Shown: piece by piece, positions 1 to 64,000 of the stretch
Layout: every line of letters starts with the position of its first letter
Position numbering within the stretch: the first letter of the stretch is position 1
Source: Gemmatimonadaceae bacterium
GTDB taxonomy: Bacteria; Gemmatimonadota; Gemmatimonadetes; Gemmatimonadales; Gemmatimonadaceae
Assembly: GCA_022843265.1 (NCBI GenBank)
Contig: JALHNZ010000002.1
Location: 62,001-126,000 of the forward strand
DNA: 64,000 bases
Direction: 5' to 3'
The notes under the pieces: generated by a model
What the model was told of the DNA's origin: nothing
What the model saw: only the letters and a program-made list of their open reading frames with translations
Databases searched by the model: none
Program-made: the position numbers and the translations under genes

Positions 1-2
1 AA

Positions 3-1280
3 GGCGAACCGCGTCCTGAGTTTGCGTTTCTTCGCCGAGCGATTGCCGCCGACAGCGGACTGCAGCTGGTGGGCTTGCTGCGCAGTGCAGAAGGCAAGTT
101 CCTTCGGCTTGGCGTGAAGGACAGTCTTGAGCTGCTCACCGGATTTCCATCCACGCGCGAAGAGCTCTTCGGCTATCGCGCGCTCGTGATTGGTAGCATT
201 GAAGCGTCGTTCTTCACCGGCGATCAGCTCCGCATGCTGGCCGACTTTGTGAATGTACGCGGTGGTGGATTGTTGGCGCTTGGTGGACGCAGTTCGCTCA
301 CCGAAGGCGGATATCGCGGCACACCATTCGCTGATGTACTGCCGATTTCGCTTGACCGCGCGCCGAGGAATGTTGACGTAGCGCCTGTTGCGTACACGTT
401 GCGGCCCACCGCTGCTGGTCGATCACACGCTGCACTGCAAATCGCCGACAACGACGCAGCATCCACAGAGAAGTGGACCAAACTGCCACCGCTCACGGCC
501 GTCAACGCACTCGGTGCACTGCGACCTGGCGCCACGTCACTGCTGAGCGGCCGTGCAGGTGAAGGTACGAGCGAACAACCACTATTGGCGTATCATCGGT
601 ATGGACGTGGTATCGGGGCGATTTTTGGGGTGCAGGATTCGTGGCTGTGGCGTATGCACGCCGATATGGCGGTGGAAGACCAGACGCATCTCACACTCTG
701 GCGCCAGTTGCTGCGCTGGTTGGTGGACGGCGTGCCCGACCGGATTGCTGTGGCAGCGTCTCCAGATCGCGTTGGCACATCCGAACCCGTAGCCATTCGC
801 GCGCAAATCGCCGACGAATCGTTTCTGGATGTCAACGACGCCACAGTGAGCACCACCGTGATTTCGCCCACTGGCGTGGCGACAGATGTTGGACTCGACT
901 GGTCGGTACGCGCTGACGGTGTGTACAGTGGCCGTTTCGTGCCCACCGAAACCGGAGTGCACACACTTGCGACGCAGGTGGTGCGTGGACGCGATACGTT
1001 GCGCACCACCAACGGTACGCTGCTGGTAGACGATGCGGACGCCGACGTGACACAAGCCGAGCAGCGTGTTGCACTGCTGCGTCGCGTGGCGCAGGAAACG
1101 GGTGGGCGCTACGTGCCGCTCGCTGACGCCGCGCGCCTTGAGGACGATGTGTCGTACACAGAAGCGGGTGTTGTAGTACGTGATACGAAGGACCTCTGGG
1201 ACATGCCAGCGGTATTCCTGTTGCTAGCGCTGTGCCTCGGCGCGGAGTGGACCTGGCGTCGCTGGCGGGGGTTGGCATGA
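3..1280 (+). CDS. Glutamine amidotransferase-fold membrane protein, 5' truncated
   Basis: The reading frame is open from the first codons of the window, so the true start lies upstream; an internal GTG at 69 is not taken as the start. Visible residues 1-100 look like a class I glutamine-amidotransferase (flavodoxin-like) fold, with the stretch YRALVIGSIEASFF followed by a Gly-rich LLALGG loop. No catalytic Cys-His-Glu set is evident, so it is probably a non-enzymatic member. A beta-rich region (about visible residues 240-340) resembles an Ig-like accessory domain. The C-terminus has a hydrophobic segment (AVFLLLALCLGAEW) followed by arginines, suggesting a single membrane anchor. Its stop overlaps the next start (ATGA, 1277-1280), making it the first visible gene of an eight-gene operon. 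Such proteins commonly accompany BatA/VWA and MoxR genes; the exact role is unknown. Confidence 0.75.
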   Translation, partial: GEPRPEFAFLRRAIAADSGLQLVGLLRSAEGKFLRLGVKDSLELLTGFPSTREELFGYRALVIGSIEASFFTGDQLRMLADFVNVRGGGLLALGGRSSLTEGGYRGTPFADVLPISLDRAPRNVDVAPVAYTLRPTAAGRSHAALQIADNDAASTEKWTKLPPLTAVNALGALRPGATSLLSGRAGEGTSEQPLLAYHRYGRGIGAIFGVQDSWLWRMHADMAVEDQTHLTLWRQLLRWLVDGVPDRIAVAASPDRVGTSEPVAIRAQIADESFLDVNDATVSTTVISPTGVATDVGLDWSVRADGVYSGRFVPTETGVHTLATQVVRGRDTLRTTNGTLLVDDADADVTQAEQRVALLRRVAQETGGRYVPLADAARLEDDVSYTEAGVVVRDTKDLWDMPAVFLLLALCLGAEWTWRRWRGLA

Positions 1281-2230
1281 CACGGATTTCAGTGGTTCGC
1301 GCAACGGTGTTTGCGGCGATTGTGTGCGTGGCGAATGCGTTTGCACCGACGGCGCACGCGCAGCAGCAACACGCCATCATCATTACTGGCCTGGGTGGTG
1401 AACCCGCGTATCGCGATGCGTTCTTTGGCGCGGCGGTGCTGCTTCACGATGTCGCCAAAACCAAATGGAATGTGGCCGACTCCAGTTTGATCGTGCTCAC
1501 AGAAGATGCAACGCGTGACAGCAAGCGCTTTCGTGGCAAGTCTACCAAGGAAGCAGTGGCGGCCGCGTTTGCCACGATCGGTCGACGTGCAAAGCCTGGC
1601 GATGTGGTCTTTGTCTTTCTGCACGGCCACGGCAGTGGTCAGGGTGCGGAATCGCGCGTGAATTTGCCCGGACCCGATCCGAGCGCTGCCGACTACAACA
1701 TGTGGCTCGCCGGCTTTGCGCAGCAGACCGTGGTGTTTGTGAATGCGGCCAGCGCCAGCGGTGATTTTGTCCGCGTGCTCGCAGGCCCGCGTCGCGTGAT
1801 TCTGACCGCCACCAAGAGCAGTGTGGAGCGCAACGACACCCGCTTTGCCACGTATTTTGTGCGAGGCCTTAACTCGGGTGAGGCAGACGCGAACAAAGAC
1901 GGCCGTATCTCCGTACTTGAGTCGTTCGCGTTTGCGCAGCGCGAAGTTGCCCGCGAGTACGAAACAGACAGTCGCATGCTCACCGAGCACGCCATACTGA
2001 GTGATTCCACACTCGCGGCGACCGTTGCGTTTGGAGGACGCGCCGTATCAAGTGATCCGCGCGTTGCCGCGCTCGTTGCGGAACGCCAGGCGCTGGAGTC
2101 GCAGGTAGCGTCGTTGCGTACGCGGAAGGACAGCATGACGGCCGATGCGTACGACAAGGAGTTGGAGCGCTTGCTCGTTGCCATTGCGGAAAAGACGCAG
2201 GCGATTCGTGCCGCGGGGGGAACGCCGTGA
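1277..2230 (+). CDS. Secreted caspase/C13-like protein lacking catalytic Cys
   Basis: An ATG at 1277 overlaps the previous stop and begins a Sec signal peptide (VFAAIVCVANAFAPTAHAQ); an upstream in-frame ATG at 1232 lies inside the preceding gene and is less likely. The fold resembles caspase/legumain (clan CD, C13): beta strands, then FLHGHGSG with His118 at the catalytic His site, then VVFVNAASASGDF. Where active relatives have Cys (DACHSG-like), this protein has Ser159, so it is predicted inactive as a cysteine peptidase. Residues after VILTATKS contain a canonical EF-hand-like loop, DANKDGRISVLE, expected to bind calcium. The C-terminus is a coiled-coil-like Ala/Glu/Lys-rich helix (VAERQALESQVASLR). 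It is translationally coupled on both sides (ATGA, GTGA). The fold call is by motif recognition. Confidence 0.72.
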   Translation: MTRISVVRATVFAAIVCVANAFAPTAHAQQQHAIIITGLGGEPAYRDAFFGAAVLLHDVAKTKWNVADSSLIVLTEDATRDSKRFRGKSTKEAVAAAFATIGRRAKPGDVVFVFLHGHGSGQGAESRVNLPGPDPSAADYNMWLAGFAQQTVVFVNAASASGDFVRVLAGPRRVILTATKSSVERNDTRFATYFVRGLNSGEADANKDGRISVLESFAFAQREVAREYETDSRMLTEHAILSDSTLAATVAFGGRAVSSDPRVAALVAERQALESQVASLRTRKDSMTADAYDKELERLLVAIAEKTQAIRAAGGTP

Positions 2231-4719
2231 ACATTCGCTCGCATTTCTCACGAGTTGCCATTATTCCGTCGTGCGCGTTTCTGCTCGGCGCGTGTCAGGC
2301 CGACGCGCAGGATCGCTCGTCCATTCTCGCGCTCGCCAACGAAGGCAAGCTGGAGCAGGCCGAGTCGGCGGCGCGCGCCGCCGGACCAACGCTCGCCACC
2401 ACGCTCGGCGACATTCTCGTGATGCGTGGCCAGCTGCGCGCCGCTGATTCAGTCTACGCGAGCGCCGGCGAAGCGCCGCTGGCTCGCGTGGCCGAAGTGG
2501 GTCGCGCAGAGTTGAGCGCGCGTCGCGGCGATATTGCTGATGCACTGGCACGTGCGGAACGCATCGCAGCGGCGTATGAACGTGGTGGGGCCCAGTGGGC
2601 ACCGGAAGAACGTGTGGCCGCAGGCCGCGCATACGTGCTGCTCGGCCTGCGTGATTCGCGCACCGCGCGTCAGGCGCTGGCGGCGTTTGATGCCGCGTGG
2701 GCAGCCGATCCTTCATTGTTCGACGCGCGAGTTCGCGCTGGCGAGTTGTTGCTCGACAAGTACAATGCGCCTGACGCAAAGTCGTCGTTCGCCGACGTCC
2801 TGAATGTTGAGCCCGCGTATCCACGCGCACTGCTTGGTATGGCGCGTGTGCAGGAGTTCGAAGGCGAAGCCGCCGCCATGGAAACGGTTCGCAAGAGCTT
2901 GGCGTCGAACCCGTCGCTAACCGCCGCGCACACCATGCTGGCGCGGTTGCATCTGGAAGCGGAAGCGTACGATTCCGCATCTATCGCCGCCGATCGTGCG
3001 CTCGCAATTGATTCCACGGCCATGGAGGCGTGGGCGCTTCGCGGAGCGGTGGCGTGGTTTGCGGGGAATCCCACCGCGCTTCTTGCCGCGCAGAAGCGCG
3101 CGGAGGCACTGAATCCGCGTCCTGCTGGCTTCTTCGCAACGCTCGCGGAAACAGCAGTACGGCACCGCCGATACGCCGACGGCGTGCGGTGGGCTGAGCA
3201 GGCCGTGGCGCTTGATTCAAACTCGGTACGTGCGCTCGGAGTGCTTGGCACCAATCAGTTGCGCACCGGCGCGATGGAACGAGGCCGCGCCACGCTCGAG
3301 CGTGCGTTCGCGATTGATCCGTTCAACCTGTGGCACAAGAACACGCTGGATTTGCTCGATGAGATGAAGAAGTTCACCGTCATCGAACGCGAGCGCTTCC
3401 AGCTGGTGGTGTCGCCGGAAGATGCGGCGCTGATGGAGTTGTATCTGCTGCCCATGCTCGAACAGGCCTACGATACGCTTGCGAAGCGCTATGCGTGGAA
3501 GCCCGATCGACCCGTTCGGTTCGAGATTTTCCGGCGTCACGCGGATTTCTCGGTGCGTTCCGTTGGACTCACAGGGCTCGGCGCACTTGGCGTGAGTTTT
3601 GGCGATGTGTTGGCGATGGATGCACCGTCCGCGCGCGAACCGGGGTCATTTAACTGGGGCTCAACCGCCTGGCATGAACTGGCGCACACGTTCACGCTCG
3701 GCTCGAGCAACAACCAGGTGCCGCGCTGGTTGTCCGAAGGGCTGTCTGTACTTGAAGAGCGTCGTGCACGCGACGGGTGGGGCGCCAAAGCTTCTGTAGA
3801 GTTTCTGGCGGCGTACAAGGCGAATATGCTGCGGCCCGTGAGTTCACTGAACGATGGGTTTGTAAGACCGCGATATCCCGCCGAGGTACAGTTCAGCTAC
3901 TATCTCGCGTCGCTGGTGTGCGAGATGATTGAGCAGGAGTTTGGTGCGGCGGTATTGCCGGCCATGATGAAAGCGTATCGCGAGGGGCTGGAATCGCCTG
4001 AAGTGTTTGCACGCACGCTCAAGGTGTCTGGCGACTCACTCGACAATCGCTTTCGCGCGTTCATGACCAAGCGGTTTGCGAAACCGCTCGCCGCGGTGGT
4101 GCCTGGTGATGGCCCCGGCATGGTGAATGGCGAGTTTGTGGATGCCATGCGCGAGGGGGTGGGCCATCTCGACGCACAGCGTACGCGCGAGGCGCAGCGT
4201 GCATTCGAGAAGGCGCAGGCGCTCTGGCCCGATTTGCACTCCGCTACTGGACCCGATTGGTACCTCGCGCGCCTCGCGCTTGAGCGTGCGGACACGACGG
4301 CGGCCTTGACGCTGTTAGGCAACATTACGCGCGCGCAGGAAACCGCGATGGCGGCGAACGTGCTCGAAGCAGATCTGCTTGAAGCCCGCGGCAATGATGC
4401 AGCGCTGGTGAAGACGCTGGAGCGTATTATCTGGATGGCACCGTACAGCGCGAGTTTGCACGAACGGCTGGCCGGCGCCGCAACACGCACCGGTTTGCAT
4501 GCCGTTGCGGTGCGCGAGCGTCGCGCGGCCCTCGCGATTGGAGCGTCTGATCCGCTCGAAGCACGATACCAGCTGGCCGATGCGTTGCGACGCGCCGGAG
4601 ACATTCCTGCGGCGCGACGTGAAGTGATCGGCATGCTGGAGACAGCGCCAGGGTTTGAAAAGGCACAAGCGTTGTTGCTACAGCTGCGCTCAACCACACC
4701 GCCCGGAGGCGCGCGATGA
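2227..4719 (+). CDS. TPR-repeat lipoprotein with M61/MA-type metallopeptidase domain
   Basis: A GTG start at 2227 overlaps the TGA of the previous gene. The N-terminus has a lipoprotein-like signal ending FLLGAC, so it is probably membrane-anchored outside the cytoplasm. Residues about 30-380 and 640-820 are helical TPR-like repeats rich in Ala/Leu/Arg. Between them lies a gluzincin domain with HELAHTF (His483, Glu484, His487) and the downstream WLSEGLSVLEE (Glu504), the arrangement expected for zinc ligands and catalytic Glu in MA-superfamily peptidases. The active-site set is intact, so it is predicted catalytically competent. At 830 aa it is a plausible effector peptidase for the operon, with TPRs to recruit partners; substrate unknown. 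It overlaps the next gene by 4 bp. Confidence 0.83.
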   Translation: MNIRSHFSRVAIIPSCAFLLGACQADAQDRSSILALANEGKLEQAESAARAAGPTLATTLGDILVMRGQLRAADSVYASAGEAPLARVAEVGRAELSARRGDIADALARAERIAAAYERGGAQWAPEERVAAGRAYVLLGLRDSRTARQALAAFDAAWAADPSLFDARVRAGELLLDKYNAPDAKSSFADVLNVEPAYPRALLGMARVQEFEGEAAAMETVRKSLASNPSLTAAHTMLARLHLEAEAYDSASIAADRALAIDSTAMEAWALRGAVAWFAGNPTALLAAQKRAEALNPRPAGFFATLAETAVRHRRYADGVRWAEQAVALDSNSVRALGVLGTNQLRTGAMERGRATLERAFAIDPFNLWHKNTLDLLDEMKKFTVIERERFQLVVSPEDAALMELYLLPMLEQAYDTLAKRYAWKPDRPVRFEIFRRHADFSVRSVGLTGLGALGVSFGDVLAMDAPSAREPGSFNWGSTAWHELAHTFTLGSSNNQVPRWLSEGLSVLEERRARDGWGAKASVEFLAAYKANMLRPVSSLNDGFVRPRYPAEVQFSYYLASLVCEMIEQEFGAAVLPAMMKAYREGLESPEVFARTLKVSGDSLDNRFRAFMTKRFAKPLAAVVPGDGPGMVNGEFVDAMREGVGHLDAQRTREAQRAFEKAQALWPDLHSATGPDWYLARLALERADTTAALTLLGNITRAQETAMAANVLEADLLEARGNDAALVKTLERIIWMAPYSASLHERLAGAATRTGLHAVAVRERRAALAIGASDPLEARYQLADALRRAGDIPAARREVIGMLETAPGFEKAQALLLQLRSTTPPGGAR

Positions 4720-5477
4720 CTCGCGGAAAGACGCTCGCGGTCACGTGTGCGTTGTTGTTGGGCGCCACGGCGCTGGCGTTTGGGCAAGGAGGCCGCGAGC
4801 GTCGCGGGATCGAAGATTTTCCCAATGCCGAGTATGACGGGCGATTCGTGTTTGCCCGCATCAGCTACAGCCAACAAGACTTTTCTTTTCGTCGTGGCGG
4901 TGGATCTGCATGGGCACACGACTATCCGCGAGCCGAACGCAACTTTCTCAAAATTCTCGGCGAGTTATCAACCGTACGAGTGCGCGGCGACGCCAGCACG
5001 ATTCTCTCGCTCGACAATCCAGAGCTCTTTCGTTTTCCCGTGATCTATATGGCGGAGCCGGGCTTCTGGCTTCCCAATCCGGCTGAGGTGCTCGCACTGC
5101 GCGCGTATCTGCAGAAGGGTGGATTCATGATATTTGACGATTTCGCGGGACGCGATTGGTTCAACTTTGTGGCGCAAGTAGAAAAAGTATTGCCCGGCGC
5201 CGTTCCCGTTCGACTCGACACGTCGCATCCGGTATTCGATTCGTTTTACCGCATTACCTCGCTCGACTATTACCACCCGCTACAGCAGGTGCCGTCCGAG
5301 TTTTACGGCGTGTTCGAGAACAACGATCCATCACAACGCATGCTGATGATGGTGAACTTCAACAACGACATCGCCGAGTACTGGGAGTTCTCCGACGAGG
5401 GGTACTTCCCGATTGACTTGTCGAACGAAGCTTACAAGCTCGGCATCAACTACATCGTGTACGCTCTCAGCCGCTGA
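4716..5477 (+). CDS. DUF4159 domain-containing secreted protein
   Basis: The ATG at 4716 overlaps the preceding stop by 4 bp. Residues 1-23 are a signal peptide (LAVTCALLLGATALAFGQ). The rest matches the DUF4159 style: FVFARISYSQQDF near the N-terminus, YPRAERNFLKIL, then an amidotransferase-like core (VIYMAEPGFWLPNPAEVLALRAYL, GGFMIFDDFAGRDW) and a C-terminus with MVNFNNDIAEYWEFSDEGYFPI. The family has no established reaction; it is repeatedly found next to MoxR, DUF58 and BatA genes and is presumed periplasmic or membrane-associated. A 15-nt gap separates it from the MoxR gene. Confidence 0.85.
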   Translation: MTRGKTLAVTCALLLGATALAFGQGGRERRGIEDFPNAEYDGRFVFARISYSQQDFSFRRGGGSAWAHDYPRAERNFLKILGELSTVRVRGDASTILSLDNPELFRFPVIYMAEPGFWLPNPAEVLALRAYLQKGGFMIFDDFAGRDWFNFVAQVEKVLPGAVPVRLDTSHPVFDSFYRITSLDYYHPLQQVPSEFYGVFENNDPSQRMLMMVNFNNDIAEYWEFSDEGYFPIDLSNEAYKLGINYIVYALSR

Positions 5478-5492
5478 CCCCGAGGCCCTCGC

Positions 5493-6533
5493 GTGACCGT
5501 GACCAACACCCAGATGGATTCCGAGCTGCTTACGCTCGACGACGCCGCCCTCGCTGACCGGCTGCACGCCGCCGGCACGCGCATCACCACCGAGCTCCGC
5601 AAGGTGATCGTGGGTCAGGATGCCGTCGTGGAACAAGCGCTGATTGCGCTGTTCGCGGGCGGCAATTGCTTGCTCGTGGGTGTGCCCGGTCTCGCGAAAA
5701 CGCTGCTCGTGTCGTCGCTCGCACGCGCGCTCGATCTCAAGTTCAATCGTATTCAGTTCACGCCTGACCTCATGCCGTCTGACGTCACCGGCACCGACGT
5801 GATTCAGGATGATCCGCAAACGGGTCAGCGCAAACTGGCGTTCATGGCGGGTCCGGTGTTTACGAACGTGTTGCTGGCTGACGAAATCAACCGAACGCCG
5901 CCCAAGACTCAAGCGGCATTGCTCGAAGCCATGCAGGAAAAGCGCGTGACGGTGCAAGGGCGCACGTACGAACTTGATCCGCCGTTCTTTGTGTTTGCCA
6001 CGCAGAACCCGATTGAGCTCGAAGGCACGTATCCTCTGCCCGAAGCGCAGCTTGACCGCTTCATGCTCGAAGTCATGCTCGACTATTTGCCGGAAGACGA
6101 CGAGGTAAACGTCGTGCGCTCAACGACCAGCGTATCGCCCAAAGCGATCACGCCGGTGGTGAGCAAAGCGGAAATTCTCGCGTTCCAGCAGGTGGTGCGA
6201 CGTGTGCCAGTGTCCGACATGGTCACGCGCTGGGCCGTGCGTCTGGTGCGTATGTCTCGGCCAAGCGATGTGCACGCGCCGGATTTTGTGAAACAGTACA
6301 TCTCGTACGGTGCCAGCGTGCGTGCCGCGCAGGCGCTCGTGCTCGGTGGCAAGGCGCGCGCGTTGCTGCAAGGGCGCACGCACGTGAGCCTTGATGATAT
6401 CACGGCACTCGCGCGTCCCGTGCTGCGTCACCGTATCCTGGCCAACTTCCAGGCGCAGTCGGAAAAAGTCACCACTGACAAACTCGTTGAGCAGCTGGTG
6501 CAGGCCAACCCCGTGCCCCGCTCGGAGCGCTGA
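5493..6533 (+). CDS. MoxR-family AAA+ ATPase
   Basis: A GTG start at 5493 follows the DUF4159 stop closely. The 346-aa length fits MoxR proteins. Walker A is the MoxR-type GVPGLAKT (residues 63-70); Walker B is LLADEIN with Asp130-Glu131; sensor 1 lies in FFVFATQNPIELEGTYPLPEAQLDRF. The C-terminal AAA lid contains SYGASVRAAQALVLGGKARAL. MoxR ATPases are cytoplasmic oligomers that remodel or activate VWA-domain partners. Here DUF58 and BatA/VWA genes follow directly (2-nt gap, then overlap), so these are the likely clients. Confidence 0.95.
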   Translation: MTVTNTQMDSELLTLDDAALADRLHAAGTRITTELRKVIVGQDAVVEQALIALFAGGNCLLVGVPGLAKTLLVSSLARALDLKFNRIQFTPDLMPSDVTGTDVIQDDPQTGQRKLAFMAGPVFTNVLLADEINRTPPKTQAALLEAMQEKRVTVQGRTYELDPPFFVFATQNPIELEGTYPLPEAQLDRFMLEVMLDYLPEDDEVNVVRSTTSVSPKAITPVVSKAEILAFQQVVRRVPVSDMVTRWAVRLVRMSRPSDVHAPDFVKQYISYGASVRAAQALVLGGKARALLQGRTHVSLDDITALARPVLRHRILANFQAQSEKVTTDKLVEQLVQANPVPRSER

Positions 6534-6535
6534 AC

Positions 6536-7435
6536 GTGGCCACCGCACCCGCGGCCTTTCTGGATCCAGCCTTGCTGGCCCGCATCTCGGATCTCGAGTT
6601 GCTGGCGCGGACCGTAGTTGATGGTTTCATGCATGGTGTGCACCGTTCGGCGCGAAAGGGTTCATCGCTTGATTTTGCGGAACATCGTGCGTATCAGCCA
6701 GGTGATGATTTGCGTCGCGTGGATTGGCGTTTGTTTGCGCGCACCGACCGGTATTACGTCAAGCAGTATGAGGCCGATACGAATGTGAGTGTATGGTTTG
6801 CACTCGATACGTCGGCTTCCATGGATTTTGCGACCGGTCCGGTTACCAAGTTTGACTACGCGCGATTTCTTGTCGCGTCACTGGCCTGGCTGTCCAAGAA
6901 TCAGGGTGACCGAGTGGGGCTGGTCACCATGGGCGATGACCTTGGCGAAGTGATTCCGCCGTCGGCCCGTCACCTGCAGCGAATGCTGCACACGTTGGGT
7001 CGCACCAAAGCCAGCGGTCGCGGGCGATTGCTTGAAACGCTGGAGCGCGTGGCGCATGTGACCACTCGTGCTGGTGTTGTTGTGATCGTATCAGATTGTT
7101 ATGAGCCGGCCGACAAGTTGGGTCGAGCGCTCGATACGATGCGCGCGCGTGGACACGATGTGATTCTCTTTCATCCGATTGATCCCGGAGAACGTGAGTT
7201 GTCGTTCGACGCACCGCTCACGATTGAAGATGCCGAGAGTGGTGTGCGCTTGCCGCTTCGGCCTGATGAGCTGCGCAAGCAGTACAAGGAAGCCTTTGCC
7301 TCGCATCGTGATGCATTGACGAAGCGACTGGCGGCGGGCCGCGTGGATTACGTGCCGATCGAAACGGACAAGCCGCTTGATCTGGCGCTGCACGCCTACC
7401 TCGACATGCGCGCCATGCGCCATCCGGGGCGCTGA
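6536..7435 (+). CDS. DUF58 domain-containing protein
   Basis: A GTG start at 6536 lies 2 nt after the MoxR stop. The hallmark DUF58 region is present: GSSLDFAEHRAYQPGDDLRR followed by DWRLFARTDRYYVKQYEADT, then a VWA-like MIDAS motif DTSASM (Asp91, Ser93, Ser95). A Rossmann-like segment with VVVIVSDCYEP follows. No membrane span is seen in the 299 residues, so it is probably cytoplasmic. DUF58 proteins are the usual partners of MoxR ATPases. The last base of its TGA is the A of the next ATG (7435), indicating translational coupling. Confidence 0.93.
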   Translation: MATAPAAFLDPALLARISDLELLARTVVDGFMHGVHRSARKGSSLDFAEHRAYQPGDDLRRVDWRLFARTDRYYVKQYEADTNVSVWFALDTSASMDFATGPVTKFDYARFLVASLAWLSKNQGDRVGLVTMGDDLGEVIPPSARHLQRMLHTLGRTKASGRGRLLETLERVAHVTTRAGVVVIVSDCYEPADKLGRALDTMRARGHDVILFHPIDPGERELSFDAPLTIEDAESGVRLPLRPDELRKQYKEAFASHRDALTKRLAAGRVDYVPIETDKPLDLALHAYLDMRAMRHPGR

Positions 7436-9498
7436 TGAACTTTCTTGTTCCCGCCTTCCTCGCCGGACTCGCGGCGCTAGCCATCCCGATTGTGATGCAC
7501 CTGCGGCATCGCGAAAAGGGCACGCCGGTGCTGTTTCCGTCGCTCATGTTTCTTGAGCAGCTGGCGATTCGTACGAGCAAGCGTCAACGCATTACCGATT
7601 GGCCGTTGCTGGCGCTGCGTGCCCTCGCGTTGGCGCTGCTGGTGCTCGCATTCGCGCGTCCGTTCGCCGCCGACAGTGCAGAAGCCGCAGCGGCCGATGC
7701 ACCAAAAGTCTCCGTGATTCTGCTCGATCGTTCCATGAGCATGGGACACAGCGAAGTATGGCCCGCGGCGATTGACTCGGCGCGTCGTATAGTGCGTGAG
7801 GCGGGTGCGCAGGATCGTGTCGCGCTGATCCTGTTTGATGATGAAGCGGAAGTGGCGCATACACTGACCACGGATCGCGCCGCGATTGATGCGGTATTGC
7901 AGACGGCGAAACCCACGGCGCGTGGCACTCGCTACGTGAGTGCTTTACGCGCCGCGCGCAGTGTGTTGCTTGAGGCCCCGGCGGTGCCCGCCGAGCTAGT
8001 GGTGATTACCGACTTGCAGCGTGGTGGTGTGGCGGGGCTCGCTGGTCTTGAGTTACCGTCGCGTGCGACGGTGCGGTCGGTCGCGATTGCCTCTGCAAGC
8101 AAAGCCAATAGTTCGGTGACGGGTGTCGATGTTCGTCGGGTCGCTGACGCCGATCGCACGCGACTCTCGGTACAGGCGCGTGTCATGGCACGCAGCCTCG
8201 AATCGCCGCGTACGGTGCGCGCACAGTTGCAGATTGACGGTCGGCCGAGTGGTGAGCAAACGGTCACGCTGCCGGTGGACGGGGAGCGTGTGGTGGCGTT
8301 TGATGCGGTACCGCTGCCATCTGGCCGCGTGCGCGGCATGATCACCATGGAAAACGACCTGCTCGCTGCAGACGATACGTTCTTCTTTGCGTTGGCGGGT
8401 GAGGACGCCTTGCCGGTCGTGTTGCTCGCGGGCGGCGACGCACTCGAAACCGAAACGTTGTTTACGGAACGTGCACTGGCGATTGGTCGCGCACCAACGG
8501 TGCGAATCACGCGGCAGAATCCGGGTACGCTTTCCGCAGCAACCCTGCGCAACGCTGGGCTCGCGATTGTGTGGGACACGCCGCTCTCGGCCAGTGAAAC
8601 CACGGCGCTCGATGCCTTTGTGCAAGCGGGCGGCGGCGCCGTGGTAGTGGTGGGTCGTCGCCTGAGTGCGCGTGGTGCCAATATCCCGCTCGGTGTGGTC
8701 ACTGTTGATGGTTCGGCGGATCGTTTCGCCGATCGTGGCGGCACATTCGGCGAAGTGCAGAACGAACATCCGCTATTTTCAGCCTTCCGTGATTCACCGG
8801 GTGCGTTGTCATCCGCACGATTCCTGCGGTACGCGCGCGTCACACCGGCTACCGGTAGCGAAGTGCTCGCGCGTTTTGACGATGGACTGCCTGCGGTCAT
8901 CGAACGTCGCAGTGGTGCGGGACGCGTGATCACGCTCGCCGTGCCTATGGATACGCGCACTGGTGATCTGCCTTTGCAGCCGGCCTTCCTGCCGTTTCTT
9001 CGCCGCTTGGCGTTGCACAGTTCGGGGCATGCCGCATCGCCGCTCTGGCAGCTCACAAGCGAAGCGTGGGCCCTGCCCAAGCGCATGCAGGATCCTGTGG
9101 TGAGCTCCCCCTCGGGCGAATTGCAGCGACCCACGGCGTCTGATTCGCTGGCGGCGGCAGTGCCTCTGGCGGAACGCGGCGTCTACGCTGCCTATTCGAA
9201 AGAAGTGTCCGGTGATCCGGTCACCACGGTCGCGGCCAACGTGTCGCCACTCGAATCAGACCTCTCGGCCGTGGACGCGCGGGAACTTCTGGTTGGTGTG
9301 TCGGTGTCCGAACAAGAGGACGCGGCTGGCGCTGGGCCGGCCGGATCGATTGAAGTGGAGAAGCGTCAGGGGTTCTGGCGTTGGTTGTTGATCATCGCAG
9401 CCCTGTTGCTGGTAGCAGAAACGCTGCTCGCTAACCGGGGATGGCGCGGCAAGGCCGCGCGTCTCACTGTTGCTGGACCGGAGCGGAGTGCCCCATGA
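7435..9498 (+). CDS. BatA-like membrane protein with VWA domain
   Basis: The N-terminus (FLVPAFLAGLAALAIPIVMHL, then RHREKGTPVLFPSLMFLE) is the BatA/aerotolerance-regulator N-terminal domain, with a second hydrophobic segment near residues 55-80. A VWA domain follows, with MIDAS motif LDRSMSMGHS (Asp98, Ser100, Ser102) and a later VVITDLQ strand. The middle contains a glutamine-amidotransferase-like region (VVLLAGGDALETE, LDAFVQAGGGAVVVVG). A C-terminal span (WLLIIAALLLVAETLLA) precedes a short basic tail. It is 687 aa, with both ends probably on the cytoplasmic side (inference). It overlaps the next gene by ATGA at 9495-9498. Likely a membrane scaffold of the MoxR module. Confidence 0.9.
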   Translation: MNFLVPAFLAGLAALAIPIVMHLRHREKGTPVLFPSLMFLEQLAIRTSKRQRITDWPLLALRALALALLVLAFARPFAADSAEAAAADAPKVSVILLDRSMSMGHSEVWPAAIDSARRIVREAGAQDRVALILFDDEAEVAHTLTTDRAAIDAVLQTAKPTARGTRYVSALRAARSVLLEAPAVPAELVVITDLQRGGVAGLAGLELPSRATVRSVAIASASKANSSVTGVDVRRVADADRTRLSVQARVMARSLESPRTVRAQLQIDGRPSGEQTVTLPVDGERVVAFDAVPLPSGRVRGMITMENDLLAADDTFFFALAGEDALPVVLLAGGDALETETLFTERALAIGRAPTVRITRQNPGTLSAATLRNAGLAIVWDTPLSASETTALDAFVQAGGGAVVVVGRRLSARGANIPLGVVTVDGSADRFADRGGTFGEVQNEHPLFSAFRDSPGALSSARFLRYARVTPATGSEVLARFDDGLPAVIERRSGAGRVITLAVPMDTRTGDLPLQPAFLPFLRRLALHSSGHAASPLWQLTSEAWALPKRMQDPVVSSPSGELQRPTASDSLAAAVPLAERGVYAAYSKEVSGDPVTTVAANVSPLESDLSAVDARELLVGVSVSEQEDAAGAGPAGSIEVEKRQGFWRWLLIIAALLLVAETLLANRGWRGKAARLTVAGPERSAP

Positions 9499-12400
9499 CC
9501 CCCGACGTGCAACTTCTCGCCGCGCTGCATACGCTGCGCCGTCAGTGGCGGCAACGCCAACTGCTCGAAGCTCTCGCTGCCGTTGTACTCGGCGTAGTCG
9601 CAGCCGTCGCGATCGGGTGGGTGCTCTTCCAGATGCTGGGGCCCGGCGAAAACACCGTGCGCACCGTGCGATTCACCGCGTGGTTTGTGGTAATTGCGGT
9701 GCTCGGTCGTTTCCTCGTGGTTCCGTTTGTTCGTCGCACTAGTGATGAACGGTTTGCGCTGTATGTCGAGGAGCGCGCGCCAGAACTCAAGCAGTCGCTG
9801 GTGTCCGCGGTGAGTGAAGTGCAGCGTGCGCCCGAAGAGCGCGCATCAAGCGCGCTCACGGCACGACTCGCGGCGCAGGTGGTGGCATCGCTCGCTCCGA
9901 TTCAGCGGGAGCGCCGACTTGAGAAGCGTCCTACCCGTCGTGCCGTGCAGGTGCTCGGTGTGGTGAGCGCTGCGTCAGTGGCGCTGCTGGTGTTTGGTCC
10001 CGCGAGCATTCGGGACATGACGCGTTTGCTCTTTGTGCCGTGGACAACAGCTGAAGCCGCGTCGATTGTGCGCAGCGTGACGGTTGAGCCGGGTGATATC
10101 ACCGTGCCGCGCGGCGGTTCGCTCGACGTGCGCGCTGACCTCGTGAACTTCATGGCGGACGGTGCCGAACTGGTGTTCCGCGCCGATTCGTCAAGCGAGT
10201 GGATTCGCCTGCCCATGCAGCGCGAAGGCGGCGTGGACACCACACAAACGGGAGACAACGCGTTTGCCTCGCGGTTGTTCGACATCACCGCACAGACGCA
10301 GTATTTCGTGGAGTCGGATGGGGTGCGTTCACCCGTGTACACGCTGAAGGTATCCGACCTGCCGGCGGTACGGTCCATCACACTCGAGCTGCGCTATCCG
10401 GCCTACACCGGGCTCGCGCCAGAGCGCATTGAAAGTAGTGGTGATGTTGTGGCCGTGGTTGGTACCACGGTGCGTGTTATTCCGGAGATCACGCGCGCAG
10501 TGAAGAGTGGTGCACTGCGGTTCGACGAAGGCGCCGAGGTGCCCTTTGTGGCCGACAGCGCCGGCGCGCTCAGCGGAAGCTTCAAAGTGACCAAGACGGG
10601 TTTCTATCGCGTTGACCTTGTGGCACCTGACGGCCGCGAGGTGCCCGGTGGTGTGCAGTACGCGATTGACGCGATTCCTGATCGTGCGCCAACCGTGCGC
10701 ATTGAAGAGCCCGGTCGTGATACCAAGGTGACGTCGCTTGAAGAAGTCACCATCTCGGCCAAAAGTGACGATGACTACGGCGTGACCGCCATGGAGCTGC
10801 GCTACCGTGTGAACGGCGGCGAAGAGAAGCGTGTGTCGATCATGCAAACCGCAAGACGCGACGCGCGTGAAATCAGCGCGGCGCACACGCTCTTTCTTGA
10901 AGAGCAAACGCTCGAAGCGGGTGACCTGATTGCGTACAACGTGGTCGCTCGCGACGGTGCGGGCAATGAAGGCACGAGCGATGTGTACTTCCTGGAAGTG
11001 CGTCCCTTCTCCAAGAACTATCGTCAGGCGGAACAGCAGGGCGGCGGTGGTGGTGGTGGAGGAGGCGGTGGTGGAGAGGCGGCTGACGGGTTTGTTGCTC
11101 GTCAGCGCGAGATTGTAGCCGGCACGTTCAACTGGCAGCGCGACAGTGCCAAGCGTACACCGCGGCAGCGCAGCACCGACCTCACCACACTCACAATTTC
11201 GCAAGCAAAAGTTCGCGAAGATGTGAACACACTCATACAGCAGCTGCAGCAGCGCGGAGTGAGTGCAAGGGATACCACGTTCGCAAAGATTCAGGCGGAG
11301 CTTACTGCGTCTGCCAAGGCGATGCAGGAAGCTGAGGGATTACTTGGTACCGGAAAGGGTGGCGCAGCATTGCCCGCGGAGCAGCGCGCCCTGCAGCACG
11401 CACAGCGTGCGCAGGCGCTCTACCGTGATGTGCAGGTGCAGATTGGTGGGCAGCAACAACAGGGTGGCGGTGGCGGCGGTGGTGGTGGTGCCAACGCTGA
11501 AGACCTGGCCGATCTGTTCGAGCTGCAAACAGACAAACTGCGCAATCAATACGAAGCGGTGCAGCAGTCGGCACAGCAAAGTGCACAGCAGGAAGTGGAC
11601 GAAACGTTGGAGCGTCTGAAGCAGCTGGCGAGTCGTCAACAGCAGGAAAACGAACGTCTGCAGCGTATGCAGCAGGAGCTCTCCGAACGACTTGGTCAGC
11701 AGTCGGGCGGCGGTGGCGGCGGCAATGCACAGCGCGAAATGGCGCGTCAGGCAGAAGAAGAAGCGCGCAGGCTTGAGCGTTTGGCTCGTGAACAGAACTC
11801 GCCCGAACTTGCTGATGCCGCGCAGCGCATGCAGCAAGCAGCGGACGCAATGCGTCGCGCCGCCGCTGGTTCGTCAGCGCAAGGCAACGCCGCACTTGAA
11901 GAGTTGTCACGCGCGGCGCGCGAACTGGAGAACTCACGCACGGATGGTCTCAATCAGGGCGTGAAGCAGCTCGCCGATCGAGCAAAGGAACTCGAAGAGC
12001 GTCAGAAGAGCATGTCGGATGCGGTGCGCGAACTGCCGAGTGCCGGGTCGGCGTCGGAGCGCGCGGAGCAGATTCGTCGCCTTGATGAACGCAAACAGAC
12101 GCTGGCGAGCGATGTGGCGCGCTTGCAGGCGGAGACGGAGCGTCTGGCACGTGAAGCGCGTCGCGAGCAGCCTGCAGCGGCACGTGAGCTGTCGGAAGCG
12201 TCGGAAACCATGCGCGAAGAGCGCTTGCGTGATCTGATCGATTACACGCGCGGCACAATTCGTGGAAACTCGGGTGAGTACGCGAACTCGTTTGAAGACA
12301 AAATCAGTGAAGCGCTTGGTGCGGTGTCGGAACAGTTGGGCGAGGCGCAGTCGGCGTTGTCGTCGGAGTCGGCAAGCCGTCAGCAGGAGCGCGCGCTGGA

Positions 12401-13256
12401 GCGGGCGCGGGATCTGGTGCGTGGGCTGGAATCATTGCGCGACCGGTTGGCAGAGCAGCAAGGGCGGCAGGGACCGCAGGACACCTCGCGTAACGCGGCG
12501 CGCGGCCAGCAGGGCCAGCAGGGCCAGCAGGGCCAGCAGGGCCAGCAGGGTCAGCAGGGTCAGCAGGGTCAGCAGGGCCAGCAGGGTCAACAGGGCCAGC
12601 AAGGTCAACAGGGTCAACAGGGCCAGCAGGGTCAACAGGGTCAACAGGGTCAACAGGGTCAACAGGGCCAGCAAGGCCAACAAGGCCAGCAAGGACAACA
12701 GGGCCAGGGCCAGCAGGGTCAACAAGGCCAGCAGGGCCAACAGGGCCAACAGGGCCAACAGGGCCAACAGGGCCAACAGGGCCAACAGGGCCAACAGGGC
12801 CAACAGGGCGGCGAAGGACGCGGCGATGCGGGCACGCGCGGCGGACGCGATGGCGCAATCGGTGGCGCACCGAATGGCCCGCGAACCGACGGACGTCCGA
12901 GCGGCGACGCGTCACAGGCGCGTGGAGAGTTCCGCTTGCGTCGTCAGGCGGCAGAAGAGCTGCGTCGCGAACTTGCCGGACAAGGACTCGATGTGCGCGA
13001 ACTGGATCGTGCGATCTCGGATCTGCGTCAGCTTGAAAGCGGACGTGCATTGAACGGCGACCCCAAGGGGCTCGCCGAGTTGCAGGCCAATGTGATTGAA
13101 GGCCTCAAGACGTTTGAGTTCGCGCTGTTCCGCAGCTACGGCCTGGGTGCGGACAATCGACCGGCGCTCGGTGCGCGCGCTCCGGTGCCGCCGGAATATC
13201 GCGCGTTGGTTGAGGAGTATTATCGCTCACTCGCCGATCCGAAACGTCGTCCGTAA
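9495..13256 (+). CDS. Giant DUF4175-type membrane protein with coiled coils and (GQQ)n tract
   Basis: The ATG at 9495 overlaps the previous stop (ATGA), giving 1253 aa; an upstream in-frame ATG at 9441 would lie inside the previous gene. Hydrophobic spans occur near residues 23-47, 55-75 and 150-170, after which a beta-rich extracytoplasmic region (about 190-510) resembles Ig-like repeats. From about 510 on, poly-Gly runs alternate with long Gln/Glu/Arg/Ala coiled coils ([19 protein letters not shown]). Residues 1004-1104 are a near-pure Gly-Gln-Gln repeat, then a conserved helical C-terminus ([25 protein letters not shown]). The architecture resembles DUF4175 proteins found beside MoxR/BatA genes, here unusually long. 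It is the last gene before a strong terminator. Function unknown; perhaps a periplasm-spanning scaffold. Confidence 0.85.
11039..11078 (+). repeat. Poly-glycine coding tract
   Basis: A GGN-rich run encodes about a dozen consecutive glycines between the beta-rich and coiled-coil parts of the DUF4175-type protein. Shorter Gly runs recur near 11464-11492 and 11706-11722. They probably act as flexible hinges and are prone to slippage. Confidence 0.8.
12504..12806 (+). repeat. 9-bp tandem repeat encoding (Gly-Gln-Gln)n
   Basis: The block is 303 nt: thirty-three 9-nt units of the type GGYCARCAR plus one 6-nt Gly-Gln unit, all in frame. Synonymous variants occur in runs (GGCCAGCAG first, then GGTCAGCAG/GGTCAACAG, then GGCCAACAG at the end), which indicates growth by local unit duplication. 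The encoded segment has no Pro, so it is not collagen, but it keeps a strict Gly-X-Y period. Confidence 0.97.
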
Positions 13257-13279
13257 ATACGGAGCGAACCACAAACGAG

Positions 13280-13322
13280 AACCGCGGCGTGTGCTTATGT
13301 GGCACACGCCGCGGTTTTGTTT
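13280..13322 (+). terminator. Strong intrinsic terminator, probably bidirectional
   Basis: Perfect 15-bp arms AACCGCGGCGTGTGC (13280-13294) and GCACACGCCGCGGTT (13302-13316) flank a 7-nt loop, followed by TTGTTT on the plus strand. It lies 23 nt after the stop of the DUF4175-type gene and just past the stop of the convergent M24 gene, so it can serve both. Confidence 0.85.
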
Positions 13323-14658
13323 AGCGCTTGATCAGTATCAGTTCCTGCTGTGGCGGCACCAGATACTCCGCACCGCGTTCGGTGATCACTGCCATCTCTT
13401 CCACAGAAATGGTCTTGCTGCCTTCGCCCCACTTGCCGGTGCCACCGGGCAGCGTCCACGCAAAAAACCCGTCGAATGCAAAGACGTGTCCCACTTCGAG
13501 TGGACGCTTGTTGAAGCGATTGAGCGATGGACCTACATCGTGCGCCCAATAACCCACCGAGTGCCCTGTGCCCCACGGCACACTCGCTGACCCTTCGCGG
13601 TTCATGATCACACGTTGCGCTGAATCCACTTCGCTGCCAGTGACACCCGGGCGCATCATGGCAAATGCCGCTTCACCACCACGTCGCGCAGCAAGCCATT
13701 TGCGCTGCACATCAGGCGGTGGCACTGATTCTCCGGGACGCAGCGCATAGGCAAAACGCTGGATGTCCGTACCCCAGACGCCGAACACCTTGATACCGAA
13801 GTCGATCTGAATGACGTCGCCGTATTCGATCACACGATTCGACGCGTGTGAGTGACCACGGTCCGGGCCAGAGTTCACACTTGGGTTCTGCGCCGGCGAC
13901 CAGCCGTCTTCGACGGCCAATTCACGCATGCGTTTTTTCAAAAACTGCGCGAGATCGCTGTCGCGGGTCTTGCCTGGCACGACCGTGGCATACGCTTCGT
14001 GCTCGAGTTGCTCCGTGAGCGACGCGGCTTTTCGCATGATGTCGATCTCGGCGGGCAGCTTGCGGTCGAGCCAATAGCTTACAAGTTCGGCCGACGACAC
14101 GAGTCGCGCACTCATTTCTGGTCCAATCGCCCGTTCGAGCGCGATGCGCTGCGATGCGGAGAGCCCGTCGGCCATGGCCAGATTGCCGCTATTGATTGCG
14201 ATGCGCGCGGGATTGGCCGTCTTCAATCGCGCCGCCACTTCACCAAGCGGGCCGCCGGATTCCGCGGTGTATGCTACGACCGAATCATGTACGGCAAGTT
14301 CACGCAACGCGATCACTTCACCGAAGCCGGCGAAGATGTATGACTGCACCGATGTGCCGCGTCTGAGAAAGAGAATGGAGGAGGGCGCGCCGGTATTTTC
14401 ACCGCCCACGTGCAGGGCCAGCGGATCATTCGCATTTTCGCGTACCATGACAATCCACGCATCCACGTTGGCCTTCTGCATCGCCACAGGCAGCAGGGTG
14501 CGCAGTCGTTCCTGTCGGATGGTGTGCCACGGGGACGGGCCCGCAAACTCTGCGGTGGCCGCCGGCTGCGCGAGGAGTGGGAGCGCAACGAATGGTATTG
14601 CGGCCAGCGCTGAACACAGCGTGGCCGCACGAGCGATTGGCGTGAACGAGAATGTCAT
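13321..14658 (-). CDS. Secreted M24 family metallopeptidase (Xaa-Pro aminopeptidase-like)
   Basis: 445 aa with an N-terminal signal peptide (CSALAAIPFVALPLLAQ). The N-terminal half is a creatinase-like domain; the C-terminal half is the M24 pita-bread fold. Metal ligands can be placed at Asp286 (VIQIDFGI), Asp298 (WGTDIQRF), His366 (GTGHSVGYWAHDVGP) and Glu420 (ISVEEMAVIT). The remaining ligand position, usually Glu in an IEPG-type motif, reads FAFDGFF, with Asp396 in its place. This may be a subfamily trait rather than inactivation. It likely cleaves X-Pro peptides outside the cytoplasm. Convergent with the first operon; a hairpin separates them. Confidence 0.88.
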   Translation of the reverse strand: MTFSFTPIARAATLCSALAAIPFVALPLLAQPAATAEFAGPSPWHTIRQERLRTLLPVAMQKANVDAWIVMVRENANDPLALHVGGENTGAPSSILFLRRGTSVQSYIFAGFGEVIALRELAVHDSVVAYTAESGGPLGEVAARLKTANPARIAINSGNLAMADGLSASQRIALERAIGPEMSARLVSSAELVSYWLDRKLPAEIDIMRKAASLTEQLEHEAYATVVPGKTRDSDLAQFLKKRMRELAVEDGWSPAQNPSVNSGPDRGHSHASNRVIEYGDVIQIDFGIKVFGVWGTDIQRFAYALRPGESVPPPDVQRKWLAARRGGEAAFAMMRPGVTGSEVDSAQRVIMNREGSASVPWGTGHSVGYWAHDVGPSLNRFNKRPLEVGHVFAFDGFFAWTLPGGTGKWGEGSKTISVEEMAVITERGAEYLVPPQQELILIKR

Positions 14659-14740
14659 GAACGCCTGGCAGAGGTGCGGAATCGAGAGAAACGCGTTTGC
14701 CCTGACGCTACGTTCGCACCCGAAAGGGCTCGCAGGCGCG

Positions 14741-15619
14741 TCAGCGCTGACGCAGGGTACGCCCCACGATGATACTCACATTGTCCGTTCCGCCGCCATC
14801 CAGCGCGTCCTGCAGCAACTGTTCGCACACCTGCTGCGCCGAGGTCATTGAGGCCAGCCGATCTCGGATCTGATCATCGGTCACGTGCTTGGTCAGTCCG
14901 TCGCTGCAAAGCAGGTGCACGGTGTGCCAGTCGTTGGGCAAGCGTGTGACCACGGGCAAGGCGTGCTGTCCGCCGATCGCGCTGGAGAGCACGTGCGAAT
15001 AGCGGGATTTTTCGGCCATGGCGCGCGTGAACACGCCTTCGTCCACGAGATCCTGCGCCATGGTCTGATCACGCGTCACCTGTTGCAACCGACCCTCGCG
15101 ATACGAGTAGTACCGTGAATCGCCAACCTGCAGCAGGTAATACCATGGCCACACACCCATAAACATGGTCAGCGTCGTGGCCATGGTGCGCCCGTGCCCT
15201 TCCTGTTTCGCGCGATCGAGCACCGCCTCATGACATTTAAGCGCGGCGTCCTGCAACACGTGAATAAACTCTTCGTCGTTGCTCGACGCGCGGTAGTAAC
15301 ACTCGGTGCTCATCGTGAAGTATTGCGTCGCCACTTCGAGTGCGGTGGCGGACGCACGTTCGCCTCCTTCGCCACCGCCCACACCGTCAGCGATCATGGC
15401 CAGAAACGCCAGGCGCTCATCAGCCAATGGCAAGCGCTGTTGCTCATTCAGGCTGGTTTGCAGCACGTGAACCCGTTTGCTGATCGACGCGAGCAGGAAA
15501 TGATCCTGATTTTCCTTACGCACCGAACCGGTGTGCGTGAGCCCGAACACATCAATCTGGTCATCACGCGGTTTTGTGTCACCGGAAGATGATGCCTCGA
15601 CCGCGAGGGAATCCGACAT
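14741..15619 (-). CDS. PP2C-family protein serine/threonine phosphatase
   Basis: The start is set at ATG 15619, which has GGAGG 11 nt upstream; an in-frame ATG at 15661 would add 14 residues without a better site. PP2C motifs appear in order: VFGLTHTGSVRKENQDHF (motif 1), IADGVGGGEGGERAS (motif 2, metal-binding Asp and Gly), LLCSDGLTKHV (motif 8) and GGGTDNVSIIV (motif 11). No membrane span is seen, so it is a soluble cytoplasmic phosphatase, 292 aa. It probably reverses Ser/Thr kinase signalling; no kinase gene is adjacent. Confidence 0.93.
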   Translation of the reverse strand: MSDSLAVEASSSGDTKPRDDQIDVFGLTHTGSVRKENQDHFLLASISKRVHVLQTSLNEQQRLPLADERLAFLAMIADGVGGGEGGERASATALEVATQYFTMSTECYYRASSNDEEFIHVLQDAALKCHEAVLDRAKQEGHGRTMATTLTMFMGVWPWYYLLQVGDSRYYSYREGRLQQVTRDQTMAQDLVDEGVFTRAMAEKSRYSHVLSSAIGGQHALPVVTRLPNDWHTVHLLCSDGLTKHVTDDQIRDRLASMTSAQQVCEQLLQDALDGGGTDNVSIIVGRTLRQR

Positions 15620-15630
15620 GGTACGACGTG

Positions 15631-15635
15631 CCTCC
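15631..15635 (-). promoter_or_regulatory. Ribosome binding site of the PP2C gene
   Basis: GGAGG on the minus strand lies 11 nt before ATG 15619. It decides between two in-frame ATGs in favour of the downstream one. Confidence 0.65.
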
Positions 15636-15769
15636 AGACTTCGTGAGCGTTGCCCAGGCAACGGTTGCAGAGATATTGAAGCTGGCGTCCGGGCTCACGA
15701 ACGTCCAGTATCCGTCAACATTCTTCAGGCGTATTCGCGTTCGTACTTCTCCTTCCAGTGTGCCTCAAT

Positions 15770-17104
15770 ATGAGTACACCATCGGTATCGCTTTCGGTCA
15801 CGGCGCTGCTGGTCGCCTCCGTATCCCTTGGGCTGACCAGCGCGAAGGCTGTGGGTGCGCAGGCGACGTCATCTGTGCCGAATGCCGCGAGTCCCGTGCC
15901 TATCCTGCTCGTACCGGATCGTGTGTTTGATGGCACCGCACAACGAGAAGGCGTGGTCGTGCTCGTTGACAGCGGCCGAGTGACGGCGATCGGACCCCGT
16001 GCTTCAGTCACGGTTCCCGGAAACACGCGCGTGGTTGCACTGCCCGGCACCACGCTGATGCCGGGGCTGATTGATCTGCACTCACACGTGCTGCTTCATC
16101 CGTACAACGAAGTCGCCTGGGATGATCAGGTGCTGCGGGAAGCGTGGGGCGAACGTGTTGCGCGTGCGACGGTGCACCTGTCGCGCACCCTCGATGCCGG
16201 ATTCACCACGCTTCGCGATCTGGGCACCGAAGGCGCCGGCAGCGGTGACGTGGGGTTGCGCAGTGCACTGGAGAAAGGTGTGATCCGCGGACCACGCTTG
16301 ATCGTGGCTGAACAAGCAATCGTGATGCGCGGCAGTTACGCGCCGCGAGGATTCGCGCCAGAAGTGCGCGTTCCCGTTGCGGCTGAAGAAGCGGGCAACA
16401 CCAGCGAGCTCGTCGCCGCGGTGCGGGGACAGATTGCGCGCGGCGCGGATGTGATCAAAGTGTACGCCGACTATCGTTGGGGTCCAAACGGTTCGGCGGC
16501 ACCGGCGTTCACCATTGAAGAGCTGCAGGCTGCCGTCGCTATTACGAACTCGAGCGGGCGCCCGGTGATTGCGCACGCGTCGACGGCCGAAGGGATGCGC
16601 CGCGCCACGCTGGCTGGTGTGCAAACGATTGAGCACGGCGACGGCGGCACCGCGGAAGTCTTCGCGTTAATGAAAGAACGTGGTGTGGTGTTGGTACCGA
16701 CCGTGGCGGCCGGTCACGCGATCGCGCAATACGGTGGGTGGCAGCCAGGCGTGACCGCGGAACCGGCGCGTGTTCGGGCCAAACGCGCATCGCTTCGTGC
16801 GGCGCTCGACGCTGGCGTCACCATTGCGAACGGCAGCGACGTGGGCGTGTTCGCGCACGGCGACAACGCGCGGGAGCTGGAGATTCTGGTGGAGTACGGC
16901 ATGACGCCGCTTCAGGCACTCACGGCGGCCACATCGATCGCCGCGCGCGTGCTCGGTCTTGAACGCACCATCGGCACCGTGACCCCAGGTGCCGCTGCAG
17001 ACCTTGTGCTCGTGCAAGGAAATCCGAGCACGGATATTTCAGCGATTCGAAATGTGCAACTCGTGCTGCAGCGCGGTGCCGTGGTGTATACGGCACCGCG
17101 CTGA
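15770..17104 (+). CDS. Secreted metal-dependent amidohydrolase (Xaa-Pro dipeptidase / imidazolonepropionase type)
   Basis: The start is placed at ATG 15770, giving a signal peptide (SVTALLVASVSLGLTSAKAVGAQ); a GTG at 15758 is also in frame. The TIM-barrel amidohydrolase motifs are complete: DLHSHVLLH (HxH metal pair), VIKVYADY (bridging Lys), PVIAHASTAEG and TIEHGDGG (metal His residues), NGSDVGVFAHGDN (catalytic Asp). The C-terminal beta sandwich closes with TVTPGAAADLVLVQGNP. The family hydrolyses cyclic amides or dipeptides and cannot be assigned further. It is divergent from the PP2C gene; the intervening 150 bp should hold both promoters, though I see no clear one. Confidence 0.9.
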   Translation: MSTPSVSLSVTALLVASVSLGLTSAKAVGAQATSSVPNAASPVPILLVPDRVFDGTAQREGVVVLVDSGRVTAIGPRASVTVPGNTRVVALPGTTLMPGLIDLHSHVLLHPYNEVAWDDQVLREAWGERVARATVHLSRTLDAGFTTLRDLGTEGAGSGDVGLRSALEKGVIRGPRLIVAEQAIVMRGSYAPRGFAPEVRVPVAAEEAGNTSELVAAVRGQIARGADVIKVYADYRWGPNGSAAPAFTIEELQAAVAITNSSGRPVIAHASTAEGMRRATLAGVQTIEHGDGGTAEVFALMKERGVVLVPTVAAGHAIAQYGGWQPGVTAEPARVRAKRASLRAALDAGVTIANGSDVGVFAHGDNARELEILVEYGMTPLQALTAATSIAARVLGLERTIGTVTPGAAADLVLVQGNPSTDISAIRNVQLVLQRGAVVYTAPR

Positions 17105-17120
17105 GGTTGAGCGTTAAGCG

Positions 17121-17705
17121 TTAGTCGTTACGCCGAGGCGAACGCGGTGGCGCTGCAGCGCCGCCTCGCTGCGGCCCACGAGCCCCGCGAACCTGCGCAC
17201 CACGCGCCTTCCCGTTGCGGGCCTGCATGGCCCGTCCTGTGCGCGCCTGGCGCTGTCCGTGATCGAGCTTCGCGCGCTGCTCCGTTGTCAGTACGGCGCG
17301 CACCTTTTCACGGGCTTCCATCGCGGCAACGCGCTGCGCATTGCGGAGTGCACTGGCCTTGTCGAGACTGGCGCGCATGGCAGCCGTATTGCCGCTGGCC
17401 CGGGCGTCCATCAGATCGGCTCGCAGTCGAAGGCGTTCCGAAGGCGCGACTCCTGTGGCGCCCCTCGGTGATTCCGAACGCTGCGCGCTCGCGAGTTGCG
17501 TGAGCTGCTGCACCTGCGCATCGGTGAGACCAAGCCGCTCGCGCTGGCGAAGCAGCGCCGCGACTGGTGACATATTTGCGCGCCCGACTTCGCCGCCGAC
17601 TGCGCGGCCACGATGCTGTGCATCGCGCGGCGAACGCTGGGCTGACAATGTGGTTGCACTCGCAGTGAGTGCCAGCATGAGTGCCGCAATCGTATGTGTA
17701 CGCAT
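17121..17705 (-). CDS. Periplasmic Spy/CpxP-like LTxxQ protein
   Basis: ATG 17705 follows GAGG with 5-nt spacing. The signal peptide is HTIAALMLALTASATTLSAQ. The mature protein is helical and very Arg/Ala-rich with two LTxxQ-type motifs (LGLTDAQVQQLTQL and VLTTEQRAKL), as in Spy/CpxP-like periplasmic proteins. The last 40 residues are a basic Gly/Arg/Ala-rich low-complexity tail. The family includes chaperones and metal- or envelope-stress sensors; the role here is unproven. Its stop lies 16 nt from the convergent amidohydrolase stop. Confidence 0.75.
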   Translation of the reverse strand: MRTHTIAALMLALTASATTLSAQRSPRDAQHRGRAVGGEVGRANMSPVAALLRQRERLGLTDAQVQQLTQLASAQRSESPRGATGVAPSERLRLRADLMDARASGNTAAMRASLDKASALRNAQRVAAMEAREKVRAVLTTEQRAKLDHGQRQARTGRAMQARNGKARGAQVRGARGPQRGGAAAPPRSPRRND

Positions 17706-17793
17706 GATATCCTCGACGGTGAATCGTATAAACGCTCGCAGTCTGTTGTGCTGCGCTTCGTTCTGGTAGACGCCGTGCGGGCGGACACGTTAA

Positions 17794-17827
17794 GCGGCGC
17801 GCAACTCCGTGGAGAGTTGCGCGCCGC
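17794..17827 (-). terminator. Perfect 14-bp hairpin downstream of the molybdenum hydroxylase genes
   Basis: The arms GCGGCGCGCAACTC (17794-17807) and GAGTTGCGCGCCGC (17814-17827) are exact complements with a 6-nt loop. It lies about 120 nt past the minus-strand stop at 17949 and upstream of the LTxxQ gene start. There is no clear T tract, so a transcript-protecting or attenuating hairpin is also possible. The rest of the 243-bp gap shows nothing I can name. Confidence 0.55.
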
Positions 17828-17948
17828 CTTGTGTTGCGAAAGCACGCGCGTTTGACGCGTTGCTATGGGAACTGCGCTGATAAAACCGACATGTTCAGAG
17901 TTCTTCGGAGCGGCAAGGTCGAGCTGCCCCCTGACGCTGCGCGCTGGC

Positions 17949-18446
17949 CTACGTCGCGACAAGACCACCCGAGAGTGCGCGTGCGGCGTTGTGAATAGCC
18001 GCCCGCACTCGTTCATACGAACCACACGGACACAAGTGTCCCCGCAACGCGTCCTCAATGTCGCGGTCGCTGGGCGCGGCGACGGTACTCAGCAGTGCGA
18101 CGGCTGCCATCACAAAACCAGATTGGCAGTATCCACACTGCGCGACACTGTGCGCTGTCCACGCAGCTTGTATCGCCGCTGCGATGCGGGCGCGATCCGC
18201 CGGTGCGTTGATGTCTCGGAGTCCTTCGATCGTGGTGATTTCGCGTGACTTTGCCTGCGCAACGGGCGTGACACAACTGCGTGCGGGCACACCGTCCAGT
18301 AACACCGTGCATGCCCCGCAGCGCGAAATGCCGCACCCGAACTTGGTGCCGGTCAGGGCGCAATCCTCACGCAGCGCCCACAGCAGAGGCGAATCAGCGT
18401 CGGCATTAATCGAAATCTCCTGTCCATTCACCCGGAGTGTGATCAC
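17949..18446 (-). CDS. Molybdenum hydroxylase small subunit, (2Fe-2S) protein (IorA/CoxS type)
   Basis: 165 aa with a GTG start at 18446 that overlaps the large-subunit stop (GTGA). The N-terminal plant-type ferredoxin domain has the ligand set FGCGISRCGACTV plus a distal Cys in PARSC. The C-terminal [2Fe-2S] domain has QCGYCQSGF and LCPCGSY. This is the electron-transfer subunit of xanthine dehydrogenase-family enzymes and probably passes electrons from the Mo site to an external acceptor. No FAD subunit gene is present, as in isoquinoline 1-oxidoreductase-like enzymes. Confidence 0.94.
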   Translation of the reverse strand: MITLRVNGQEISINADADSPLLWALREDCALTGTKFGCGISRCGACTVLLDGVPARSCVTPVAQAKSREITTIEGLRDINAPADRARIAAAIQAAWTAHSVAQCGYCQSGFVMAAVALLSTVAAPSDRDIEDALRGHLCPCGSYERVRAAIHNAARALSGGLVAT

Positions 18447-20731
18447 GTGCGCTCCTGCGGAACCATGGTCGGCTTCAGCGGCAACGATCGCAGCCGCTCA
18501 CCAGTGAGTGCGAAAAGCGCGTTCGCAATGGCGGGCGCGACAGGCGGAAGACCCACCTCACCCACGCCTCCCGGCGACTCGCTACTCGGTACGATGTGCG
18601 TTTCCACGATCGGCGTTTCGTGCAGCCGCAGCAGCCGGTAGCCGTCAAAGTTTTGTTGCTGCACGCGTCCGTTCACGATGGTAATCTCACCAAACAGTGC
18701 GGCACTGAGTCCATGCACCACCGCGCTCTGCATTTGCTGCGCCACACCTTCCGGGTGTATGGCCACTCCGCAGTCAATCGCGCAGGTGACACGATGCACG
18801 CGCACCTCACGCTCTGAACCGAGCGACACCTCTGCCACCATCGCTGCGATGGAACCGAAGGAACGATGCAGCGCAATGCCGCGTGCAACGGGCGCACCGT
18901 CACTGGAGACCAACGCTTGCCCGCTCCAACCGGCTCGCTCGGCAGCAAGCGTCAACACTCGATGCGCCCGCGGATGATCACGCAGCAGGCCGAGACGAAA
19001 CGCGACCGGATCCGTGCCGGCAGCATGTGCCAACTCATCGACAAAACTCTCAATGAAGAATGCCTGATGCGAATGTCCGACTGCTCGCCAGTATCCAACT
19101 GGCACCGGCAACTCAACATCATGATGCGTCACCTGCAGTGCAGGAAACGCATACGGCTGATCGAACATGCCCTCGACGGCCGACTTGTTGATATCAAACC
19201 GCGCCAGCCAGACTCCGTTGCGCGCGCCGTACGACTGCACGATGGATTGATTGGCGCTCGTCGCGCGCAACGCCGTGACCTTGCCCGCGCTGTTCAATCC
19301 GCCGTGCATCACTGACGCCGTGGCCGGTCGATAGAAATCGTGTTGCACATCATCTTCACGACTCCAGATCACTTGCACAGGCGTATCTGGCAGCGCTCTC
19401 GCGATTTCTGCCGCTTGCACAATGAAATCGATGTCGAGCCGACGTCCGAACCCACCACCAAGCAACTGCACATGCATGTGCACGGCATCGTCGCTCAGCC
19501 CGAGCAGCGAGGCGACAGCGGACCGCGCCTGTGTAGGCACCTGTGTGCCCACCCACACATCTGCCCGATCTGCCTTCACACGCACTGTGCAGTTGGGAGG
19601 CTCCAGTGTTGTATGCGTCAGGTACGGCACGGTGTACGTGGCCGTCACGCGTGTCGCGGCGCTCTGGAGCGCATCGTCTACGTTGCCTACGCGACGAAAG
19701 GTTCGACCGCCCGCTTCGGCGGCGCGTGACCGCAGCGTGGACAATACGTCTTCGCTTGAGAGCATGTGATTCGGGCCATCTTCCCACTGCACCGCCAGCG
19801 CGGCCAACGCCTTGCGCGCGCGTGGCCAGCGATCGGCAATCACCGCCACACCGCGCGCACTACCGCTCACACCCGAAAGTGGCACCACCGCACGAACGCC
19901 GGGTGATTGCTTCGCGGCGACTTCATCATAGCTGCGCACACTGCCGCCGAGCACTGGAGACATCGTGACGGCGGCAAACACAAGTCCCTCGGGTCGCACA
20001 TCAATGCCAAACACCGCCGATCCGTTGCTCTTGCTGGCGGCATCGAGGCGCACGCGTGCGCTACCGATCACCCGATAGGCACTGGGCTCTTTTCGGGCCC
20101 AGCGTGTGGCGGGAGTGAGCGACGCGCCGCTCGCGATCAGTGCGCCGTAGGACATCGCATTCGAACCCGAGCGAATCACTCCGTCTTCGACCTCACATGA
20201 CTGCGAACTCACAGACCACGTGCGTGCGGCCGCATCAACCAGCGTCGCCCGTGCCAGCGCCCCCGCATCGCGCACCGGATCCCACAAATCGCGAATGCTC
20301 GTCGAGCCACCCGTGATCATCAATCCGGCCGCGCGCAAGAACTTGTCGCTATACCACTGCATGGTGCGCACGAGCACGCCGTTGTTGTCGGGCGGAAATG
20401 GCAGTGCGTCACGACCCACCGTGAGATTCGCGTAAATCGCGTCGACCGGACTGTGTTCGGTGCGAACCGTGGACCAGTCGCAGTCGAGCTCCTCCGCGAG
20501 CATCATGGCGACGGCCGTATGCACACCCTGCCCCATCTCGGCTTTCGGCACAATCACCGTGACCGTTTGATCGGGAGCGATGGTGAGCCAGCCGTTGAGT
20601 GCCACGCGCCCGCCGTCGCCTGGGAGAGGCGCGCCGCCATGCATCCGTTGTCGAGGCGGCATCAGGCTCCAACCCAGCATGAGAGCCCCGCCTGCGCCCA
20701 CACCGGCCAGTAGAAACGCGCGGCGTTTCAC
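18443..20731 (-). CDS. Molybdenum hydroxylase large subunit (isoquinoline 1-oxidoreductase beta type)
   Basis: The frame extends upstream to 20848, but GTG 20731 starts a twin-arginine-like signal (KRRAFLLAGVGAGGALMLGW), so the enzyme is probably exported and a start at 20731 is preferred; this choice is uncertain. Moco-binding landmarks are present: PKAEMGQGVHTAVAMMLAEE, VWVGTQVPTQAR, LGGGFGRRLD and the C-terminal GVGEVGLPPVAPAIANALF with the catalytic Glu. The family hydroxylates N-heterocycles or oxidises aldehydes with water-derived oxygen; the substrate is unknown. It lies upstream of, and overlaps by 4 bp with, the 2Fe-2S subunit gene. A MOSC protein is encoded nearby on the other strand. 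Confidence 0.93.
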   Translation of the reverse strand: MKRRAFLLAGVGAGGALMLGWSLMPPRQRMHGGAPLPGDGGRVALNGWLTIAPDQTVTVIVPKAEMGQGVHTAVAMMLAEELDCDWSTVRTEHSPVDAIYANLTVGRDALPFPPDNNGVLVRTMQWYSDKFLRAAGLMITGGSTSIRDLWDPVRDAGALARATLVDAAARTWSVSSQSCEVEDGVIRSGSNAMSYGALIASGASLTPATRWARKEPSAYRVIGSARVRLDAASKSNGSAVFGIDVRPEGLVFAAVTMSPVLGGSVRSYDEVAAKQSPGVRAVVPLSGVSGSARGVAVIADRWPRARKALAALAVQWEDGPNHMLSSEDVLSTLRSRAAEAGGRTFRRVGNVDDALQSAATRVTATYTVPYLTHTTLEPPNCTVRVKADRADVWVGTQVPTQARSAVASLLGLSDDAVHMHVQLLGGGFGRRLDIDFIVQAAEIARALPDTPVQVIWSREDDVQHDFYRPATASVMHGGLNSAGKVTALRATSANQSIVQSYGARNGVWLARFDINKSAVEGMFDQPYAFPALQVTHHDVELPVPVGYWRAVGHSHQAFFIESFVDELAHAAGTDPVAFRLGLLRDHPRAHRVLTLAAERAGWSGQALVSSDGAPVARGIALHRSFGSIAAMVAEVSLGSEREVRVHRVTCAIDCGVAIHPEGVAQQMQSAVVHGLSAALFGEITIVNGRVQQQNFDGYRLLRLHETPIVETHIVPSSESPGGVGEVGLPPVAPAIANALFALTGERLRSLPLKPTMVPQERT

Positions 20732-20865
20732 CGGTTGGAGGACTGATAGAAAGCGAACATCTCTGAATATCGATAGCGTGCGGTCCGTTGCACAGCGCGA
20801 GCACTCGACACGATCCGTGCGCATATTCACGGAGGTCCAATACCGCACCTCCTACCACCCGACTC

Positions 20866-22173
20866 ATGAAAACTCTTTCGTCGCTTTCGCTCGCGTTCCT
20901 CTGGGCGGCCACCACCGGTACGGCTGAAGCGCAAACTTCGCGTCTTCACGCCGAAGTCGATCAACGCACCAACGCGGTGCGCGACAAAGTCGTGGCCTGG
21001 CGACGCGACATTCATGAACATCCCGAACTCTCCGGCATGGAGACACGCACCGCGGCCCTCGTTGCCGAACACCTCCGCGCACTCGGCATGGACGTCACGA
21101 CGGGTGTTGGTGGCACCGGCGTTGTGGGTGTCCTCAAAGGCGCGCGCGACGGACCAGTGGTCGCCCTGCGTGCGGACATGGACGCGCTTCCGGTCACGGA
21201 GATCAATGACCTCCCGTTCCGCTCGCGCGTGCGCAGTACGTACAACGGACAGGAAGTGGGCGTGATGCACGCCTGCGGGCACGACAATCATGTCGCGATT
21301 CTCATGGGTGCGGCTGAAGTGCTCGCGGGCATGCGCAGTCAGCTGGCGGGTTCGGTGAAGTTCATTTTTCAGCCCGCCGAAGAGGGTTATCCAGAGGGTG
21401 GTGGCGGAGCGGAGCGCATGATCAAAGCCGGCGCGCTCGACTCGCCAAAAGTTGACGCGATTTTTGGTCTGCACGTGCGTCCGGGCCCGCTCGGCCGTGT
21501 CGCATACCGACCCGGCCCCACAATGGCCGCGGAAAACTCGTTCCAGATCATCGTGCACGGCAAACAGACCCATGGTGCACGCCCGTGGAACGGTGTGGAT
21601 CCGATCGTGGTGAGTTCACAAATCGTGCTCGGTTTGCAAACCGTGATCAGCCGCCAGACCGACATCACGTCGGTGCCGGCAATTGTGACTGTCGGCGCGT
21701 TCAACGGTGGCGTTCGCTCAAACATTATTCCTGACAGCGTGATCCTGATTGGTACCATTCGTACGTTTGAACGCGAGCAGCGTGCGTCGATCATTTCACG
21801 TGTCACGCGGACAGCTGAACAGATTGCGTTGAGCGCCGGTGCGCGCGCCGCAGTGCGAGTGGACTCGGGCTATCCGGTCACGCGCAACGACAGCACGCTC
21901 ACTCTGCGCATGCTGCCCACGCTTGTGCGAGCGGCCGGCGCGGCTGGCGTCAGCATTGAACCGCTGGCCACCGGCGCGGAAGACTTTTCGTACTTTCAGG
22001 AGCGTGTGCCGGGCGTGTTTGTCTTTCTCGGCGTAACGCCGGCGAATCAGGATTGGAAAACTGCGCCGGTCAATCATTCACCATTGTTCTTTGCCGATGA
22101 AGGCGCGTTGCCCACGGGCGTGCGCACGCTGGCGTCACTCGCGGTGGACTATCTCGCCGCGCCTCGGCGCTAA
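20866..22173 (+). CDS. Secreted M20 family amidohydrolase/peptidase
   Basis: ATG 20866 starts a signal peptide (SLSLAFLWAATTGTAEAQ); the frame is open upstream to 20788 but that part overlaps the divergent gene region. M20D motifs: WRRDIHEHPELS, ALRADMDALPVTE, GVMHACGHDNHVAILMGAA (metal ligands), FQPAEEGYPEGGG (catalytic and metal Glu) and IFGLHVRP. A dimerisation domain sits in the middle and a final metal-binding ENDF-type region reads GAEDFSYF. It likely hydrolyses N-acyl amino acids or hippurate-like amides in the periplasm. It is followed after 3 nt by the MOSC gene, so the two are probably co-transcribed. Confidence 0.92.
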   Translation: MKTLSSLSLAFLWAATTGTAEAQTSRLHAEVDQRTNAVRDKVVAWRRDIHEHPELSGMETRTAALVAEHLRALGMDVTTGVGGTGVVGVLKGARDGPVVALRADMDALPVTEINDLPFRSRVRSTYNGQEVGVMHACGHDNHVAILMGAAEVLAGMRSQLAGSVKFIFQPAEEGYPEGGGGAERMIKAGALDSPKVDAIFGLHVRPGPLGRVAYRPGPTMAAENSFQIIVHGKQTHGARPWNGVDPIVVSSQIVLGLQTVISRQTDITSVPAIVTVGAFNGGVRSNIIPDSVILIGTIRTFEREQRASIISRVTRTAEQIALSAGARAAVRVDSGYPVTRNDSTLTLRMLPTLVRAAGAAGVSIEPLATGAEDFSYFQERVPGVFVFLGVTPANQDWKTAPVNHSPLFFADEGALPTGVRTLASLAVDYLAAPRR

Positions 22174-22176
22174 GAC

Positions 22177-23052
22177 ATGAGCGTTGCAGATATGCGGGTC
22201 TCGGGCCTCTTCGTGCACCCACTCAAAGGCGCGCGCCCTCTGGCCGTGTCGTCACTTGAGCTCGACGAACTGGGCGCAATCGGTGACCGGCGCTGCATGC
22301 TTGTTGACGATGATGGTGTAGTCATCACGCCGCGAGACACGCCGCGACTCGCGCAAATCACCGCGCTCTTTCCGGTGGAGAACGGCGTGATTGTTTCCGA
22401 AGCGCCGCTGCAACTCTCGATAGAAGGTGCGGCGGATATTGAGATCTGGCCGCACACGCACTCACCAGCGGTGCGCATGGTTCGCTGCTGGAACGACACG
22501 CTGGAGATGGCCGACTTTGGTGATAGCGCCGCGCGGTGGTGCAGCGACGCGATTGGCCGGTCGTGCCGTGTGATGCACATGCTGCCAACCTCGCTTCGCC
22601 CGCTGCAGGCAAAATACGCGGGCCCTGTAAACACCACAGAACGATTTGTTTCAGTAACCGACGGTGCGCCGCTGCTATTGCTCGGCGAACAAAGTGTGGC
22701 CGCACTGAACCAGCGCCTCGTACAAGGTGGCGCTCCGGCAATTCCAGCCTCGAGATTCCGCCCGAATATTCTACTCGGCGGAGGTTCAGCGCACGACGAA
22801 GACACGTGGAGTCGCGTGCGCATTGGCAACGTAGAACTCGGTGTGGGTTCGCAGTGCGTGCGCTGCGTCGTGACCACACTTGATGTGGAATCACTGACGC
22901 AGAGCCGCGAGCCGCTTCGCACGTTCGCCGAGTATCGCCGAGGGAGTGATGGTGGAGTGGTGTTTGGCATGAACGCCACGCATGTGCATCCGGGCAAGAT
23001 CAGGCTCCACGATACGGTGACGGTACTCGCGACAAAGGCCGCGAGTTCGTAA
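22177..23052 (+). CDS. MOSC domain protein (MOSC N-terminal plus C-terminal domains)
   Basis: 291 aa. The N-terminal beta-barrel begins VSGLFVHPLKGARPLAVSSL and has GAIGDRRCMLVDDDGVVITPR, typical of MOSC_N. The C-terminal MOSC domain has FRPNILLGG and ELGVGSQCVRCVVTTLDVES, where the CxxC Cys is the predicted persulfide or molybdenum-cofactor contact, then GGVVFGMNATHVHPGKI. There is no C-terminal 2Fe-2S domain (unlike YcbX). The family handles sulfurated or sulfido molybdenum cofactor, or reduces N-hydroxylated substrates. Its location 1.3 kb from a molybdenum hydroxylase is suggestive. Confidence 0.9.
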   Translation: MSVADMRVSGLFVHPLKGARPLAVSSLELDELGAIGDRRCMLVDDDGVVITPRDTPRLAQITALFPVENGVIVSEAPLQLSIEGAADIEIWPHTHSPAVRMVRCWNDTLEMADFGDSAARWCSDAIGRSCRVMHMLPTSLRPLQAKYAGPVNTTERFVSVTDGAPLLLLGEQSVAALNQRLVQGGAPAIPASRFRPNILLGGGSAHDEDTWSRVRIGNVELGVGSQCVRCVVTTLDVESLTQSREPLRTFAEYRRGSDGGVVFGMNATHVHPGKIRLHDTVTVLATKAASS

Positions 23053-23061
23053 GCGCGCGCG

Positions 23062-23688
23062 TCAGTCGAAACAGCGAGAAGAGCGAAAGTCGACCGGCAA
23101 GCAAGAAGCGAATCCACGCGCCCACAATCCGCGTTGTTCCGCGCGGGCCCGCGCGACGGCCGAACGCACCGCCGATGCAATCGCGGTGTTGGGTGCAATC
23201 ACCAGATCGGTGACCCAGCCGTCTTCGGCGAGCCACACGTTCAAGTTGCTGCGACTGGGCGTTTCGATCCAGGCCAGCGTGCGGCCGAAGTTGTCGAGTG
23301 AATCGACATCGAATCGAAGGCCGATGCGTTGACCGATTGGCAGCTCAAATCGCAGAATCGCGGTGGAGAAGGTGCCGAGTCGTTGCGCTGTTTCCGGGGC
23401 GTCGATGGCCAGCATGCGTACAACCACGGTATCGGTGCGCGCGGTGGGAATGCACGCGAACGTATCACCATCGTAGATGCGAGTGACGAGACACGCGTTG
23501 GAGAACACCGGCGGCGCAGGCACTTGAGGCGGTGGTGGCGCTGCCGGTGACGTGACGCGTTCACTCGCGGTACATCCTGTGGTCGCCAGCGCCAGAGCCA
23601 TCAGCCAGGCGCGGCCTGCGCTGCCAAGTTGCGCGCTGCGATAGTCGGCGCGGCGACGGCCGGCGTTCGCCTGATCTGCATCACGCAC
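23062..23688 (-). CDS. Staphylococcal nuclease-like secreted lipoprotein
   Basis: The nuclease fold is clear: VTRIYDGDTFACI, VVRMLAIDAPETAQR and NFGRTLAWI provide the Arg, Glu and Arg of the SNase active site plus the calcium Asp residues. The N-terminus is harder. GTG 23688 gives a long Arg-rich n-region followed by AWLMALALATTGC, a lipobox; ATG 23601 would leave almost no n-region. The upstream frame runs to 23928 across the hydrolase gene and is unlikely. The start at 23688 overlaps the hydrolase stop by 8 bp, consistent with a TetR-hydrolase-nuclease operon. It probably degrades extracellular nucleic acid. Convergent with the MOSC gene (9-bp gap). Confidence 0.82.
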   Translation of the reverse strand: MRDADQANAGRRRADYRSAQLGSAGRAWLMALALATTGCTASERVTSPAAPPPPQVPAPPVFSNACLVTRIYDGDTFACIPTARTDTVVVRMLAIDAPETAQRLGTFSTAILRFELPIGQRIGLRFDVDSLDNFGRTLAWIETPSRSNLNVWLAEDGWVTDLVIAPNTAIASAVRSAVARARAEQRGLWARGFASCLPVDFRSSRCFD

Positions 23689-24568
23689 GCGATATGCCTG
23701 CCGCAAAGTCGCCAATCGCGCGCGAGACAATTTCCGGGCGCTCATCCTGGAGGAAATGTGATGCCGTCTCCAGGGTGGCCAGCTCCGCTTCAGGAAAGAT
23801 GGTGCGCCATCGTCTGACGTATACATGACCAAACGCTGTGTCCTGCATGCCCCACAACAGCAAAATCGGTAGGTGCTTGAGTTTTGCCAGTCGTTCCTGG
23901 AGCTGCGCGTACCATGCTGACGAGTCAATCAGGTCTCGGGCCAGTTGCCAGAGTGGCAAGCGCGATGACGGTGTGGGGAACGGCGCCAGATAGTGCGCGT
24001 GTAGGTGCGGTGTGAGTTTCGTGCGATCGGCGAAGCCGGCCGGAATCAGCCAGCGCGGTGACGCGTTCAGTCGCGTGTACAGCCAGCGTCCAAAGGAACC
24101 GCTGAGTAGTCTGCTTGCGCGCGCGATGCGTGCGTCATTGGTAAGTGGCCAGCACCATGTGTTCATGATCACCAGCCCCGCAATGCGATCCACGTTGTCG
24201 AGCGCAAAGTGCAAACCGATCGGTCCGCCAAAATCGTGGACAACGAGTGTGATATCACAAACATTGAGTGATAGCAACAGCGCTTCAAGTCGACGTGCGT
24301 GATCTTGAGGACTATACCCCGCGTCTGGTGCCTTTTCCGATCGACCAAAGCCCAGATGATCGGGCGCAATCACGCGGAACCCTCGCTCAACGACAGCGGC
24401 TATCTGCGCACGATAGACGAACGACCACACCGGCGTGCCGTGCACCAGCACAACCAAAGGCCCCGAACCTTCGTCTACGTAGTGCATAGTGCCATCGGCA
24501 CTTTCGAACGCGTGCTCCGCAAACGGATAGAGTGATGCGTCCACAGGAAAGCTGCGATCTATCGGCAC
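23681..24568 (-). CDS. Alpha/beta hydrolase, haloalkane dehalogenase-like
   Basis: 295 aa with the dehalogenase/epoxide-hydrolase layout: oxyanion-hole HGTPVWSF (43-50), nucleophile elbow VVHDFGGPIG with Asp112 rather than Ser, acid Asp243 in LLLWGMQDTAFG, and His271 in ASHFLQDE. The halide-stabilising residues of classical dehalogenases (Asn in HGN and Trp after the nucleophile) are Thr45 and Phe113 here, so dehalogenation is doubtful and an epoxide hydrolase-like or other function is possible. No signal peptide is seen. It lies 4 nt downstream of a TetR regulator gene, which likely controls it. Confidence 0.87.
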   Translation of the reverse strand: MPIDRSFPVDASLYPFAEHAFESADGTMHYVDEGSGPLVVLVHGTPVWSFVYRAQIAAVVERGFRVIAPDHLGFGRSEKAPDAGYSPQDHARRLEALLLSLNVCDITLVVHDFGGPIGLHFALDNVDRIAGLVIMNTWCWPLTNDARIARASRLLSGSFGRWLYTRLNASPRWLIPAGFADRTKLTPHLHAHYLAPFPTPSSRLPLWQLARDLIDSSAWYAQLQERLAKLKHLPILLLWGMQDTAFGHVYVRRWRTIFPEAELATLETASHFLQDERPEIVSRAIGDFAAGISRA

Positions 24569-24572
24569 GCGC

Positions 24573-25178
24573 TCACTCCACGATCTTGAGAGGTTGTGTC
24601 AGTCCGGTAAAGAGCGTCACGACCTCGTGTGCAACTGCGGTGAGCGGATATCGGTCACTCTCCATGGCGTAGTGCTGCGCCACACCATCGATGGTGGCGA
24701 AGAGTAAACGTGCGCGCACCGCGGGCATCGGGTCGTTCAACGCGACGAGATGAGCTTCGAGTGTTGCTCGCACCTGCGCGGTGAACTCAAATAGCTCAAC
24801 AGAAAGTACGCCGAGCACGTCTGGCTGCTGCCGCACGCCGTAGAGCAGCTGCCAGAACTCGAGATGCTCCGGCACTAATCGAAACGCGGCGTGAATCAGG
24901 TGTGCCAACTGCTCGGCCGGCGACGCGTTGATCTGAGCGGCGGCGAACGATTCCGCGACATCAGCCATCGCGCGTCGCATGATTGCGGCGAGCAGTTCGG
25001 ATTTCCCGGCGTAGTAGTTGTACAGCAGCCCCTGCGCCACACCCGCCTCGCGCGCCACGTCGCGCACGCTTGATCCGGCGTAGCCTGATCGCGCGAACAC
25101 CCGCAGCGCGGCCCGCTCAATACGGTCGCGCGCGTCGGCTCGAAGGGCGTCGTTCTGGGCGGCTGAGCGTGGGGACAT
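24573..25178 (-). CDS. TetR/AcrR family transcriptional regulator
   Basis: 201 aa. The N-terminal HTH is typical: RDRIERAALRVFARSGYAGS, SVRDVAREAGVAQGLLYNYYAGKSELLAAI. The C-terminal helical ligand-binding domain is family-variable. It is the first gene of a minus-strand operon with the alpha/beta hydrolase and nuclease and probably autoregulates from the partial palindrome 23 nt upstream. The ligand may be the hydrolase substrate (inference). Confidence 0.95.
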   Translation of the reverse strand: MSPRSAAQNDALRADARDRIERAALRVFARSGYAGSSVRDVAREAGVAQGLLYNYYAGKSELLAAIMRRAMADVAESFAAAQINASPAEQLAHLIHAAFRLVPEHLEFWQLLYGVRQQPDVLGVLSVELFEFTAQVRATLEAHLVALNDPMPAVRARLLFATIDGVAQHYAMESDRYPLTAVAHEVVTLFTGLTQPLKIVE

Positions 25179-25196
25179 GGTGGAGACTGACGGTTG

Positions 25197-25217
25197 ACTG
25201 AATGTTCGTTCATTGTA
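25197..25217. promoter_or_regulatory. Candidate TetR operator
   Basis: The sequence AATGTTCGTTCATT (25201-25214) has complementary outer arms AATG/CATT and sits in the 102-bp space between the TetR gene and the divergent lipoprotein gene. It resembles the TGAATG-n-CATTCA sites bound by many TetR regulators, although the inner bases are not symmetric. Confidence 0.5.
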
Positions 25218-25280
25218 AAATCAAACCACCAGTCTCGCAAGCGGGCTTTACCCGCCTCGCGCGGCCACACACTCTACGGC

Positions 25281-25700
25281 ATGCCTGTCCCAACTCGTCG
25301 GACCATCTCGACTCTGCTCCTCACCGGGCTCACGTTCGCGGGCGCTGCCTGCCTCGATCCTCCAGACACCGTGCTCGCACAACACGAGCTGTTCGTGCTG
25401 GCGGCCCACGATTCGGCCCATGTTCGCACGCTGGCCATTGAGGCCGGTCCAAATTCCGCCATTGACGCGCGGGTTCAACCGCAGTTGCTCCTTGAGTCGG
25501 GCGAACGCATCTCGTTCTCGGCCAAGGGCACCTCGGCCGACGGCACCCGCTACGTGGAGGCGCCGTCAGCGCGGGTACTGCTCACCTCACCCGTCAACGG
25601 CGTGCTGCGTCTTTCGGTGTGCAAAGACGGCGAAACACAGTGCCAAGCGGTGGCCCTGAGCGTGCAAACACGCGGCCGCAAAGCCCGCACGCGCACCTGA
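25281..25700 (+). CDS. Small hypothetical lipoprotein
   Basis: ATG 25281 starts TRRTISTLLLTGLTFAGAAC, a clean lipoprotein signal, giving 139 aa; the frame is open upstream to 25194 but would cross the putative operator. The mature part is beta-rich (Ig-like strands ISFSAKGTSADGTRYVE and GVLRLSVCKDGETQCQAVAL) with two Cys close together near the C-terminus, possibly a disulfide. I recognise no family. It is divergent from the TetR operon. Confidence 0.65.
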   Translation: MPVPTRRTISTLLLTGLTFAGAACLDPPDTVLAQHELFVLAAHDSAHVRTLAIEAGPNSAIDARVQPQLLLESGERISFSAKGTSADGTRYVEAPSARVLLTSPVNGVLRLSVCKDGETQCQAVALSVQTRGRKARTRT

Positions 25701-25730
25701 CGGGCCCCCGGCGAAACTCAGACCGAGCCG

Positions 25731-26033
25731 TCACTCGAGAAACTGGACACCAACGCGCGCAATGCCGTGCTCGATTTCTCGCACCCACTGCACCTGCGCC
25801 TGCAGTGGCGCCAGGCGTCCCACCTGCACGCGAAACCGCGTGCCCACCGGGCAACGCTCGGGATTCAGGAGCAGCAGTCCGCAGCCGCTCATGGGCGCCT
25901 CTTCCACGATTAACGCCGGATGCAGCGGAGCGAACGGCACGTCAAAGGTGCCGTAGTCGATCCAGGCGAGGTCGCCCTCGTCGGCGGGAAAACGAATATG
26001 ACGACGTTTGACGGGCGAGGAATCGGCTGACAT
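25731..26033 (-). CDS. PilZ-like domain protein
   Basis: ATG 26033 is chosen (100 aa); the frame continues to 26126 but that part overlaps the divergent gene start. The N-terminus has KRRHIRFP, matching the RxxxR c-di-GMP-binding motif. The second motif, normally D/NxSxxG, reads EAPMSGCG and lacks the Ser in register. The fold ends with the PilZ-typical GIARVGVQFLE. It may bind c-di-GMP weakly or be a degenerate, protein-binding PilZ. Confidence 0.65.
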   Translation of the reverse strand: MSADSSPVKRRHIRFPADEGDLAWIDYGTFDVPFAPLHPALIVEEAPMSGCGLLLLNPERCPVGTRFRVQVGRLAPLQAQVQWVREIEHGIARVGVQFLE

Positions 26034-26097
26034 GTGGGGTCTCAAGCAAGAGAGTCGAAGATGACGCTGGACGTACCGTTCGTCCGGCGCGTCTCTA

Positions 26098-26826
26098 GTG
26101 TTTGAGTGTCGGCCGCAGTCCGGCATATTTCACAAGGCGACGCAACACAACGAACGCCGCACCGATCATTTGCTGGGGGCACCCACGCCGGACCTGCCTG
26201 AAATCGACGACGCACTCAACGCCAGACTCGACGCGCTCTGCGAAGAGGGCTGGACGCTATTTGAGCGCTTTGACACGACGGTGCGTGACCGCGGCTTTCA
26301 CCCATTTGTGAATGCCGATTACGACATCGTGCGTCGTGCGCTGGTGCTGTACCGACGTCCCGGACTTCGATTTCTCGAATGGGGATCCGCCACAGGCGTA
26401 ATCACCATCATGGCTGACATGCTCGGCTTTGAGGCGTTCGGCATTGAGCTCGACGCATCGCTGGTCAAAACAGCGCGTGCGTTGGCGGAGCGGCACAACT
26501 CGCGCGCGAAGTTCGCGGCGGGCAGTTTTTTACCCACCGGCTATCGCTGGACGACCAGCGATGGCGACGCGCGAACTGGCACACTCGGCTCCGGACCATC
26601 CGGCTACTTACAGCTCGGACACGCGCTCGACGAGTTTGATATTGTGTTCGGATATCCGTGGGGCGGCGAAGGCCCGATGATGCTGGATCTGATGAAGCAG
26701 TACGGGCAACCCGGCACCCTTCTCTTGCTGAACGATACCAACGCGGGCGTACGTGCCTACCGCGACGGACGCGAGGTCACCCCTTCGGGCAACCCCGCGC
26801 CATCGCAGCGCATACCGGGCGCGTAG
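26098..26826 (+). CDS. Class I SAM-dependent methyltransferase-like protein
   Basis: A GTG start at 26098 is tentative, as no ribosome binding site is visible. The Rossmann motif I region reads LRFLEWGSATGVITIMADML, followed by AFGIELDASLVKTARALAE (acidic residue of motif II) and EFDIVFGYPWGGEGPMMLDLM. This supports SAM binding; substrate unknown. 242 aa, no signal or membrane span. Convergent with the large lamin-tail lipoprotein. Confidence 0.75.
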   Translation: MFECRPQSGIFHKATQHNERRTDHLLGAPTPDLPEIDDALNARLDALCEEGWTLFERFDTTVRDRGFHPFVNADYDIVRRALVLYRRPGLRFLEWGSATGVITIMADMLGFEAFGIELDASLVKTARALAERHNSRAKFAAGSFLPTGYRWTTSDGDARTGTLGSGPSGYLQLGHALDEFDIVFGYPWGGEGPMMLDLMKQYGQPGTLLLLNDTNAGVRAYRDGREVTPSGNPAPSQRIPGA

Positions 26827-26848
26827 CGTCAGGATACCGCGCGCGTGA

Positions 26849-29599
26849 TCAACGACGTGCGCGCGCCATGAACGGCGCCGCAGCAATCGTTCCGCACGGC
26901 ATTGACGCACTGCGGATTGCAAAACCACCGGTCTGATTGTCATCGGCCCAAAACGCGGGCTTGAGTCCGTTCACGCACTCGGCCTGCGTACCAAACGCAA
27001 AACCTTCGTTGTTGAAGTTGCCGAGTGATGCCGGGCGCGCAAATCGACGCGGGGCCTGAAAACGTCCGCGGGTTGGCGAACCTGTCGCCACGTCGATCTC
27101 GAGCACACCCATGGTGGTGCCGCATCCGTCATCACAGATGGCCCACAGGTACTTGGTGGTGGGATCATACTCAAGTCCCATCACGCCCGGATAACCAGTG
27201 GTGATCGTGGCCACGCGCGTGAAACTGCTGTTGGCGTGATTCAATGCAAACGCGTAGATGACGCCGTTCGCTTCGAGCCCGACGAAGAAAATACCGGTGC
27301 CATGATCGGCGTAGTCAGCCGGGTTATACGCACGATTCTTTGATTCATCGAAGAACGCACGGTTCACCAACACGCTGTCGGGAATCCATGTGATTGCCTC
27401 AGCGCCGAGGTTGGCGCCGACTACGGGCAGATCGCTGGTCAGATTCCACTCATGCGTTGGCGTGAGCGACGTACCAGGCTGCGACACATCATAACGAAGC
27501 ACACTGTTGCGACTGACGCCGCTCACGGCGTTGTTGCGCTCTGCGGATATGTACATGCCACCGGCAGACCCACCTGCTGCGAATGTCACACCTTCGGCGT
27601 CAACATCACCCGTGCCGTCGAGATAGCGCAGCAGTTTACCAGTTGCCCAGTTGTTGGCTGGGTCAGGCGTCCAGAGACCACCGCTGAAGATCAAGCGGTA
27701 CAGGCTGCCGGGACCATTCTTTGACGCCCACAGCACAGACGGATTGCCACCGGTGGCGCTTTCGAAGGTAAGGCCACTCATGTTCGTTCCGAACACGTTG
27801 GCACCAACCACCGCCTGCGTGTTGTCGCTTCCCGGCCATGGCGCACTCGGCGCGACAACGGGCGTGCAGATGTTCGCCGCACCTTTCGTCGAGACCGTAG
27901 TGCTGGCGAATGCGCCAAAACCATCCGGGCAGCGACCATACGTAATGGCGGCGTGGACCGTCCATTCATACGAGTCCACGAGTGCACCGTTGGCGTCGAA
28001 CAAGCGGGCCGCATCAGCGCCACCGAGTCCGAAACCGAGTGCCGTTTCTTCGATCACGTAAAACGCGCCCGGCGCGAGCGTTGTACCTGCCGGAATGCGT
28101 GTGGTGCGTGTGTCGTCGTTGTCCTTGACCAGATAGTTCGAGATATCAACCGGACTACCACCGGCATTGTACAACTCGATCCAATCGCCCGGCGTGCCGC
28201 CGTTTGATTCCACTTCATTCACCTTTACGGAACCAACGCAGTTATTTGCGGCGCCCTTGGTCGATGTGGTGGACGTGGAGAAGCCGCCCGTACCATCCGG
28301 ACACCGTGCGTATGTGGTCGTTGCATGCGACGTCCACGCGTACTCATCGATCAGTACGCCGGTCGCGTCAAAGATTCGCGCAGCGTCGGCCGAGCCCAAT
28401 CCGAAACCCAACGTCGTTTCTTCGATCACAAAGAACGCGCCGGGCGCAATCATAGAACCGGCGGGCAGTCGTGTAGTCCGAGCGTCATCGTTGTCCTTCA
28501 CGATGAAGCCGGAGAGATCCACCGTGGTCGTGCCTACGTTATAGAGCTCGATCCAATCACCCGGCGTGCCACCGTTCGACTCCACTTCGTTCACTTTAAT
28601 CTGCGGTCGGCAGTCATTCGCTGCGCCCTTGGTCACGCTCGACATCGTGACGAACGGGCCGCTGCCGTTGGGGCAACGGCCGTAGGTGGTGCTGGCATGC
28701 GCGGTCCATCCGTACGAATCAACGCGCGCACCAAACTGGTTGGACAACCGTACGGAATCGGCGGCGCCAAGTCCGTAGTTGAACGTGGCTTCTTCAACCA
28801 CAAGATGTGCGCCCGCGGCAATCGTGGTGCCAGTTGCAAAGCGGAAGGTGCGCGAGTCGTCGTTGTCCTTGAGCGCCCACCCGGACAGATCAACCGTTGT
28901 GTTCGTGGCGTTGAATAACTCGACCCAGTCGCCGGGCGTACCGCCGCTTGATTCGACTTCGTTAATGCGAATGCCCGGCGGTGCATTCACCGTAACGGTG
29001 AGTGTGCCCGTTCGGCCGCCGGCGGCGGCAGTGAGCTGCGTGGTGCCGGGCGCTACCGCTGTGACCACGCCCGCAGTGGAGACCGTGGCCACGGTCGTTG
29101 TGGCTGACGTCCACGTAACAGTACCCGTCGGAAACGCCGCTCCAAACTGATCACGACCGGTGGCCGTGGCCAGCGACGATTCACCGAGCGCGAGGCTCGC
29201 ACTGGGCAGAGCGACCACGATTGTGGTCAGCGCTGGCGGTGGCGGCGTCACGGTGAGCGCCTGCGTTCCCGAAATGCTTCCGGATGTCGCGGTGATCTGT
29301 GTGGTACCAGCGGCCACCGCGGTAATCACACCGAACTCGTTGATCGTGGCCACCGTGCTGGCAGAGGACGACCACACAATCTTGCCCGTTGCCGTCGCCG
29401 ATCCGTCACTGGCACGTCCCTGTGCAGAGGCTGAGGTGCTACGCCCGGCCTGCACCGATGTGGACGCCAGCGCAACGTCAATGGCCGAGAGGCCGGCGGG
29501 CGCCGTGGAGGTGTCAGCGCACGCCGCGACGCCCAGCGCCACCAGAAGCATGAACAGAGTACGGCGCGTGGTGGCGGCGTAACGAGTTGTCGGGATCAC
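26849..29599 (-). CDS. Large lipoprotein with two BIG2 domains, three lamin-tail domains and a propeller-like C-terminus
   Basis: GTG 29599 starts a lipoprotein signal (TTRRTLFMLLVALGVAAC); the frame extends to 29689 without a better start. In order: two bacterial Ig-like (BIG2) domains (SASTVATINEFGVITAVAAG and TTTVATVSTAGVVTAVAPG); three lamin-tail domains of 124 residues each, starting at KVNEVESNGGTPGDW-type segments; and about 300 residues resembling a beta-propeller or phytase/esterase-like region (GMYISAERNN, GVMGLEYDPTTKYLWAICDD, NFNNEGFAFG). It is exported and anchored outside the cell. Lamin-tail domains are found in secreted bacterial nucleases and adhesion proteins. About 916 aa. 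Confidence 0.85.
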   Translation of the reverse strand: MIPTTRYAATTRRTLFMLLVALGVAACADTSTAPAGLSAIDVALASTSVQAGRSTSASAQGRASDGSATATGKIVWSSSASTVATINEFGVITAVAAGTTQITATSGSISGTQALTVTPPPPALTTIVVALPSASLALGESSLATATGRDQFGAAFPTGTVTWTSATTTVATVSTAGVVTAVAPGTTQLTAAAGGRTGTLTVTVNAPPGIRINEVESSGGTPGDWVELFNATNTTVDLSGWALKDNDDSRTFRFATGTTIAAGAHLVVEEATFNYGLGAADSVRLSNQFGARVDSYGWTAHASTTYGRCPNGSGPFVTMSSVTKGAANDCRPQIKVNEVESNGGTPGDWIELYNVGTTTVDLSGFIVKDNDDARTTRLPAGSMIAPGAFFVIEETTLGFGLGSADAARIFDATGVLIDEYAWTSHATTTYARCPDGTGGFSTSTTSTKGAANNCVGSVKVNEVESNGGTPGDWIELYNAGGSPVDISNYLVKDNDDTRTTRIPAGTTLAPGAFYVIEETALGFGLGGADAARLFDANGALVDSYEWTVHAAITYGRCPDGFGAFASTTVSTKGAANICTPVVAPSAPWPGSDNTQAVVGANVFGTNMSGLTFESATGGNPSVLWASKNGPGSLYRLIFSGGLWTPDPANNWATGKLLRYLDGTGDVDAEGVTFAAGGSAGGMYISAERNNAVSGVSRNSVLRYDVSQPGTSLTPTHEWNLTSDLPVVGANLGAEAITWIPDSVLVNRAFFDESKNRAYNPADYADHGTGIFFVGLEANGVIYAFALNHANSSFTRVATITTGYPGVMGLEYDPTTKYLWAICDDGCGTTMGVLEIDVATGSPTRGRFQAPRRFARPASLGNFNNEGFAFGTQAECVNGLKPAFWADDNQTGGFAIRSASMPCGTIAAAPFMARARR
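27857..28972 (-). repeat. Three tandem 372-bp lamin-tail repeats
   Basis: Unit 1 spans 28972-28601, unit 2 28600-28229 and unit 3 28228-27857. Each is 124 codons with the pattern NEVES.GGTPGDW.ELYN, KDNDD.RT, VIEET..G.GLG.AD and STKGAAN.C. The exact period and the stronger similarity of units 2 and 3 indicate successive duplication. Confidence 0.9.
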
Positions 29600-29816
29600 G
29601 GACGGTCCGGAAAGGCAGCGCGCCTGCGCTGATGACCAATGGCGGGCGGTTCGCGTCTGTTCAGAGACCGAACCGCCGAGGAGCGCCAAACGTCGGTGCC
29701 TTCTGAAACAACATCACCTCGCAGTGGTCACGGACGCGTAACGCGCCCGGCTGAGGTCGCTACTCCACGCAGCTCACCCGTCGCAGGGGAACATCAGTCC
29801 TCGCGACGTAGTCTGC

Positions 29817-30608
29817 TCAAAGCGAACGACACTGCTCTTCTTTCTCGCCGGCGGTATTCGATCCGCCAGTCGGCGCCGGCGAATTTTCTTTGCACTGGAG
29901 CGACTGTGCAATCCGGTTTGATGTGAGACGTACACCACCAATGTTCTTGAAGACCTGGAAGTCGCTGCCGACGTCGTTGCCATTGGCGACGAGCGCGCCG
30001 CGATTTTCTTCCAGCTGCAGGTTGCCACGCACGAAGCTGTTGGAAATCTCTACTGCGTTGCCCTGCTTCACCTGCAGATCGCCATGCACGCGAATGCCCG
30101 TTGCAACGAGCGACACGCCAGACTCTTCGAGCTGCAGGTTGCCGTCGATGATGGCATTCTCCACGCGAACGGAGGCGCGACGCTTGACCTGTACATCACC
30201 GTCAACGAACGCACCGTTTCGCACCGACACGCTCAGTGCGTCTTCGGCCTGAATGTTTCCGTCAACACGCGCGGCGTCGACAATGAGCGTGGCACCAGAG
30301 GCGACTTTCACATCCCCCCGCACTCGCGTGCCATTGAGCGTGCACGAGGCGCCGTTCGGTACCGACACTTGTTCCACCGAGATGGCTCCCAACGTGCCGT
30401 TGCAGCGTGAGGCCGAGGTGCCGTTGCTGCCTGTGGGTCCGGTGTTTCCGCTGGTGGTGCCGCTTCCGCCACGCGAGTTGGTGGCCGCGAAACCGGCGTC
30501 GGGTTCCGAGGGCGTATCCGAACCGCACGCTGCTGCGGACATGACCAGGAACGACGCACAGACGTTGCGAACAACAGTAGCAGAACGGCGGAATGTCTTG
30601 GCCAACAT
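29817..30608 (-). CDS. Lipoprotein with repeated beta-helix-type motif
   Basis: ATG 30608 starts FRRSATVVRNVCASFLVMSAAAC, a lipoprotein signal (the frame runs to 30650). A low-complexity Gly/Ser/Thr linker follows, then eight turns of about 22 residues with the theme V.G[DN][VIL]Q[VL][KE] (RGDVKV, DGNIQA, DGDVQV, DGNLQL, HGDLQV, RGNLQL, GSDFQV, AQSLQC). This regular strand spacing predicts a right-handed beta-solenoid, somewhat like a bactofilin or pectate-lyase-type core. The last turns include a Cys that may pair with an early Cys (NGASCTLNG). No enzymatic signature is seen; a structural or adhesive role is plausible. Confidence 0.7.
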   Translation of the reverse strand: MLAKTFRRSATVVRNVCASFLVMSAAACGSDTPSEPDAGFAATNSRGGSGTTSGNTGPTGSNGTSASRCNGTLGAISVEQVSVPNGASCTLNGTRVRGDVKVASGATLIVDAARVDGNIQAEDALSVSVRNGAFVDGDVQVKRRASVRVENAIIDGNLQLEESGVSLVATGIRVHGDLQVKQGNAVEISNSFVRGNLQLEENRGALVANGNDVGSDFQVFKNIGGVRLTSNRIAQSLQCKENSPAPTGGSNTAGEKEEQCRSL

Positions 30609-30725
30609 GAGACGGGTACTCCGTGCGTGGAAGGATGCGTCAGTCGCCACTAACGTCGCACCGCCTCGCCAACGCCCGCCGTGGCCCGCATCACCAGCTA
30701 GTTGGTAACACGGATCACAGTGCCC

Positions 30726-31274
30726 TCAGGCAGTAGTCTGCACCGAGTGTGGGACCACGTCGCCACTGAACATCACACCCCCAATCGTGACATAGAGCGT
30801 GCCGTCCGTGACCGTCACATCGATCTTCATGCGACGATCCAATTGCTCGACCAACGCCGCAATAAGGTCGCGATCGATCGCGAAGAGTGTGATCTGCTCG
30901 GCACGATGAATGCGCTCGCCCACGTAGCCACGCAACACGATGAGCGGATCGCGATGTGTATAGATCGCAACACGCGCCGCCGCCTTGCTTGCCTTGTGCA
31001 ACCGCGCGGCATCTGGTGCACCAATCTCGATCCACGCTTGCAAGGCGCCCGTGAGATCACGTACGGCAATCGTAGGGTCTTCCGGATCGGACACGCCGCG
31101 TGAGAACGTGATGCCATCTGTGTATTCAAGACAGTAGGCGAGCACGCGAGCCACGAAGTACTCAGGTGACTCAGACGGGTGCATGGGCACCCGTAGCGCC
31201 AGCGTTTCGTACACATGCCGGTCCACGTGCGACAGCGCGATATCGAGCGTGTACAATGTTGAGGTGAGCGCCAC
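30726..31274 (-). CDS. yaeQ: YaeQ family protein
   Basis: 182 aa, matching YaeQ closely in length and motifs: ALTSTLYTLDIALSHVDRHVYE at the start, SPEYFVARVLAYCLEYTDGITFSRGVSDPEDPTI in the middle and LYVTIGGV near the end. YaeQ has a PD-(D/E)XK nuclease-like fold; its function is not settled. It starts 3 nt after the flavoprotein stop, so the two are co-transcribed. Confidence 0.94.
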   Translation of the reverse strand: MALTSTLYTLDIALSHVDRHVYETLALRVPMHPSESPEYFVARVLAYCLEYTDGITFSRGVSDPEDPTIAVRDLTGALQAWIEIGAPDAARLHKASKAAARVAIYTHRDPLIVLRGYVGERIHRAEQITLFAIDRDLIAALVEQLDRRMKIDVTVTDGTLYVTIGGVMFSGDVVPHSVQTTA

Positions 31275-31277
31275 TCG

Positions 31278-32525
31278 CTACTCCGCTGCCGTATCTGTGG
31301 GTGTTGTTTCGCGAGCGGCGGCCATTCCCGCCGAACGACCGGTCGACCACGCCCACAAAAAGTTGTATCCACCGATCGGCCCAAAGGCGTCGAGCACCTC
31401 ACCACACAAATACAGTCCGGGGTGTCTACGGCTCTCCATGGTGCGTGGATGCACTTCGCTCAGCGCCACACCACCGCCGGTGACCTCGGCCTTCTTGTAG
31501 CCTTCGTCGCCGTTCCACGGCAGTTCGCCGCGCACGAGCGTGTCAATCAGTCGTCGACGCTCCTCGCGGCGCAGCTCGGACAGTACGCGTGTGGCATCGA
31601 CACCCGCGTCTGCCAGTAGCACGGTAGCCAGCCGATCCGGCAGCATGGCACGCAACGCGCCTGTCACGGTGCGTGCACCCTGCGGTTTGAGCGCAGCTTC
31701 CCACTCCGTATCACCCCACGGTGTCCACTGCACATGCACGCGCGCGGCCGAACTGTGACCGGCGCGCGCGCGTACGGCCACGTGCGAAACGTTGAGCACC
31801 GACGGTCCACTATACCCATGATGCGTAAACAGAAATCCTCCGCTGGCCTGCGCGGCGTGCGCATCACTTCGCGCCGTCATGGACACAGAGAGCGAAATGC
31901 CCGCCAGCGCGTTGAACGCCGGCGAGTTGGTGCTCAGCGGTGTGAGCGCCGCGTAGGTGGGGTGCATCGTGTGTCCGAGCCGAGCGAGCATGTTGAGCCC
32001 TGCACCGTCGCTGCCCGTGTTGGGCACCGAGAGTCCGCCGGTGGCCACGATCACCGCGTCGGCCAGAATCGGTTCGCCATTGTCCACCAGCACTTCCCAC
32101 CGACCGTCTACCGGTGAGATGCCAGTCACTCGTGTTTCCATGCGCGTGCGCACGCCGCATTCGCGTGCGTAGTGCAGCAACCCATCGCGCACATCACGCG
32201 CTCTGTGCGACGCGGGGAACAGTTTCGCTGACTCCACCTCTTCCTCGAGCGGAATGCCAAGCGTGTCTTCGAAGAACGCACGCTGTTCCGCGAGCGGCCA
32301 GGCTCGTACGATTTTGCGCAAGAGATTGGGCGACGAATCGGTCACAAAGCGCGATTCATCCACGCGTGCGGGCAGCACATTGCAGCGGCCGCCGCCGCTG
32401 ATCAGAATTTTTCGCCCGCCGTCTCGCGTGCGCTCTATCAACCACGTTTCCGCACCAGCAAGGGCGGCAAAGATGGCCGCCATTGAGCCGGCTGCGCCGG
32501 CTCCGATCACCACGACTCGCTTCAT
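31278..32525 (-). CDS. BaiN/HI0933-family FAD-dependent oxidoreductase
   Basis: ATG 32525 starts directly at the dinucleotide-binding motif (KRVVVIGAGAAGSMAAIFAA). The HI0933 signature GRKILISGGGRCNV follows, then ADAVIVATGGLSVPNTGSDGAGLNMLARLGH, and the C-terminus has GEVLDAFGPIGGYNFLWAWSTG for the FAD. 415 aa, soluble. The family includes bile-acid dehydroxylation enzyme BaiN and uncharacterised flavoproteins; the substrate here is unknown. Confidence 0.93.
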   Translation of the reverse strand: MKRVVVIGAGAAGSMAAIFAALAGAETWLIERTRDGGRKILISGGGRCNVLPARVDESRFVTDSSPNLLRKIVRAWPLAEQRAFFEDTLGIPLEEEVESAKLFPASHRARDVRDGLLHYARECGVRTRMETRVTGISPVDGRWEVLVDNGEPILADAVIVATGGLSVPNTGSDGAGLNMLARLGHTMHPTYAALTPLSTNSPAFNALAGISLSVSMTARSDAHAAQASGGFLFTHHGYSGPSVLNVSHVAVRARAGHSSAARVHVQWTPWGDTEWEAALKPQGARTVTGALRAMLPDRLATVLLADAGVDATRVLSELRREERRRLIDTLVRGELPWNGDEGYKKAEVTGGGVALSEVHPRTMESRRHPGLYLCGEVLDAFGPIGGYNFLWAWSTGRSAGMAAARETTPTDTAAE

Positions 32526-32604
32526 GGCTGAAACATAGACCACTACCGCGAGCAACGCGTACGGTCGCTCGACGCCGCCTCACCAAGCGGCGTGACGCGC
32601 GGTG

Positions 32605-32991
32605 CTACATGCTGTGCCGGTTTACCGTCAGCAGCATTTCACTCTCGGCGAGCGCGCGCACGCTGTGCGCCACGCCGGGTGCCAAGGCCAACAACTGCCC
32701 GGCCGTAAGCTCGTGTCGTTGCTCATCCACCCCAACTTCCAGACGCCCGGCGAGTACATGAATCGTGACCTGGCCCTCCGTGCGATGCTCTTTGAGGTGC
32801 CCGTCGGCGTCGAACAGAAAGAAAATCACCGTTACAGGCCCTTCTCGCACCACCGCGATCTGCCGATGTCCGGAGACGGGTGCGTGGGGTTCGGCGCGCA
32901 GATCTGCGGCAAGCGATGCGAGATCAATATGCTGAACGGGCGCGGCGAGTCGTTCTTTCGGGTGCTGGCGAAGTCGATCGATCGAATCCAT
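32605..32991 (-). CDS. Cupin domain protein
   Basis: ATG 32991 gives 128 aa; an upstream in-frame ATG at 33093 would add 34 residues rich in His/Glu with no family resemblance, so the shorter form is preferred. The beta-barrel has KEHRTEGQVTIHVLAGRLEVGVDEQRHEL and LLALAPGVAHSVRA, that is cupin motifs 1 and 2 with His/Glu metal ligands partly present. Small cupins of this type are often metal-binding sensors or isomerases; unassigned. Confidence 0.78.
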   Translation of the reverse strand: MDSIDRLRQHPKERLAAPVQHIDLASLAADLRAEPHAPVSGHRQIAVVREGPVTVIFFLFDADGHLKEHRTEGQVTIHVLAGRLEVGVDEQRHELTAGQLLALAPGVAHSVRALAESEMLLTVNRHSM

Positions 32992-33195
32992 GGCGGCACG
33001 ATCCTCGTTGGCGGGAGATCCCAGTGATACTGCGGAGAATGCCTCCGGTTCCGGGTGGTGTCCAGCGTGCTCGGAACATCGCTCGGCCTCCAACGCGTAC
33101 TTTGGAGGGAAGTCTGTCTACCTTTCAGCAGTCTCACGCGTGTTCAGCTTGCCTGACGCGCCGCATTCTCCGCACCTCTTTACTGCGGTTCGCGC

Positions 33196-34269
33196 ATGTC
33201 CCATCTGTTCACGCCCCTGACGCTGCGCTCGCTCACACTGCGTAACCGCATTGCGGTGTCGCCGATGTGCCAATACTCCAGCTCGGAGGGGCTCGCGAAT
33301 GAGTGGCACTTCGTGCACCTCGGCGCATTCGCCACCGGTGGTGCCGGCCTGATCCTCACCGAAGCGGCCGCGGTCTCGCCCGAAGGGCGCATCAGTCCCC
33401 AGGATCTTGGCATCTGGAATGACGAGCAGATTCCGTATCTGCAGCGCATCAACGATTTTGTGCGCACGCATGGCGCGGCCACTGGTATCCAGCTCGCCCA
33501 CGCCGGTCGCAAGGCGAGCACGATGCGCCCCTGGGATGGTCACGGTGCGCTCTTGCCTGCTCACGGTGGATGGAGCGATGTGTTGGCGCCGAGTGATGTT
33601 GCCTACAGCGACAAGTACCCGCAGCCACGCGCGATGACGCTCAGTGATATCGCGCGCATTCGTGAAGCGTTTGCAAAGGCCGCCGTGCGTGCGGTCACGG
33701 CCGGCTTCCAAACATGCGAGATTCACGCAGCGCACGGGTATTTGTTGCACGAGTTCATGTCGCCACTTTCGAACAGGCGCGACGATGCCTACGGCGGATC
33801 ATTTGAGAATCGCGTGCGACTCACGCTTGAAATCGCCGCTGATGTGCGCGCAGTCTGGCCGCAGGATCTACCTGTGATCGTGCGCATCTCCGCCACCGAC
33901 TGGGCGGACGGCGGATGGACGCTGGACGAATCGGTGCAACTCGCCATGCAGCTTCGCCAGATCGGCATTGACTTGATCGATTGTTCATCGGGCGGACTGG
34001 TGCCGCACCAACAGATCACGGTTGGTCCGGGCTATCAAGTGCCGTTTGCGCGTCGCATCAAACACGACGCCAACATTGCGACGGGTGCCGTAGGACTGAT
34101 TACCGAACCCGCGCAGGCCGAAAAAATCGTCGCTGACGCTGACGCCGATCTGGTGCTGCTGGCGCGCGAAATGCTACGCAATCCACACTGGCCGCTCCTG
34201 GCGGCCCACGCTCTCGGAGCAGAGGCCGCTCCCTGGCCACCGCAGTACGTGCGGGCAGCGCCTCGCTAG
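33196..34269 (+). CDS. YqjM-like NADH:flavin oxidoreductase (old yellow enzyme family)
   Basis: 357 aa TIM barrel. Class III OYE landmarks: SPMCQYS with Cys25 (redox-tuning Cys of YqjM), GIQLAHAGRKAS, CEIHAAHGYLLHEFMSPLSNRR (substrate-binding His pair) and ADADLVLLAREMLRNPHWP near the end. It reduces activated C=C bonds of enones with FMN and NAD(P)H and may act in stress detoxification. It is flanked by a divergent cupin gene and followed by an amidohydrolase with a separate ribosome binding site. Confidence 0.94.
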   Translation: MSHLFTPLTLRSLTLRNRIAVSPMCQYSSSEGLANEWHFVHLGAFATGGAGLILTEAAAVSPEGRISPQDLGIWNDEQIPYLQRINDFVRTHGAATGIQLAHAGRKASTMRPWDGHGALLPAHGGWSDVLAPSDVAYSDKYPQPRAMTLSDIARIREAFAKAAVRAVTAGFQTCEIHAAHGYLLHEFMSPLSNRRDDAYGGSFENRVRLTLEIAADVRAVWPQDLPVIVRISATDWADGGWTLDESVQLAMQLRQIGIDLIDCSSGGLVPHQQITVGPGYQVPFARRIKHDANIATGAVGLITEPAQAEKIVADADADLVLLAREMLRNPHWPLLAAHALGAEAAPWPPQYVRAAPR

Positions 34270-34321
34270 CGCTGCACGTAGACTCAGGCAGATTGCAGCT
34301 GTCTCTCTTCAAGGAAAAATC

Positions 34322-35542
34322 ATGGTGCGTGTTTCAGCCGCCGCGCTCGCGGCAATCGTGATGTTCAGCGCCGTTGCGGTGGCGCAGCAACCACCGGCCG
34401 GCGGTGGGGGCGGGTTTCGTGGCGGCACCGCGATCAAGCCCGGCGAAGCCTGTCCACCGGGCACCACGGAAATCAGGCCGCTCAACTGCATGGCGCCCGA
34501 AGGGCCAATTCCGAGCATTGTGGACTATCGCCCGCGCAACACGCTCATTGTGCCCGAACACAAAATTCCGCGCGCCAAGTTTCCCGTCATCGACTTTCAC
34601 GGTCATCCGGGCGGCAATCTCGCCTCAGTGGAGAGCATTGAGCGCATGGGACGTCAGCTCGACAGTCTCAACATTCGCATGATGATTGCGGCTGAGAACA
34701 TGTCGGGCGAGCGATTGCAGCGTGCGATGTCGGTAATTCAGGCGTCACCGACGATGAAAGATCGTGTGCGCGTGCTCACAGGGATCAACTTTTCAAACGT
34801 GGGTCCGGGATGGGCCGCGCGTGCGGTTGCCCAGCTCGAAGCCGATGTGGCAGCGGGCGCCGTTGGTGTTGGCGAGATTGGAAAGGGATTTGGTCTGAGC
34901 ACCAGAAAGGCCGACGGCACGCGCCTGCGCATTGACGATCCGGAGCTCGATCCGATCTGGGAAGCATGCGCGCGCTTGCAGTTGCCCGTGTTCATTCACA
35001 CGGCCGACCCGCAGGAGTTCTGGAACGAGATTGATTTCAACAACGAGCGCTGGCTGGAGCTTGCCCTCTTCCCCAATCGCCGTTATCCGGCCGAAACGAA
35101 CCCAAGCTTTGAACAGCTCGCGACGGAACGTGATAACCTGTTCAAGAAACACAGGAACACCACGTTCGTCACGGCGCATCTCGGTTGGCACGCCAATGAT
35201 CTGGGACGACTTGCAAAACTGATGACCGAAGCGCCGAACGTGCATGCTGAAGTTGGTGCCGTGCTGTACGACATCGGCCGTCAACCACGTGCGGCGCGCG
35301 AGTTTTTTATCAAGTTCCAGGATCGCATCCTGTTTGGCAAAGACTCCTACCAGCCGGTGGAGTACCCGTATTACTGGCGTGTATTTGAAACGGCGGACGA
35401 CTACTTCGACTACTATCGCGACTACCACGCGTTCTGGAAGTTGTATGGCATTGACCTTCCAGATGATGTGCTCAAGAAGGTGTACTTCCAGAACGCGCTG
35501 CGTATCATGCCCAAGGTGTCAACCGCAGGCTTTCCGCAGTAA
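34322..35542 (+). CDS. Secreted amidohydrolase (Amidohydro_2 family)
   Basis: ATG 34322 follows AAGGA with good spacing and begins a signal peptide (AAALAAIVMFSAVAVAQ) and a short Gly-rich linker. The TIM-barrel has FPVIDFHGHPGGN (HxH metal site), GAVGVGEIGKGFGLS, LPVFIHTADPQEFW (metal His), TTFVTAHLGWHAND (His) and DRILFGKDSYQP (Asp). This resembles the decarboxylase/lactonase-type amidohydrolases. 406 aa; substrate unknown. Convergent with the eRF1-like gene (3-bp gap). Confidence 0.9.
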   Translation: MVRVSAAALAAIVMFSAVAVAQQPPAGGGGGFRGGTAIKPGEACPPGTTEIRPLNCMAPEGPIPSIVDYRPRNTLIVPEHKIPRAKFPVIDFHGHPGGNLASVESIERMGRQLDSLNIRMMIAAENMSGERLQRAMSVIQASPTMKDRVRVLTGINFSNVGPGWAARAVAQLEADVAAGAVGVGEIGKGFGLSTRKADGTRLRIDDPELDPIWEACARLQLPVFIHTADPQEFWNEIDFNNERWLELALFPNRRYPAETNPSFEQLATERDNLFKKHRNTTFVTAHLGWHANDLGRLAKLMTEAPNVHAEVGAVLYDIGRQPRAAREFFIKFQDRILFGKDSYQPVEYPYYWRVFETADDYFDYYRDYHAFWKLYGIDLPDDVLKKVYFQNALRIMPKVSTAGFPQ

Positions 35543-35545
35543 CAC

Positions 35546-36706
35546 TCAGTAGCGGTACGTCGCGGCCAGTCCGCTTTTGCCGGGCATCCGCGCGGCGGGG
35601 ACTACAATCACTTCACCATGTTTTCTCAACACGTGCTCGGCGATATCGTCGAGCACGTCGTCAATTGCGGGACCCACATCCTCGCTGAGCGTGACGCGAC
35701 CTGTTGGATCGAGTCGACCCGGAATCACGCGATCCGCTTCTACCAGCAACGTGGCCACACGACCGGATACCGCAGCTTCCGCCACCTGCCAGATATCATC
35801 AGACCCACGTTCGCGCGCGCGCGACGCTTCAAACTCATCAATGAGTGCGCCGAGCCGCGTGAGATACAGCGGCTCCACATGCTTCCACGCTTCCTTGCGC
35901 AGTTCATCAAGGTCGAGCGCGTCGGCATTCATCGCGATGCCGTGTTCCATCAGAAATGGGTTGTGACTCACTTCACGAAACGGCGCGTGGTGCTCAGGCA
36001 ATGCCGCCAGCATGAGCGGAAGTCCCGACGGGCGCGAGTGATGTTCAAGTACGCCTCGGTCGATCACTCGAAAAAACCGCGAGGTGTCGACCTCAACTTC
36101 GTCTTTGCGCGATCCGTGACCATGATGCATGGCACCGCCGGCATGCCCCGAGGCGCCACCCGCGTTCCCGGCGTACGACGCATTGCTCAGGCTCTTCTCG
36201 GTGAGCTCGTCACCGAGCGCATCGGTAATCGTGGTTGGCACGTGCGCCATGGCGACCTGATCGAGCGAGTCGCGATTGCCTTCAAACAGTTTCGCTTCGT
36301 GTCGATTGAGCGCGAGCACCTGAAAACGATCGGCGGACTGCATCACGCGCAGCAACGGCTTGGTGTGATACGAATCAGCCACGACCAGCAACTCGGAGAC
36401 CGGTCGTTGCAGATCAATCACGTCAAACGACGATGCTGAACTGAGGATCGCCAGCCCTTCGGTGCGGTATTTCCAGAACTCCGCGTCGTCGGCAAGCTTC
36501 TCAAAGGGTGCAAGTCGCGCGGCAACATCAACGGACGGATACGCTTCGTGAAGCGACGTCGCAATTGTTTTGAGCAGATTCCGAAAACGAATCGGATCCT
36601 GCGCGTTGTCCGGATGCCGTCTGTGCGTCGGCTGATAGAGCGAGATGCAAGGCGGCTCATGAGCCGCGAGCCAGTGCTGAAGCTGCGCGGTGGAGACTTG
36701 GCGCAT
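35546..36706 (-). CDS. Bacterial eRF1-like (baeRF family 3-type) protein
   Basis: ATG 36706 has AGGAG 5 nt upstream, so this start (386 aa) beats the in-frame start at 36736. The N-terminus (CISLYQPTHRRHPDNAQDPIRFRNLLK) and the middle (FQVLALNRHEAKLFEGNRDSL, RFFRVIDRGVLEHHSRPSGLPLMLAALPEHH) match the baeRF/Host_attach family. A His/Gly-rich insert (GGAMHHGHGSRKDE) could bind metal. The C-terminus contains LRKHGEVIVVPAARMPGKSGLAATYRY. The family is related to archaeo-eukaryotic release factor eRF1; a role in translation or ribosome rescue has been proposed but not proven. Confidence 0.85.
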   Translation of the reverse strand: MRQVSTAQLQHWLAAHEPPCISLYQPTHRRHPDNAQDPIRFRNLLKTIATSLHEAYPSVDVAARLAPFEKLADDAEFWKYRTEGLAILSSASSFDVIDLQRPVSELLVVADSYHTKPLLRVMQSADRFQVLALNRHEAKLFEGNRDSLDQVAMAHVPTTITDALGDELTEKSLSNASYAGNAGGASGHAGGAMHHGHGSRKDEVEVDTSRFFRVIDRGVLEHHSRPSGLPLMLAALPEHHAPFREVSHNPFLMEHGIAMNADALDLDELRKEAWKHVEPLYLTRLGALIDEFEASRARERGSDDIWQVAEAAVSGRVATLLVEADRVIPGRLDPTGRVTLSEDVGPAIDDVLDDIAEHVLRKHGEVIVVPAARMPGKSGLAATYRY

Positions 36707-36711
36707 GGGCA

Positions 36712-36716
36712 CTCCT
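36712..36716 (-). promoter_or_regulatory. Ribosome binding site of the eRF1-like gene
   Basis: AGGAG on the minus strand, 5 nt before ATG 36706, fixes the start codon. Confidence 0.7.
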
Positions 36717-36825
36717 GGGTGTGAAGGGACAGTCACCGGGCGTCTGCATTGACGAACCCGAGTGACGACGGATCAAATCCGCCTCCCTGATACCCCAGAG
36801 TGCCCCGCAAGCGCCCTTGGTGCGA

Positions 36826-37242
36826 CTACTTTTTCGCCGACGCGCTGGCCTTGAAACGCGCGCGCATCAGCAACAGCTCTTCGCTGATATCGACGTTCTT
36901 CTTGATGATGTCTTCGAGTAGCTGAAGGATTGAGACGTTGTCTTCCACGTTCGTGGGTTCGCCGCTCAACCGCACGCCAAAGCCGAAATGCGTGCCGGGC
37001 ACGAGCACTACTTCATTCTGCAGCACGACATCGGCCATATCGTCAGCCACCCGCACGGCCACGAACTTTTTGCCCGCCTTCTCCATGTAACCAATGCGAA
37101 GCCCGTTGGCGCTCGACGGCCACTCCGGATACGCATGTGACTGTCCGTCACTTCCTTCAAAGGTCGAAGTCGTTGGCGTCAGATTCGCGAAATTCCGTTC
37201 GAAGCCACCGATGTACATGAGCGCGTGTCGCATCGTCACCAT
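36826..37242 (-). CDS. Conserved-looking hypothetical protein
   Basis: 138 aa, starting at ATG 37242 or the in-frame ATG 37233. No signal or membrane span. Predicted beta strands dominate the middle (RIGYMEKAGKKFVAVRVADDMADVVLQ, VLVPGTHFGFGVRLSGEP) with a helical C-terminus (ILQLLEDIIKKNVDISEELLLMRARF). I recognise no family. Base composition and codon style match the neighbours, so it is probably real. It stands alone between the eRF1-like and aminotransferase genes on the same strand. Confidence 0.6.
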   Translation of the reverse strand: MVTMRHALMYIGGFERNFANLTPTTSTFEGSDGQSHAYPEWPSSANGLRIGYMEKAGKKFVAVRVADDMADVVLQNEVVLVPGTHFGFGVRLSGEPTNVEDNVSILQLLEDIIKKNVDISEELLLMRARFKASASAKK

Positions 37243-37325
37243 TGTCGAGTAAGGTCCACACCGAGAGCCAGGCCGAGCGCCTGCTATAGGCCAAGGTACC
37301 TCTTTTCACGGAATCCCGTGAGGGG

Positions 37326-38657
37326 TCAGGCGAGGGTTCGGAGCACCCGTCGCATCGCGTCCACGATCGACTCGATTTGCGCCTCGCTCACGATCAGTGG
37401 GGGCGAAAGCGCGATGGTATCACGAGTTACGCGAATCAGCGTGTTCTCACGCCAGAAGCTGGCCTGCATGACATCGGCCCCGCGGGCGCCGATCTCGCTT
37501 CCCCGACCGGCCAGCTCAATGGCCCCAACAAGGCCGAGCGTTCGCACATCGATCACGTGCGGTTCCGTGGCCAGCGAATGTACGGACTCGGCCCAGAAGG
37601 CAGACAAGTGGTGCGCTCGTTCGAAAAGCCCTTCATCACGGTAGAGCTTGAGGGTGGCGAGCCCCGCCGCACTGGCTACCGGATGCCCCGAATACGTATA
37701 ACCGTGAAACAGCTCGATACCCATCCCTGCTGACTCAACAACGGTATCGTGGATCTCCCGACGCACGGCTGTGGCACCCATGGGAATGAGTCCGTTCGTG
37801 AGCCCCTTGGCCATGGTGATGATGTCGGGTATGACGCCAAATCGCTGCGCTGCAAAGGCTGCGCCAAGACGACCGAACCCGGTGATCACTTCGTCAAAAA
37901 TGAGCAAGATGTCGTGCGCTGAGCAGATGCTGCGCAAACGCTCCAGGTAGCCGACGGGTGGTACCAGCACGCCGGTCGATGCGGCAACGGGCTCTACGAT
38001 CACCGCACCGATGCGGTCGGCACCAACCTGTGCGATGAGATCCAGCAATGCGTCCGCCCGCTCGGCCCCGTGTTGTGGCTGGCCGCAACTGAATGCGTTC
38101 CGTGTCAGATCGTGCGTGTCTGGCAAGTGATGCACGTGTGGCAATAGCTGCGCCGCATACGAATCACGATTGGGCGCGATCCCGCCAACAGAAATGCCAC
38201 CGAATCCCACACCATGATAGCCGCGCAGTCGCCCCACGAAATGCGACCGTTCCGGTTGGCCGCGCGCACGCCAATACGCCAGCACAATCTTGAGCGCCGT
38301 GTCGACGGCCTCGGATCCGGAGTTGGAGAAGAAAATGCGATCAAGTCCGGGCGGCGTGACCTTTGCCAGCGCCGACGCAAGCTCGAAGCTCGACGGATGA
38401 CCCATTTGAAACGCCGGCGCAAAGTCGAGCGTGCTTGCAGCCTCTTGCACCGCACGAACAATGGGCTCGCGACAGTGTCCTGCGTTCACGCACCAGAGAC
38501 CCGCCGCCGCGTCAAGAATTTGTCGGCCATCAGAGGCGACGTAGTGCATATCGCGAGCGGACACGAGCATTCGCGGATGCTGCTTGAACGTGCGGTTCGC
38601 CGTAAACGGCATCCACAGGGCGTCGAGGGAAAGCTCGTGTTCGAGGGATGCCGTCAT
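37326..38657 (-). CDS. Class III aminotransferase (beta-alanine/omega-amino acid--pyruvate type)
   Basis: 443 aa. Fold-type I PLP enzyme with SNSGSEAVDTALKIVLAYWR (phosphate cup), GYHGVGFGG, IFDEVITGFGRLG (Asp255 contacts the pyridine N) and TMAKGLTNG (Lys284, Schiff base). The N-terminus LWMPFTANRTFK and FQMGHPSS match omega-amino acid:pyruvate transaminases. It probably transfers the amino group of beta-alanine or a related amine to pyruvate. Soluble and monocistronic. Confidence 0.92.
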   Translation of the reverse strand: MTASLEHELSLDALWMPFTANRTFKQHPRMLVSARDMHYVASDGRQILDAAAGLWCVNAGHCREPIVRAVQEAASTLDFAPAFQMGHPSSFELASALAKVTPPGLDRIFFSNSGSEAVDTALKIVLAYWRARGQPERSHFVGRLRGYHGVGFGGISVGGIAPNRDSYAAQLLPHVHHLPDTHDLTRNAFSCGQPQHGAERADALLDLIAQVGADRIGAVIVEPVAASTGVLVPPVGYLERLRSICSAHDILLIFDEVITGFGRLGAAFAAQRFGVIPDIITMAKGLTNGLIPMGATAVRREIHDTVVESAGMGIELFHGYTYSGHPVASAAGLATLKLYRDEGLFERAHHLSAFWAESVHSLATEPHVIDVRTLGLVGAIELAGRGSEIGARGADVMQASFWRENTLIRVTRDTIALSPPLIVSEAQIESIVDAMRRVLRTLA

Positions 38658-38811
38658 GAATAGCTCGGGTTAGTCCGGCCCGTACGCCACGCCATCTGGT
38701 GCGGTGCCTGCCGATACGGGTCGAATCTTCTGTTGCACCCTCACGTCCACAAGGATCGTACCGGAAATTCAAAGCGGCTGTGGGAACGGATGCGACGCGA
38801 TAGCATTCAGG

Positions 38812-39117
38812 ATGACCGAACCGCGACGAATTGATCCGCTACACGGCGTGACACTGCAGGCCATGATCGAACATCTGGTGGAGCGCTACAGCTGGGAAGG
38901 ACTCGGCGAGCGCATTGATATTCGATGCTTTACGCACGACCCCAGTGTTCCGTCATCGCTCAAGTTTCTGCGGAAGACACCGTGGGCGCGCGCCAAAGTG
39001 GAGTCACTGTACGTGCACTCGGCAACGCACCCTCGCAAGACAAAAGCCGCGAACGCCGCGTTAACCGAGCGCGAACGACACGCCAATGCCGAGCAGACCA
39101 ACGAGGACCACGAGTAA
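38812..39117 (+). CDS. VF530/DUF2132 family DNA-binding protein
   Basis: ATG 38812 gives 101 aa. The family core is present: [61 protein letters not shown]530 proteins are small compact DNA-binding proteins of unknown biological role. The last 25 residues (basic then Glu/Asn-rich) fall outside the family core and lie in the 57-bp antisense overlap with the carrier gene. Confidence 0.88.
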
Positions 39118-40404
39118 CGAGCCTGGTATCGCGTAGCGAAGCCACCGCGTGTACGGCACGCCACCCGCAACCAGCATCGCGAGCAGGGCACCGTTGGTCG
39201 GCACCAGCAAATCCATGGTGGGGCCTCCAGTCAGAAACGCGAGCACCGCAATTTCGCGCGAGAAACCCAGCAGATCGGCGAGCGGTGCCATAATCGGCAT
39301 CACGAGCGCCGCCTGGCCGCTGTTCGACATCACGGGCACGTGCAGTATTGCGTGGACCGGCACCATCAGACCCGCCGCCAACACGCCCGGCACATGCTCC
39401 AGCGGCTGCGACAATCCGTACACGATCGTATCAATCACACGGCCATCGGTGAGCACCACCGAAATCGCGCGTGCGACGCCGACAAACAGTGCGGCGGAGA
39501 GTAACGCGTCCATGCCCTTGAGATATTCGACTACAGTCCCGCGCACGCCGAGACGAGCGGTCAGCCCCACCGCAAACGCAGCCACCAGAAACACGGCCGA
39601 GAGCTCGTTAAATCCCCAGTCGCGCCAGATCACGCCCGCGACGTACGGCACGAAGGGGATCAAGAGCAGCGCGAGCAACACACCGTCGCGTGCAGATGGC
39701 GGAGACATTGCCTCAACGTTGACGTTGGGCGTGACGACATCATCGCGCTTTGCCTGCCACAGCACGTAGAGAATCCACACACTCACGGCCACCACAGTGA
39801 TCGCGCTTCGAACACCGAAACCCGCACCAAGTGGCAAGTCGGAGAATCGATTGGCAATGCCTGATGCGAATGGATTGGTTGGACCAAACGCCGCGCCAGT
39901 CACTGCGGCGCCCACGCTCATACCAAGCGCAGTAAGCGCCCCGAAGCCAAGCCCTCGACTCAGCACCACGAGCACTGGCACCAGGGCAATGATTTCCTCA
40001 TGAACGTTCACGAGCGCGCCCAGCGTGGCGAACAGCAGCGAAACAAAGACAATCACGAGTCGCGGGCGCGTCGTGCGGCCGACCAGTCCTCCCACCAGTC
40101 GACCGAGCGCGCCGGTTCGCTCGAGCATCGCGAACGCGCCGCCTACGAAAAGGATCACCACCAACACGTCCGCGCCGGCGACAATTCCTCGGGGCACCGC
40201 GAGCACCGCGGCAGCCGGACCAACAGGCGACGCGTCAACGCGGTGATACGTGCCGGGCACTACGACTTCGCGCCCGGTAGCCGCTTGCACCACGCGCTCG
40301 TATTCGCCGGCGGGCAGCACCCACGTCGCAATGGCCGCGACGAATACCGCACCAAGCAACAGCACCATGGGGTGCGGGAAACGCGAGCCGGTCGGTGATG
40401 ACAA
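39061..40404 (-). CDS. YfcC/DcuC-like membrane transporter
   Basis: 447 aa with about 11-12 membrane segments ([53 protein letters not shown]). The region [22 protein letters not shown] and [18 protein letters not shown] match the YfcC/C4-dicarboxylate anaerobic carrier family; [24 protein letters not shown] is the second conserved re-entrant segment. It likely moves dicarboxylates or basic amino acids; direction and substrate unknown. Its 3' end overlaps the VF530-type gene by 57 bp, antisense. Confidence 0.9.
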
Positions 40405-40474
40405 TGGGGCTCCTGCAGTAAGGAGGGCGGGGTTGGCCCTGTTGATTCGAGCGCACCACAGGTAACGTCTAGCC

Positions 40475-42832
40475 GTGGATTTTCACTCCGATTCTAACAG
40501 CGAACGCTTTGAGCTGCTGCTCGAAGCCACCGGCGCGGGCTATTGGGAGCTGCGCCGCGACGGCGGCGCGTCGATTGTCTCGACGCGCTCGCTTGAAATT
40601 TTTGGCGTGGAGGTTCCGGCAGGCGCCAACGCGGTTGCCGCGATGCGCGCCTGCGTGGACTCAGCGGATCTGCTGCGACTCGATACGGCAGCGCGCGCGG
40701 CGGAGCACTCGAGCACGTCGTACGAAGAAGTGATTCGCGTGACGCGACCAAGAGACGGTGCGCGGCGCTGGATGCGCGTTCGCGGTCGCAGCTTCATTGG
40801 TGAGAATGCGTCGCGTCGACTGCTCGGCACAGTCGTGGATATCACCGACGAGTACACGCTCGAGCAGCGCATGGAGCGCCTGCGGTTGCAGCTTGAGGAC
40901 GCCGAACGGTTGGCCGGCATCGGAAGCTGGTCGTGGAGCATTATCACGGGAGAGGTGCGATGGTCCAGCGAGACCTACCGACTCCTGCGTTTGCCGCCGG
41001 ACGCGCCCCCGTCGTTTGAGCTCGTGCTGAGCCTCGCGGTTGACGACGCGCACCGGGAAAAATTTCTGCAGCATGTGACGGCGGCCCTCCAGAGCGGCGA
41101 GCCGTATGATCTCGAGATCCCCGCGCGACTTGGTGACGGCTCGCTGGCTGTGCTGCACTCGCGTGGTCGCGTGGAGCACGATGCAACCGGCGCACCAGCG
41201 CGCATGATCGGCACGATGCAGGACGTCACCGCTGTACGCTCAGCTGAGCGAGCGCTGATTGAACGCGAAGCCCGATTCAGAACGCTCGCCGAGTCGTCGC
41301 CCACCGGTGTGTTTCTCACCGATCGCGCGGGCATGCCCACGTACGTGAACCAGCGTCTGCTCGACTGGTTTGATCAGACGCTGGAGCAGTTCGTGGCGCT
41401 GCAGTGGTTGAAGCGCGTGCATCCGGAAGACCTGCCGCAGGTGATCGCTGCCAACGAGCGATCCGTCGGCACAGCGGATCCGTTCGACGCGGAGTACCGC
41501 ATTCTTGTGCGCGGCGAAACGCACTGGATGCGCGTGCGCACGCAGCCACTCATTTCCGCTGACGGGATCGTCATGGGACATGTCGGCTCAGTCCTGGATA
41601 CGACTGAGCAGCATCAAGCAGATGAGGAGCGCGCGCAGCTGCAGGCGCGTCTGCGTCAGGCGCAGAAGCTCGAATCCATCGGGTTGTTGGCGGGTGGCGT
41701 CGCGCACGACTTCAACAATCTGCTGGTTGGCGTACTCGCGAACGCTTCGCTTGCGCGCACTGAAGCACCGCTCGGCGGCAGTCTCGCCGAAATGCTCGGC
41801 GACATCGAGGTCGCGGCCCAGCGAGCTGCTGACCTGACGCAGCAACTGATGGCCTATGGTGGTCGCATCGACAGTGACACACAAACAGTAGATCTCGTCG
41901 ATCTGGCCAAACAACTTCCCGGTTTGCTTCGTTCGCAGCCCACGGCAGACGTGACCATTGACACGAGCACTGAAGCTGATCAGCTGCCCGTTGATGGCGA
42001 CCAAACGCAGTTGCGCCGCGTGGTGATGAATCTGCTCACCAACGCGCTCGACGCGGTCACGGCGCACCCGACGTCGAATGGCGGCCGTGTTTCAATTCAC
42101 ACGCGCCAGGAATACCTGACGAGCGAACAACTGTCCCGCTGCATTCTGGGCCATGATCGCGCGGCCGGGGAATACGCAAGCGTGACCGTGAGCGACAGTG
42201 GTGCGGGTATGAGCAGCGACGTCCTGGAACGCATGTTTGATCCCTTCTTCACAACAAAGAGCTCAGGCCGCGGTCTGGGTCTTTCTGCAACGCTCGGCAT
42301 TCTGAACATGCACCGCGGCGTGATCGACGTGCGCTCCGCGCCCGGATTCGGTACCACGATTCGTGTGTTGCTGCCGTTATCGCGCGCAGCCGCACCGGTG
42401 CGCAAAACGATCGAGCTTCCGGATCAGGAATGGCGCGGTGTGGGAACCGTACTCGTCGTCGACGATGAAGCGACCGTGCGCACAGCCGCGCGTCGCACAC
42501 TCGAACGCGCTGGCTTCGCCGTAATTGAGGCGTGCGATGGCGAGGACGCGCTCAAGAAACTCGCATCATTTCAGGACGCAGTGGCCTGCATCCTGCTCGA
42601 TTTGTCAATGCCGGTGATGAGCGGCGATCGTTGTCTTGAAGCCCTTCGCGCACGCGGCATTCACACGCCGGTGCTGATGTCGAGTGGCTTCGATGCCGCC
42701 GGTGTGATTCACGAAATCGTGGCCCGCGGCGACGCTCGGTTCCTGAAAAAACCTTACAGTACCTCGGACCTGCAGCGCGCCATACGCGAGACCATGCTCA
42801 CGCAACAGCGCGCTGCCGTCACGCCGCGCTAG
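40475..42832 (+). CDS. Soluble PAS-PAS-PAS hybrid histidine kinase
   Basis: GTG start, 785 aa, no membrane span. Three PAS domains (about 8-125, 130-255, 265-385; for example GIGSWSWSIITGEVRWSSETYRLL and ESSPTGVFLTDRAG), then HisKA with GGVAHDFNNLL (His411), HATPase_c with NLLTNALDAV, SDSGAGMS and SSGRGLGLSATLG, and a C-terminal receiver with VVDDE, LLDLSMPVMSG (Asp709) and FLKKPYS. A cytoplasmic sensor with internal phosphorelay. No separate regulator gene is adjacent. It overlaps the convergent ettA stop by 4 bp. Confidence 0.95.
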   Translation: MDFHSDSNSERFELLLEATGAGYWELRRDGGASIVSTRSLEIFGVEVPAGANAVAAMRACVDSADLLRLDTAARAAEHSSTSYEEVIRVTRPRDGARRWMRVRGRSFIGENASRRLLGTVVDITDEYTLEQRMERLRLQLEDAERLAGIGSWSWSIITGEVRWSSETYRLLRLPPDAPPSFELVLSLAVDDAHREKFLQHVTAALQSGEPYDLEIPARLGDGSLAVLHSRGRVEHDATGAPARMIGTMQDVTAVRSAERALIEREARFRTLAESSPTGVFLTDRAGMPTYVNQRLLDWFDQTLEQFVALQWLKRVHPEDLPQVIAANERSVGTADPFDAEYRILVRGETHWMRVRTQPLISADGIVMGHVGSVLDTTEQHQADEERAQLQARLRQAQKLESIGLLAGGVAHDFNNLLVGVLANASLARTEAPLGGSLAEMLGDIEVAAQRAADLTQQLMAYGGRIDSDTQTVDLVDLAKQLPGLLRSQPTADVTIDTSTEADQLPVDGDQTQLRRVVMNLLTNALDAVTAHPTSNGGRVSIHTRQEYLTSEQLSRCILGHDRAAGEYASVTVSDSGAGMSSDVLERMFDPFFTTKSSGRGLGLSATLGILNMHRGVIDVRSAPGFGTTIRVLLPLSRAAAPVRKTIELPDQEWRGVGTVLVVDDEATVRTAARRTLERAGFAVIEACDGEDALKKLASFQDAVACILLDLSMPVMSGDRCLEALRARGIHTPVLMSSGFDAAGVIHEIVARGDARFLKKPYSTSDLQRAIRETMLTQQRAAVTPR

Positions 42833-44496
42833 CGCACCAGCTTCTTGTACTTGATGCGGTGTGGCTGATCAGCGTCGGCACCCTTGCGACGCTTCAGATC
42901 CTCGATATACGCCTGATAGTTGCCCTCAAACCACACCGTCTCGGAATCGCCTTCGAACGCGAGAATGTGTGTGGCCACACGGTCAAGGAACCACCGATCA
43001 TGTGAAATGATGACGGCGCAGCCGCTGAAGTCGAGCACGGCGTCTTCCAGTGCGCGCAACGTATCCACGTCAAGATCATTCGTGGGTTCGTCAAGCAGCA
43101 GCAAGTTGCCGCCTTGCATGAGCGTCTTCGCGAGATGCAGGCGATTGCGCTCACCACCTGACATGTTGGCCACAAGCTTTTGCTGATCAGCGCCGCGGAA
43201 TCCGAAGCTCGCGGCGTACGCGCGTGAGTTGAGTTCGCGCTTGCCAACGGGAATCATTTCGCGTCCACCCGAAATTTCTTCCCATAGGGTGCGCTTGCCT
43301 TCGAGCGTGCGCTGCTGATCTTGATACGAGACCTGCACCGTATCGCCAACCTTGAGCGTGCCATCGTCTGGCTGCTCAAGGCCGTTGATCATGCGGAAGA
43401 GCGTGGTTTTGCCGGCGCCGTTCGGGCCAATGATGCCAACAATGCCAGCGCGCGGCAGATCGACCGACAAGTTGTCGAAGAGCAGCTTGTCGCCAAACGC
43501 TTTGCGCAACTTCTTCGCGATCACGACATCGTTGCCCAGACGCGGCGCCGGTGGAATCACGATTTCGTTCTGCATGATGCGATCGTTCTGAGCTTCGCTC
43601 GCCAAATCCTCGTAGGCTTGCAAGCGTGCCTTGTTCTTGGCCTGACGCGCCTTGGGCGACATACGCACCCACTCGAGTTCCTTCTCAAGGGTCTTCTGAC
43701 GCGCGCTGGCGTGCTTTTCTTCAAGCTTGAGTCGTTCCTGCTTCTGCTCCAGCCAGCCGCTGTAGTTGCCTTCGTACGGCACGCCCTTGCCGCGATCCAG
43801 CTCAAGAATCCACTTGGCCACGTTGTCGAGGAAGTAGCGATCATGGGTGATGGCCACCACCGTTCCCGGAAACTTCTCAAGGTAATGCTCCAGCCACGCG
43901 ACGCTTTCGGCGTCGAGATGGTTGGTGGGTTCGTCGAGCAACAGCATGTCCGGCTCTTCCAGCAGAATGCGGCACAGTGCCACGCGGCGCTTTTCGCCAC
44001 CTGACAAATGCGTGACGGCCGCATCGCCCGGAGGCAAACGCAACGCATCCATGGCCACTTCAATCTTGTTGTCAAGATTCCAGAGGTCATGCTGATCGAT
44101 GTACTCCTGCAGCTTGCCCTGCTTTTCCATGAGCGCGTCAAAGTCCGCATCGGGCTCAGCAAACTTCATGGAGATGTCATTGAACTGGTTCATCGCGTCA
44201 CGATACGGCTTGACGGCCAGCTCGACATTGCCGCGCACATCGAGCGAGGCATCCAGCTCCGGCTCCTGCGACAGATAGCCGATGCGCGTGCCTTTGTGCG
44301 CCCAGGCTTCACCCTGAAACTCGTTGTCCACACCCGCCATGATGCGCAGCAGTGACGACTTACCGGCGCCGTTGGGGCCGAGAACGCCGATTTTTGCGCC
44401 AGGATAGAACGAGAGCCAGATGTCGTCGAGAATGATGCGCGAGGGCGGAACAACCTTGCGCAATCCTTTCATCACGTAGATGAACTGCGGAGCCAT
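42829..44496 (-). CDS. ettA: Energy-dependent translational throttle protein EttA (ABC-F)
   Basis: 555 aa, the typical EttA length. Two ABC domains: Walker A GVLGPNGAGKSSLLR and IIGPNGAGKTTLFR; signatures HLSGGEKRRVALCR and MSGGERNRLHLAK; Walker B MLLLDEPTNHLDAESVAWLE and LLLLDEPTNDLDVDT. Between them is the PtIM linker rich in Lys/Glu (LEEKHASARQKTLEKELEW). It binds the ribosomal E site and gates the first elongation cycle according to ATP/ADP levels. No membrane segment. Divergent from the CcdA gene. Confidence 0.97.
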   Translation of the reverse strand: MAPQFIYVMKGLRKVVPPSRIILDDIWLSFYPGAKIGVLGPNGAGKSSLLRIMAGVDNEFQGEAWAHKGTRIGYLSQEPELDASLDVRGNVELAVKPYRDAMNQFNDISMKFAEPDADFDALMEKQGKLQEYIDQHDLWNLDNKIEVAMDALRLPPGDAAVTHLSGGEKRRVALCRILLEEPDMLLLDEPTNHLDAESVAWLEHYLEKFPGTVVAITHDRYFLDNVAKWILELDRGKGVPYEGNYSGWLEQKQERLKLEEKHASARQKTLEKELEWVRMSPKARQAKNKARLQAYEDLASEAQNDRIMQNEIVIPPAPRLGNDVVIAKKLRKAFGDKLLFDNLSVDLPRAGIVGIIGPNGAGKTTLFRMINGLEQPDDGTLKVGDTVQVSYQDQQRTLEGKRTLWEEISGGREMIPVGKRELNSRAYAASFGFRGADQQKLVANMSGGERNRLHLAKTLMQGGNLLLLDEPTNDLDVDTLRALEDAVLDFSGCAVIISHDRWFLDRVATHILAFEGDSETVWFEGNYQAYIEDLKRRKGADADQPHRIKYKKLVR

Positions 44497-44588
44497 GCGG
44501 AACCTGTGCGTCGGGGACGTGAGCGGGGCAACCCCGCGTTAGCCTCGAAAACTAACGGCGGGGGGAACGTTCGTCCCAGCGCGGCCAT

Positions 44589-45332
44589 ATGTTTGGTCTT
44601 ATGCAGATCGACGTCGCCGCCCAACTCTCTGGCTCTCCGCTCACCGCCATCCCGCTGCTCTTCGCGGCTGGCGTGCTCACCAGCCTCACCCCCTGCGTCT
44701 ACCCGATGATTCCGATCACGGCTGCGATTGTGGGAGGGCAGAATCTGGGCGGGCCGCCGGACGCGGTGGCACCCAAACCGCCGCGTTGGCGAACCGCCGC
44801 GCTGACCGGCGCGTACGTACTCGGTCTGGCCGCCGTCTACGCTGGCCTGGGACTTCTGGCCGGCCTCACGGGTACGATGTTCGGTGCGGTGAGCAGCAAT
44901 CCGTGGGCCTACTTTGCCATGGCGAACCTGCTCATGCTCGCCGCCTTGTCGATGTTCGACGTGATTCCGGTGCGCCTGCCGTCATTTCTGGTGCAGCGCG
45001 CGGCCACGGCGGGTACCGGCGGGCGGGCGGCGGGTGCCTTCATCATGGGCGCGGCGTCCGGGTTGGTCGCGGCGCCCTGTTCGGCGCCGGTGATGGCCGC
45101 GGTGCTCACGTGGGTGAGCGCAACGCAGAGCGCGGGTCTTGGCTTTGTGTATCTGTTCGCCTTTTCGCTTGGTATGTGTGCACTGCTGGTGATCGTTGGT
45201 CTGTCCGCCGGCACGGTGTCACGATTGCCGCGCGCCGGCATGTGGATGGTGTACGTAAAAAAAGGCTTTGGCATCGTGATGCTCGCGATGGCCGAGTATT
45301 ACCTCATCAAGATGGGACAGGTTTACTTCTGA
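44589..45332 (+). CDS. CcdA/DsbD-type transmembrane thiol reductant carrier
   Basis: 247 aa, six membrane segments. The two redox Cys sit in matching segments SLTPCVYPMIPIT and VAAPCSAPVMAAV, characteristic of the CcdA/DsbD transmembrane domain that passes electrons from cytoplasmic thioredoxin outward. The N-terminal MFGLMQIDVAAQ may be trimmed; several ATGs are close. The TGA overlaps the next ATG by 1 nt, and the next gene encodes an exported thioredoxin, the expected electron acceptor. Confidence 0.93.
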   Translation: MFGLMQIDVAAQLSGSPLTAIPLLFAAGVLTSLTPCVYPMIPITAAIVGGQNLGGPPDAVAPKPPRWRTAALTGAYVLGLAAVYAGLGLLAGLTGTMFGAVSSNPWAYFAMANLLMLAALSMFDVIPVRLPSFLVQRAATAGTGGRAAGAFIMGAASGLVAAPCSAPVMAAVLTWVSATQSAGLGFVYLFAFSLGMCALLVIVGLSAGTVSRLPRAGMWMVYVKKGFGIVMLAMAEYYLIKMGQVYF

Positions 45333-45889
45333 TGCGCTTCGCCCTTCCGGTAGTCCGCCTCTCGCGCTTCGTCATGCGAACCGCGCTGATCACATTTGCT
45401 GCGCTGAGCACTGCCGCGGCCACGCCGATGATCTCCAATACGCTCTACGCGCAGGACCTCGGCATCAAGGTGGGCGCAACGGCACCTGACGCACCACTCG
45501 AAACGCTCGATGGCAAGACCGTGCAGCTCAGCACGCTGATGGCCGGCAAGCCTACGCTGCTCGAGTTCTGGGCCACCTGGTGCGGCAACTGCAAGCAGCT
45601 GGAGCCGGCCATGCTCGCAGCGCACGCGAAGTACAAGGATCGGGTGCAGTTCATCGCCGTCGCGGTTTCGCTCAATCAGAGCGTCGAGCGCGTGAAGGCG
45701 TATCAGGCTCGCTTCAAAGTACCACTCACGTTTCTCTACGATCGACGTGGCGACGCGTCAGAGGCGTATGACGCGCCGGCCACATCGTACGTGGTCCTGA
45801 TCGACAAGGCCGGGAAAGTGGTGTACACCGGGGTGGGTGGCACCCAGAATCTCGACGCCGCGATCGCTAAGGCTTTGGGCGGGCTGTAG
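45332..45889 (+). CDS. Exported TlpA-like thioredoxin
   Basis: ATG 45332 shares a base with the CcdA stop (185 aa). The N-terminal hydrophobic region (TALITFAALSTAAATPMIS) is a signal peptide or anchor. The thioredoxin fold starts VGATAPDAPLETLDGKTVQL and has FWATWCGNCKQLEP (active CGNC), a cis-Pro region APATSYVVLIDKAG and GKVVYTGVG. It probably receives electrons from CcdA and keeps periplasmic or cytochrome c thiols reduced. Its end overlaps the convergent FecR gene by 23 bp. Confidence 0.92.
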   Translation: MRFALPVVRLSRFVMRTALITFAALSTAAATPMISNTLYAQDLGIKVGATAPDAPLETLDGKTVQLSTLMAGKPTLLEFWATWCGNCKQLEPAMLAAHAKYKDRVQFIAVAVSLNQSVERVKAYQARFKVPLTFLYDRRGDASEAYDAPATSYVVLIDKAGKVVYTGVGGTQNLDAAIAKALGGL

Positions 45890-47165
45890 CGTTCGACGGT
45901 GCGGCGTTTGCGCTCGCAGACGCCGCATCACGTAGCACCATTTGCTTCCCCTCGTAGTCTACGCGCAGATTCGCGGCGCGACTGAGTGCATCGAGCGCCT
46001 CGCCGGATGATTCAAGCGTCAGCCGCGCGTTCACCACACGCGTGCCGAGCGAGTCGTGGCTCAGCTGAGCGTCGACATCGTGCCAGCGCCGCAGCTGCGT
46101 CAGTGCCCGCGCCACCGACACGTTCTCGAGGACGAGTTCGCCGTCAACCCACGAGAAGGCCAAGGGCAGTTCCTCCCGCGCCGGCGTGCGCATGCTGCCG
46201 CTACGGGCGATCGCCACGCTCTCGCCTGCCTTCAGCGTGCGTGTTTCAGAAGCACCGGCCGCTACGCGTACGGTACCTTCGCGCACCGTCACCAGCACAT
46301 CCGCTTCGTCGTCGTACGCGCGCACCGTAAACGCCGTTCCGGTTGCCACGATGGAGGTGCCGTGCGCCCGCACTTCAAAGTTGGGTGACTTGTCCGGTGC
46401 GACCACAAAGTGTGCGGCGCCGTCCAGCGAGAGTCCACGGATATCGTTTCCAAATCCGCGCGGCACCCGGAGTGTGCTGCCGGCGGCGAGCTGCGCCGTG
46501 CTTTCGTCGAGCAGCGTAATCGTGCCGCGTTGTCCTGGTGCGGCGCGTAGCACGCGCACGTCTTCTGAATCGAGTGCGCGCGTCAGCGCCAGTTCCGCAC
46601 TGCCGCGATCCATCATGCGCATCGCCACGACAACCGCAATCAGCAGCACGACACCAGTCACGATCATGCCCATCGACAGCTTCTGACCGGCGACGCTGTT
46701 CACGTGCTCGCGCGCGTGTCGCTTGGCCAGCGCGCGCGATTCTTCGCGGTGTTCTTCGCGCTCCGCGTCGGACACATGCAAACGCGTACTGATGGCGTCC
46801 CACGCCTGCGTGGCGGACATACCCTGTTTGGCCGAGGGTGTTGTCACCTGCACGCCTTCGTGCACTTCGAAACGGTGCAACGCCGCACGACGACGCAGCT
46901 CATCGGCGCTACGATGCGGCACTGCCTCTTCGAGATAGTCGTCAAGCGACATGGGCGTCGTGAACGCCGCGCGATCAGTCCACGCACTCAGCAACACACT
47001 CATGGCCACGCGCGGTGCGGCGCTCGAATGTGTGCCGAGATGCTGCTCGGTTTTTTCTACCAGTGGATCGAATCGCGCGAGGACAAGTTGCTCGAACGCG
47101 TGTTCGTCGCCGTTACGAAATGATGCGACGAGTTCCTGCGGCAACGCGGTGATGATCGCGGGCAT
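45867..47165 (-). CDS. FecR-domain membrane protein with ECF-sigma-like N-terminus
   Basis: ATG 47165 has GGGAGG 6 nt upstream, so this start (432 aa) is preferred over an open frame to 47315. Residues 9-80 (LPQELVASFRNGDEHAFEQLVLARFDP, VLLSAWTDRAAF, SLDDYLEEAV) resemble ECF sigma region 2; no region 4 helix-turn-helix is evident. One transmembrane segment follows (MGMIVTGVVLLIAVVVAM, about 165-183), then a FecR domain (LLDESTAQLAAGSTLRVPRG, GLSLDGAAHFVVAPDKSPNFEVRA, VATGTAFTVRAY, TVREGTVRVAAG) and a C-terminal STN-like region (LENVSVARALTQLRRWHDVD). It may be a fused membrane signal transducer, or the sigma-like part may be an anti-sigma-type helical domain. Confidence 0.8.
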   Translation of the reverse strand: MPAIITALPQELVASFRNGDEHAFEQLVLARFDPLVEKTEQHLGTHSSAAPRVAMSVLLSAWTDRAAFTTPMSLDDYLEEAVPHRSADELRRRAALHRFEVHEGVQVTTPSAKQGMSATQAWDAISTRLHVSDAEREEHREESRALAKRHAREHVNSVAGQKLSMGMIVTGVVLLIAVVVAMRMMDRGSAELALTRALDSEDVRVLRAAPGQRGTITLLDESTAQLAAGSTLRVPRGFGNDIRGLSLDGAAHFVVAPDKSPNFEVRAHGTSIVATGTAFTVRAYDDEADVLVTVREGTVRVAAGASETRTLKAGESVAIARSGSMRTPAREELPLAFSWVDGELVLENVSVARALTQLRRWHDVDAQLSHDSLGTRVVNARLTLESSGEALDALSRAANLRVDYEGKQMVLRDAASASANAAPSNATARPKP

Positions 47166-47171
47166 GGCGGG

Positions 47172-47177
47172 CCTCCC
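47172..47177 (-). promoter_or_regulatory. Ribosome binding site of the FecR-domain gene
   Basis: GGGAGG on the minus strand, 6 nt before ATG 47165. It places the sigma-like segment immediately at the N-terminus. Confidence 0.7.
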
Positions 47178-47374
47178 GGCATGGAGATGCCGATCGCGTG
47201 GCGCGCGCGTTGGAGTCCTGAAGTACGGTCTCCCCGGTTGACGTGGGACGCGCACGTGGTTCACCATGTGCTCTGCGGCGCGAATGCGCCAGTGGCGGCG
47301 ACACGTTGTCGCCATTGTCGGGATTTGCTCGTCAGCATATCCCCGTCAGTGATTTCCCTACTCGGATAGTGAAC

Positions 47375-48421
47375 ATGTCGCTGCTCATCTATGGCGTGAC
47401 CGGTTATACCGGCCGATTGATCGTGCAGCGTGCCGTCGACGCTGGACTTCGTCCAATTCTGTCTGGTCGCGATATCGAAAGCGTGCGAGCCGTTGCAGAA
47501 CCACTCGGCTTGCCGTTTCGCATTGCCTCCTTGAACGATCGTGTGGCCGTTGACGCGCTCTTTCACGACGTGCGTGTGGTGTTGCACTGTGCGGGACCCT
47601 TTTCGCAAACGTACGCGCCAATGGTTGACGCATGTCTGCGCCATCGCGTGCACTATCTCGACATCACCGGTGAACTCCCGGTATTCGAAGCACTCGCGGC
47701 TCGCACGCACGAGGCGCAACGCGCCAACATCATGCTCATGCCGGGCACGGGCTTCGATGTCGTACCGAGTGATTGTCTCGCGGCGCATTTACACGCGCGT
47801 TTGCCCGATGCCACGTCGCTCGCGCTTGGCTTTCGTGCGCTCGGTGGCGTTTCGCGCGGCACCGCGCTCACCATGATTGAGAATCTCGGGAAGCCCGGGT
47901 GCATCAGAGTGCGTGGCCAGCTCGTGCCCGTTCCGCCGGCGTATCATACCCGCACAATTGATTTCGGCGACGGACCCAAGCTGGCGGTGACAATTCCATG
48001 GGGAGATGTCAGTACGGCGTATCACAGCACGGGGATTGGTGATGTGCGTGTGTACATGAGCGTGCATCCCAAGCAGCTCTCCATGCTGAAGCGTTCACGT
48101 CATCTCGGGTGGTTGTTGCGCACGTCGTTCGTGCAGCGACGACTGGCGGCTAAAGTGCGCGCCGCACCCGCCGGGCCGAACGAGCAAGCACGGGCCAAGG
48201 GTGCGAGCTTGCTGTGGGGTGAAGCAACGGCGCCAGACGGTCGCATGGTGACCTCGCGATTGCGCGGTCCCGAAGGTTATACGCTGACCGCCGACACGGC
48301 CGTGCGCATTGCGCAGCGCGTGTTGAACGGAGACGCACCCCCGGGCTTTCAGACGCCATCGCGTGCGTACGGTGCAGACTTCGTCCTGGAAACACCGGGC
48401 GTCACGAGAGAGGATCTGTAG
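47375..48421 (+). CDS. Saccharopine dehydrogenase-like NAD(P)-binding protein
   Basis: ATG 47375 (348 aa) starts at the Rossmann motif SLLIYGVTGYTGRLIVQRAV; the frame is open upstream to 47243 but that overlaps the divergent FecR gene. Other landmarks: VVLHCAGPFSQTYAPMVDACL, HYLDITGELPVFE and MPGTGFDVVPSDCLAAHL, matching the saccharopine dehydrogenase-like/trans-acting enoyl reductase family. It probably binds NADP(H) to reduce a carbonyl or enoyl group; substrate unknown. Confidence 0.9.
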   Translation: MSLLIYGVTGYTGRLIVQRAVDAGLRPILSGRDIESVRAVAEPLGLPFRIASLNDRVAVDALFHDVRVVLHCAGPFSQTYAPMVDACLRHRVHYLDITGELPVFEALAARTHEAQRANIMLMPGTGFDVVPSDCLAAHLHARLPDATSLALGFRALGGVSRGTALTMIENLGKPGCIRVRGQLVPVPPAYHTRTIDFGDGPKLAVTIPWGDVSTAYHSTGIGDVRVYMSVHPKQLSMLKRSRHLGWLLRTSFVQRRLAAKVRAAPAGPNEQARAKGASLLWGEATAPDGRMVTSRLRGPEGYTLTADTAVRIAQRVLNGDAPPGFQTPSRAYGADFVLETPGVTREDL

Positions 48422-48552
48422 CGTCGACGAAAAATCGAAGCGCGCCGGTAAGGTGACAGGCACGAGCGTTCTGAGATAGTTTCCAAAATGCGAGCCAGCG
48501 CATGTCGCTGACCCGTTCCATTTCCTGTGCGCGACTCACCCACGCCGATGCC

Positions 48553-49746
48553 ATGACCACACCGCGCGTTCCCGCTCCGTCGAACGAATCCGACGCAGCC
48601 ACCGGAGTCATTGATCCGGAGCTGCTCGAGGAACTCGAACCGTCGGCGTCAATGGACGTTGGCACGTCCATGTGGGCGGTGGTCTTCGCGGGAGGCATTG
48701 GTACACGTTTCTGGCCCATCAGCACGCCGGATCGCCCCAAGCAGGTGCTGCCGCTCGTTGACGCCAGACCGCTCATCGCCGACACACTGGCACGACTCGC
48801 GCCACTGGTACCGGCGCAGCGTGTGCTGGTGGTGACCAGCGCAGACATCGCCGATGTACTGCACGCGGCTATCCCCGAGTTACCGCGCGCCAACCTGCTC
48901 ATTGAACCGCGCCCGCTCGGCACCGCCGCCGCACTCGCGTGGGGCGCTCAGGAGATCAGTCAGCGCGCCGGACCCAAGACCGTCTTTTGCGCACTGCACG
49001 CAGATCTCGCGGTGGATTACCGCGATGCGTTTCACGACACGTTGCGCCGAGCAGCGCAAATCGCATCGCGCGATCCATGGTTGGTGACGATTGGCGCGAA
49101 ACCGTCGCGCTGTGAGCCGTACTTCGGCTATCTCAAGCCTGGCTTACCCCTCGACTCCTTCGTGTCCCTGGCCGACGGCGGGGCGTGTCGGGTTGAACAC
49201 TTCGTGGAGAAGCCGTCACTGGCGCTGGCGGATACGCTCATTGCCGAGGGCGCACTGTGGAACACCGGCGTGTTTGTCTGGCAGGCGCAGACCGTGCTTG
49301 AGCAACTCGCCGCGCGCGTGCCGGAGATTGCGAGTGGATTGCCATATCTCGCGGCGGGCGAAATGCCGCTGTTTATTGAGCAGATCACGCGCAATATCTC
49401 GATCGATCGCGGTTTGCTTGAGCGGAGCGACCGCGTGGTGGTGCTCAGCGCCGGATTCGGTTGGGACGATGTCGGAACGTGGGCATCACTCCGTCGTGTG
49501 CGCGAACTCGACGATACCGGCAACGGCGTGATGGGCCCGGTGCACTGCGTGGATGCCTCCGGCAACATCGTGCACAGCGAAGACGGCGAAATTGTGGTGT
49601 ATGGCGTGAGCGGCTTGCTGGTGGTGAGCATTGAAGGCCTCACCTTTGTCACCACGCTGGACCGGGCCACCGAACTCGGCCCCCTAATCGCGCAACTGCC
49701 GCCGCATCTCCGCGTTCGCCCCGGAAAAACGCCGCCGCTGAGCTGA
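48553..49746 (+). CDS. manC: Mannose-1-phosphate guanylyltransferase (GDP-mannose pyrophosphorylase)
   Basis: The start is placed at ATG 48553 (397 aa); in-frame ATGs at 48502 and 48670 are alternatives, and the first 35 residues are low in conservation. The nucleotidyltransferase core has WAVVFAGGIGTRFWPISTPDRPKQVLPL (GTP/Mg binding, PKQ), LIEPRPLGTAAALAWGA, VEKPSLALAD, WNTGVFVWQAQ and SAGFGWDDVGTWASL. It makes GDP-mannose from mannose-1-phosphate and GTP for polysaccharide or glycan synthesis. No other polysaccharide gene is nearby. Confidence 0.93.
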   Translation: MTTPRVPAPSNESDAATGVIDPELLEELEPSASMDVGTSMWAVVFAGGIGTRFWPISTPDRPKQVLPLVDARPLIADTLARLAPLVPAQRVLVVTSADIADVLHAAIPELPRANLLIEPRPLGTAAALAWGAQEISQRAGPKTVFCALHADLAVDYRDAFHDTLRRAAQIASRDPWLVTIGAKPSRCEPYFGYLKPGLPLDSFVSLADGGACRVEHFVEKPSLALADTLIAEGALWNTGVFVWQAQTVLEQLAARVPEIASGLPYLAAGEMPLFIEQITRNISIDRGLLERSDRVVVLSAGFGWDDVGTWASLRRVRELDDTGNGVMGPVHCVDASGNIVHSEDGEIVVYGVSGLLVVSIEGLTFVTTLDRATELGPLIAQLPPHLRVRPGKTPPLS

Positions 49747-49755
49747 ACGGCGCCG

Positions 49756-50571
49756 TTATTTGCCCTGAAACACCGGCGTTCGCTTTTCGCCGAACGCCGC
49801 CATCGCTTCTCGCACATCCGCTGTGCCGAAGCACGTTTTGATGTGAGACAGTTCGCTGCGCAGCTGCGCTTCGAGTGTCGCGCTGGCACTCTCCAGCAAC
49901 AAGCGTTTCGTGAGTGCAAGGGCAATCGGCGGACCGGAGGCAATCATGGCCGCCATCGCGTGCGCGATGGCGAGCGCCTCGCCGTCCGGCGCGACACGAG
50001 TGGCCAGACCGATGCGTTCCGCTTCGTCGGCCATCACATCGCGTCCACTGAAAATGATTTCTGCGGCACGCGCGTGCCCGATCAGTCGCGGCAGCATCCA
50101 GGTGACGCCTGCATCCGGCGACAGACCGCGTCGCACGTAGCCCGCGGTTAATCGCGCGCCCGCGGCCACCACGCGCATATCGCAAGCCAGTGCCAACCCG
50201 AAGCCTGCACCCGCGGCTGGTCCGTTGACCGCCGCGATCACGGGTTTCTCACAGCGCGTAATCGAGAGCACCCACTTGCCCACCCAATAGAGCGGATCGA
50301 ATCGTTCGCTGCGCGATCCGGCACTCAGCGAGACGGGCTCGCCGAGATCGAGCCCCGCGCAGAATCCGCGTCCGGCACCGGTAATCACCACCACACGCAC
50401 CGCGTCGTCGTGCGCGGCGTGGTCCACCGCCTGCGGCAGCTCGATCGACAGCTGCGGATTCACCGCGTTCAACCGATCGGGTCGATTCAGCGTGATCGTG
50501 CACACGCCGTTCGCCGAGGTCTCGACCTCAAGATGCTGGAATCCACCGGTCGCGGGCGTTGCGTTCGACAT
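49756..50571 (-). CDS. Enoyl-CoA hydratase/isomerase, PaaG-like
   Basis: ATG 50571 has a GAGAG-type site 4-5 nt upstream; the frame is open to 50640. 271 aa, crotonase fold: CTITLNRPDRLNAVN, VVITGAGRGFCAGLDL (oxyanion hole), CEKPVIAAVNGPAAGAGFGLALACD, and YVRRGLSPDAGVTWMLPRLIG with Asp in the PDxG motif, as in PaaG-type isomerases, rather than the two Glu of classical hydratases. C-terminus AAFGEKRTPVFQGK is family-typical. It may isomerise a ring-epoxide or enoyl-CoA; no paa genes are present. Convergent with manC. Confidence 0.9.
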   Translation of the reverse strand: MSNATPATGGFQHLEVETSANGVCTITLNRPDRLNAVNPQLSIELPQAVDHAAHDDAVRVVVITGAGRGFCAGLDLGEPVSLSAGSRSERFDPLYWVGKWVLSITRCEKPVIAAVNGPAAGAGFGLALACDMRVVAAGARLTAGYVRRGLSPDAGVTWMLPRLIGHARAAEIIFSGRDVMADEAERIGLATRVAPDGEALAIAHAMAAMIASGPPIALALTKRLLLESASATLEAQLRSELSHIKTCFGTADVREAMAAFGEKRTPVFQGK

Positions 50572-50793
50572 GACTCTCTCGGGCAAAGTGGGTGGGAATC
50601 GGGCCGTTCCTGTGACAGCCATACCTGAATCGTAGACCATCCAAAGATGGTGCCGTGACCGCGGTTGTGGGCGCCCCCACTACCGTTGGCCCCCTCCCTC
50701 TATGTAGATCACAGGTCCAACCACCTGACTCGTGCCGAATCTGAACCGCCACCTGGTTTCTCATTCTCACGAGCTCGCATCGGTCTGCGTTCC

Positions 50794-51288
50794 ATGCCCG
50801 GCACTCGAAGCTCCCGTCCGTCCAACACGCAGCAGCTCCACGAAGACGAAGACGTTGCGTTCAACGCGCACCCGACCGCCTGCGCGGATGCCCTTTCGCG
50901 CACGGCCGAAGAGTGCGCCCGCCAGCGCGAGCGTCTCTCCCGACTGATCGCGCGCAATGTCGGGCGGGCAGAACTCACGGCCGCCCACGCCATCGTTGAT
51001 ACGTGCGACCTGGCGCTCGAAGAGTGCGTGACGCAGTACGAAGAGGCGTGCAAGACGGACTCGATCCCCGACGAGTCGCTCCGCAAGCTTGGCAACGTGT
51101 TGTGGCATGCCGCGCGCGAATATCTGCGACGCCATTCCATCGCCGATCACGCCTCACGTCTGATCAAGCAGCACGACGCGGAAGCTCTGGGTGACCTCCA
51201 TTTTGAGTACGAGCTTGAAGCGTCGGCCGCGCTCGCGCTGCGCCACGCCTGTACGTCGTACTTCAAGGCACGCCCCGAAGCCGCCTAG
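50794..51288 (+). CDS. Helical hypothetical protein
   Basis: ATG 50794 gives 164 aa; the frame is open to 50665 with no good ribosome binding site at either place. The protein is predicted almost all alpha-helical, rich in Ala/Glu/Arg with several Cys (ECARQRERLSRLIARNVGRAE, DTCDLALEECVTQYEEACK). No signal or membrane span; I recognise no family. It stops 12 nt before the DUF389 gene, so co-transcription is likely. Confidence 0.6.
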   Translation: MPGTRSSRPSNTQQLHEDEDVAFNAHPTACADALSRTAEECARQRERLSRLIARNVGRAELTAAHAIVDTCDLALEECVTQYEEACKTDSIPDESLRKLGNVLWHAAREYLRRHSIADHASRLIKQHDAEALGDLHFEYELEASAALALRHACTSYFKARPEAA

Positions 51289-51300
51289 CACAGGGCGCAC

Positions 51301-52695
51301 GTGTTTTCGTATGGCTTGCTGCGCCGCTTCGCGCGGACACGCAACCGATTTGCCCTCGCGGCGGGCACTGACAGTGAAGGCACGGCGCAGCGGATTGAAG
51401 CGGGCATTGATCTGCGCGGTGAGCGTGCCTGGCTGCTCATTTGTTCGTGCCTGCTGGCCAGTATAGGGCTCGATACCGGGTCGGTGGCCGTCATTATTGG
51501 CGCGATGCTCATCTCACCGCTCATGTCGCCGATTCTCGGCGTTGGTTTGAGCACGGCGGTGGCCGATCGGCGGATGCTGCAACACGCGGCTCGCGAACTT
51601 TCGCTTGCCACGGGGATCACACTCGGTGTCAGCACGTTGTATTTCGCACTGACGCCGCTCGGCGAACCCACATCCGAACTCATATCGCGCACGCAGCCCA
51701 CGCTGCTCGATGTCGGCGTTGCGCTCTTTGGCGGCATTGCCGGTATCGTGGCCGGCTCGCGCCGCGAGCAAAGTCTGGCGTTACCGGGCGTGGCCATTGC
51801 GACGGCGCTCATGCCGCCGCTGTGCACCGCGGGGTTTGGACTGGCCACGGGACGACCCGCGTTCTTCTTCGGTGCGCTCTACCTGTACGTGATTAATGCG
51901 ATCTTTATCTCGTTGGCCACGTTCGGCATTGCGCGTTTTCTGCAGTTTCCACTGCGCAGCTTCTCCGACGCGAAAAAACGAAAACGCGAAATTCGATTGG
52001 TCTCGTCGATCGCGACCATCGCGATCCTGCCGAGTCTCGGCTTCCTCTATTTCACCGTGCAAGAGGCGCGCGAAACGCGACGCATTGGCCAGTTTCTCAC
52101 GGGCGAAGTGGAGAAGCGCGGTGGTGAAGTCATGCGGTGGACTCGCGTCACATCCGACGATTCCTCGCGGATCAAGCTGTTTCTGGCCGGCACGGCGTTT
52201 GAGCCGGAGACCGTCGATTCACTCACGCAGTCACTCGATTCCTACGGGCTTGATCGATACGGACTTGATCTGGTGCAGAGCGGCATTTCATCGCGTGAAC
52301 TGCAACGCATGGAAACCGATGTGCAGCGGGGAATTCTTCAGGCGCTCGAGATCGCGCAGCGGGCCACCGACTCTGCCGCTGCGGTAACGAAGGCTCGGAG
52401 CGACTCGGCGCAGCGCGGCGCGGTGGACACGGCGAAGGTTCGCGTCGTCGCTCGCGAGCTGGCGCAGGTCTTTCCGGAGCTCGTCATGGTGTCGTACGTC
52501 TCCCAGAATGCGCTGCTTGCCGATTCGCTCGCGCCTTCGCGCACCATGCTGGTGGAGTTTGGGGCTGGGGTCAGTGCCGCCAAACAGCGCGAGATTCTCG
52601 ATCGCGGCCGCTCCCTGCTGCAGGCCCGTCTGGGAAGCGACGCCGTGCGCCTTGTGACACGCCAGGCCGCTGAGCCGCTCTCGCAACGCCGATAG
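51301..52695 (+). CDS. DUF389 membrane protein
   Basis: GTG start, 464 aa. The DUF389 region is at the N-terminal half: ERAWLLICSCLLASIGLDTGS, VIIGAMLISPLMSPILGVGLS and VAIATALMPPLCTAGFGLATG, with about six membrane segments and YLYVINAIFISLATFGIARFL. The C-terminal 220 residues follow a further span (IATIAILPSLGFLYFTVQ) and form a soluble alpha/beta region. The family is uncharacterised; some members are called hydrophobic domain proteins. Confidence 0.92.
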   Translation: MFSYGLLRRFARTRNRFALAAGTDSEGTAQRIEAGIDLRGERAWLLICSCLLASIGLDTGSVAVIIGAMLISPLMSPILGVGLSTAVADRRMLQHAARELSLATGITLGVSTLYFALTPLGEPTSELISRTQPTLLDVGVALFGGIAGIVAGSRREQSLALPGVAIATALMPPLCTAGFGLATGRPAFFFGALYLYVINAIFISLATFGIARFLQFPLRSFSDAKKRKREIRLVSSIATIAILPSLGFLYFTVQEARETRRIGQFLTGEVEKRGGEVMRWTRVTSDDSSRIKLFLAGTAFEPETVDSLTQSLDSYGLDRYGLDLVQSGISSRELQRMETDVQRGILQALEIAQRATDSAAAVTKARSDSAQRGAVDTAKVRVVARELAQVFPELVMVSYVSQNALLADSLAPSRTMLVEFGAGVSAAKQREILDRGRSLLQARLGSDAVRLVTRQAAEPLSQRR

Positions 52696-52898
52696 TTCAA
52701 CTCGCGCGTGTTATCAGTGGACACTCACTGTCCTGCCGGGTGGACGATGGCCCCCCTGGGTTGCGCGGCGCGCGTGATAATCGACTGGCAATTCGCGACT
52801 TAGCTTTTTCTCCGCGCTGGCACTGCGCTTGCACTTACCAAAGTCGGTTCTGAAAGGTCGCACATCAACCGACTCCTCAATTCTCGCGAGCGTTTCCC

Positions 52899-53546
52899 AT
52901 GCGTCGTCGTATCCTCGCTCAGTTATCATCCCGCAACCTGCCCATGGTCGCGGCACTCGCCCTGCTCGGCGTGAGCGCCCTTCCTCTTGACGCCTTTGCG
53001 CAAGACCGCTCGTGGCCGCCGCAGTACCGGCGCGACCGCGCCCAGCTCGCGCTTGAGGCGTCCGGCTCGCTCGCATCGTTGCGAGGCGAGGCGCTCGGCT
53101 CGGCAACGGACGGCACCGGTTTTGATGTGATGGGCTCCGTGGGCGTGAGCGTGCTGTCGCTCGGCGGTGGGTATCAGCGCAGTACGCATTCGCTGGGCGG
53201 CGACAACGCCGTGGTGCAGGGCGTGTTCTTCGAACCGCGTATTGCGTTGCCCTTAGTCGCGCGCAACTTCACGCCGTTCGTGTACGGACGCGTGGCGCGC
53301 CTTCAGCGCTCGTTCGAAACCGGGGTTGGGGAAAGCACGACCAACGGAACCGGCCTTGGCGCTGGACTCGGCACCTATGTGTGGTTGGCGCCGAACGTGC
53401 AACTGAATACCACGGTGGGATGGACGGATCTGCGATTCGGCGACGCGGGTGACGTCTCTATTTTTCCGATCACCGGCCGCACAACGGGCTCCAGCTGGGG
53501 CGTTCGCGCCGGACTCACGCTCGGCTTTGATCGTTGGGGACGCTAG
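52899..53546 (+). CDS. Small outer-membrane beta-barrel protein
   Basis: 215 aa with a signal peptide (LPMVAALALLGVSALPLDAFAQ). The mature part alternates polar and hydrophobic residues in about eight strands (VSVLSLGGGYQRS, VVQGVFFEPRIALPLV, FTPFVYGRVARLQRSFE, GLGAGLGTYVWLA, VQLNTTVGWTDLRFG) and ends GVRAGLTLGFDRWGR with no C-terminal Phe. This is the style of OmpA/OmpX-like small barrels. The 203-bp gap upstream holds no convincing promoter. Confidence 0.75.
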   Translation: MRRRILAQLSSRNLPMVAALALLGVSALPLDAFAQDRSWPPQYRRDRAQLALEASGSLASLRGEALGSATDGTGFDVMGSVGVSVLSLGGGYQRSTHSLGGDNAVVQGVFFEPRIALPLVARNFTPFVYGRVARLQRSFETGVGESTTNGTGLGAGLGTYVWLAPNVQLNTTVGWTDLRFGDAGDVSIFPITGRTTGSSWGVRAGLTLGFDRWGR

Positions 53547-53562
53547 AGCGAGACCGTGTGCT

Positions 53563-54099
53563 TCACTCCGAGCCGGTGAGCTCCAGCTCCAGCAGTTTTT
53601 TCGCCGGCTGTGGATCGCGTGTGAGATAGACCTGCAACCGATTGACGATCACCGGTGACGTGACACGGAGCGCGAGCAACTCGCGCTCCGTGGTGCGCGT
53701 GAGTGTCTTGAAAAAGTTCAGCGTGCAGTGCGGCGTAAACAGAAAGCGCGCCGGCTTGAACGGCAGCCCGCTTGTGGCAATGCGCTCATGCAGTGTGCGC
53801 AACGGCCCGTACGGATCGAGTGGCAGCGAAATGATATCCGTCTGCATGAATCGCACTGGCGCGCCGAACGCGAGCGACATCGGCGCGGTAGACGAACAGA
53901 TAGGCGCCAGCGCGTCCCGAATACGCGCCACCGGTGTGTCGGTGGGGATGGCACCAACGCCAGACGAACCCACGAGGGTCACGTGCGGCGGCGTGAGACG
54001 CGCAAGCTTCAGGTCGTACTTCTCTTGAATCTCACGAACCACGCGACCAGCGTCGCCCGGCAACTCCGCGAGAACAAAGATCCCGAATGAGGCCGCCAT
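53563..54099 (-). CDS. 2H phosphoesterase / 2'-5' RNA ligase-like protein
   Basis: 178 aa. Two HxT motifs define the 2H fold: PPHVTLVG and FTPHCTLNFF, expected to form the twin active-site His pairs. The family includes LigT RNA ligases and cyclic phosphodiesterases; the substrate is unknown. The N-terminus (MAASFGIFVLAELPGDAG) is a normal first strand. Convergent with the barrel gene (16-bp gap). Confidence 0.88.
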   Translation of the reverse strand: MAASFGIFVLAELPGDAGRVVREIQEKYDLKLARLTPPHVTLVGSSGVGAIPTDTPVARIRDALAPICSSTAPMSLAFGAPVRFMQTDIISLPLDPYGPLRTLHERIATSGLPFKPARFLFTPHCTLNFFKTLTRTTERELLALRVTSPVIVNRLQVYLTRDPQPAKKLLELELTGSE

Positions 54100-54218
54100 A
54101 CTAACGAACCACTCGGGAGAGGCGCATGCAGGGCAAGTGTGACAGGGATTACAGGAAATCGCACAGCAACGCCACGACGACCCTCACGCGGCGCGCGTTG
54201 AACCTGTAACTTGACCTC

Positions 54219-54482
54219 ATGGGCGAAGCCATGGCAGTGATCCGCGAATACGCGAGTGAGTCTGAGGCGCATGTCGCGCGCAGCGTGCTGGAAGCGCACG
54301 ACATTCCAGCGGCTGTCCTGCGCGACAGCGCCGGTGGGATGCTTCCGTCGATGCAGCTGATTTTTCCGGTACGATTGGCGGTTCGGCAGGCCGATATGGC
54401 CCGCGCCATTGACGTGCTGGACGCTCCGTTCACCGACAACGACGACTACCTCGGCGACGATTTCGACACGCCTGCCGGCTAG
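54219..54482 (+). CDS. DUF2007-type small protein
   Basis: 87 aa, possibly starting at the second ATG (54231). The fold is ferredoxin-like: VIREYASESEAHVARSVLEAHDIPAAVLRD, then QLIFPVRLAVRQADMARAIDVLD, matching DUF2007 (putative signal-transducing proteins related to the PII-like superfamily). It ends with an acidic tail. First gene of a plus-strand cluster; the SDR gene begins 4 nt later. Confidence 0.85.
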   Translation: MGEAMAVIREYASESEAHVARSVLEAHDIPAAVLRDSAGGMLPSMQLIFPVRLAVRQADMARAIDVLDAPFTDNDDYLGDDFDTPAG

Positions 54483-54486
54483 GTTC

Positions 54487-55302
54487 GTGGCGAGTGCCCC
54501 GCTGAGCGATCTGGTTGTCTGCATTACCGGCGCCTCCAGCGGCATCGGCGCGGAGTTGGCGCGGCAGTGTGCACATACGCAGGCTCGACTCGTGCTCGCG
54601 GCTCGTGATGTGACACGACTCGACGCGATTGCCGCGGAGTGCCGCACCGTTGGCGCGCAGGTGCTTGTGGTGCCAACGGATGTCGGGCGCGAAGAGGACT
54701 GCCGCGCGATGATCGACACAACGATCGCGCATTTTGGGCAGCTTGATGTCTTGATCAACAACGCCGGCCTTGGCGCCAGTGGACTCTTTCGGGAGATCAC
54801 CGATCGCTCCGTGTTCGAACGCGTTATGCGTGTGAACTTTCTGGGCAGCGTGTGGTGCACGTCGTACGCGTTGCCGCATCTGGAAAAGACGCGCGGGCGG
54901 ATTGTTGCTGTTTCGTCCCTCGCTGGACTGACCGGCGTTCCTAAACGCACCGCCTACGGCGCCTCAAAACATGCGATGGGCGGTTTTTTTGACTCGCTTC
55001 GCATTGAGTTGGCGGACACCGGTGTGAGCGTGACCGTGGTGTATCCGGGGTTTGTGTACTCTGAGATCAACACGCATGCACTCAGTCCCGACGGCACGCC
55101 GTGGGGTGACCGGGCGTACAAGCGCCGCGCAGAAGAGGTCATGCGGACCGACGAGTGTGCACGTCTTATTCTCGAAGCCACCGCAAACCGGGATCGCGAC
55201 CTCGTCATGACATGGCGAGGCAAGATCGGTCGTGTGCTCAAGCTTCTCTCGCCATCGCTCATTGATCGATTGGCCAAACGCGTCATCGAAGGAAAGCAGT
55301 AG
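54487..55302 (+). CDS. Short-chain dehydrogenase/reductase (SDR)
   Basis: GTG 54487 (271 aa) begins just after the DUF2007 stop; the frame continues upstream to 54409 inside that gene. Classical SDR: VVCITGASSGIGAELARQCA (TGxxxGxG), LDVLINNAGLGASG (NNAG), IVAVSSLAGLTGVPKRTAYGASKHAMGGF (catalytic Ser, Tyr, Lys) and VTVVYPGFV. It reduces or oxidises a carbonyl/alcohol with NAD(P); substrate unknown. C-terminus is basic. Confidence 0.94.
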   Translation: MASAPLSDLVVCITGASSGIGAELARQCAHTQARLVLAARDVTRLDAIAAECRTVGAQVLVVPTDVGREEDCRAMIDTTIAHFGQLDVLINNAGLGASGLFREITDRSVFERVMRVNFLGSVWCTSYALPHLEKTRGRIVAVSSLAGLTGVPKRTAYGASKHAMGGFFDSLRIELADTGVSVTVVYPGFVYSEINTHALSPDGTPWGDRAYKRRAEEVMRTDECARLILEATANRDRDLVMTWRGKIGRVLKLLSPSLIDRLAKRVIEGKQ

Positions 55303-55334
55303 CCATCGCTATCGTTGCCGTCACACCAGAATCG

Positions 55335-56303
55335 TTGGCCCAGGCCGCCGCGCTGATTCGCCGCGGTGAACTGGTCGCCTTCCCTACCGAGACTGTGTAC
55401 GGACTGGGCGCCAACGCGCTCGATCCCGACGCCGTTGCCCGGATCTACGCCGCCAAAGGCCGTCCCGCATGGAATCCCGTCATCGTGCATGTGGCGGATG
55501 TTGCTGCGGCCAAAACGCTCACTCGTTCCTGGCCCGAGCGTGCGTCGCGTTTAGCCGAGGCGTGCTGGCCGGGCCCGCTCACGCTGGTCCTGCCAAAAAG
55601 CGATGCGATTCCGGACATCGTGAGCGCCGGTGGCGATACGGTCGCCATTCGCATTCCGTCTCATCCTGCTGCGCTGTCGCTATTGAGATCGGCTGATGTC
55701 CCGATTGCGGCGCCAAGCGCGAATCGATTTACGCAGATCTCACCCACTACCGCCCAACACGTAGCGATGGGTCTGGGGGATCGCGTGTCGATGATTCTCG
55801 ACGGCGGCCCCTGCGAAATCGGCATTGAGAGCACGGTGGTGGATGTAACCGGAAACGAGGCGGTGATTTTGCGGCCAGGTCAGCTCAGCGCAGACACGCT
55901 GTCGCACCTGCTCGGCGAACGTGTGCTGATGCGTTCACATGCACTCGACCACACGCTGGAGCACGCGGCACCGCAACGCTCGCCCGGCAACGCGACGCGC
56001 CACTACGCGCCACGGGCCGACGTCTGGTTGACGAGCCCTGACGACCTGCCGGAAGTGCAACGCGCGATCAACGCCGATTCGACGGCGCGCGTTGGCGTGC
56101 TGGCAATCGACGGCGGGATCGACGCAACGGGCGCACACCGCACGCTGCACTTGCCCGCCACTCCGGGCGGCTACGCGCGAGGGCTCTATGCCGCCCTGCA
56201 CACGCTGGACAACGAGGGCTGCACCTTGATTGTGATTCAGCTCCCGCCAGCGGGTGCATCGTGGGACGGCGTGCGGGATCGTATCCTGCGCGCCACGCGC
56301 TAG
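55335..56303 (+). CDS. tsaC: L-threonylcarbamoyladenylate synthase (Sua5/YrdC type)
   Basis: 322 aa from TTG 55335, the only standard start in the frame before a stop at 55263; the residues just upstream (AIVAVTPES) also look family-like, so a non-standard start is possible. The YrdC domain has AFPTETVYGLGANALD, AKGRPAWNPVIVHV, WPGPLTLVLPKS, TVAIRIPSHP and APSANRF. The C-terminal Sua5 domain begins around RSPGNATRHYAPRADV. It makes threonylcarbamoyl-AMP for the t6A37 tRNA modification and is likely essential. The gap to the SDR stop is 32 nt. Confidence 0.95.
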   Translation: MAQAAALIRRGELVAFPTETVYGLGANALDPDAVARIYAAKGRPAWNPVIVHVADVAAAKTLTRSWPERASRLAEACWPGPLTLVLPKSDAIPDIVSAGGDTVAIRIPSHPAALSLLRSADVPIAAPSANRFTQISPTTAQHVAMGLGDRVSMILDGGPCEIGIESTVVDVTGNEAVILRPGQLSADTLSHLLGERVLMRSHALDHTLEHAAPQRSPGNATRHYAPRADVWLTSPDDLPEVQRAINADSTARVGVLAIDGGIDATGAHRTLHLPATPGGYARGLYAALHTLDNEGCTLIVIQLPPAGASWDGVRDRILRATR

Positions 56304-56312
56304 ATTGGGCGG

Positions 56313-57230
56313 ATGCTACCGATAGATCTCTCCGGCAAACGCGCCCTCGTGGCGGGCGTTGCAGATGATGGCGGCTTTGGGTTCGCTATCGCCAAAGCGC
56401 TCGCCCAGGCGGGCGCCTCCGTATGCGTGGCCACCTGGCCGCCCGCGCTCAACATTTTTCTGACCATGCTCGAGCGCGGCAAGCTTGACGAGTCGCGCAC
56501 GCTGCCCGACGGTTCGATGTTCTCGTTCGAGAAGATCTACCCGCTCGATGCCGCCTACGACACGCTGGACAGCGTGCCGGCCGACGTGCGCGAATCAAAG
56601 CGCTACGCAGATCTGGGCGACTTCACGATCTCGGGGCTGAAAGCGCGGCTGGTTGAAGACTTCGGCGAGCAGCCGCTCGACATTGTCTTCCACTCCCTCG
56701 CGAACGGGCCGGAAGTCAAAAAGCCGCTGCTCGAGGTCAGTCGCAAGGGTTACCTCGAAGCGGTCGGTACCAGCGCCTACTCGCTGCTGAGTCTCCTGCA
56801 ACAGCTTGGCCCGATCATGCGTCCCGGCGGCTCGGTGTGCTCACTTACGTACATGGCCAGCGAGCGCGTGATTCCGGGGTATGGTGGCGGCATGTCGTCG
56901 GCCAAGGCGGCGCTTGAAAGCGATACTCGCACGCTCGCGTTTGAAGCCGGCCATAAGTGGGGCCTTCGCGTGAATACCATTTCAGCCGGACCGTATGCAT
57001 CACGGGCCGCCAAGGCGATTGGGATTATTCAGGCCATGGTGGACTATTGTGCCACCAACGCCGCGCTGCCCGAGACACTTGAGGCCATGGACGTTGGATA
57101 CACGGCGGCGTTTCTCGCCAGTCCATTGGCGGCCGGCATTACCGGAACCACGCTGTACGTCGACAAGGGATATCACGCGATGGGGATGGCGGTAGATCCG
57201 TCATCGCTCGGCGTCGCTGCTGACTCCTGA
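56313..57230 (+). CDS. fabI: Enoyl-[acyl-carrier-protein] reductase FabI, long plant-type form
   Basis: 305 aa, longer than the about 260 aa of E. coli FabI. NADH site [24 protein letters not shown]; catalytic Tyr180, Tyr190 and Lys198 in [25 protein letters not shown], where the Tyr-Lys spacing is eight, as in plastid enzymes, rather than seven. An insert at about 48-98 ([36 protein letters not shown]) also matches plastid/apicomplexan reductases. It performs the last step of fatty-acid elongation. The start lies 9 nt after tsaC. Confidence 0.97.
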
Positions 57231-57269
57231 GTACGAACGCCACGCGCGCCGCCCGATTCGGACTCCCTC

Positions 57270-59918
57270 ATGACTCCGCGATGGTGGCGCAGCGTACGCG
57301 TGCAGTTGGCCGCGCTCATGCTGGCGGTCGCATTGCCCATCAGCCTCGCCCATTTGCTGCAATCACGAAAGCAGATGGCGGAAACGCGAAGCGCGGCCGA
57401 GGCGCGCGTAGAGCAAGCCGCGCAGTTGATGGCCAATCGCACCGACGACTGGGTTGAGACCGCAAACGCCTCCTTTCTTTCGCTCGCAGATCCCGTTCGG
57501 CGCAACTGGGACGATCGCCCCACTCTCGATTCGCTCCTCGCCGTTGCCTCAAATGCGAGCAACGAACGATTCATCAATTTTTTTGTCGTCGATACGCTTG
57601 GCCGGAATCGCGGGAGCGGACGCCCAACGCCGGATCGTGACACCATCAATTTTCTTGAGCGTGATTATTTCGGTGCGGCGCTGCGTTCGAACGGACCAGT
57701 CGTTGGTGCGCCTCGGCAGTCGTTTATCGCCGATGGGCGACCATGGGTTGTCATCATGGCCCGCGCGCTTCGCGATCCGGACGGTCGTGCGTACGGGGTG
57801 ATCGCCTCACCCGTACGCATTGATACACTCACGGACTTCATCAACGTCGCATCGTTTCGGCAACGTCCGCTCGTCACGCTGCTCGATACCAGCGGTGTGA
57901 TTGTCGCGAGATCCGAGTCACCCGAGGAGTACATCGGGCGCAACATGTTCGCGAGCACGGGTCGGCGTCCGCCGTTTCCCGATACCACGATCATGATGAA
58001 TCTCACGGGCACTGATGGCGTGAATCGCCTCACGGCATCCATGCGGAGTCGCCGCGCGCCGTGGCTGGTGAATGTCGGGTTGCCCGTAGATGAGTTCGAA
58101 GCGCCGCTGCTGGCACAGCAGCGCGACGACCTGCTCATGTCACTCGCCGCGCTGCTACTCGCGGCGGCGGGCGCCGTATTTATCGGCGGACGGATTGCCA
58201 GACCGCTCGTTTCGCTGGCCACCGATGCGCAGCGCATCGCCGACGGCGCCTCTGATCACCGCGCCGCCGTTGTCGGACCGTCCGAAGTGCAGATGGCGAG
58301 CGCCGCGGTCAATCGCATGGCGCAGGCGGCACAGCAGCGAAACGAAGCGCTGGCCGACAATGAACAGCGGTATCGTTTTCTCTTTGAGTCGAATCCACTG
58401 CCCATGTGGGCGTGGCACGCCGACTCCATGGATATGCTGGCCGTCAACGATGCCGTGCTCGAAAAGTATGGTTATGGCCGAGATGAGTTGGTGGGTAAAC
58501 CGATTACCACACTGCTCGATCCGTCGGAGTTGGATCGCTTTTCGAAGCGTCGCCTGCCGTTTAAGGAAGACAAGCAAAGCGCCGGCACATGGAAACATCG
58601 TACCGCAGACGGTCGTGTGATGGAAATGGAGATCATCACCACTTCGTCGCGTCGACTCGGCGCCGCGAACTGGTTGTCGATCGGCATTGATGTCACGGCG
58701 CGAAAAGAAGCGGAAATCGCGCTCGCTCGCAGCGAGGAACAGCTTCGCCAGTCACAGAAGATGGAAGCCGTGGGCGCGTTTGCCGGCGGTATCGCGCACG
58801 ATTTCAACAATCTGCTCACGGGCATTGTTGGATTCAGTGAGTTTGCCATGGACCAGTTACCGCCTGAGCATCCCACACGCGCGGACATCGCTGAAGTGCT
58901 CACGCTCGCTGAGCGCGGCGCCGAACTCACACGACAGATCCTGGCAGTGAGTCGCAAGCAAGTCCTGCAACCCACCACACTTGATCTCAACGCGGTGGTC
59001 GCGGATCTCGAGCGACTCTTCGCACGGTTGGTGGGCGAACACATCACGCTCACCACGCACTGCGATCCGTTGCTCGGCATGATTTCGGCAGACCGGGGTC
59101 AGCTGGAACAGGTGATGCTCAATCTCGTCGCCAACGCGCGTGATGCCATGCCTGATGGTGGTACACTGACCATCGAGACGCAGTCGGTCAACGAAGAGGA
59201 AGCGGTTCGGTTGGGATTGCGTGAAGGCGCCTGGTGCGTACTGGAAGTACGTGATACCGGGGTCGGCATGACGGACGCGGTCCGCGAGCGCATCTTCGAG
59301 CCGTTCTTTACGACCAAAGCGCGAGGCAAAGGTACTGGACTCGGTTTGTCGCTCGCGTACGCCATGCTGGCGCAGATTGGCGGGGTGATTACCTGTACGA
59401 GCGCGCCCGGCAAGGGCTCGACGTTTCGGCTGTGCTTTCCCCGTGAGCGGTTTGTCACCGGCGAGCATCGCGTGCCGAAGGAGCAGAGCGGCGAGATGGT
59501 CGCGGGTACCGAGACCATCCTGCTGGCTGAAGACGAAGCGTCAGTGCGACAGGTGGCAACGGCAACACTTGAACGGGCCGGATACCTGGTGCTCGCCGCG
59601 TCTGATGGTCCCGACGCGCTCGCCATGGCGCGCGCCTACGCGTCACCGATTCATTTGCTGCTGACTGATGTGGTCATGCCAGGCATGCACGGACGCGAGC
59701 TGGCAGATGTGCTGCTCGCCGAGCGTCCTGACACACGCGTGCTCTTCATGTCAGGCTACACCGACGACGCGGTGCTGCTGCGTGGTATTCGAATTGACGA
59801 AGTCTCGTTTCAGCAAAAGCCATTCACACCGCGTCAGTTGGCGCAGCGCGTCCGCGACGTCCTTGATGCACCCCTTGTTCGTCTGCCCGCGTTGGCTGAG
59901 TCCGACGTCGCCGACTAA
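57270..59918 (+). CDS. Membrane hybrid histidine kinase with dCache sensor
   Basis: 882 aa. First span about 11-30, extracytoplasmic dCache-type region about 35-285 (DDWVETANASFLSLADPVRR; PWVVIMARALRDPDGRAYG), second span about 288-312 (LLMSLAALLLAAAGAVFIGG), HAMP, PAS (about 370-490), HisKA with GGIAHDFNNLL (His510), HATPase_c (NLVANARDAMPDGG, DTGVGM, GKGTGLGLSLAYAM) and a receiver with LTDVVMPGM (Asp800) and QKPFTP. It senses an external ligand; output by the internal receiver or an unlinked partner. Confidence 0.95.
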   Translation: MTPRWWRSVRVQLAALMLAVALPISLAHLLQSRKQMAETRSAAEARVEQAAQLMANRTDDWVETANASFLSLADPVRRNWDDRPTLDSLLAVASNASNERFINFFVVDTLGRNRGSGRPTPDRDTINFLERDYFGAALRSNGPVVGAPRQSFIADGRPWVVIMARALRDPDGRAYGVIASPVRIDTLTDFINVASFRQRPLVTLLDTSGVIVARSESPEEYIGRNMFASTGRRPPFPDTTIMMNLTGTDGVNRLTASMRSRRAPWLVNVGLPVDEFEAPLLAQQRDDLLMSLAALLLAAAGAVFIGGRIARPLVSLATDAQRIADGASDHRAAVVGPSEVQMASAAVNRMAQAAQQRNEALADNEQRYRFLFESNPLPMWAWHADSMDMLAVNDAVLEKYGYGRDELVGKPITTLLDPSELDRFSKRRLPFKEDKQSAGTWKHRTADGRVMEMEIITTSSRRLGAANWLSIGIDVTARKEAEIALARSEEQLRQSQKMEAVGAFAGGIAHDFNNLLTGIVGFSEFAMDQLPPEHPTRADIAEVLTLAERGAELTRQILAVSRKQVLQPTTLDLNAVVADLERLFARLVGEHITLTTHCDPLLGMISADRGQLEQVMLNLVANARDAMPDGGTLTIETQSVNEEEAVRLGLREGAWCVLEVRDTGVGMTDAVRERIFEPFFTTKARGKGTGLGLSLAYAMLAQIGGVITCTSAPGKGSTFRLCFPRERFVTGEHRVPKEQSGEMVAGTETILLAEDEASVRQVATATLERAGYLVLAASDGPDALAMARAYASPIHLLLTDVVMPGMHGRELADVLLAERPDTRVLFMSGYTDDAVLLRGIRIDEVSFQQKPFTPRQLAQRVRDVLDAPLVRLPALAESDVAD

Positions 59919-59932
59919 ACCGGAATCGACGC

Positions 59933-60448
59933 ATGGGCATTGTGCTGTTCGTGATGGGCACCATCGTTTCTATTGTGATTGCACTACTCGTCGGCGGCCT
60001 CCTGCTTCCGCGCACGCACACCGTAGCTCGCGTGATGCGTTTGCGCGCCGCGCCAGAAACCGTGTGGTCGCTGATCGCCGATCCCGCTGGCTATCCCGCG
60101 TGGCGCGATTCCATGTCGTCGGTGGACATGGATGGCACCGCACCGCTGCGCTGGCGCGAATACGGTGATGATGGCGCGCTGGCGTTCGAGGCGGTCACGG
60201 TGCACGCGCCAAAGGAGTTCAAAGCGCGTGTGATCGACGACGATGTGGCACGACAGGCCGAACGCTGTTTTTCCCTCACACCCGATGGCGACGGTACCCA
60301 TGTGCTCTATCAAGAGCAAAGCAGCGTGAACAATCCGATCGCCCGTTTTGTCTTTCGTTACATCATGCGTCGCACGGGCGCGATGGATCGCACGCTGAGC
60401 GCGCTTGCAACAGCGCTCAATGAGCGCGCTCAACCTGAAGACGCCTGA
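59933..60448 (+). CDS. Membrane-anchored SRPBCC domain protein
   Basis: 171 aa: an N-terminal span (IVLFVMGTIVSIVIALLVGGLLL), then a START-like SRPBCC domain (RAAPETVWSLIADPAGYPAWRDSMSSVDM; GDGTHVLYQEQSSVNNPIARFVFRYIM). Such domains bind hydrophobic ligands. It starts 14 nt after the kinase stop, so the two are probably co-transcribed. Its end overlaps the convergent MFS gene by 32 bp. Confidence 0.85.
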   Translation: MGIVLFVMGTIVSIVIALLVGGLLLPRTHTVARVMRLRAAPETVWSLIADPAGYPAWRDSMSSVDMDGTAPLRWREYGDDGALAFEAVTVHAPKEFKARVIDDDVARQAERCFSLTPDGDGTHVLYQEQSSVNNPIARFVFRYIMRRTGAMDRTLSALATALNERAQPEDA

Positions 60449-61631
60449 TACTGAGAATTCCAAGCAGCGGCCCGAGTGCGAGTACGGGAAATGCCCACGC
60501 CCACCCGATCCCGCGCGCAATCATCGGCACCACCTGAATCGTGATGGTGGTGAGCAGAAAGCCGATCGATACCTGCAGCATGAGTGCCGTTCCGACCGCG
60601 TTGGGCGCCACGCTCTCGGTGACCATCACGCTGAACTGCGCACTGTCGGCGATGACAAAAAAGCCCCAGGTGAGCGCGATCGGTGCAAGCAGCCACCAGC
60701 TTCTTCCGAAGGCCACACCGATCAGGAGGGCACACACGCCGCTGATCATCATGGCGCGAATCACGAGGCGCTCTCGACCGATGCGATCGGCAACAAGGCC
60801 GCCCCAGATGCAACCGATGCCACCGACGGCGATCACACCAAAGGACACGACGCCCACAATCCACGCCGGTGCATCGGTGGTGTTGGCACGCATCACGCGC
60901 GCCGCTTCGCTCGCCGCCACGAACGTGGCGATCCACGTCCAGAAGCTGTACAGCTCCGCCATGTGCCCAAGGTAACCGCCGAGCGCCAGTCGATAGCGAC
61001 GGTTGGCCATCACATCACGGACCAGTAACCAGCTGAATGGTCGGGCCGGAAATGCGTACGGTCCGTCGCGATACATCGCGAACACGAGCAGCGCGGCGAA
61101 CAGCGCGCTGATACTCGCGCCAATGGCAATATGAAAAACGGTGGCACCGGGAATCGCTTGCGCGAGATAAGGCGCCGCTTTGCCCACGGTGAGTGCGCCG
61201 ACAATCGTGCCAACCGCCAATCCGCGACGCGCGCGAAACCACGTGGCCGCCATTTTCATCGCGGGTGGATACACACCGGCGAGACACACGCCAACAGCAA
61301 AACGTGACAGCAACGCCACGCCGTATCGGTCCGTGAAAGCCAGCGGCACATTCACCAACGCACCACACACCGCAGCGATTGTAAAAAGTCGCCGCGATGG
61401 GATGGTATCGGCCAGATTCAGCAGCGCGCTACACGCCGTACCCACCACAAAGCCGAGCTGTACGGCATTGGTGAGCCAGGCGATTTGCGATCCCGTCAGT
61501 GACCACGCGCCCGCGAGCTGCGGCGCTGCGGCGCTCCCTGCGAGCCACAGCGCCATGCCAAACAACTCGGCGGTTGCCAGCAGCGCCAGCAACCGCCATC
61601 GGGCGGGATCGGAGTCAGTCTCAAGCAGCAC
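60417..61631 (-). CDS. MFS transporter
   Basis: 404 aa with a GTG start and about 12 membrane segments (LLALLATAELFGMALWLAGSAA; IAWLTNAVQLGFVVGTACSALL; GVVSFGVIAVGGIGCIWGG). The loop after span 2-3 (LADTIPSRRLFTIAAVC) and the motif RARRGLAVGTIVGALTVGKA are MFS-like. Probably a proton-coupled drug or nitrate/metabolite transporter; substrate unknown. Confidence 0.9.
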   Translation of the reverse strand: MLLETDSDPARWRLLALLATAELFGMALWLAGSAAAPQLAGAWSLTGSQIAWLTNAVQLGFVVGTACSALLNLADTIPSRRLFTIAAVCGALVNVPLAFTDRYGVALLSRFAVGVCLAGVYPPAMKMAATWFRARRGLAVGTIVGALTVGKAAPYLAQAIPGATVFHIAIGASISALFAALLVFAMYRDGPYAFPARPFSWLLVRDVMANRRYRLALGGYLGHMAELYSFWTWIATFVAASEAARVMRANTTDAPAWIVGVVSFGVIAVGGIGCIWGGLVADRIGRERLVIRAMMISGVCALLIGVAFGRSWWLLAPIALTWGFFVIADSAQFSVMVTESVAPNAVGTALMLQVSIGFLLTTITIQVVPMIARGIGWAWAFPVLALGPLLGILSIRRLQVERAH

Positions 61632-61669
61632 GCCGGCAAGTTATCCTGCGCGCGCCGCTGCCACAGCAT

Positions 61670-62734
61670 TTACCGCAGGCGCGCCGAGCGGAGCGTGATG
61701 ACACGTCCCTTGCCGGTGGTGTCGTAGTAGCTGATGGCCTGCAGCTTGTACACCGCGTTGCCCTTCTTCACGAGATACACATTGAAGTTTGGCCAGATCT
61801 GCAGGTCGGTGCCGGTCACGTTGTACTTGTACCAGGGCCTGGCACCAAATGGCCCGCCGAGCGCGTCCTGACCAAACGACGAGTTGGGAAGCGCGCGCAT
61901 GGCGGCCAGATCGAGCGTGGCAAAGGACACATCCTGCGGCGGCGCCACCAGATGCCCCGCACCGCCGCTGGCGCCAGAGTTGGCACGAATCAGGAAACCC
62001 TCGAAGCGCAGGTCCCAGGTACCCGCCGCAGAGGACACGGCACCCGCGACCAGATCGAAGAAGACCGGCGCGGATCCTACCGTGACCGTTGCGGTTCGCA
62101 CGGCCGGCAGCGCGCCGTTCGACGTCGCCTGCATGGTGTATTCGAACGTCACGCTACCGGCGGCCGTGGCCGTCGCACCCGTGATGTTCGTGACGCGGAA
62201 TTTGCCGTATAACGGCACCGGCAGCACGCGGGAGCGGAGCACCACAAAGCTGCGCGCCGAGTTCGCCTGCGCGCTCGCACCGGTTCCCGTAAACCAGCCC
62301 GTAATGCGCGGATTGATGGACTCCGCCAGGAACTGGCCGTCCGCCGGGATGCTCGCTGCCGTGATCGCCTGGAAGGCCGGCAACTGTGAAGCCGCCGTCA
62401 GCCCCTGAATTGCCGCGTTGCTCACGCCTTCGTTCGCGCACAGGCACACGCCAGACACGCTTCCGGGTCCGGTGGGGCCGCTGTTCAGCGCAATCGTGGT
62501 GGAGAAGAGCGAGAGGTCCCACTCTGCCGACGAAGTCGCGTTCGCAACATTAACAGATTTGATAGTGTCTCCTAACTGTACGTATGCTGTCGCTACTGAC
62601 GCATCGACTTGGATCTGCGAAATACTGCCGTCAAACGCGGGCGGTGTGGGCCCGGAGGGTGAGTCGCTCGTGCACGCGGCCAGAACAGCGGCGCAGCACA
62701 CGGCCGAAACAACACGAAAAACAGAAACGGACAT
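61670..62734 (-). CDS. HmuY-like lipoprotein
   Basis: 354 aa with the lipoprotein signal VSAVCCAAVLAAC. The beta-rich mature part has EWDLSLFSTTIALNSG near the N-terminus and the C-terminal motif NFNVYLVKKGNAVYKLQAISYYD and GRVITLRSARL, matching HmuY family heme-binding lipoproteins of Bacteroidota and relatives. It would capture heme or bind an analogous ligand on the cell surface. No TonB receptor or heme transporter is adjacent. Tandem with the MFS gene (38-bp gap). Confidence 0.85.
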   Translation of the reverse strand: MSVSVFRVVSAVCCAAVLAACTSDSPSGPTPPAFDGSISQIQVDASVATAYVQLGDTIKSVNVANATSSAEWDLSLFSTTIALNSGPTGPGSVSGVCLCANEGVSNAAIQGLTAASQLPAFQAITAASIPADGQFLAESINPRITGWFTGTGASAQANSARSFVVLRSRVLPVPLYGKFRVTNITGATATAAGSVTFEYTMQATSNGALPAVRTATVTVGSAPVFFDLVAGAVSSAAGTWDLRFEGFLIRANSGASGGAGHLVAPPQDVSFATLDLAAMRALPNSSFGQDALGGPFGARPWYKYNVTGTDLQIWPNFNVYLVKKGNAVYKLQAISYYDTTGKGRVITLRSARLR

Positions 62735-62944
62735 GAGTCACCAGAAAGTGGTGCAAGGCCGAAGACGCACCGGCCACGCGTAAATGAGAATCGTTCCCGA
62801 CTGCAATGAATCGCATGGTAAGCGGCGCGCTACCTCGCGCTCAATCAGCAGAAGTACCGATCGGCCCCTCGGTAAATGCGGAGTCTCTCGCCCGCACATC
62901 ACTCCCGGACCGCTGCCGACACCCTCGCTGAAACCGCCCCCGAT

Positions 62945-62974
62945 TTGCCCCGTAGGATATTGAAGTGATATCAT
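62945..62974 (+). promoter_or_regulatory. Candidate sigma-70-type promoter of the SPFH gene
   Basis: TTGCCC (62945-62950) and TATCAT (62969-62974) are separated by 18 nt, 44 nt before the start codon. The match is four of six and five of six bases to the -35 and -10 consensus. The rest of the 283-bp gap to the divergent HmuY gene shows nothing else recognisable. Confidence 0.4.
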
Positions 62975-63008
62975 TTTGAACGCACATCCCGACCCTTTCT
63001 CTCCACAT

Positions 63009-63013
63009 GAGGA
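63009..63013 (+). promoter_or_regulatory. Ribosome binding site of the SPFH gene
   Basis: GAGGA, 4 nt before ATG 63018. It favours this ATG over the in-frame TTG at 62976. Confidence 0.6.
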
Positions 63014-63017
63014 ACCC

Positions 63018-63893
63018 ATGACCACGTTCCACGAGACTCAGGCCAAGCCTATGAGCGGCGTTCCCATGGCCCTGCTCCTCTTTGCCGCATTCGCGGTTGG
63101 TGTCTGGATGTTCGCGACTGGCGCCCGCGCTGAAGACGGGACGCGCATCGTGTCCGCACTCGTCATTCTCACCATCGCCACGTCGCTCACGCCTGGACTC
63201 TTCGTCGTCAACCCGAACGAAGGCAAAGTCCTCACGCTGTTCGGCACCTACAAAGGCACCACCAAATCGCCCGGACTCTGGTTCACCAATCCGTTCATGG
63301 CGAAGAAAGCGGTCTCGTTGCGCGTGCGAAACTTTGAGACGGGAAAGCTCAAGGTGAACGATGCGCGCTCGAATCCAGTGGATATCGCGGCCGTTGTGGT
63401 CTGGCGTGTTACCGATACCGCGGAAGCGATGTTCGAAGTCAACGACTACGAAGAGTACGTGCACATGCAGAGTGAGTCTGCGTTGCGGGCGTTGGCGAGC
63501 ACCTATCCATACGACACGCACGGTGAAGCGGACATTTCTCTTTCCACACACACCGACATTGTCTCGCACAGTTTGCTGCAGGCCTTGATTGAACGACTGG
63601 CCAAGGCTGGTGTTGAAGTGCTGGAGGCGCGCATCAGTCACCTGGCGTATGCACAGGAAATCGCCGCCGCCATGCTGCAGCGGCAACAAGCCAGTGCAGT
63701 AGTCGCCGCACGGCAAACGATTGTGGAGGGCGCCGTGGGCATGGTGCAGATGGCGCTCGAACAACTCTCGGCACAGCGCATTGTGGACTTTGACGATGAG
63801 CGGAAAGCAGCAATGGTGAGCAATCTGCTGGTGGTGCTCTGTTCTGATCGCGCCGTGACGCCAGTCGTGAACACCGGCACGATTCACCACTAA
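63018..63893 (+). CDS. SPFH (prohibitin/stomatin) domain membrane protein
   Basis: 291 aa from ATG 63018. Two N-terminal hydrophobic segments ([42 protein letters not shown]) are followed by an SPFH domain ([47 protein letters not shown]) and a coiled helix ([38 protein letters not shown]). Such proteins form membrane rings that modulate proteases or membrane domains. The C-terminus is short and soluble. The next gene starts about 80 nt later. Confidence 0.93.
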
Positions 63894-63974
63894 TCCCAGC
63901 ACCGCGTGTCGCGCCCGCAGCGCGGCACCGGATGAGGCCCGTGATACAGATGGCTCCCTTCAGGAACTCGCTCC

Positions 63975-64000
63975 GTGGCTGAACGCAAACCGTTTTTACT
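63975..64000 (+). CDS. Start of a probable Arc-type small regulator, 3' truncated
   Basis: GTG 63975 with AGGA 8-10 nt upstream begins MAERKPFL, cut by the window edge. A MAxKKPFLLR-like start followed by an Arc ribbon-helix-helix is common for a small protein encoded right after SPFH genes; the call rests on only eight codons and on context. Confidence 0.5.

Follow-up and report, generated by a model that had tools for sequence, protein, structure and literature searches.

What kind of protein is encoded by the repeat-bearing gene on the minus strand at 29817–30608 of the window, the 64,000-nucleotide stretch of a Gemmatimonadaceae contig (JALHNZ010000002.1) analysed here, and why do charges alternate in sign along its repeats? 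We favour, at roughly even odds, a stand-alone, non-enzymatic lipoprotein rod of the cell envelope, whose charged edge would form salt bridges between turns. The protein pairs a known fold with a family that Pfam and NCBIfam do not name and with one conserved surface feature. The fold is already well known, and this limits the surprise.

Gene architecture and predicted fold

The gene fills 29817–30608 of the minus strand exactly, with 263 codons and a stop, an ATG at 30608 and no internal stop in its open frame. Two genomes of the same genus carry in-frame relatives with 54–56% identity. GGAG is a ribosome-binding motif, and a copy ten bases 5′ of the ATG (30619–30622, minus strand) may act as one, as read from the sequence. 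A search for a sigma-70-type promoter pattern found none, and one terminator-like match falls within the gene on the opposite strand, where 1.2 are expected.

Residues 1–27 form a probable lipoprotein signal peptide, which ends in SAAA followed by Cys28 (30525–30608, minus strand). Lipoprotein signals have a positive N terminus, a hydrophobic stretch and small residues ahead of a cysteine, and position −3 is usually Leu. All of these elements can be picked out by eye in the window protein, the residue at −3 being Ala instead of the usual Leu. The five eight-turn relatives all have a cysteine at this place, and in all six eight-turn proteins it closes the N-terminal hydrophobic stretch, again by eye. 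This agrees with the first-pass annotation, which had predicted a lipoprotein; the protein is probably anchored by lipid on Cys28. A Gly/Ser/Thr-rich linker follows (residues 29–68; 30405–30524, minus strand), recognized by its composition and low pLDDT. These three residue types account for 24 of the 40 residues counted from Cys28 onward.

The solenoid domain comprises residues 69–263 (195 residues), with eight turns (29883–30323, minus strand) held between two Cys-containing caps. The N-terminal cap (residues 69–95; 30324–30404, minus strand) contains Cys69 and Cys89. The C-terminal cap (residues 239–263; 29820–29894, minus strand) overlaps the end of turn 8 and contains Cys239 and Cys260. 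The signal region contains two of the protein's six cysteines (17 and 28), another two (69 and 89) precede turn 1, and the last two (239 and 260) lie at the end. Both N-cap cysteines are invariant in sequence set A2 (7 rows); in A4 (13 rows) Cys89 is invariant and Cys69 is kept in at least 90%. Cys239, Asn242, Asn251 and Cys260 are likewise invariant in A4.

The motif turns begin at residues 96, 115, 135, 154, 174, 193, 213 and 233. A loose motif recovers all eight of the copies that had been claimed; with the same motif, shuffling the core 20,000 times gave two copies twice and never more. The spacing is 19, 20, 19, 20, 19, 20 and 20 residues, shorter than the roughly 22 residues first estimated. 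The pattern V.G[DN].Q[VL][KE], said to recur along the chain, does so as regular motif copies, although its literal form is present in three turns only. We set the register of the turns by hand, position 1 being the V or I of V-x-G.

Structure prediction had been suggested as the check on a beta-solenoid, and it gave a confident, regular beta-helix. AlphaFold2 was supplied with the window protein together with four sequences from a Chloroflexi metagenome-assembled genome (MAG; L002), a Woeseiaceae MAG (L003, with two domains in one protein) and Nocardioides malaquae (L004). The full-length model has a mean pLDDT of 80.7, with residues 1–63 below 50 and 179 of the 263 residues at 90 or above; the domain alone reaches 96.2, with a pTM of 0.90. 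Most motif turns contain two short strands in these models. At E≤0.001 Foldseek matched neither model to a PDB entry, and the fold assignment therefore rests on the AlphaFold2 models and on Z-scores from VIA-align 2, which we applied to the chains ranked highest by Foldseek. The top superposition is with the Vag8 passenger (7akv_G; Z 19.1, 188 aligned residues, 2.1 Å, 16% identity), and others include a phage tailspike (Z 18.4, 191 residues, 2.1 Å) and pertactin (Z 18.1, 188 residues, 2.2 Å). The matched entries, glycan-active proteins among them, we take to be right-handed parallel beta-helices. The stacked turns of the models and their superposition on solved members place the domain, as predicted, in this fold class.

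The fold is one that the window protein has in common with autotransporter passengers (Vag8, 7akv; pertactin, 2iou; Hap, 3syj; IgA1 protease, 3h09; PF24078). In contrast to these, it is only 263 residues long, has neither a translocator barrel nor a protease, is a probable lipoprotein and carries Cys pairs in both caps. We rejected a type Va autotransporter, as the chain stops at residue 263, three past the last cap cysteine; no outer-membrane barrel model in Pfam matched the protein.

After the first few rows the VIA-align matches are mostly glycan-active beta-helices (Z about 15–18, and about 15 at rank 50). That so many of the closest folds are enzymes of this sort counts against our non-enzymatic reading and would suit a lyase, hydrolase or epimerase built on the beta-helix. 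We nevertheless consider a glycan-active enzyme very unlikely. A common fold shows no function, and turns of 19–20 residues each provide no long loops to wall a groove. The seven invariant residues of A4 are one Leu, three Asn and three Cys, and the nearly invariant ones are Cys, Val, three Gly, Asn and Pro. None of the invariant residues is acidic, basic or His, and nothing resembles the Asp/Glu/His/Arg set of an enzyme.

The VIA-align rows also include a beta-helical antifreeze protein (3p4g, Z 15.2), and an ice role has been proposed for a beta-solenoid lipoprotein of an Antarctic Flavobacterium. That proposal relies on TXT motifs along a flat face (PMC13413566). T-x-T occurs nowhere in the window protein, however, and its regular ladders consist of Gln and charged residues. 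An ice-binding lipoprotein is on these grounds scarcely credible, and we rejected this identity for want of a T-x-T ladder.

Alternating charges at position 9

The first-pass annotation had also described Lys and Glu alternating from turn to turn. The alternation is real, but it is better placed one residue later, at position 9 and not position 8. Position 8 reads A-E-K-E-K-E-F-K over turns 1–8 and alternates in turns 2–6 only; among the five eight-turn relatives (L005, L006, L012, L013 and L046), just L005 and L012 keep it. Position 9 reads S-D-R-E-Q-E-K-E. The resulting ladder, seen by comparing the turns in register, consists of Asp123, Arg143, Glu162, Gln182, Glu201, Lys221 and Glu241 in turns 2–8 (29886–30242, minus strand), and all five relatives have x-D-R-E-K-E-K-E. 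One of them, L046, was discovered after the ladder had been noted; it belongs to the same genus as L013.

Across turns 2–8 of five eight-turn proteins (P0001, L005, L006, L012 and L013), position 9 has a mean pairwise identity of 0.94, the highest of the 16 turn positions. For comparison, Gly at position 3 scores 0.90, Gln at position 6 scores 0.80 and position 8 scores 0.74. We then permuted the residues with positions 1, 3, 5 and 7 fixed and counted alternation at any position. The best alternation in the window protein, six of seven turns, was equalled or bettered in 27 of 20,000 shuffles. Each of the five relatives alternates in seven of seven, a score reached in 0–3 of 20,000 shuffles each; these six proteins are homologous, and hence the shuffles are not six independent tests. 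Alternation at position 9 is a conserved feature of what is probably the surface, its side chains presumably pointing outward. Its conservation above all other positions suggests that the signs of the charges are kept for a reason.

An alternation of period two could also be inherited. If the solenoid expanded through duplication of a two-turn unit of 39 residues, the charges would alternate without a role of their own. Several observations are in keeping with such a relic: the spacing of the turns alternates between 19 and 20, turns resemble those of their own parity more closely (mean identity 0.315 versus 0.249), and the true parity split ranks 4 of 70 for turns 1–8 (each split being counted twice) and 2 of 20 for turns 2–7. 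Units 3–4 and 5–6 of the window protein share 49% of their residues, but the same units share only 23–28% in L006, L013 and L046, and no DNA repeat remains. Moreover, position 9 is the best kept of all turn positions among proteins that have 50–62% of the domain in common with the window protein, and drift alone would not give that. We therefore regard an inherited alternation with no role as unlikely, while two-turn duplication may account for part of the pattern.

The salt-bridge rod that we favour takes the computed fold, caps, repeat register and conserved alternation as its frame. The protein would be exported, lipidated at Cys28 and left hanging on its flexible Gly/Ser/Thr tether, and the eight motif turns of residues 69–263 would stack as a short, right-handed parallel beta-helix. 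A Cys pair, presumably as a disulfide, would close each end, so that the caps stop fraying. In most turns Gln would occupy position 6 and a charged residue position 9, with both side chains presumed to face outward. As the sign at position 9 alternates turn by turn, neighbouring turns could pair Asp or Glu with Arg or Lys, a pairing drawn from the hand-set register. Salt bridges between turns along one edge would keep the register in place and create a fixed strip of charge. The rod would then be a display or adhesive surface, or a spacer in the envelope; its ligand, and an adhesive as against a structural role, are guesses on our part.

Two observations bear on this reading from outside the eight-turn proteins. 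Relatives with five or six turns live without the alternation, which argues against it: among those compared, none alternates across more than three turns. An analogy is offered by the HET-s prion-forming domain, whose stacked turns place opposite charges at equivalent positions (PMC4055769), much as the window protein appears to do. HET-s differs in being a fungal amyloid of two-turn monomers; the likeness is one of analogy only, and we neither found nor claim a sequence relation.

The strip might instead act between molecules. Rods on the same or neighbouring cells could dock edge to edge through their alternating charges, after the manner of Antigen 43, a surface beta-helix rod that serves as the model for such docking. 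An alternating strip should be complementary to itself at a shift of one turn, and Foldseek lists Antigen 43b (7kob) with an E of 0.22 and a probability of 0.23. Self-association of Antigen 43 variants runs through helix edges, and the interfaces described are mostly hydrogen bonds, Ag43a having two salt bridges as well (PMC8993888). Antigen 43 proteins are, however, autotransporters with a long L-shaped rod. The rod of the window protein is short, a patch of seven charges may be too weak, and salt bridges paired within one rod would compete with docking. We hold homotypic adhesion of this general kind to be distinctly unlikely. More speculative still is a specific form of it, in which the D-R-E-K-E-K-E strip is a one-sided electrostatic zipper by which rods on one cell or on adjacent cells dock laterally, one turn out of step. 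The protein would then be a minimal eight-turn homotypic lipoprotein adhesin, selected as such in a single clade, with turn number free to vary across the wider family of capped solenoids.

Family identity and distribution of relatives

No family could be named for the protein at first pass, and none can be from the libraries searched: it falls under every Pfam and NCBIfam cut-off, and neither library clearly places it in a known but unrelated family. Its sole Pfam-A match is PF24078, the second beta-solenoid of PIC/HAP1/IgA0, over residues 73–124; at 24.7 bits it is below the gathering score of 27, and we rejected it. NCBIfam returned no match. Taken one by one, the 13 members of A4 give scattered matches to other repeat families, with all the solenoid-domain scores inspected under cut-off. 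Those to DUF5649 (19.4 bits against 25) and YdcK (14.2 against 350) are weak, occur in relatives only and were also rejected. A phage family, PHROG 7964 (function not assigned), matches residues 92–210 with 19.1 bits and an E value of 1e-3. None of 50,697 phage records matched the solenoid protein, and 203 pattern matches in viral contigs included none that encodes a relative. In the largely open-access literature searched, we recognized no description of the family.

Two named families invite closer comparison. Bactofilins (PF04519), which polymerize into filaments, are right-handed beta-helices of short Gly-containing turns, a build that the window protein has in common with them; it differs in its signal peptide and Cys caps. 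This identity was rejected, the window protein having no match at E up to 1 (cut-off 27.9 bits), although 2 of the 13 A4 members match weakly (best E 6e-4). The one true bactofilin of the window genome (L050; G000, contig C13) scores 76.2 bits and lies on another contig. Profile comparison finds it unrelated to A4 (probability 15 over 26 columns). The Toastrack domain DUF4097 (PF13349) is, like the window protein, repetitive and rich in beta structure. It was rejected in the same way: its profile does not match the window sequence up to an E of 1, and 3 of the 13 A4 members match weakly (L002, 17.0 bits against a cut-off of 22.9).

Around the window protein, a family of small capped beta-helices can be delineated in several bacterial phyla. 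The protein has the N-cap Cys pair, the turns of about 19–20 residues, the Gly at position 3 and the C-cap L-x-C...N...N...C that characterize capped solenoids; since A2 and A4 were built around the window protein, its membership is a description and not an independent test. L006 is in A2 and was excluded from A4, L007 (31% identity) was excluded from both, and L046 and L047 were found after A4 had been built and are absent from it. The cap Cys pairs are conserved across phyla, while turn number ranges from five to eight. Six turns are found in L002, in each domain of L003, in L024 and in L011, and five in L004. Being compact, confidently predicted and variable in turn number, these proteins are suited to testing whether alternating charges stabilize natural solenoids. 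Should the strip bind something, the domain would be a very small adhesin scaffold.

A search of related genomes with the repeat profile, another check suggested at the outset, does find relatives, in a patchy pattern. Counting the window genome itself, the profile matches 8 of 298 genomes in its phylum (7 accepted), 8 of 179 in its family and 4 of its 60 nearest relatives. One candidate, L015 (G221), was set aside as a DUF4097-like repeat protein by eye, with one stop within the match. Even its own genus shows the gene to be accessory: two of the four other genomes there lack a match, one of these being only 64% complete. With the centre genome included in each count, matches were obtained in 2 of 185 genomes in the class of L003, in 1 of 398 in its phylum under a stricter limit, and in 9 of 201, mostly loose, in the phylum of L002. 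Nonomuraea gerenzanensis has a 74% match.

The relatives differ in how their ends are built. By eye, L002, L003, L004 and L024 have ordinary signal peptides with Ala-rich ends and no cysteine in the signal region. The C termini of L003 and L024 have a hydrophobic stretch and an Arg-rich tail, presumably akin to C-terminal sorting signals; NCBIfam flagged no sorting signal in either, and L002 matches the YLP-box sorting motif with 12.3 bits against a cut-off of 15. At locus L038 the domain (L011) lies at the end of a 554-residue frame that also has a probable lipoprotein signal; at locus L039 (G118; 2595–5228, minus strand) another (L014) does so in a frame of 878 residues that includes a Peptidase_M64 domain (113 bits). 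Its position at the C terminus of larger exported proteins indicates a portable domain of exported proteins, and in L039 it is possibly the attachment or display module of a secreted peptidase. The L039 protein also contains Ig-like regions.

Looser relatives occur in the phylum of L002, where L025–L033 include several with 'GHD' turns; A4 took only L025 and L027 from these. L026, L027 and L033 combine turns reading 'VGHD' or 'IGGD' with a similar end that contains cysteine, which suggests a wider superfamily of capped solenoids. In a 177-residue frame, L049 (G720), the signal region, roughly three turns and the EQC-R-A-L at the end remain, with the N-cap cysteines and most of the turns gone. 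This frame is a decayed or shortened copy.

Genomic neighbourhood

We compared 21 kb around the gene with L034–L040 from the same phylum, L041 from outside it, and L002–L004, and found no neighbour gene conserved across these loci that would hint at a role. The only non-solenoid match to a frame of the window is between part of an open frame at 20000–20851, about 9 kb from the solenoid gene, and a frame in L035 (G002, 12965–15442), about 4 kb from its own (61.9% identity over 244 residues). The other loci matched one another four times: between neighbouring frames of L036 and L037, of L036 and L040 and of L037 and L004, and between frames antisense to the solenoid in L002 and L004.

The product of the next gene on the same strand (26852–29554, minus) is large and probably a lipoprotein. 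It combines three lamin tail domains (LTD, 178 bits) with a pair of Big_2 domains and a region resembling phytase that scores below threshold; the gene has no match in the relatives' neighbourhoods compared. Just upstream of the solenoid gene lies a YaeQ family gene (30729–31274, minus strand; 183 bits), whose stop is separated from the solenoid start by 117 bases.

Follow-up and report, generated by a model that had tools for sequence, protein, structure and literature searches.

As a rule, a sigma factor and the membrane protein that regulates it are found as a pair. The locus described here raises the question of what remains of such a pair when a sigma-like domain and a FecR-type regulator are found in one protein with no sigma gene beside it. 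The gene lies in a 64,000-nucleotide stretch of DNA (the window, G000:C2:62001-126000), which is part of the 4.63-Mb genome of a soil-type bacterium of the Gemmatimonadaceae. A preliminary description had read its N-terminus as sigma-70 region 2, noted that region 4 was lacking, and left open whether the protein is a sigma mimic or a fusion replacing the sigma/anti-sigma pair. The protein is a real, conserved and unusual variant of the FecR/IutY kind, and we propose below what its sigma-like half may do.

Layout of the protein and identity of its N-terminal domain

The encoded protein is composed, in this order, of a sigma-70 region 2-like (sigma2-like) domain, a linker, one span and a FecR/PupR-type periplasmic part (Table 1). 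A GGGAGG ribosome site precedes the ATG at 47165, and because nearly all 29 relatives share the aligned start position, most of them with a GGAG-like site, this ATG is taken to be the real start, as had been proposed from the GGGAGG. The frame is open up to a possible longer start at 47315, which we rejected since the relatives begin at the equivalent of 47165 with a ribosome site. Apparent internal stops in some relatives are terminal ones, these relatives being single open frames.

Table 1. Features of the gene and its product (window positions)
Feature	Position	Strand	Evidence
Whole gene, 432 aa plus stop	45867..47165	(-)	ORF, Pfam, start kept in relatives with GGGAGG
Sigma-70 region 2-like domain, residues 9-103	46857..47141	(-)	HHalign, NCBIfam, Foldseek, negative controls
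DAED beta'-clamp motif position, residues 49-52, here AAPR	47010..47021	(-)	Charge comparison, 78 members vs 19 ECFs
Helical cytoplasmic linker, residues 104-163, conserved W122 and H130, near-invariant H154	46677..46856	(-)	
Single transmembrane span, residues ~165-185	46611..46673	(-)	Hydrophobic run; model helix 165-199
FecR domain, residues 206-300	46266..46550	(-)	PF04773 E 1.2e-12; Foldseek to 4m0h and PupR 6ovk
C-terminal STN-like subdomain, residues 344-410	45936..46136	(-)	FecR_C borderline; within 6ovk/4m0h match

The Pfam model Sigma70_r2 leaves the window protein below threshold and matches only 5 of 30 relatives; therefore, a plain Pfam scan would overlook the sigma2 domain, and standard annotation of this kind would give a plain “FecR.” Other profiles do recognize it. 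Several NCBIfam ECF models match the first 122 residues over region 2 with E-values from 6e-5 to 7e-4 (TIGR02983, 6e-5; TIGR02985, 1.5e-4; SigM, 2e-4), and among 30 family members TIGR02985, a Bacteroidetes-type sigma-70 model, matches 25 and TIGR02983 matches 24. HHalign aligned residues 8-100 of the family N-terminus with the 19 ECF sigmas of its own genome at 97.6% probability (E 4e-12), and this alignment, together with clean controls, indicates homology to sigma-70 regions 2.1-2.4. With an ECF profile, 29 of 30 family N-termini scored above 10 bits (median, 26 bits); the same profile raised none of 16 ordinary FecR cytoplasmic N-termini above that value (best, 4.3) and none of 900 shuffled sequences (best, 9.2). 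Chance likeness of helical domains is ruled out by these two controls.

The predicted structure agrees. AlphaFold modeled residues 11-90 with a mean pLDDT of 90-95 per ten-residue block as the helical fold of an ECF sigma2, and the best PDB matches of this domain by Foldseek are ECF sigma2 domains, such as 4lup (sigma-E region 2; TMt 0.82, rmsd 2.3 Å). The Foldseek E-values are weak for this part, about 0.1, as expected of a small helical domain, so the structural assignment rests on all top hits being sigma factors and not on the E-values. The assignment of the cytoplasmic domain, residues ~9-103, to sigma-70 region 2 is well supported by profiles and structure prediction together, and here the preliminary description was borne out. 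It was also right about region 4, which is absent by Pfam, NCBIfam, HHalign and structure prediction; the idea that it is hidden in the linker was dropped, as no profile matches there. The description would have failed had the N-terminus turned out to be an ordinary anti-sigma or an unrelated helical domain, and neither was found: no FecR-type anti-sigma N-terminus is present, sigma2 stands in its place, and the N-termini of ordinary FecR proteins in the phylum are clearly unlike it.

Beyond the membrane the protein is of a familiar kind. One span followed by a FecR domain had been predicted, and a hydrophobic run and a PF04773 match confirm both; FecR_C is borderline in Pfam (24.3 bits against a cut-off of 24.4). 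Since the outer half matches two FecR-type regulators of solved structure, 4m0h (E 2e-19) and PupR 6ovk (E 5e-15), we regard it as that of a cell-surface-signaling regulator, with the FecR and C-terminal STN-like periplasmic signaling fold lying behind the single span. The STN-like end named in the preliminary description does exist, and would be better called the PupR/FecR C-terminal signaling domain. The linker is similar to the stretch that precedes the membrane span in ordinary FecR proteins. Conserved histidines (window residues 97, 130, 150 and 154, at ~46700-46880) occur at the sigma2 end and in the linker in the motifs LHRFExHE, LHA and H-x-A-x-x-H; they are a possible metal site or membrane-proximal signal.

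Distribution, conservation and gene context of the family

A species-level search of genome contigs with one protein gave only one close Gemmatimonas relative, and a family search was then used instead, covering 395 genomes of the phylum. The window bacterium and at least 77 relatives carry the sigma2-FecR protein; the 78 aligned members come one each from 78 Gemmatimonadaceae genomes, with about 23 of 35 sampled genera represented, and no full-length match was found outside this family among the 395 genomes. Among named relatives, a Gemmatimonas sp. metagenome-assembled genome is the closest. The family separates from 16 ordinary FecR proteins as a single clade (support 100/100) in a tree built from the periplasmic part. 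In one genus, five genomes (g20; loci L100-L104; genomes G113, G131, G119, G136 and G358) have orthologues without the sigma2 domain, and because the five form one group nested in the clade, the domain is most simply taken to have been lost once, secondarily. The first residues of these orthologues are a short, His-rich cytoplasmic tail (HHHAHI, for example) that lies immediately ahead of the span. As they keep the rest of the protein, the periplasmic part may have its own job.

Where it is retained, the sigma2 part is under purifying selection: its dN/dS was 0.09-0.35 in ten relative pairs, comparable to that of the periplasmic part, although these Nei-Gojobori values are approximate, the synonymous sites often being near saturation. 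W62 (74/78), R65 (76/78) and H154 (77/78) are near-invariant.

The absence of an adjacent sigma gene, noticed earlier at the window locus, extends to the family. None lies near the gene in the window, and in 64 family loci, each viewed over about 3-7 kb on either side (less at contig ends), no cognate ECF gene was found. The only sigma-like genes close to family members are a convergent, opposite-strand ECF-like ORF (L135 4468-5439 (-)) and a sigma of 296 aa that, in one genus, lies 3-4 kb from the gene (L046 3317-4207 (-); L047 11064-11954 (+)). For the ordinary FecR proteins examined in the phylum, a nearby ECF gene is present in 16 of 16 cases, both of those in the window genome among them, and nearly all have a typical anti-sigma N-terminus. 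The two ordinary systems of this genome (L001, G000:C39:28577-31852; L003, G000:C151:1716-5015) each have an ECF sigma gene, divergent in L001, and a TonB-receptor-like gene downstream.

Gene neighbors point to no functional partner, and synteny is limited to the genus and one neighboring genus. Convergent and downstream of the FecR gene in the window lie a CcdA/DsbD-like membrane protein gene (44589-45332) and a thioredoxin-like, TlpA/ResA-like frame, which ends at 45889 so that its 3' end and that of the FecR gene overlap by ~20 bases; relatives of the CcdA/DsbD-like and thioredoxin-like proteins are also encoded near the gene in one neighboring genus (L044). Elsewhere the genome has 25 sigma genes, and it encodes 35 TonB plug domains, while STN-bearing receptors are hardly detected by Pfam.

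Loss of the polymerase contacts

Whether the sigma2 domain could still work as a sigma factor depends on its contacts with RNA polymerase. In ECF sigma2 domains the acidic DAED motif docks on the beta' clamp and has been called essential for holoenzyme formation (PMC8103513), and the contact between sigma2.2 and beta' is the main interface (PMC4598750). The mean charge at the four DAED positions is -2.2 in the 19 ECFs of the genome and +1.1 in the 78 family members, all of which have a net charge of at least 0 there and 71 of at least +1; none is negative. Position 52, acidic in 19 of 19 ECFs, is R or K in 71 of 78 members and never acidic. The Q that follows the motif in 89% of ECFs is kept in 4 of 78 members, and the D or E found after DAED in 95% of ECFs is mostly lost. 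In region 2.4, the N position (N in 74% of ECFs) is mostly H, E, G or Q in the family, and the D position is mostly R. We also considered core binding switched by phosphorylation, as in ECF43, and saw no indication of it: S, T or Y occurs at the four DAED positions in only 20 of 78 members, and at none of them in the window protein.

Having neither sigma4 nor an acidic DAED motif, the family protein is, as far as its sequence tells, very unlikely to be a working sigma factor. Because the polymerase-contact motif is lost, it would probably signal by imitating a sigma factor and not by acting as one. Of the two possibilities raised in the preliminary description, the mimic is thus favored, whereas a fusion that still does the sigma's job is not supported, the DAED motif, the region 2.4 residues and sigma4 all being lost.

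Origin, proposed mechanism and meaning

In the sigma2 tree, the family groups with the FecR-linked sigmas, on the FecI side, and a branch with support 97/94 sets the genome's 17 other ECFs apart; a closer placement to FecI has weak support (88/47, 96 columns). Descent from a FecI-type sigma is thereby partly shown at the level of sequence. An ancestral FecI-FecR fusion, an arrangement kept by IutY, that later lost sigma4 and its polymerase contacts is the most likely origin. The simplest history would run from this fusion through the loss of sigma4 and the anti-sigma domain to the loss of the polymerase contact, after which one lineage would have dropped sigma2; no intermediate with an intact DAED motif is present among the 78 members.

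The precedent for such a fusion is IutY of Pseudomonas putida, a sigma/anti-sigma fusion (PMC5411451, PMC9249621). Like the family, IutY (ECF243) has a cytoplasmic sigma part, one span and a FecR-like periplasmic part in a single polypeptide; unlike it, IutY has both sigma2 and sigma4, becomes an active sigma after cleavage by Prc and RseP, and works with the receptor IutA. The family has neither sigma4, and hence no complete sigma fused to FecR as an IutY-type hybrid demands, nor the polymerase-contact motif, nor a linked receptor or regulon gene. With the FecR/PupR anti-sigma regulators it shares the transmembrane topology and the periplasmic fold seen in PupR 6ovk and 4m0h, but sigma2 replaces the cytoplasmic anti-sigma domain and no sigma gene is adjacent. 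ECF48, ECF52, ECF53 and other ECF-anti-sigma fusions likewise hold a membrane-tethered sigma part in one polypeptide; these, however, are described as ECF sigmas with zinc-finger anti-sigma extensions, not with FecR and not as sigma2 remnants. Sigma mimicry itself has a precedent in PhyR (PMC4598750) of the alphaproteobacterial general stress response, in which a sigma-like domain is not used as a sigma, as shown for PhyR and as we infer here. PhyR is soluble and combines a receiver domain that is phosphorylated with parts resembling sigma2 and sigma4, whereas the family protein is membrane-bound, with sigma2 only and a FecR sensor. The open-access papers searched included none on FecR-sigma fusions in Gemmatimonadota.

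Based on these comparisons, we propose that the protein is a FecR-type transmembrane regulator whose pseudo-sigma2 derives from a FecI-FecR fusion and has been kept as a protein-interaction module, a reading to which we give a probability of about one-half. The periplasmic FecR/STN-like part would receive a signal, the probable source being a TonB-type receptor whose gene lies elsewhere, and the protein may then be cleaved or rearranged; the genome has a site-2 protease gene (G000:C9:86537-87649). The pseudo-sigma2 could thereupon bind, or release, a natural partner of an ECF sigma2. By analogy with PhyR (PMC4598750), the simplest partner would be an anti-sigma domain belonging to a different system, in which case the level of free sigma would change. 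More tentatively, and with less than even odds in our estimate, the protein may be classed as a transmembrane sigma mimic, in which the FecR sensor would use a FecI-type sigma2 without polymerase binding as its anti-anti-sigma, or competing, domain.

The loss of sigma2 in one lineage that kept the rest also fits a different account, in which the periplasmic part does the work, for instance by serving as a scaffold or as the partner of a receptor, while the sigma2 remnant is only a stable anchor or dimerization piece in the cytoplasm with no role in transcription. The disappearance of the residues specific to sigma function and the lack of a linked sigma speak for it too. An idle anchor, however, sits poorly with purifying selection on sigma2 about equal to that on the periplasmic part, with near-invariant W62, R65 and H154 across 78 members, and with retention in about 23 genera; we consider this account somewhat improbable, though it has to be taken seriously. 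The same loss of sigma function would leave little room for a working fusion of the IutY type, in which a minimal sigma2, released by cleavage, would bind RNA polymerase and a -10 element. The order of parts is that of IutY minus sigma4 (PMC9249621) and the predicted sigma2 fold is intact, but with DAED lost in 78 of 78 members and charge-reversed in 71, the region 2.4 N and D gone, no sigma4, and no indication of ECF43-type activation by phosphorylation, we hold this to be highly improbable.

The position of sigma2, exactly where FecR proteins carry their anti-sigma domain, suggests a further possibility, namely an anti-sigma built from sigma2 that binds sigma4, or occupies the anti-sigma site, of an unlinked ECF sigma, holding the captured sigma at the membrane until a signal arrives, as with ordinary FecR. 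To our knowledge, no anti-sigma uses the sigma2 fold, and no cognate sigma is linked in the loci examined; we therefore think this unlikely, even though the 25 sigma genes elsewhere in the genome could offer targets and the sigma4 of FecI is known to be bound by FecR (PMC9249621).

With the pseudo-sigma2 regarded as an interaction module, what is usually a pair is reduced to a single protein, in which the sigma half is hardly workable as a sigma and yet is conserved across a bacterial family. Separate FecI and FecR, IutY with a full sigma, the present proteins with sigma2 only and those that have lost sigma2 form a natural series, in which the change of a transcription factor into a signaling module can be studied. 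The findings suggest that PhyR-like sigma mimicry may also occur in a membrane-bound form. If the protein is indeed such a mimic, it would represent a class of transmembrane sigma mimics not described before, and one standalone gene of the Gemmatimonadaceae, lacking any cognate sigma, would couple a signal from the periplasm to sigma traffic.
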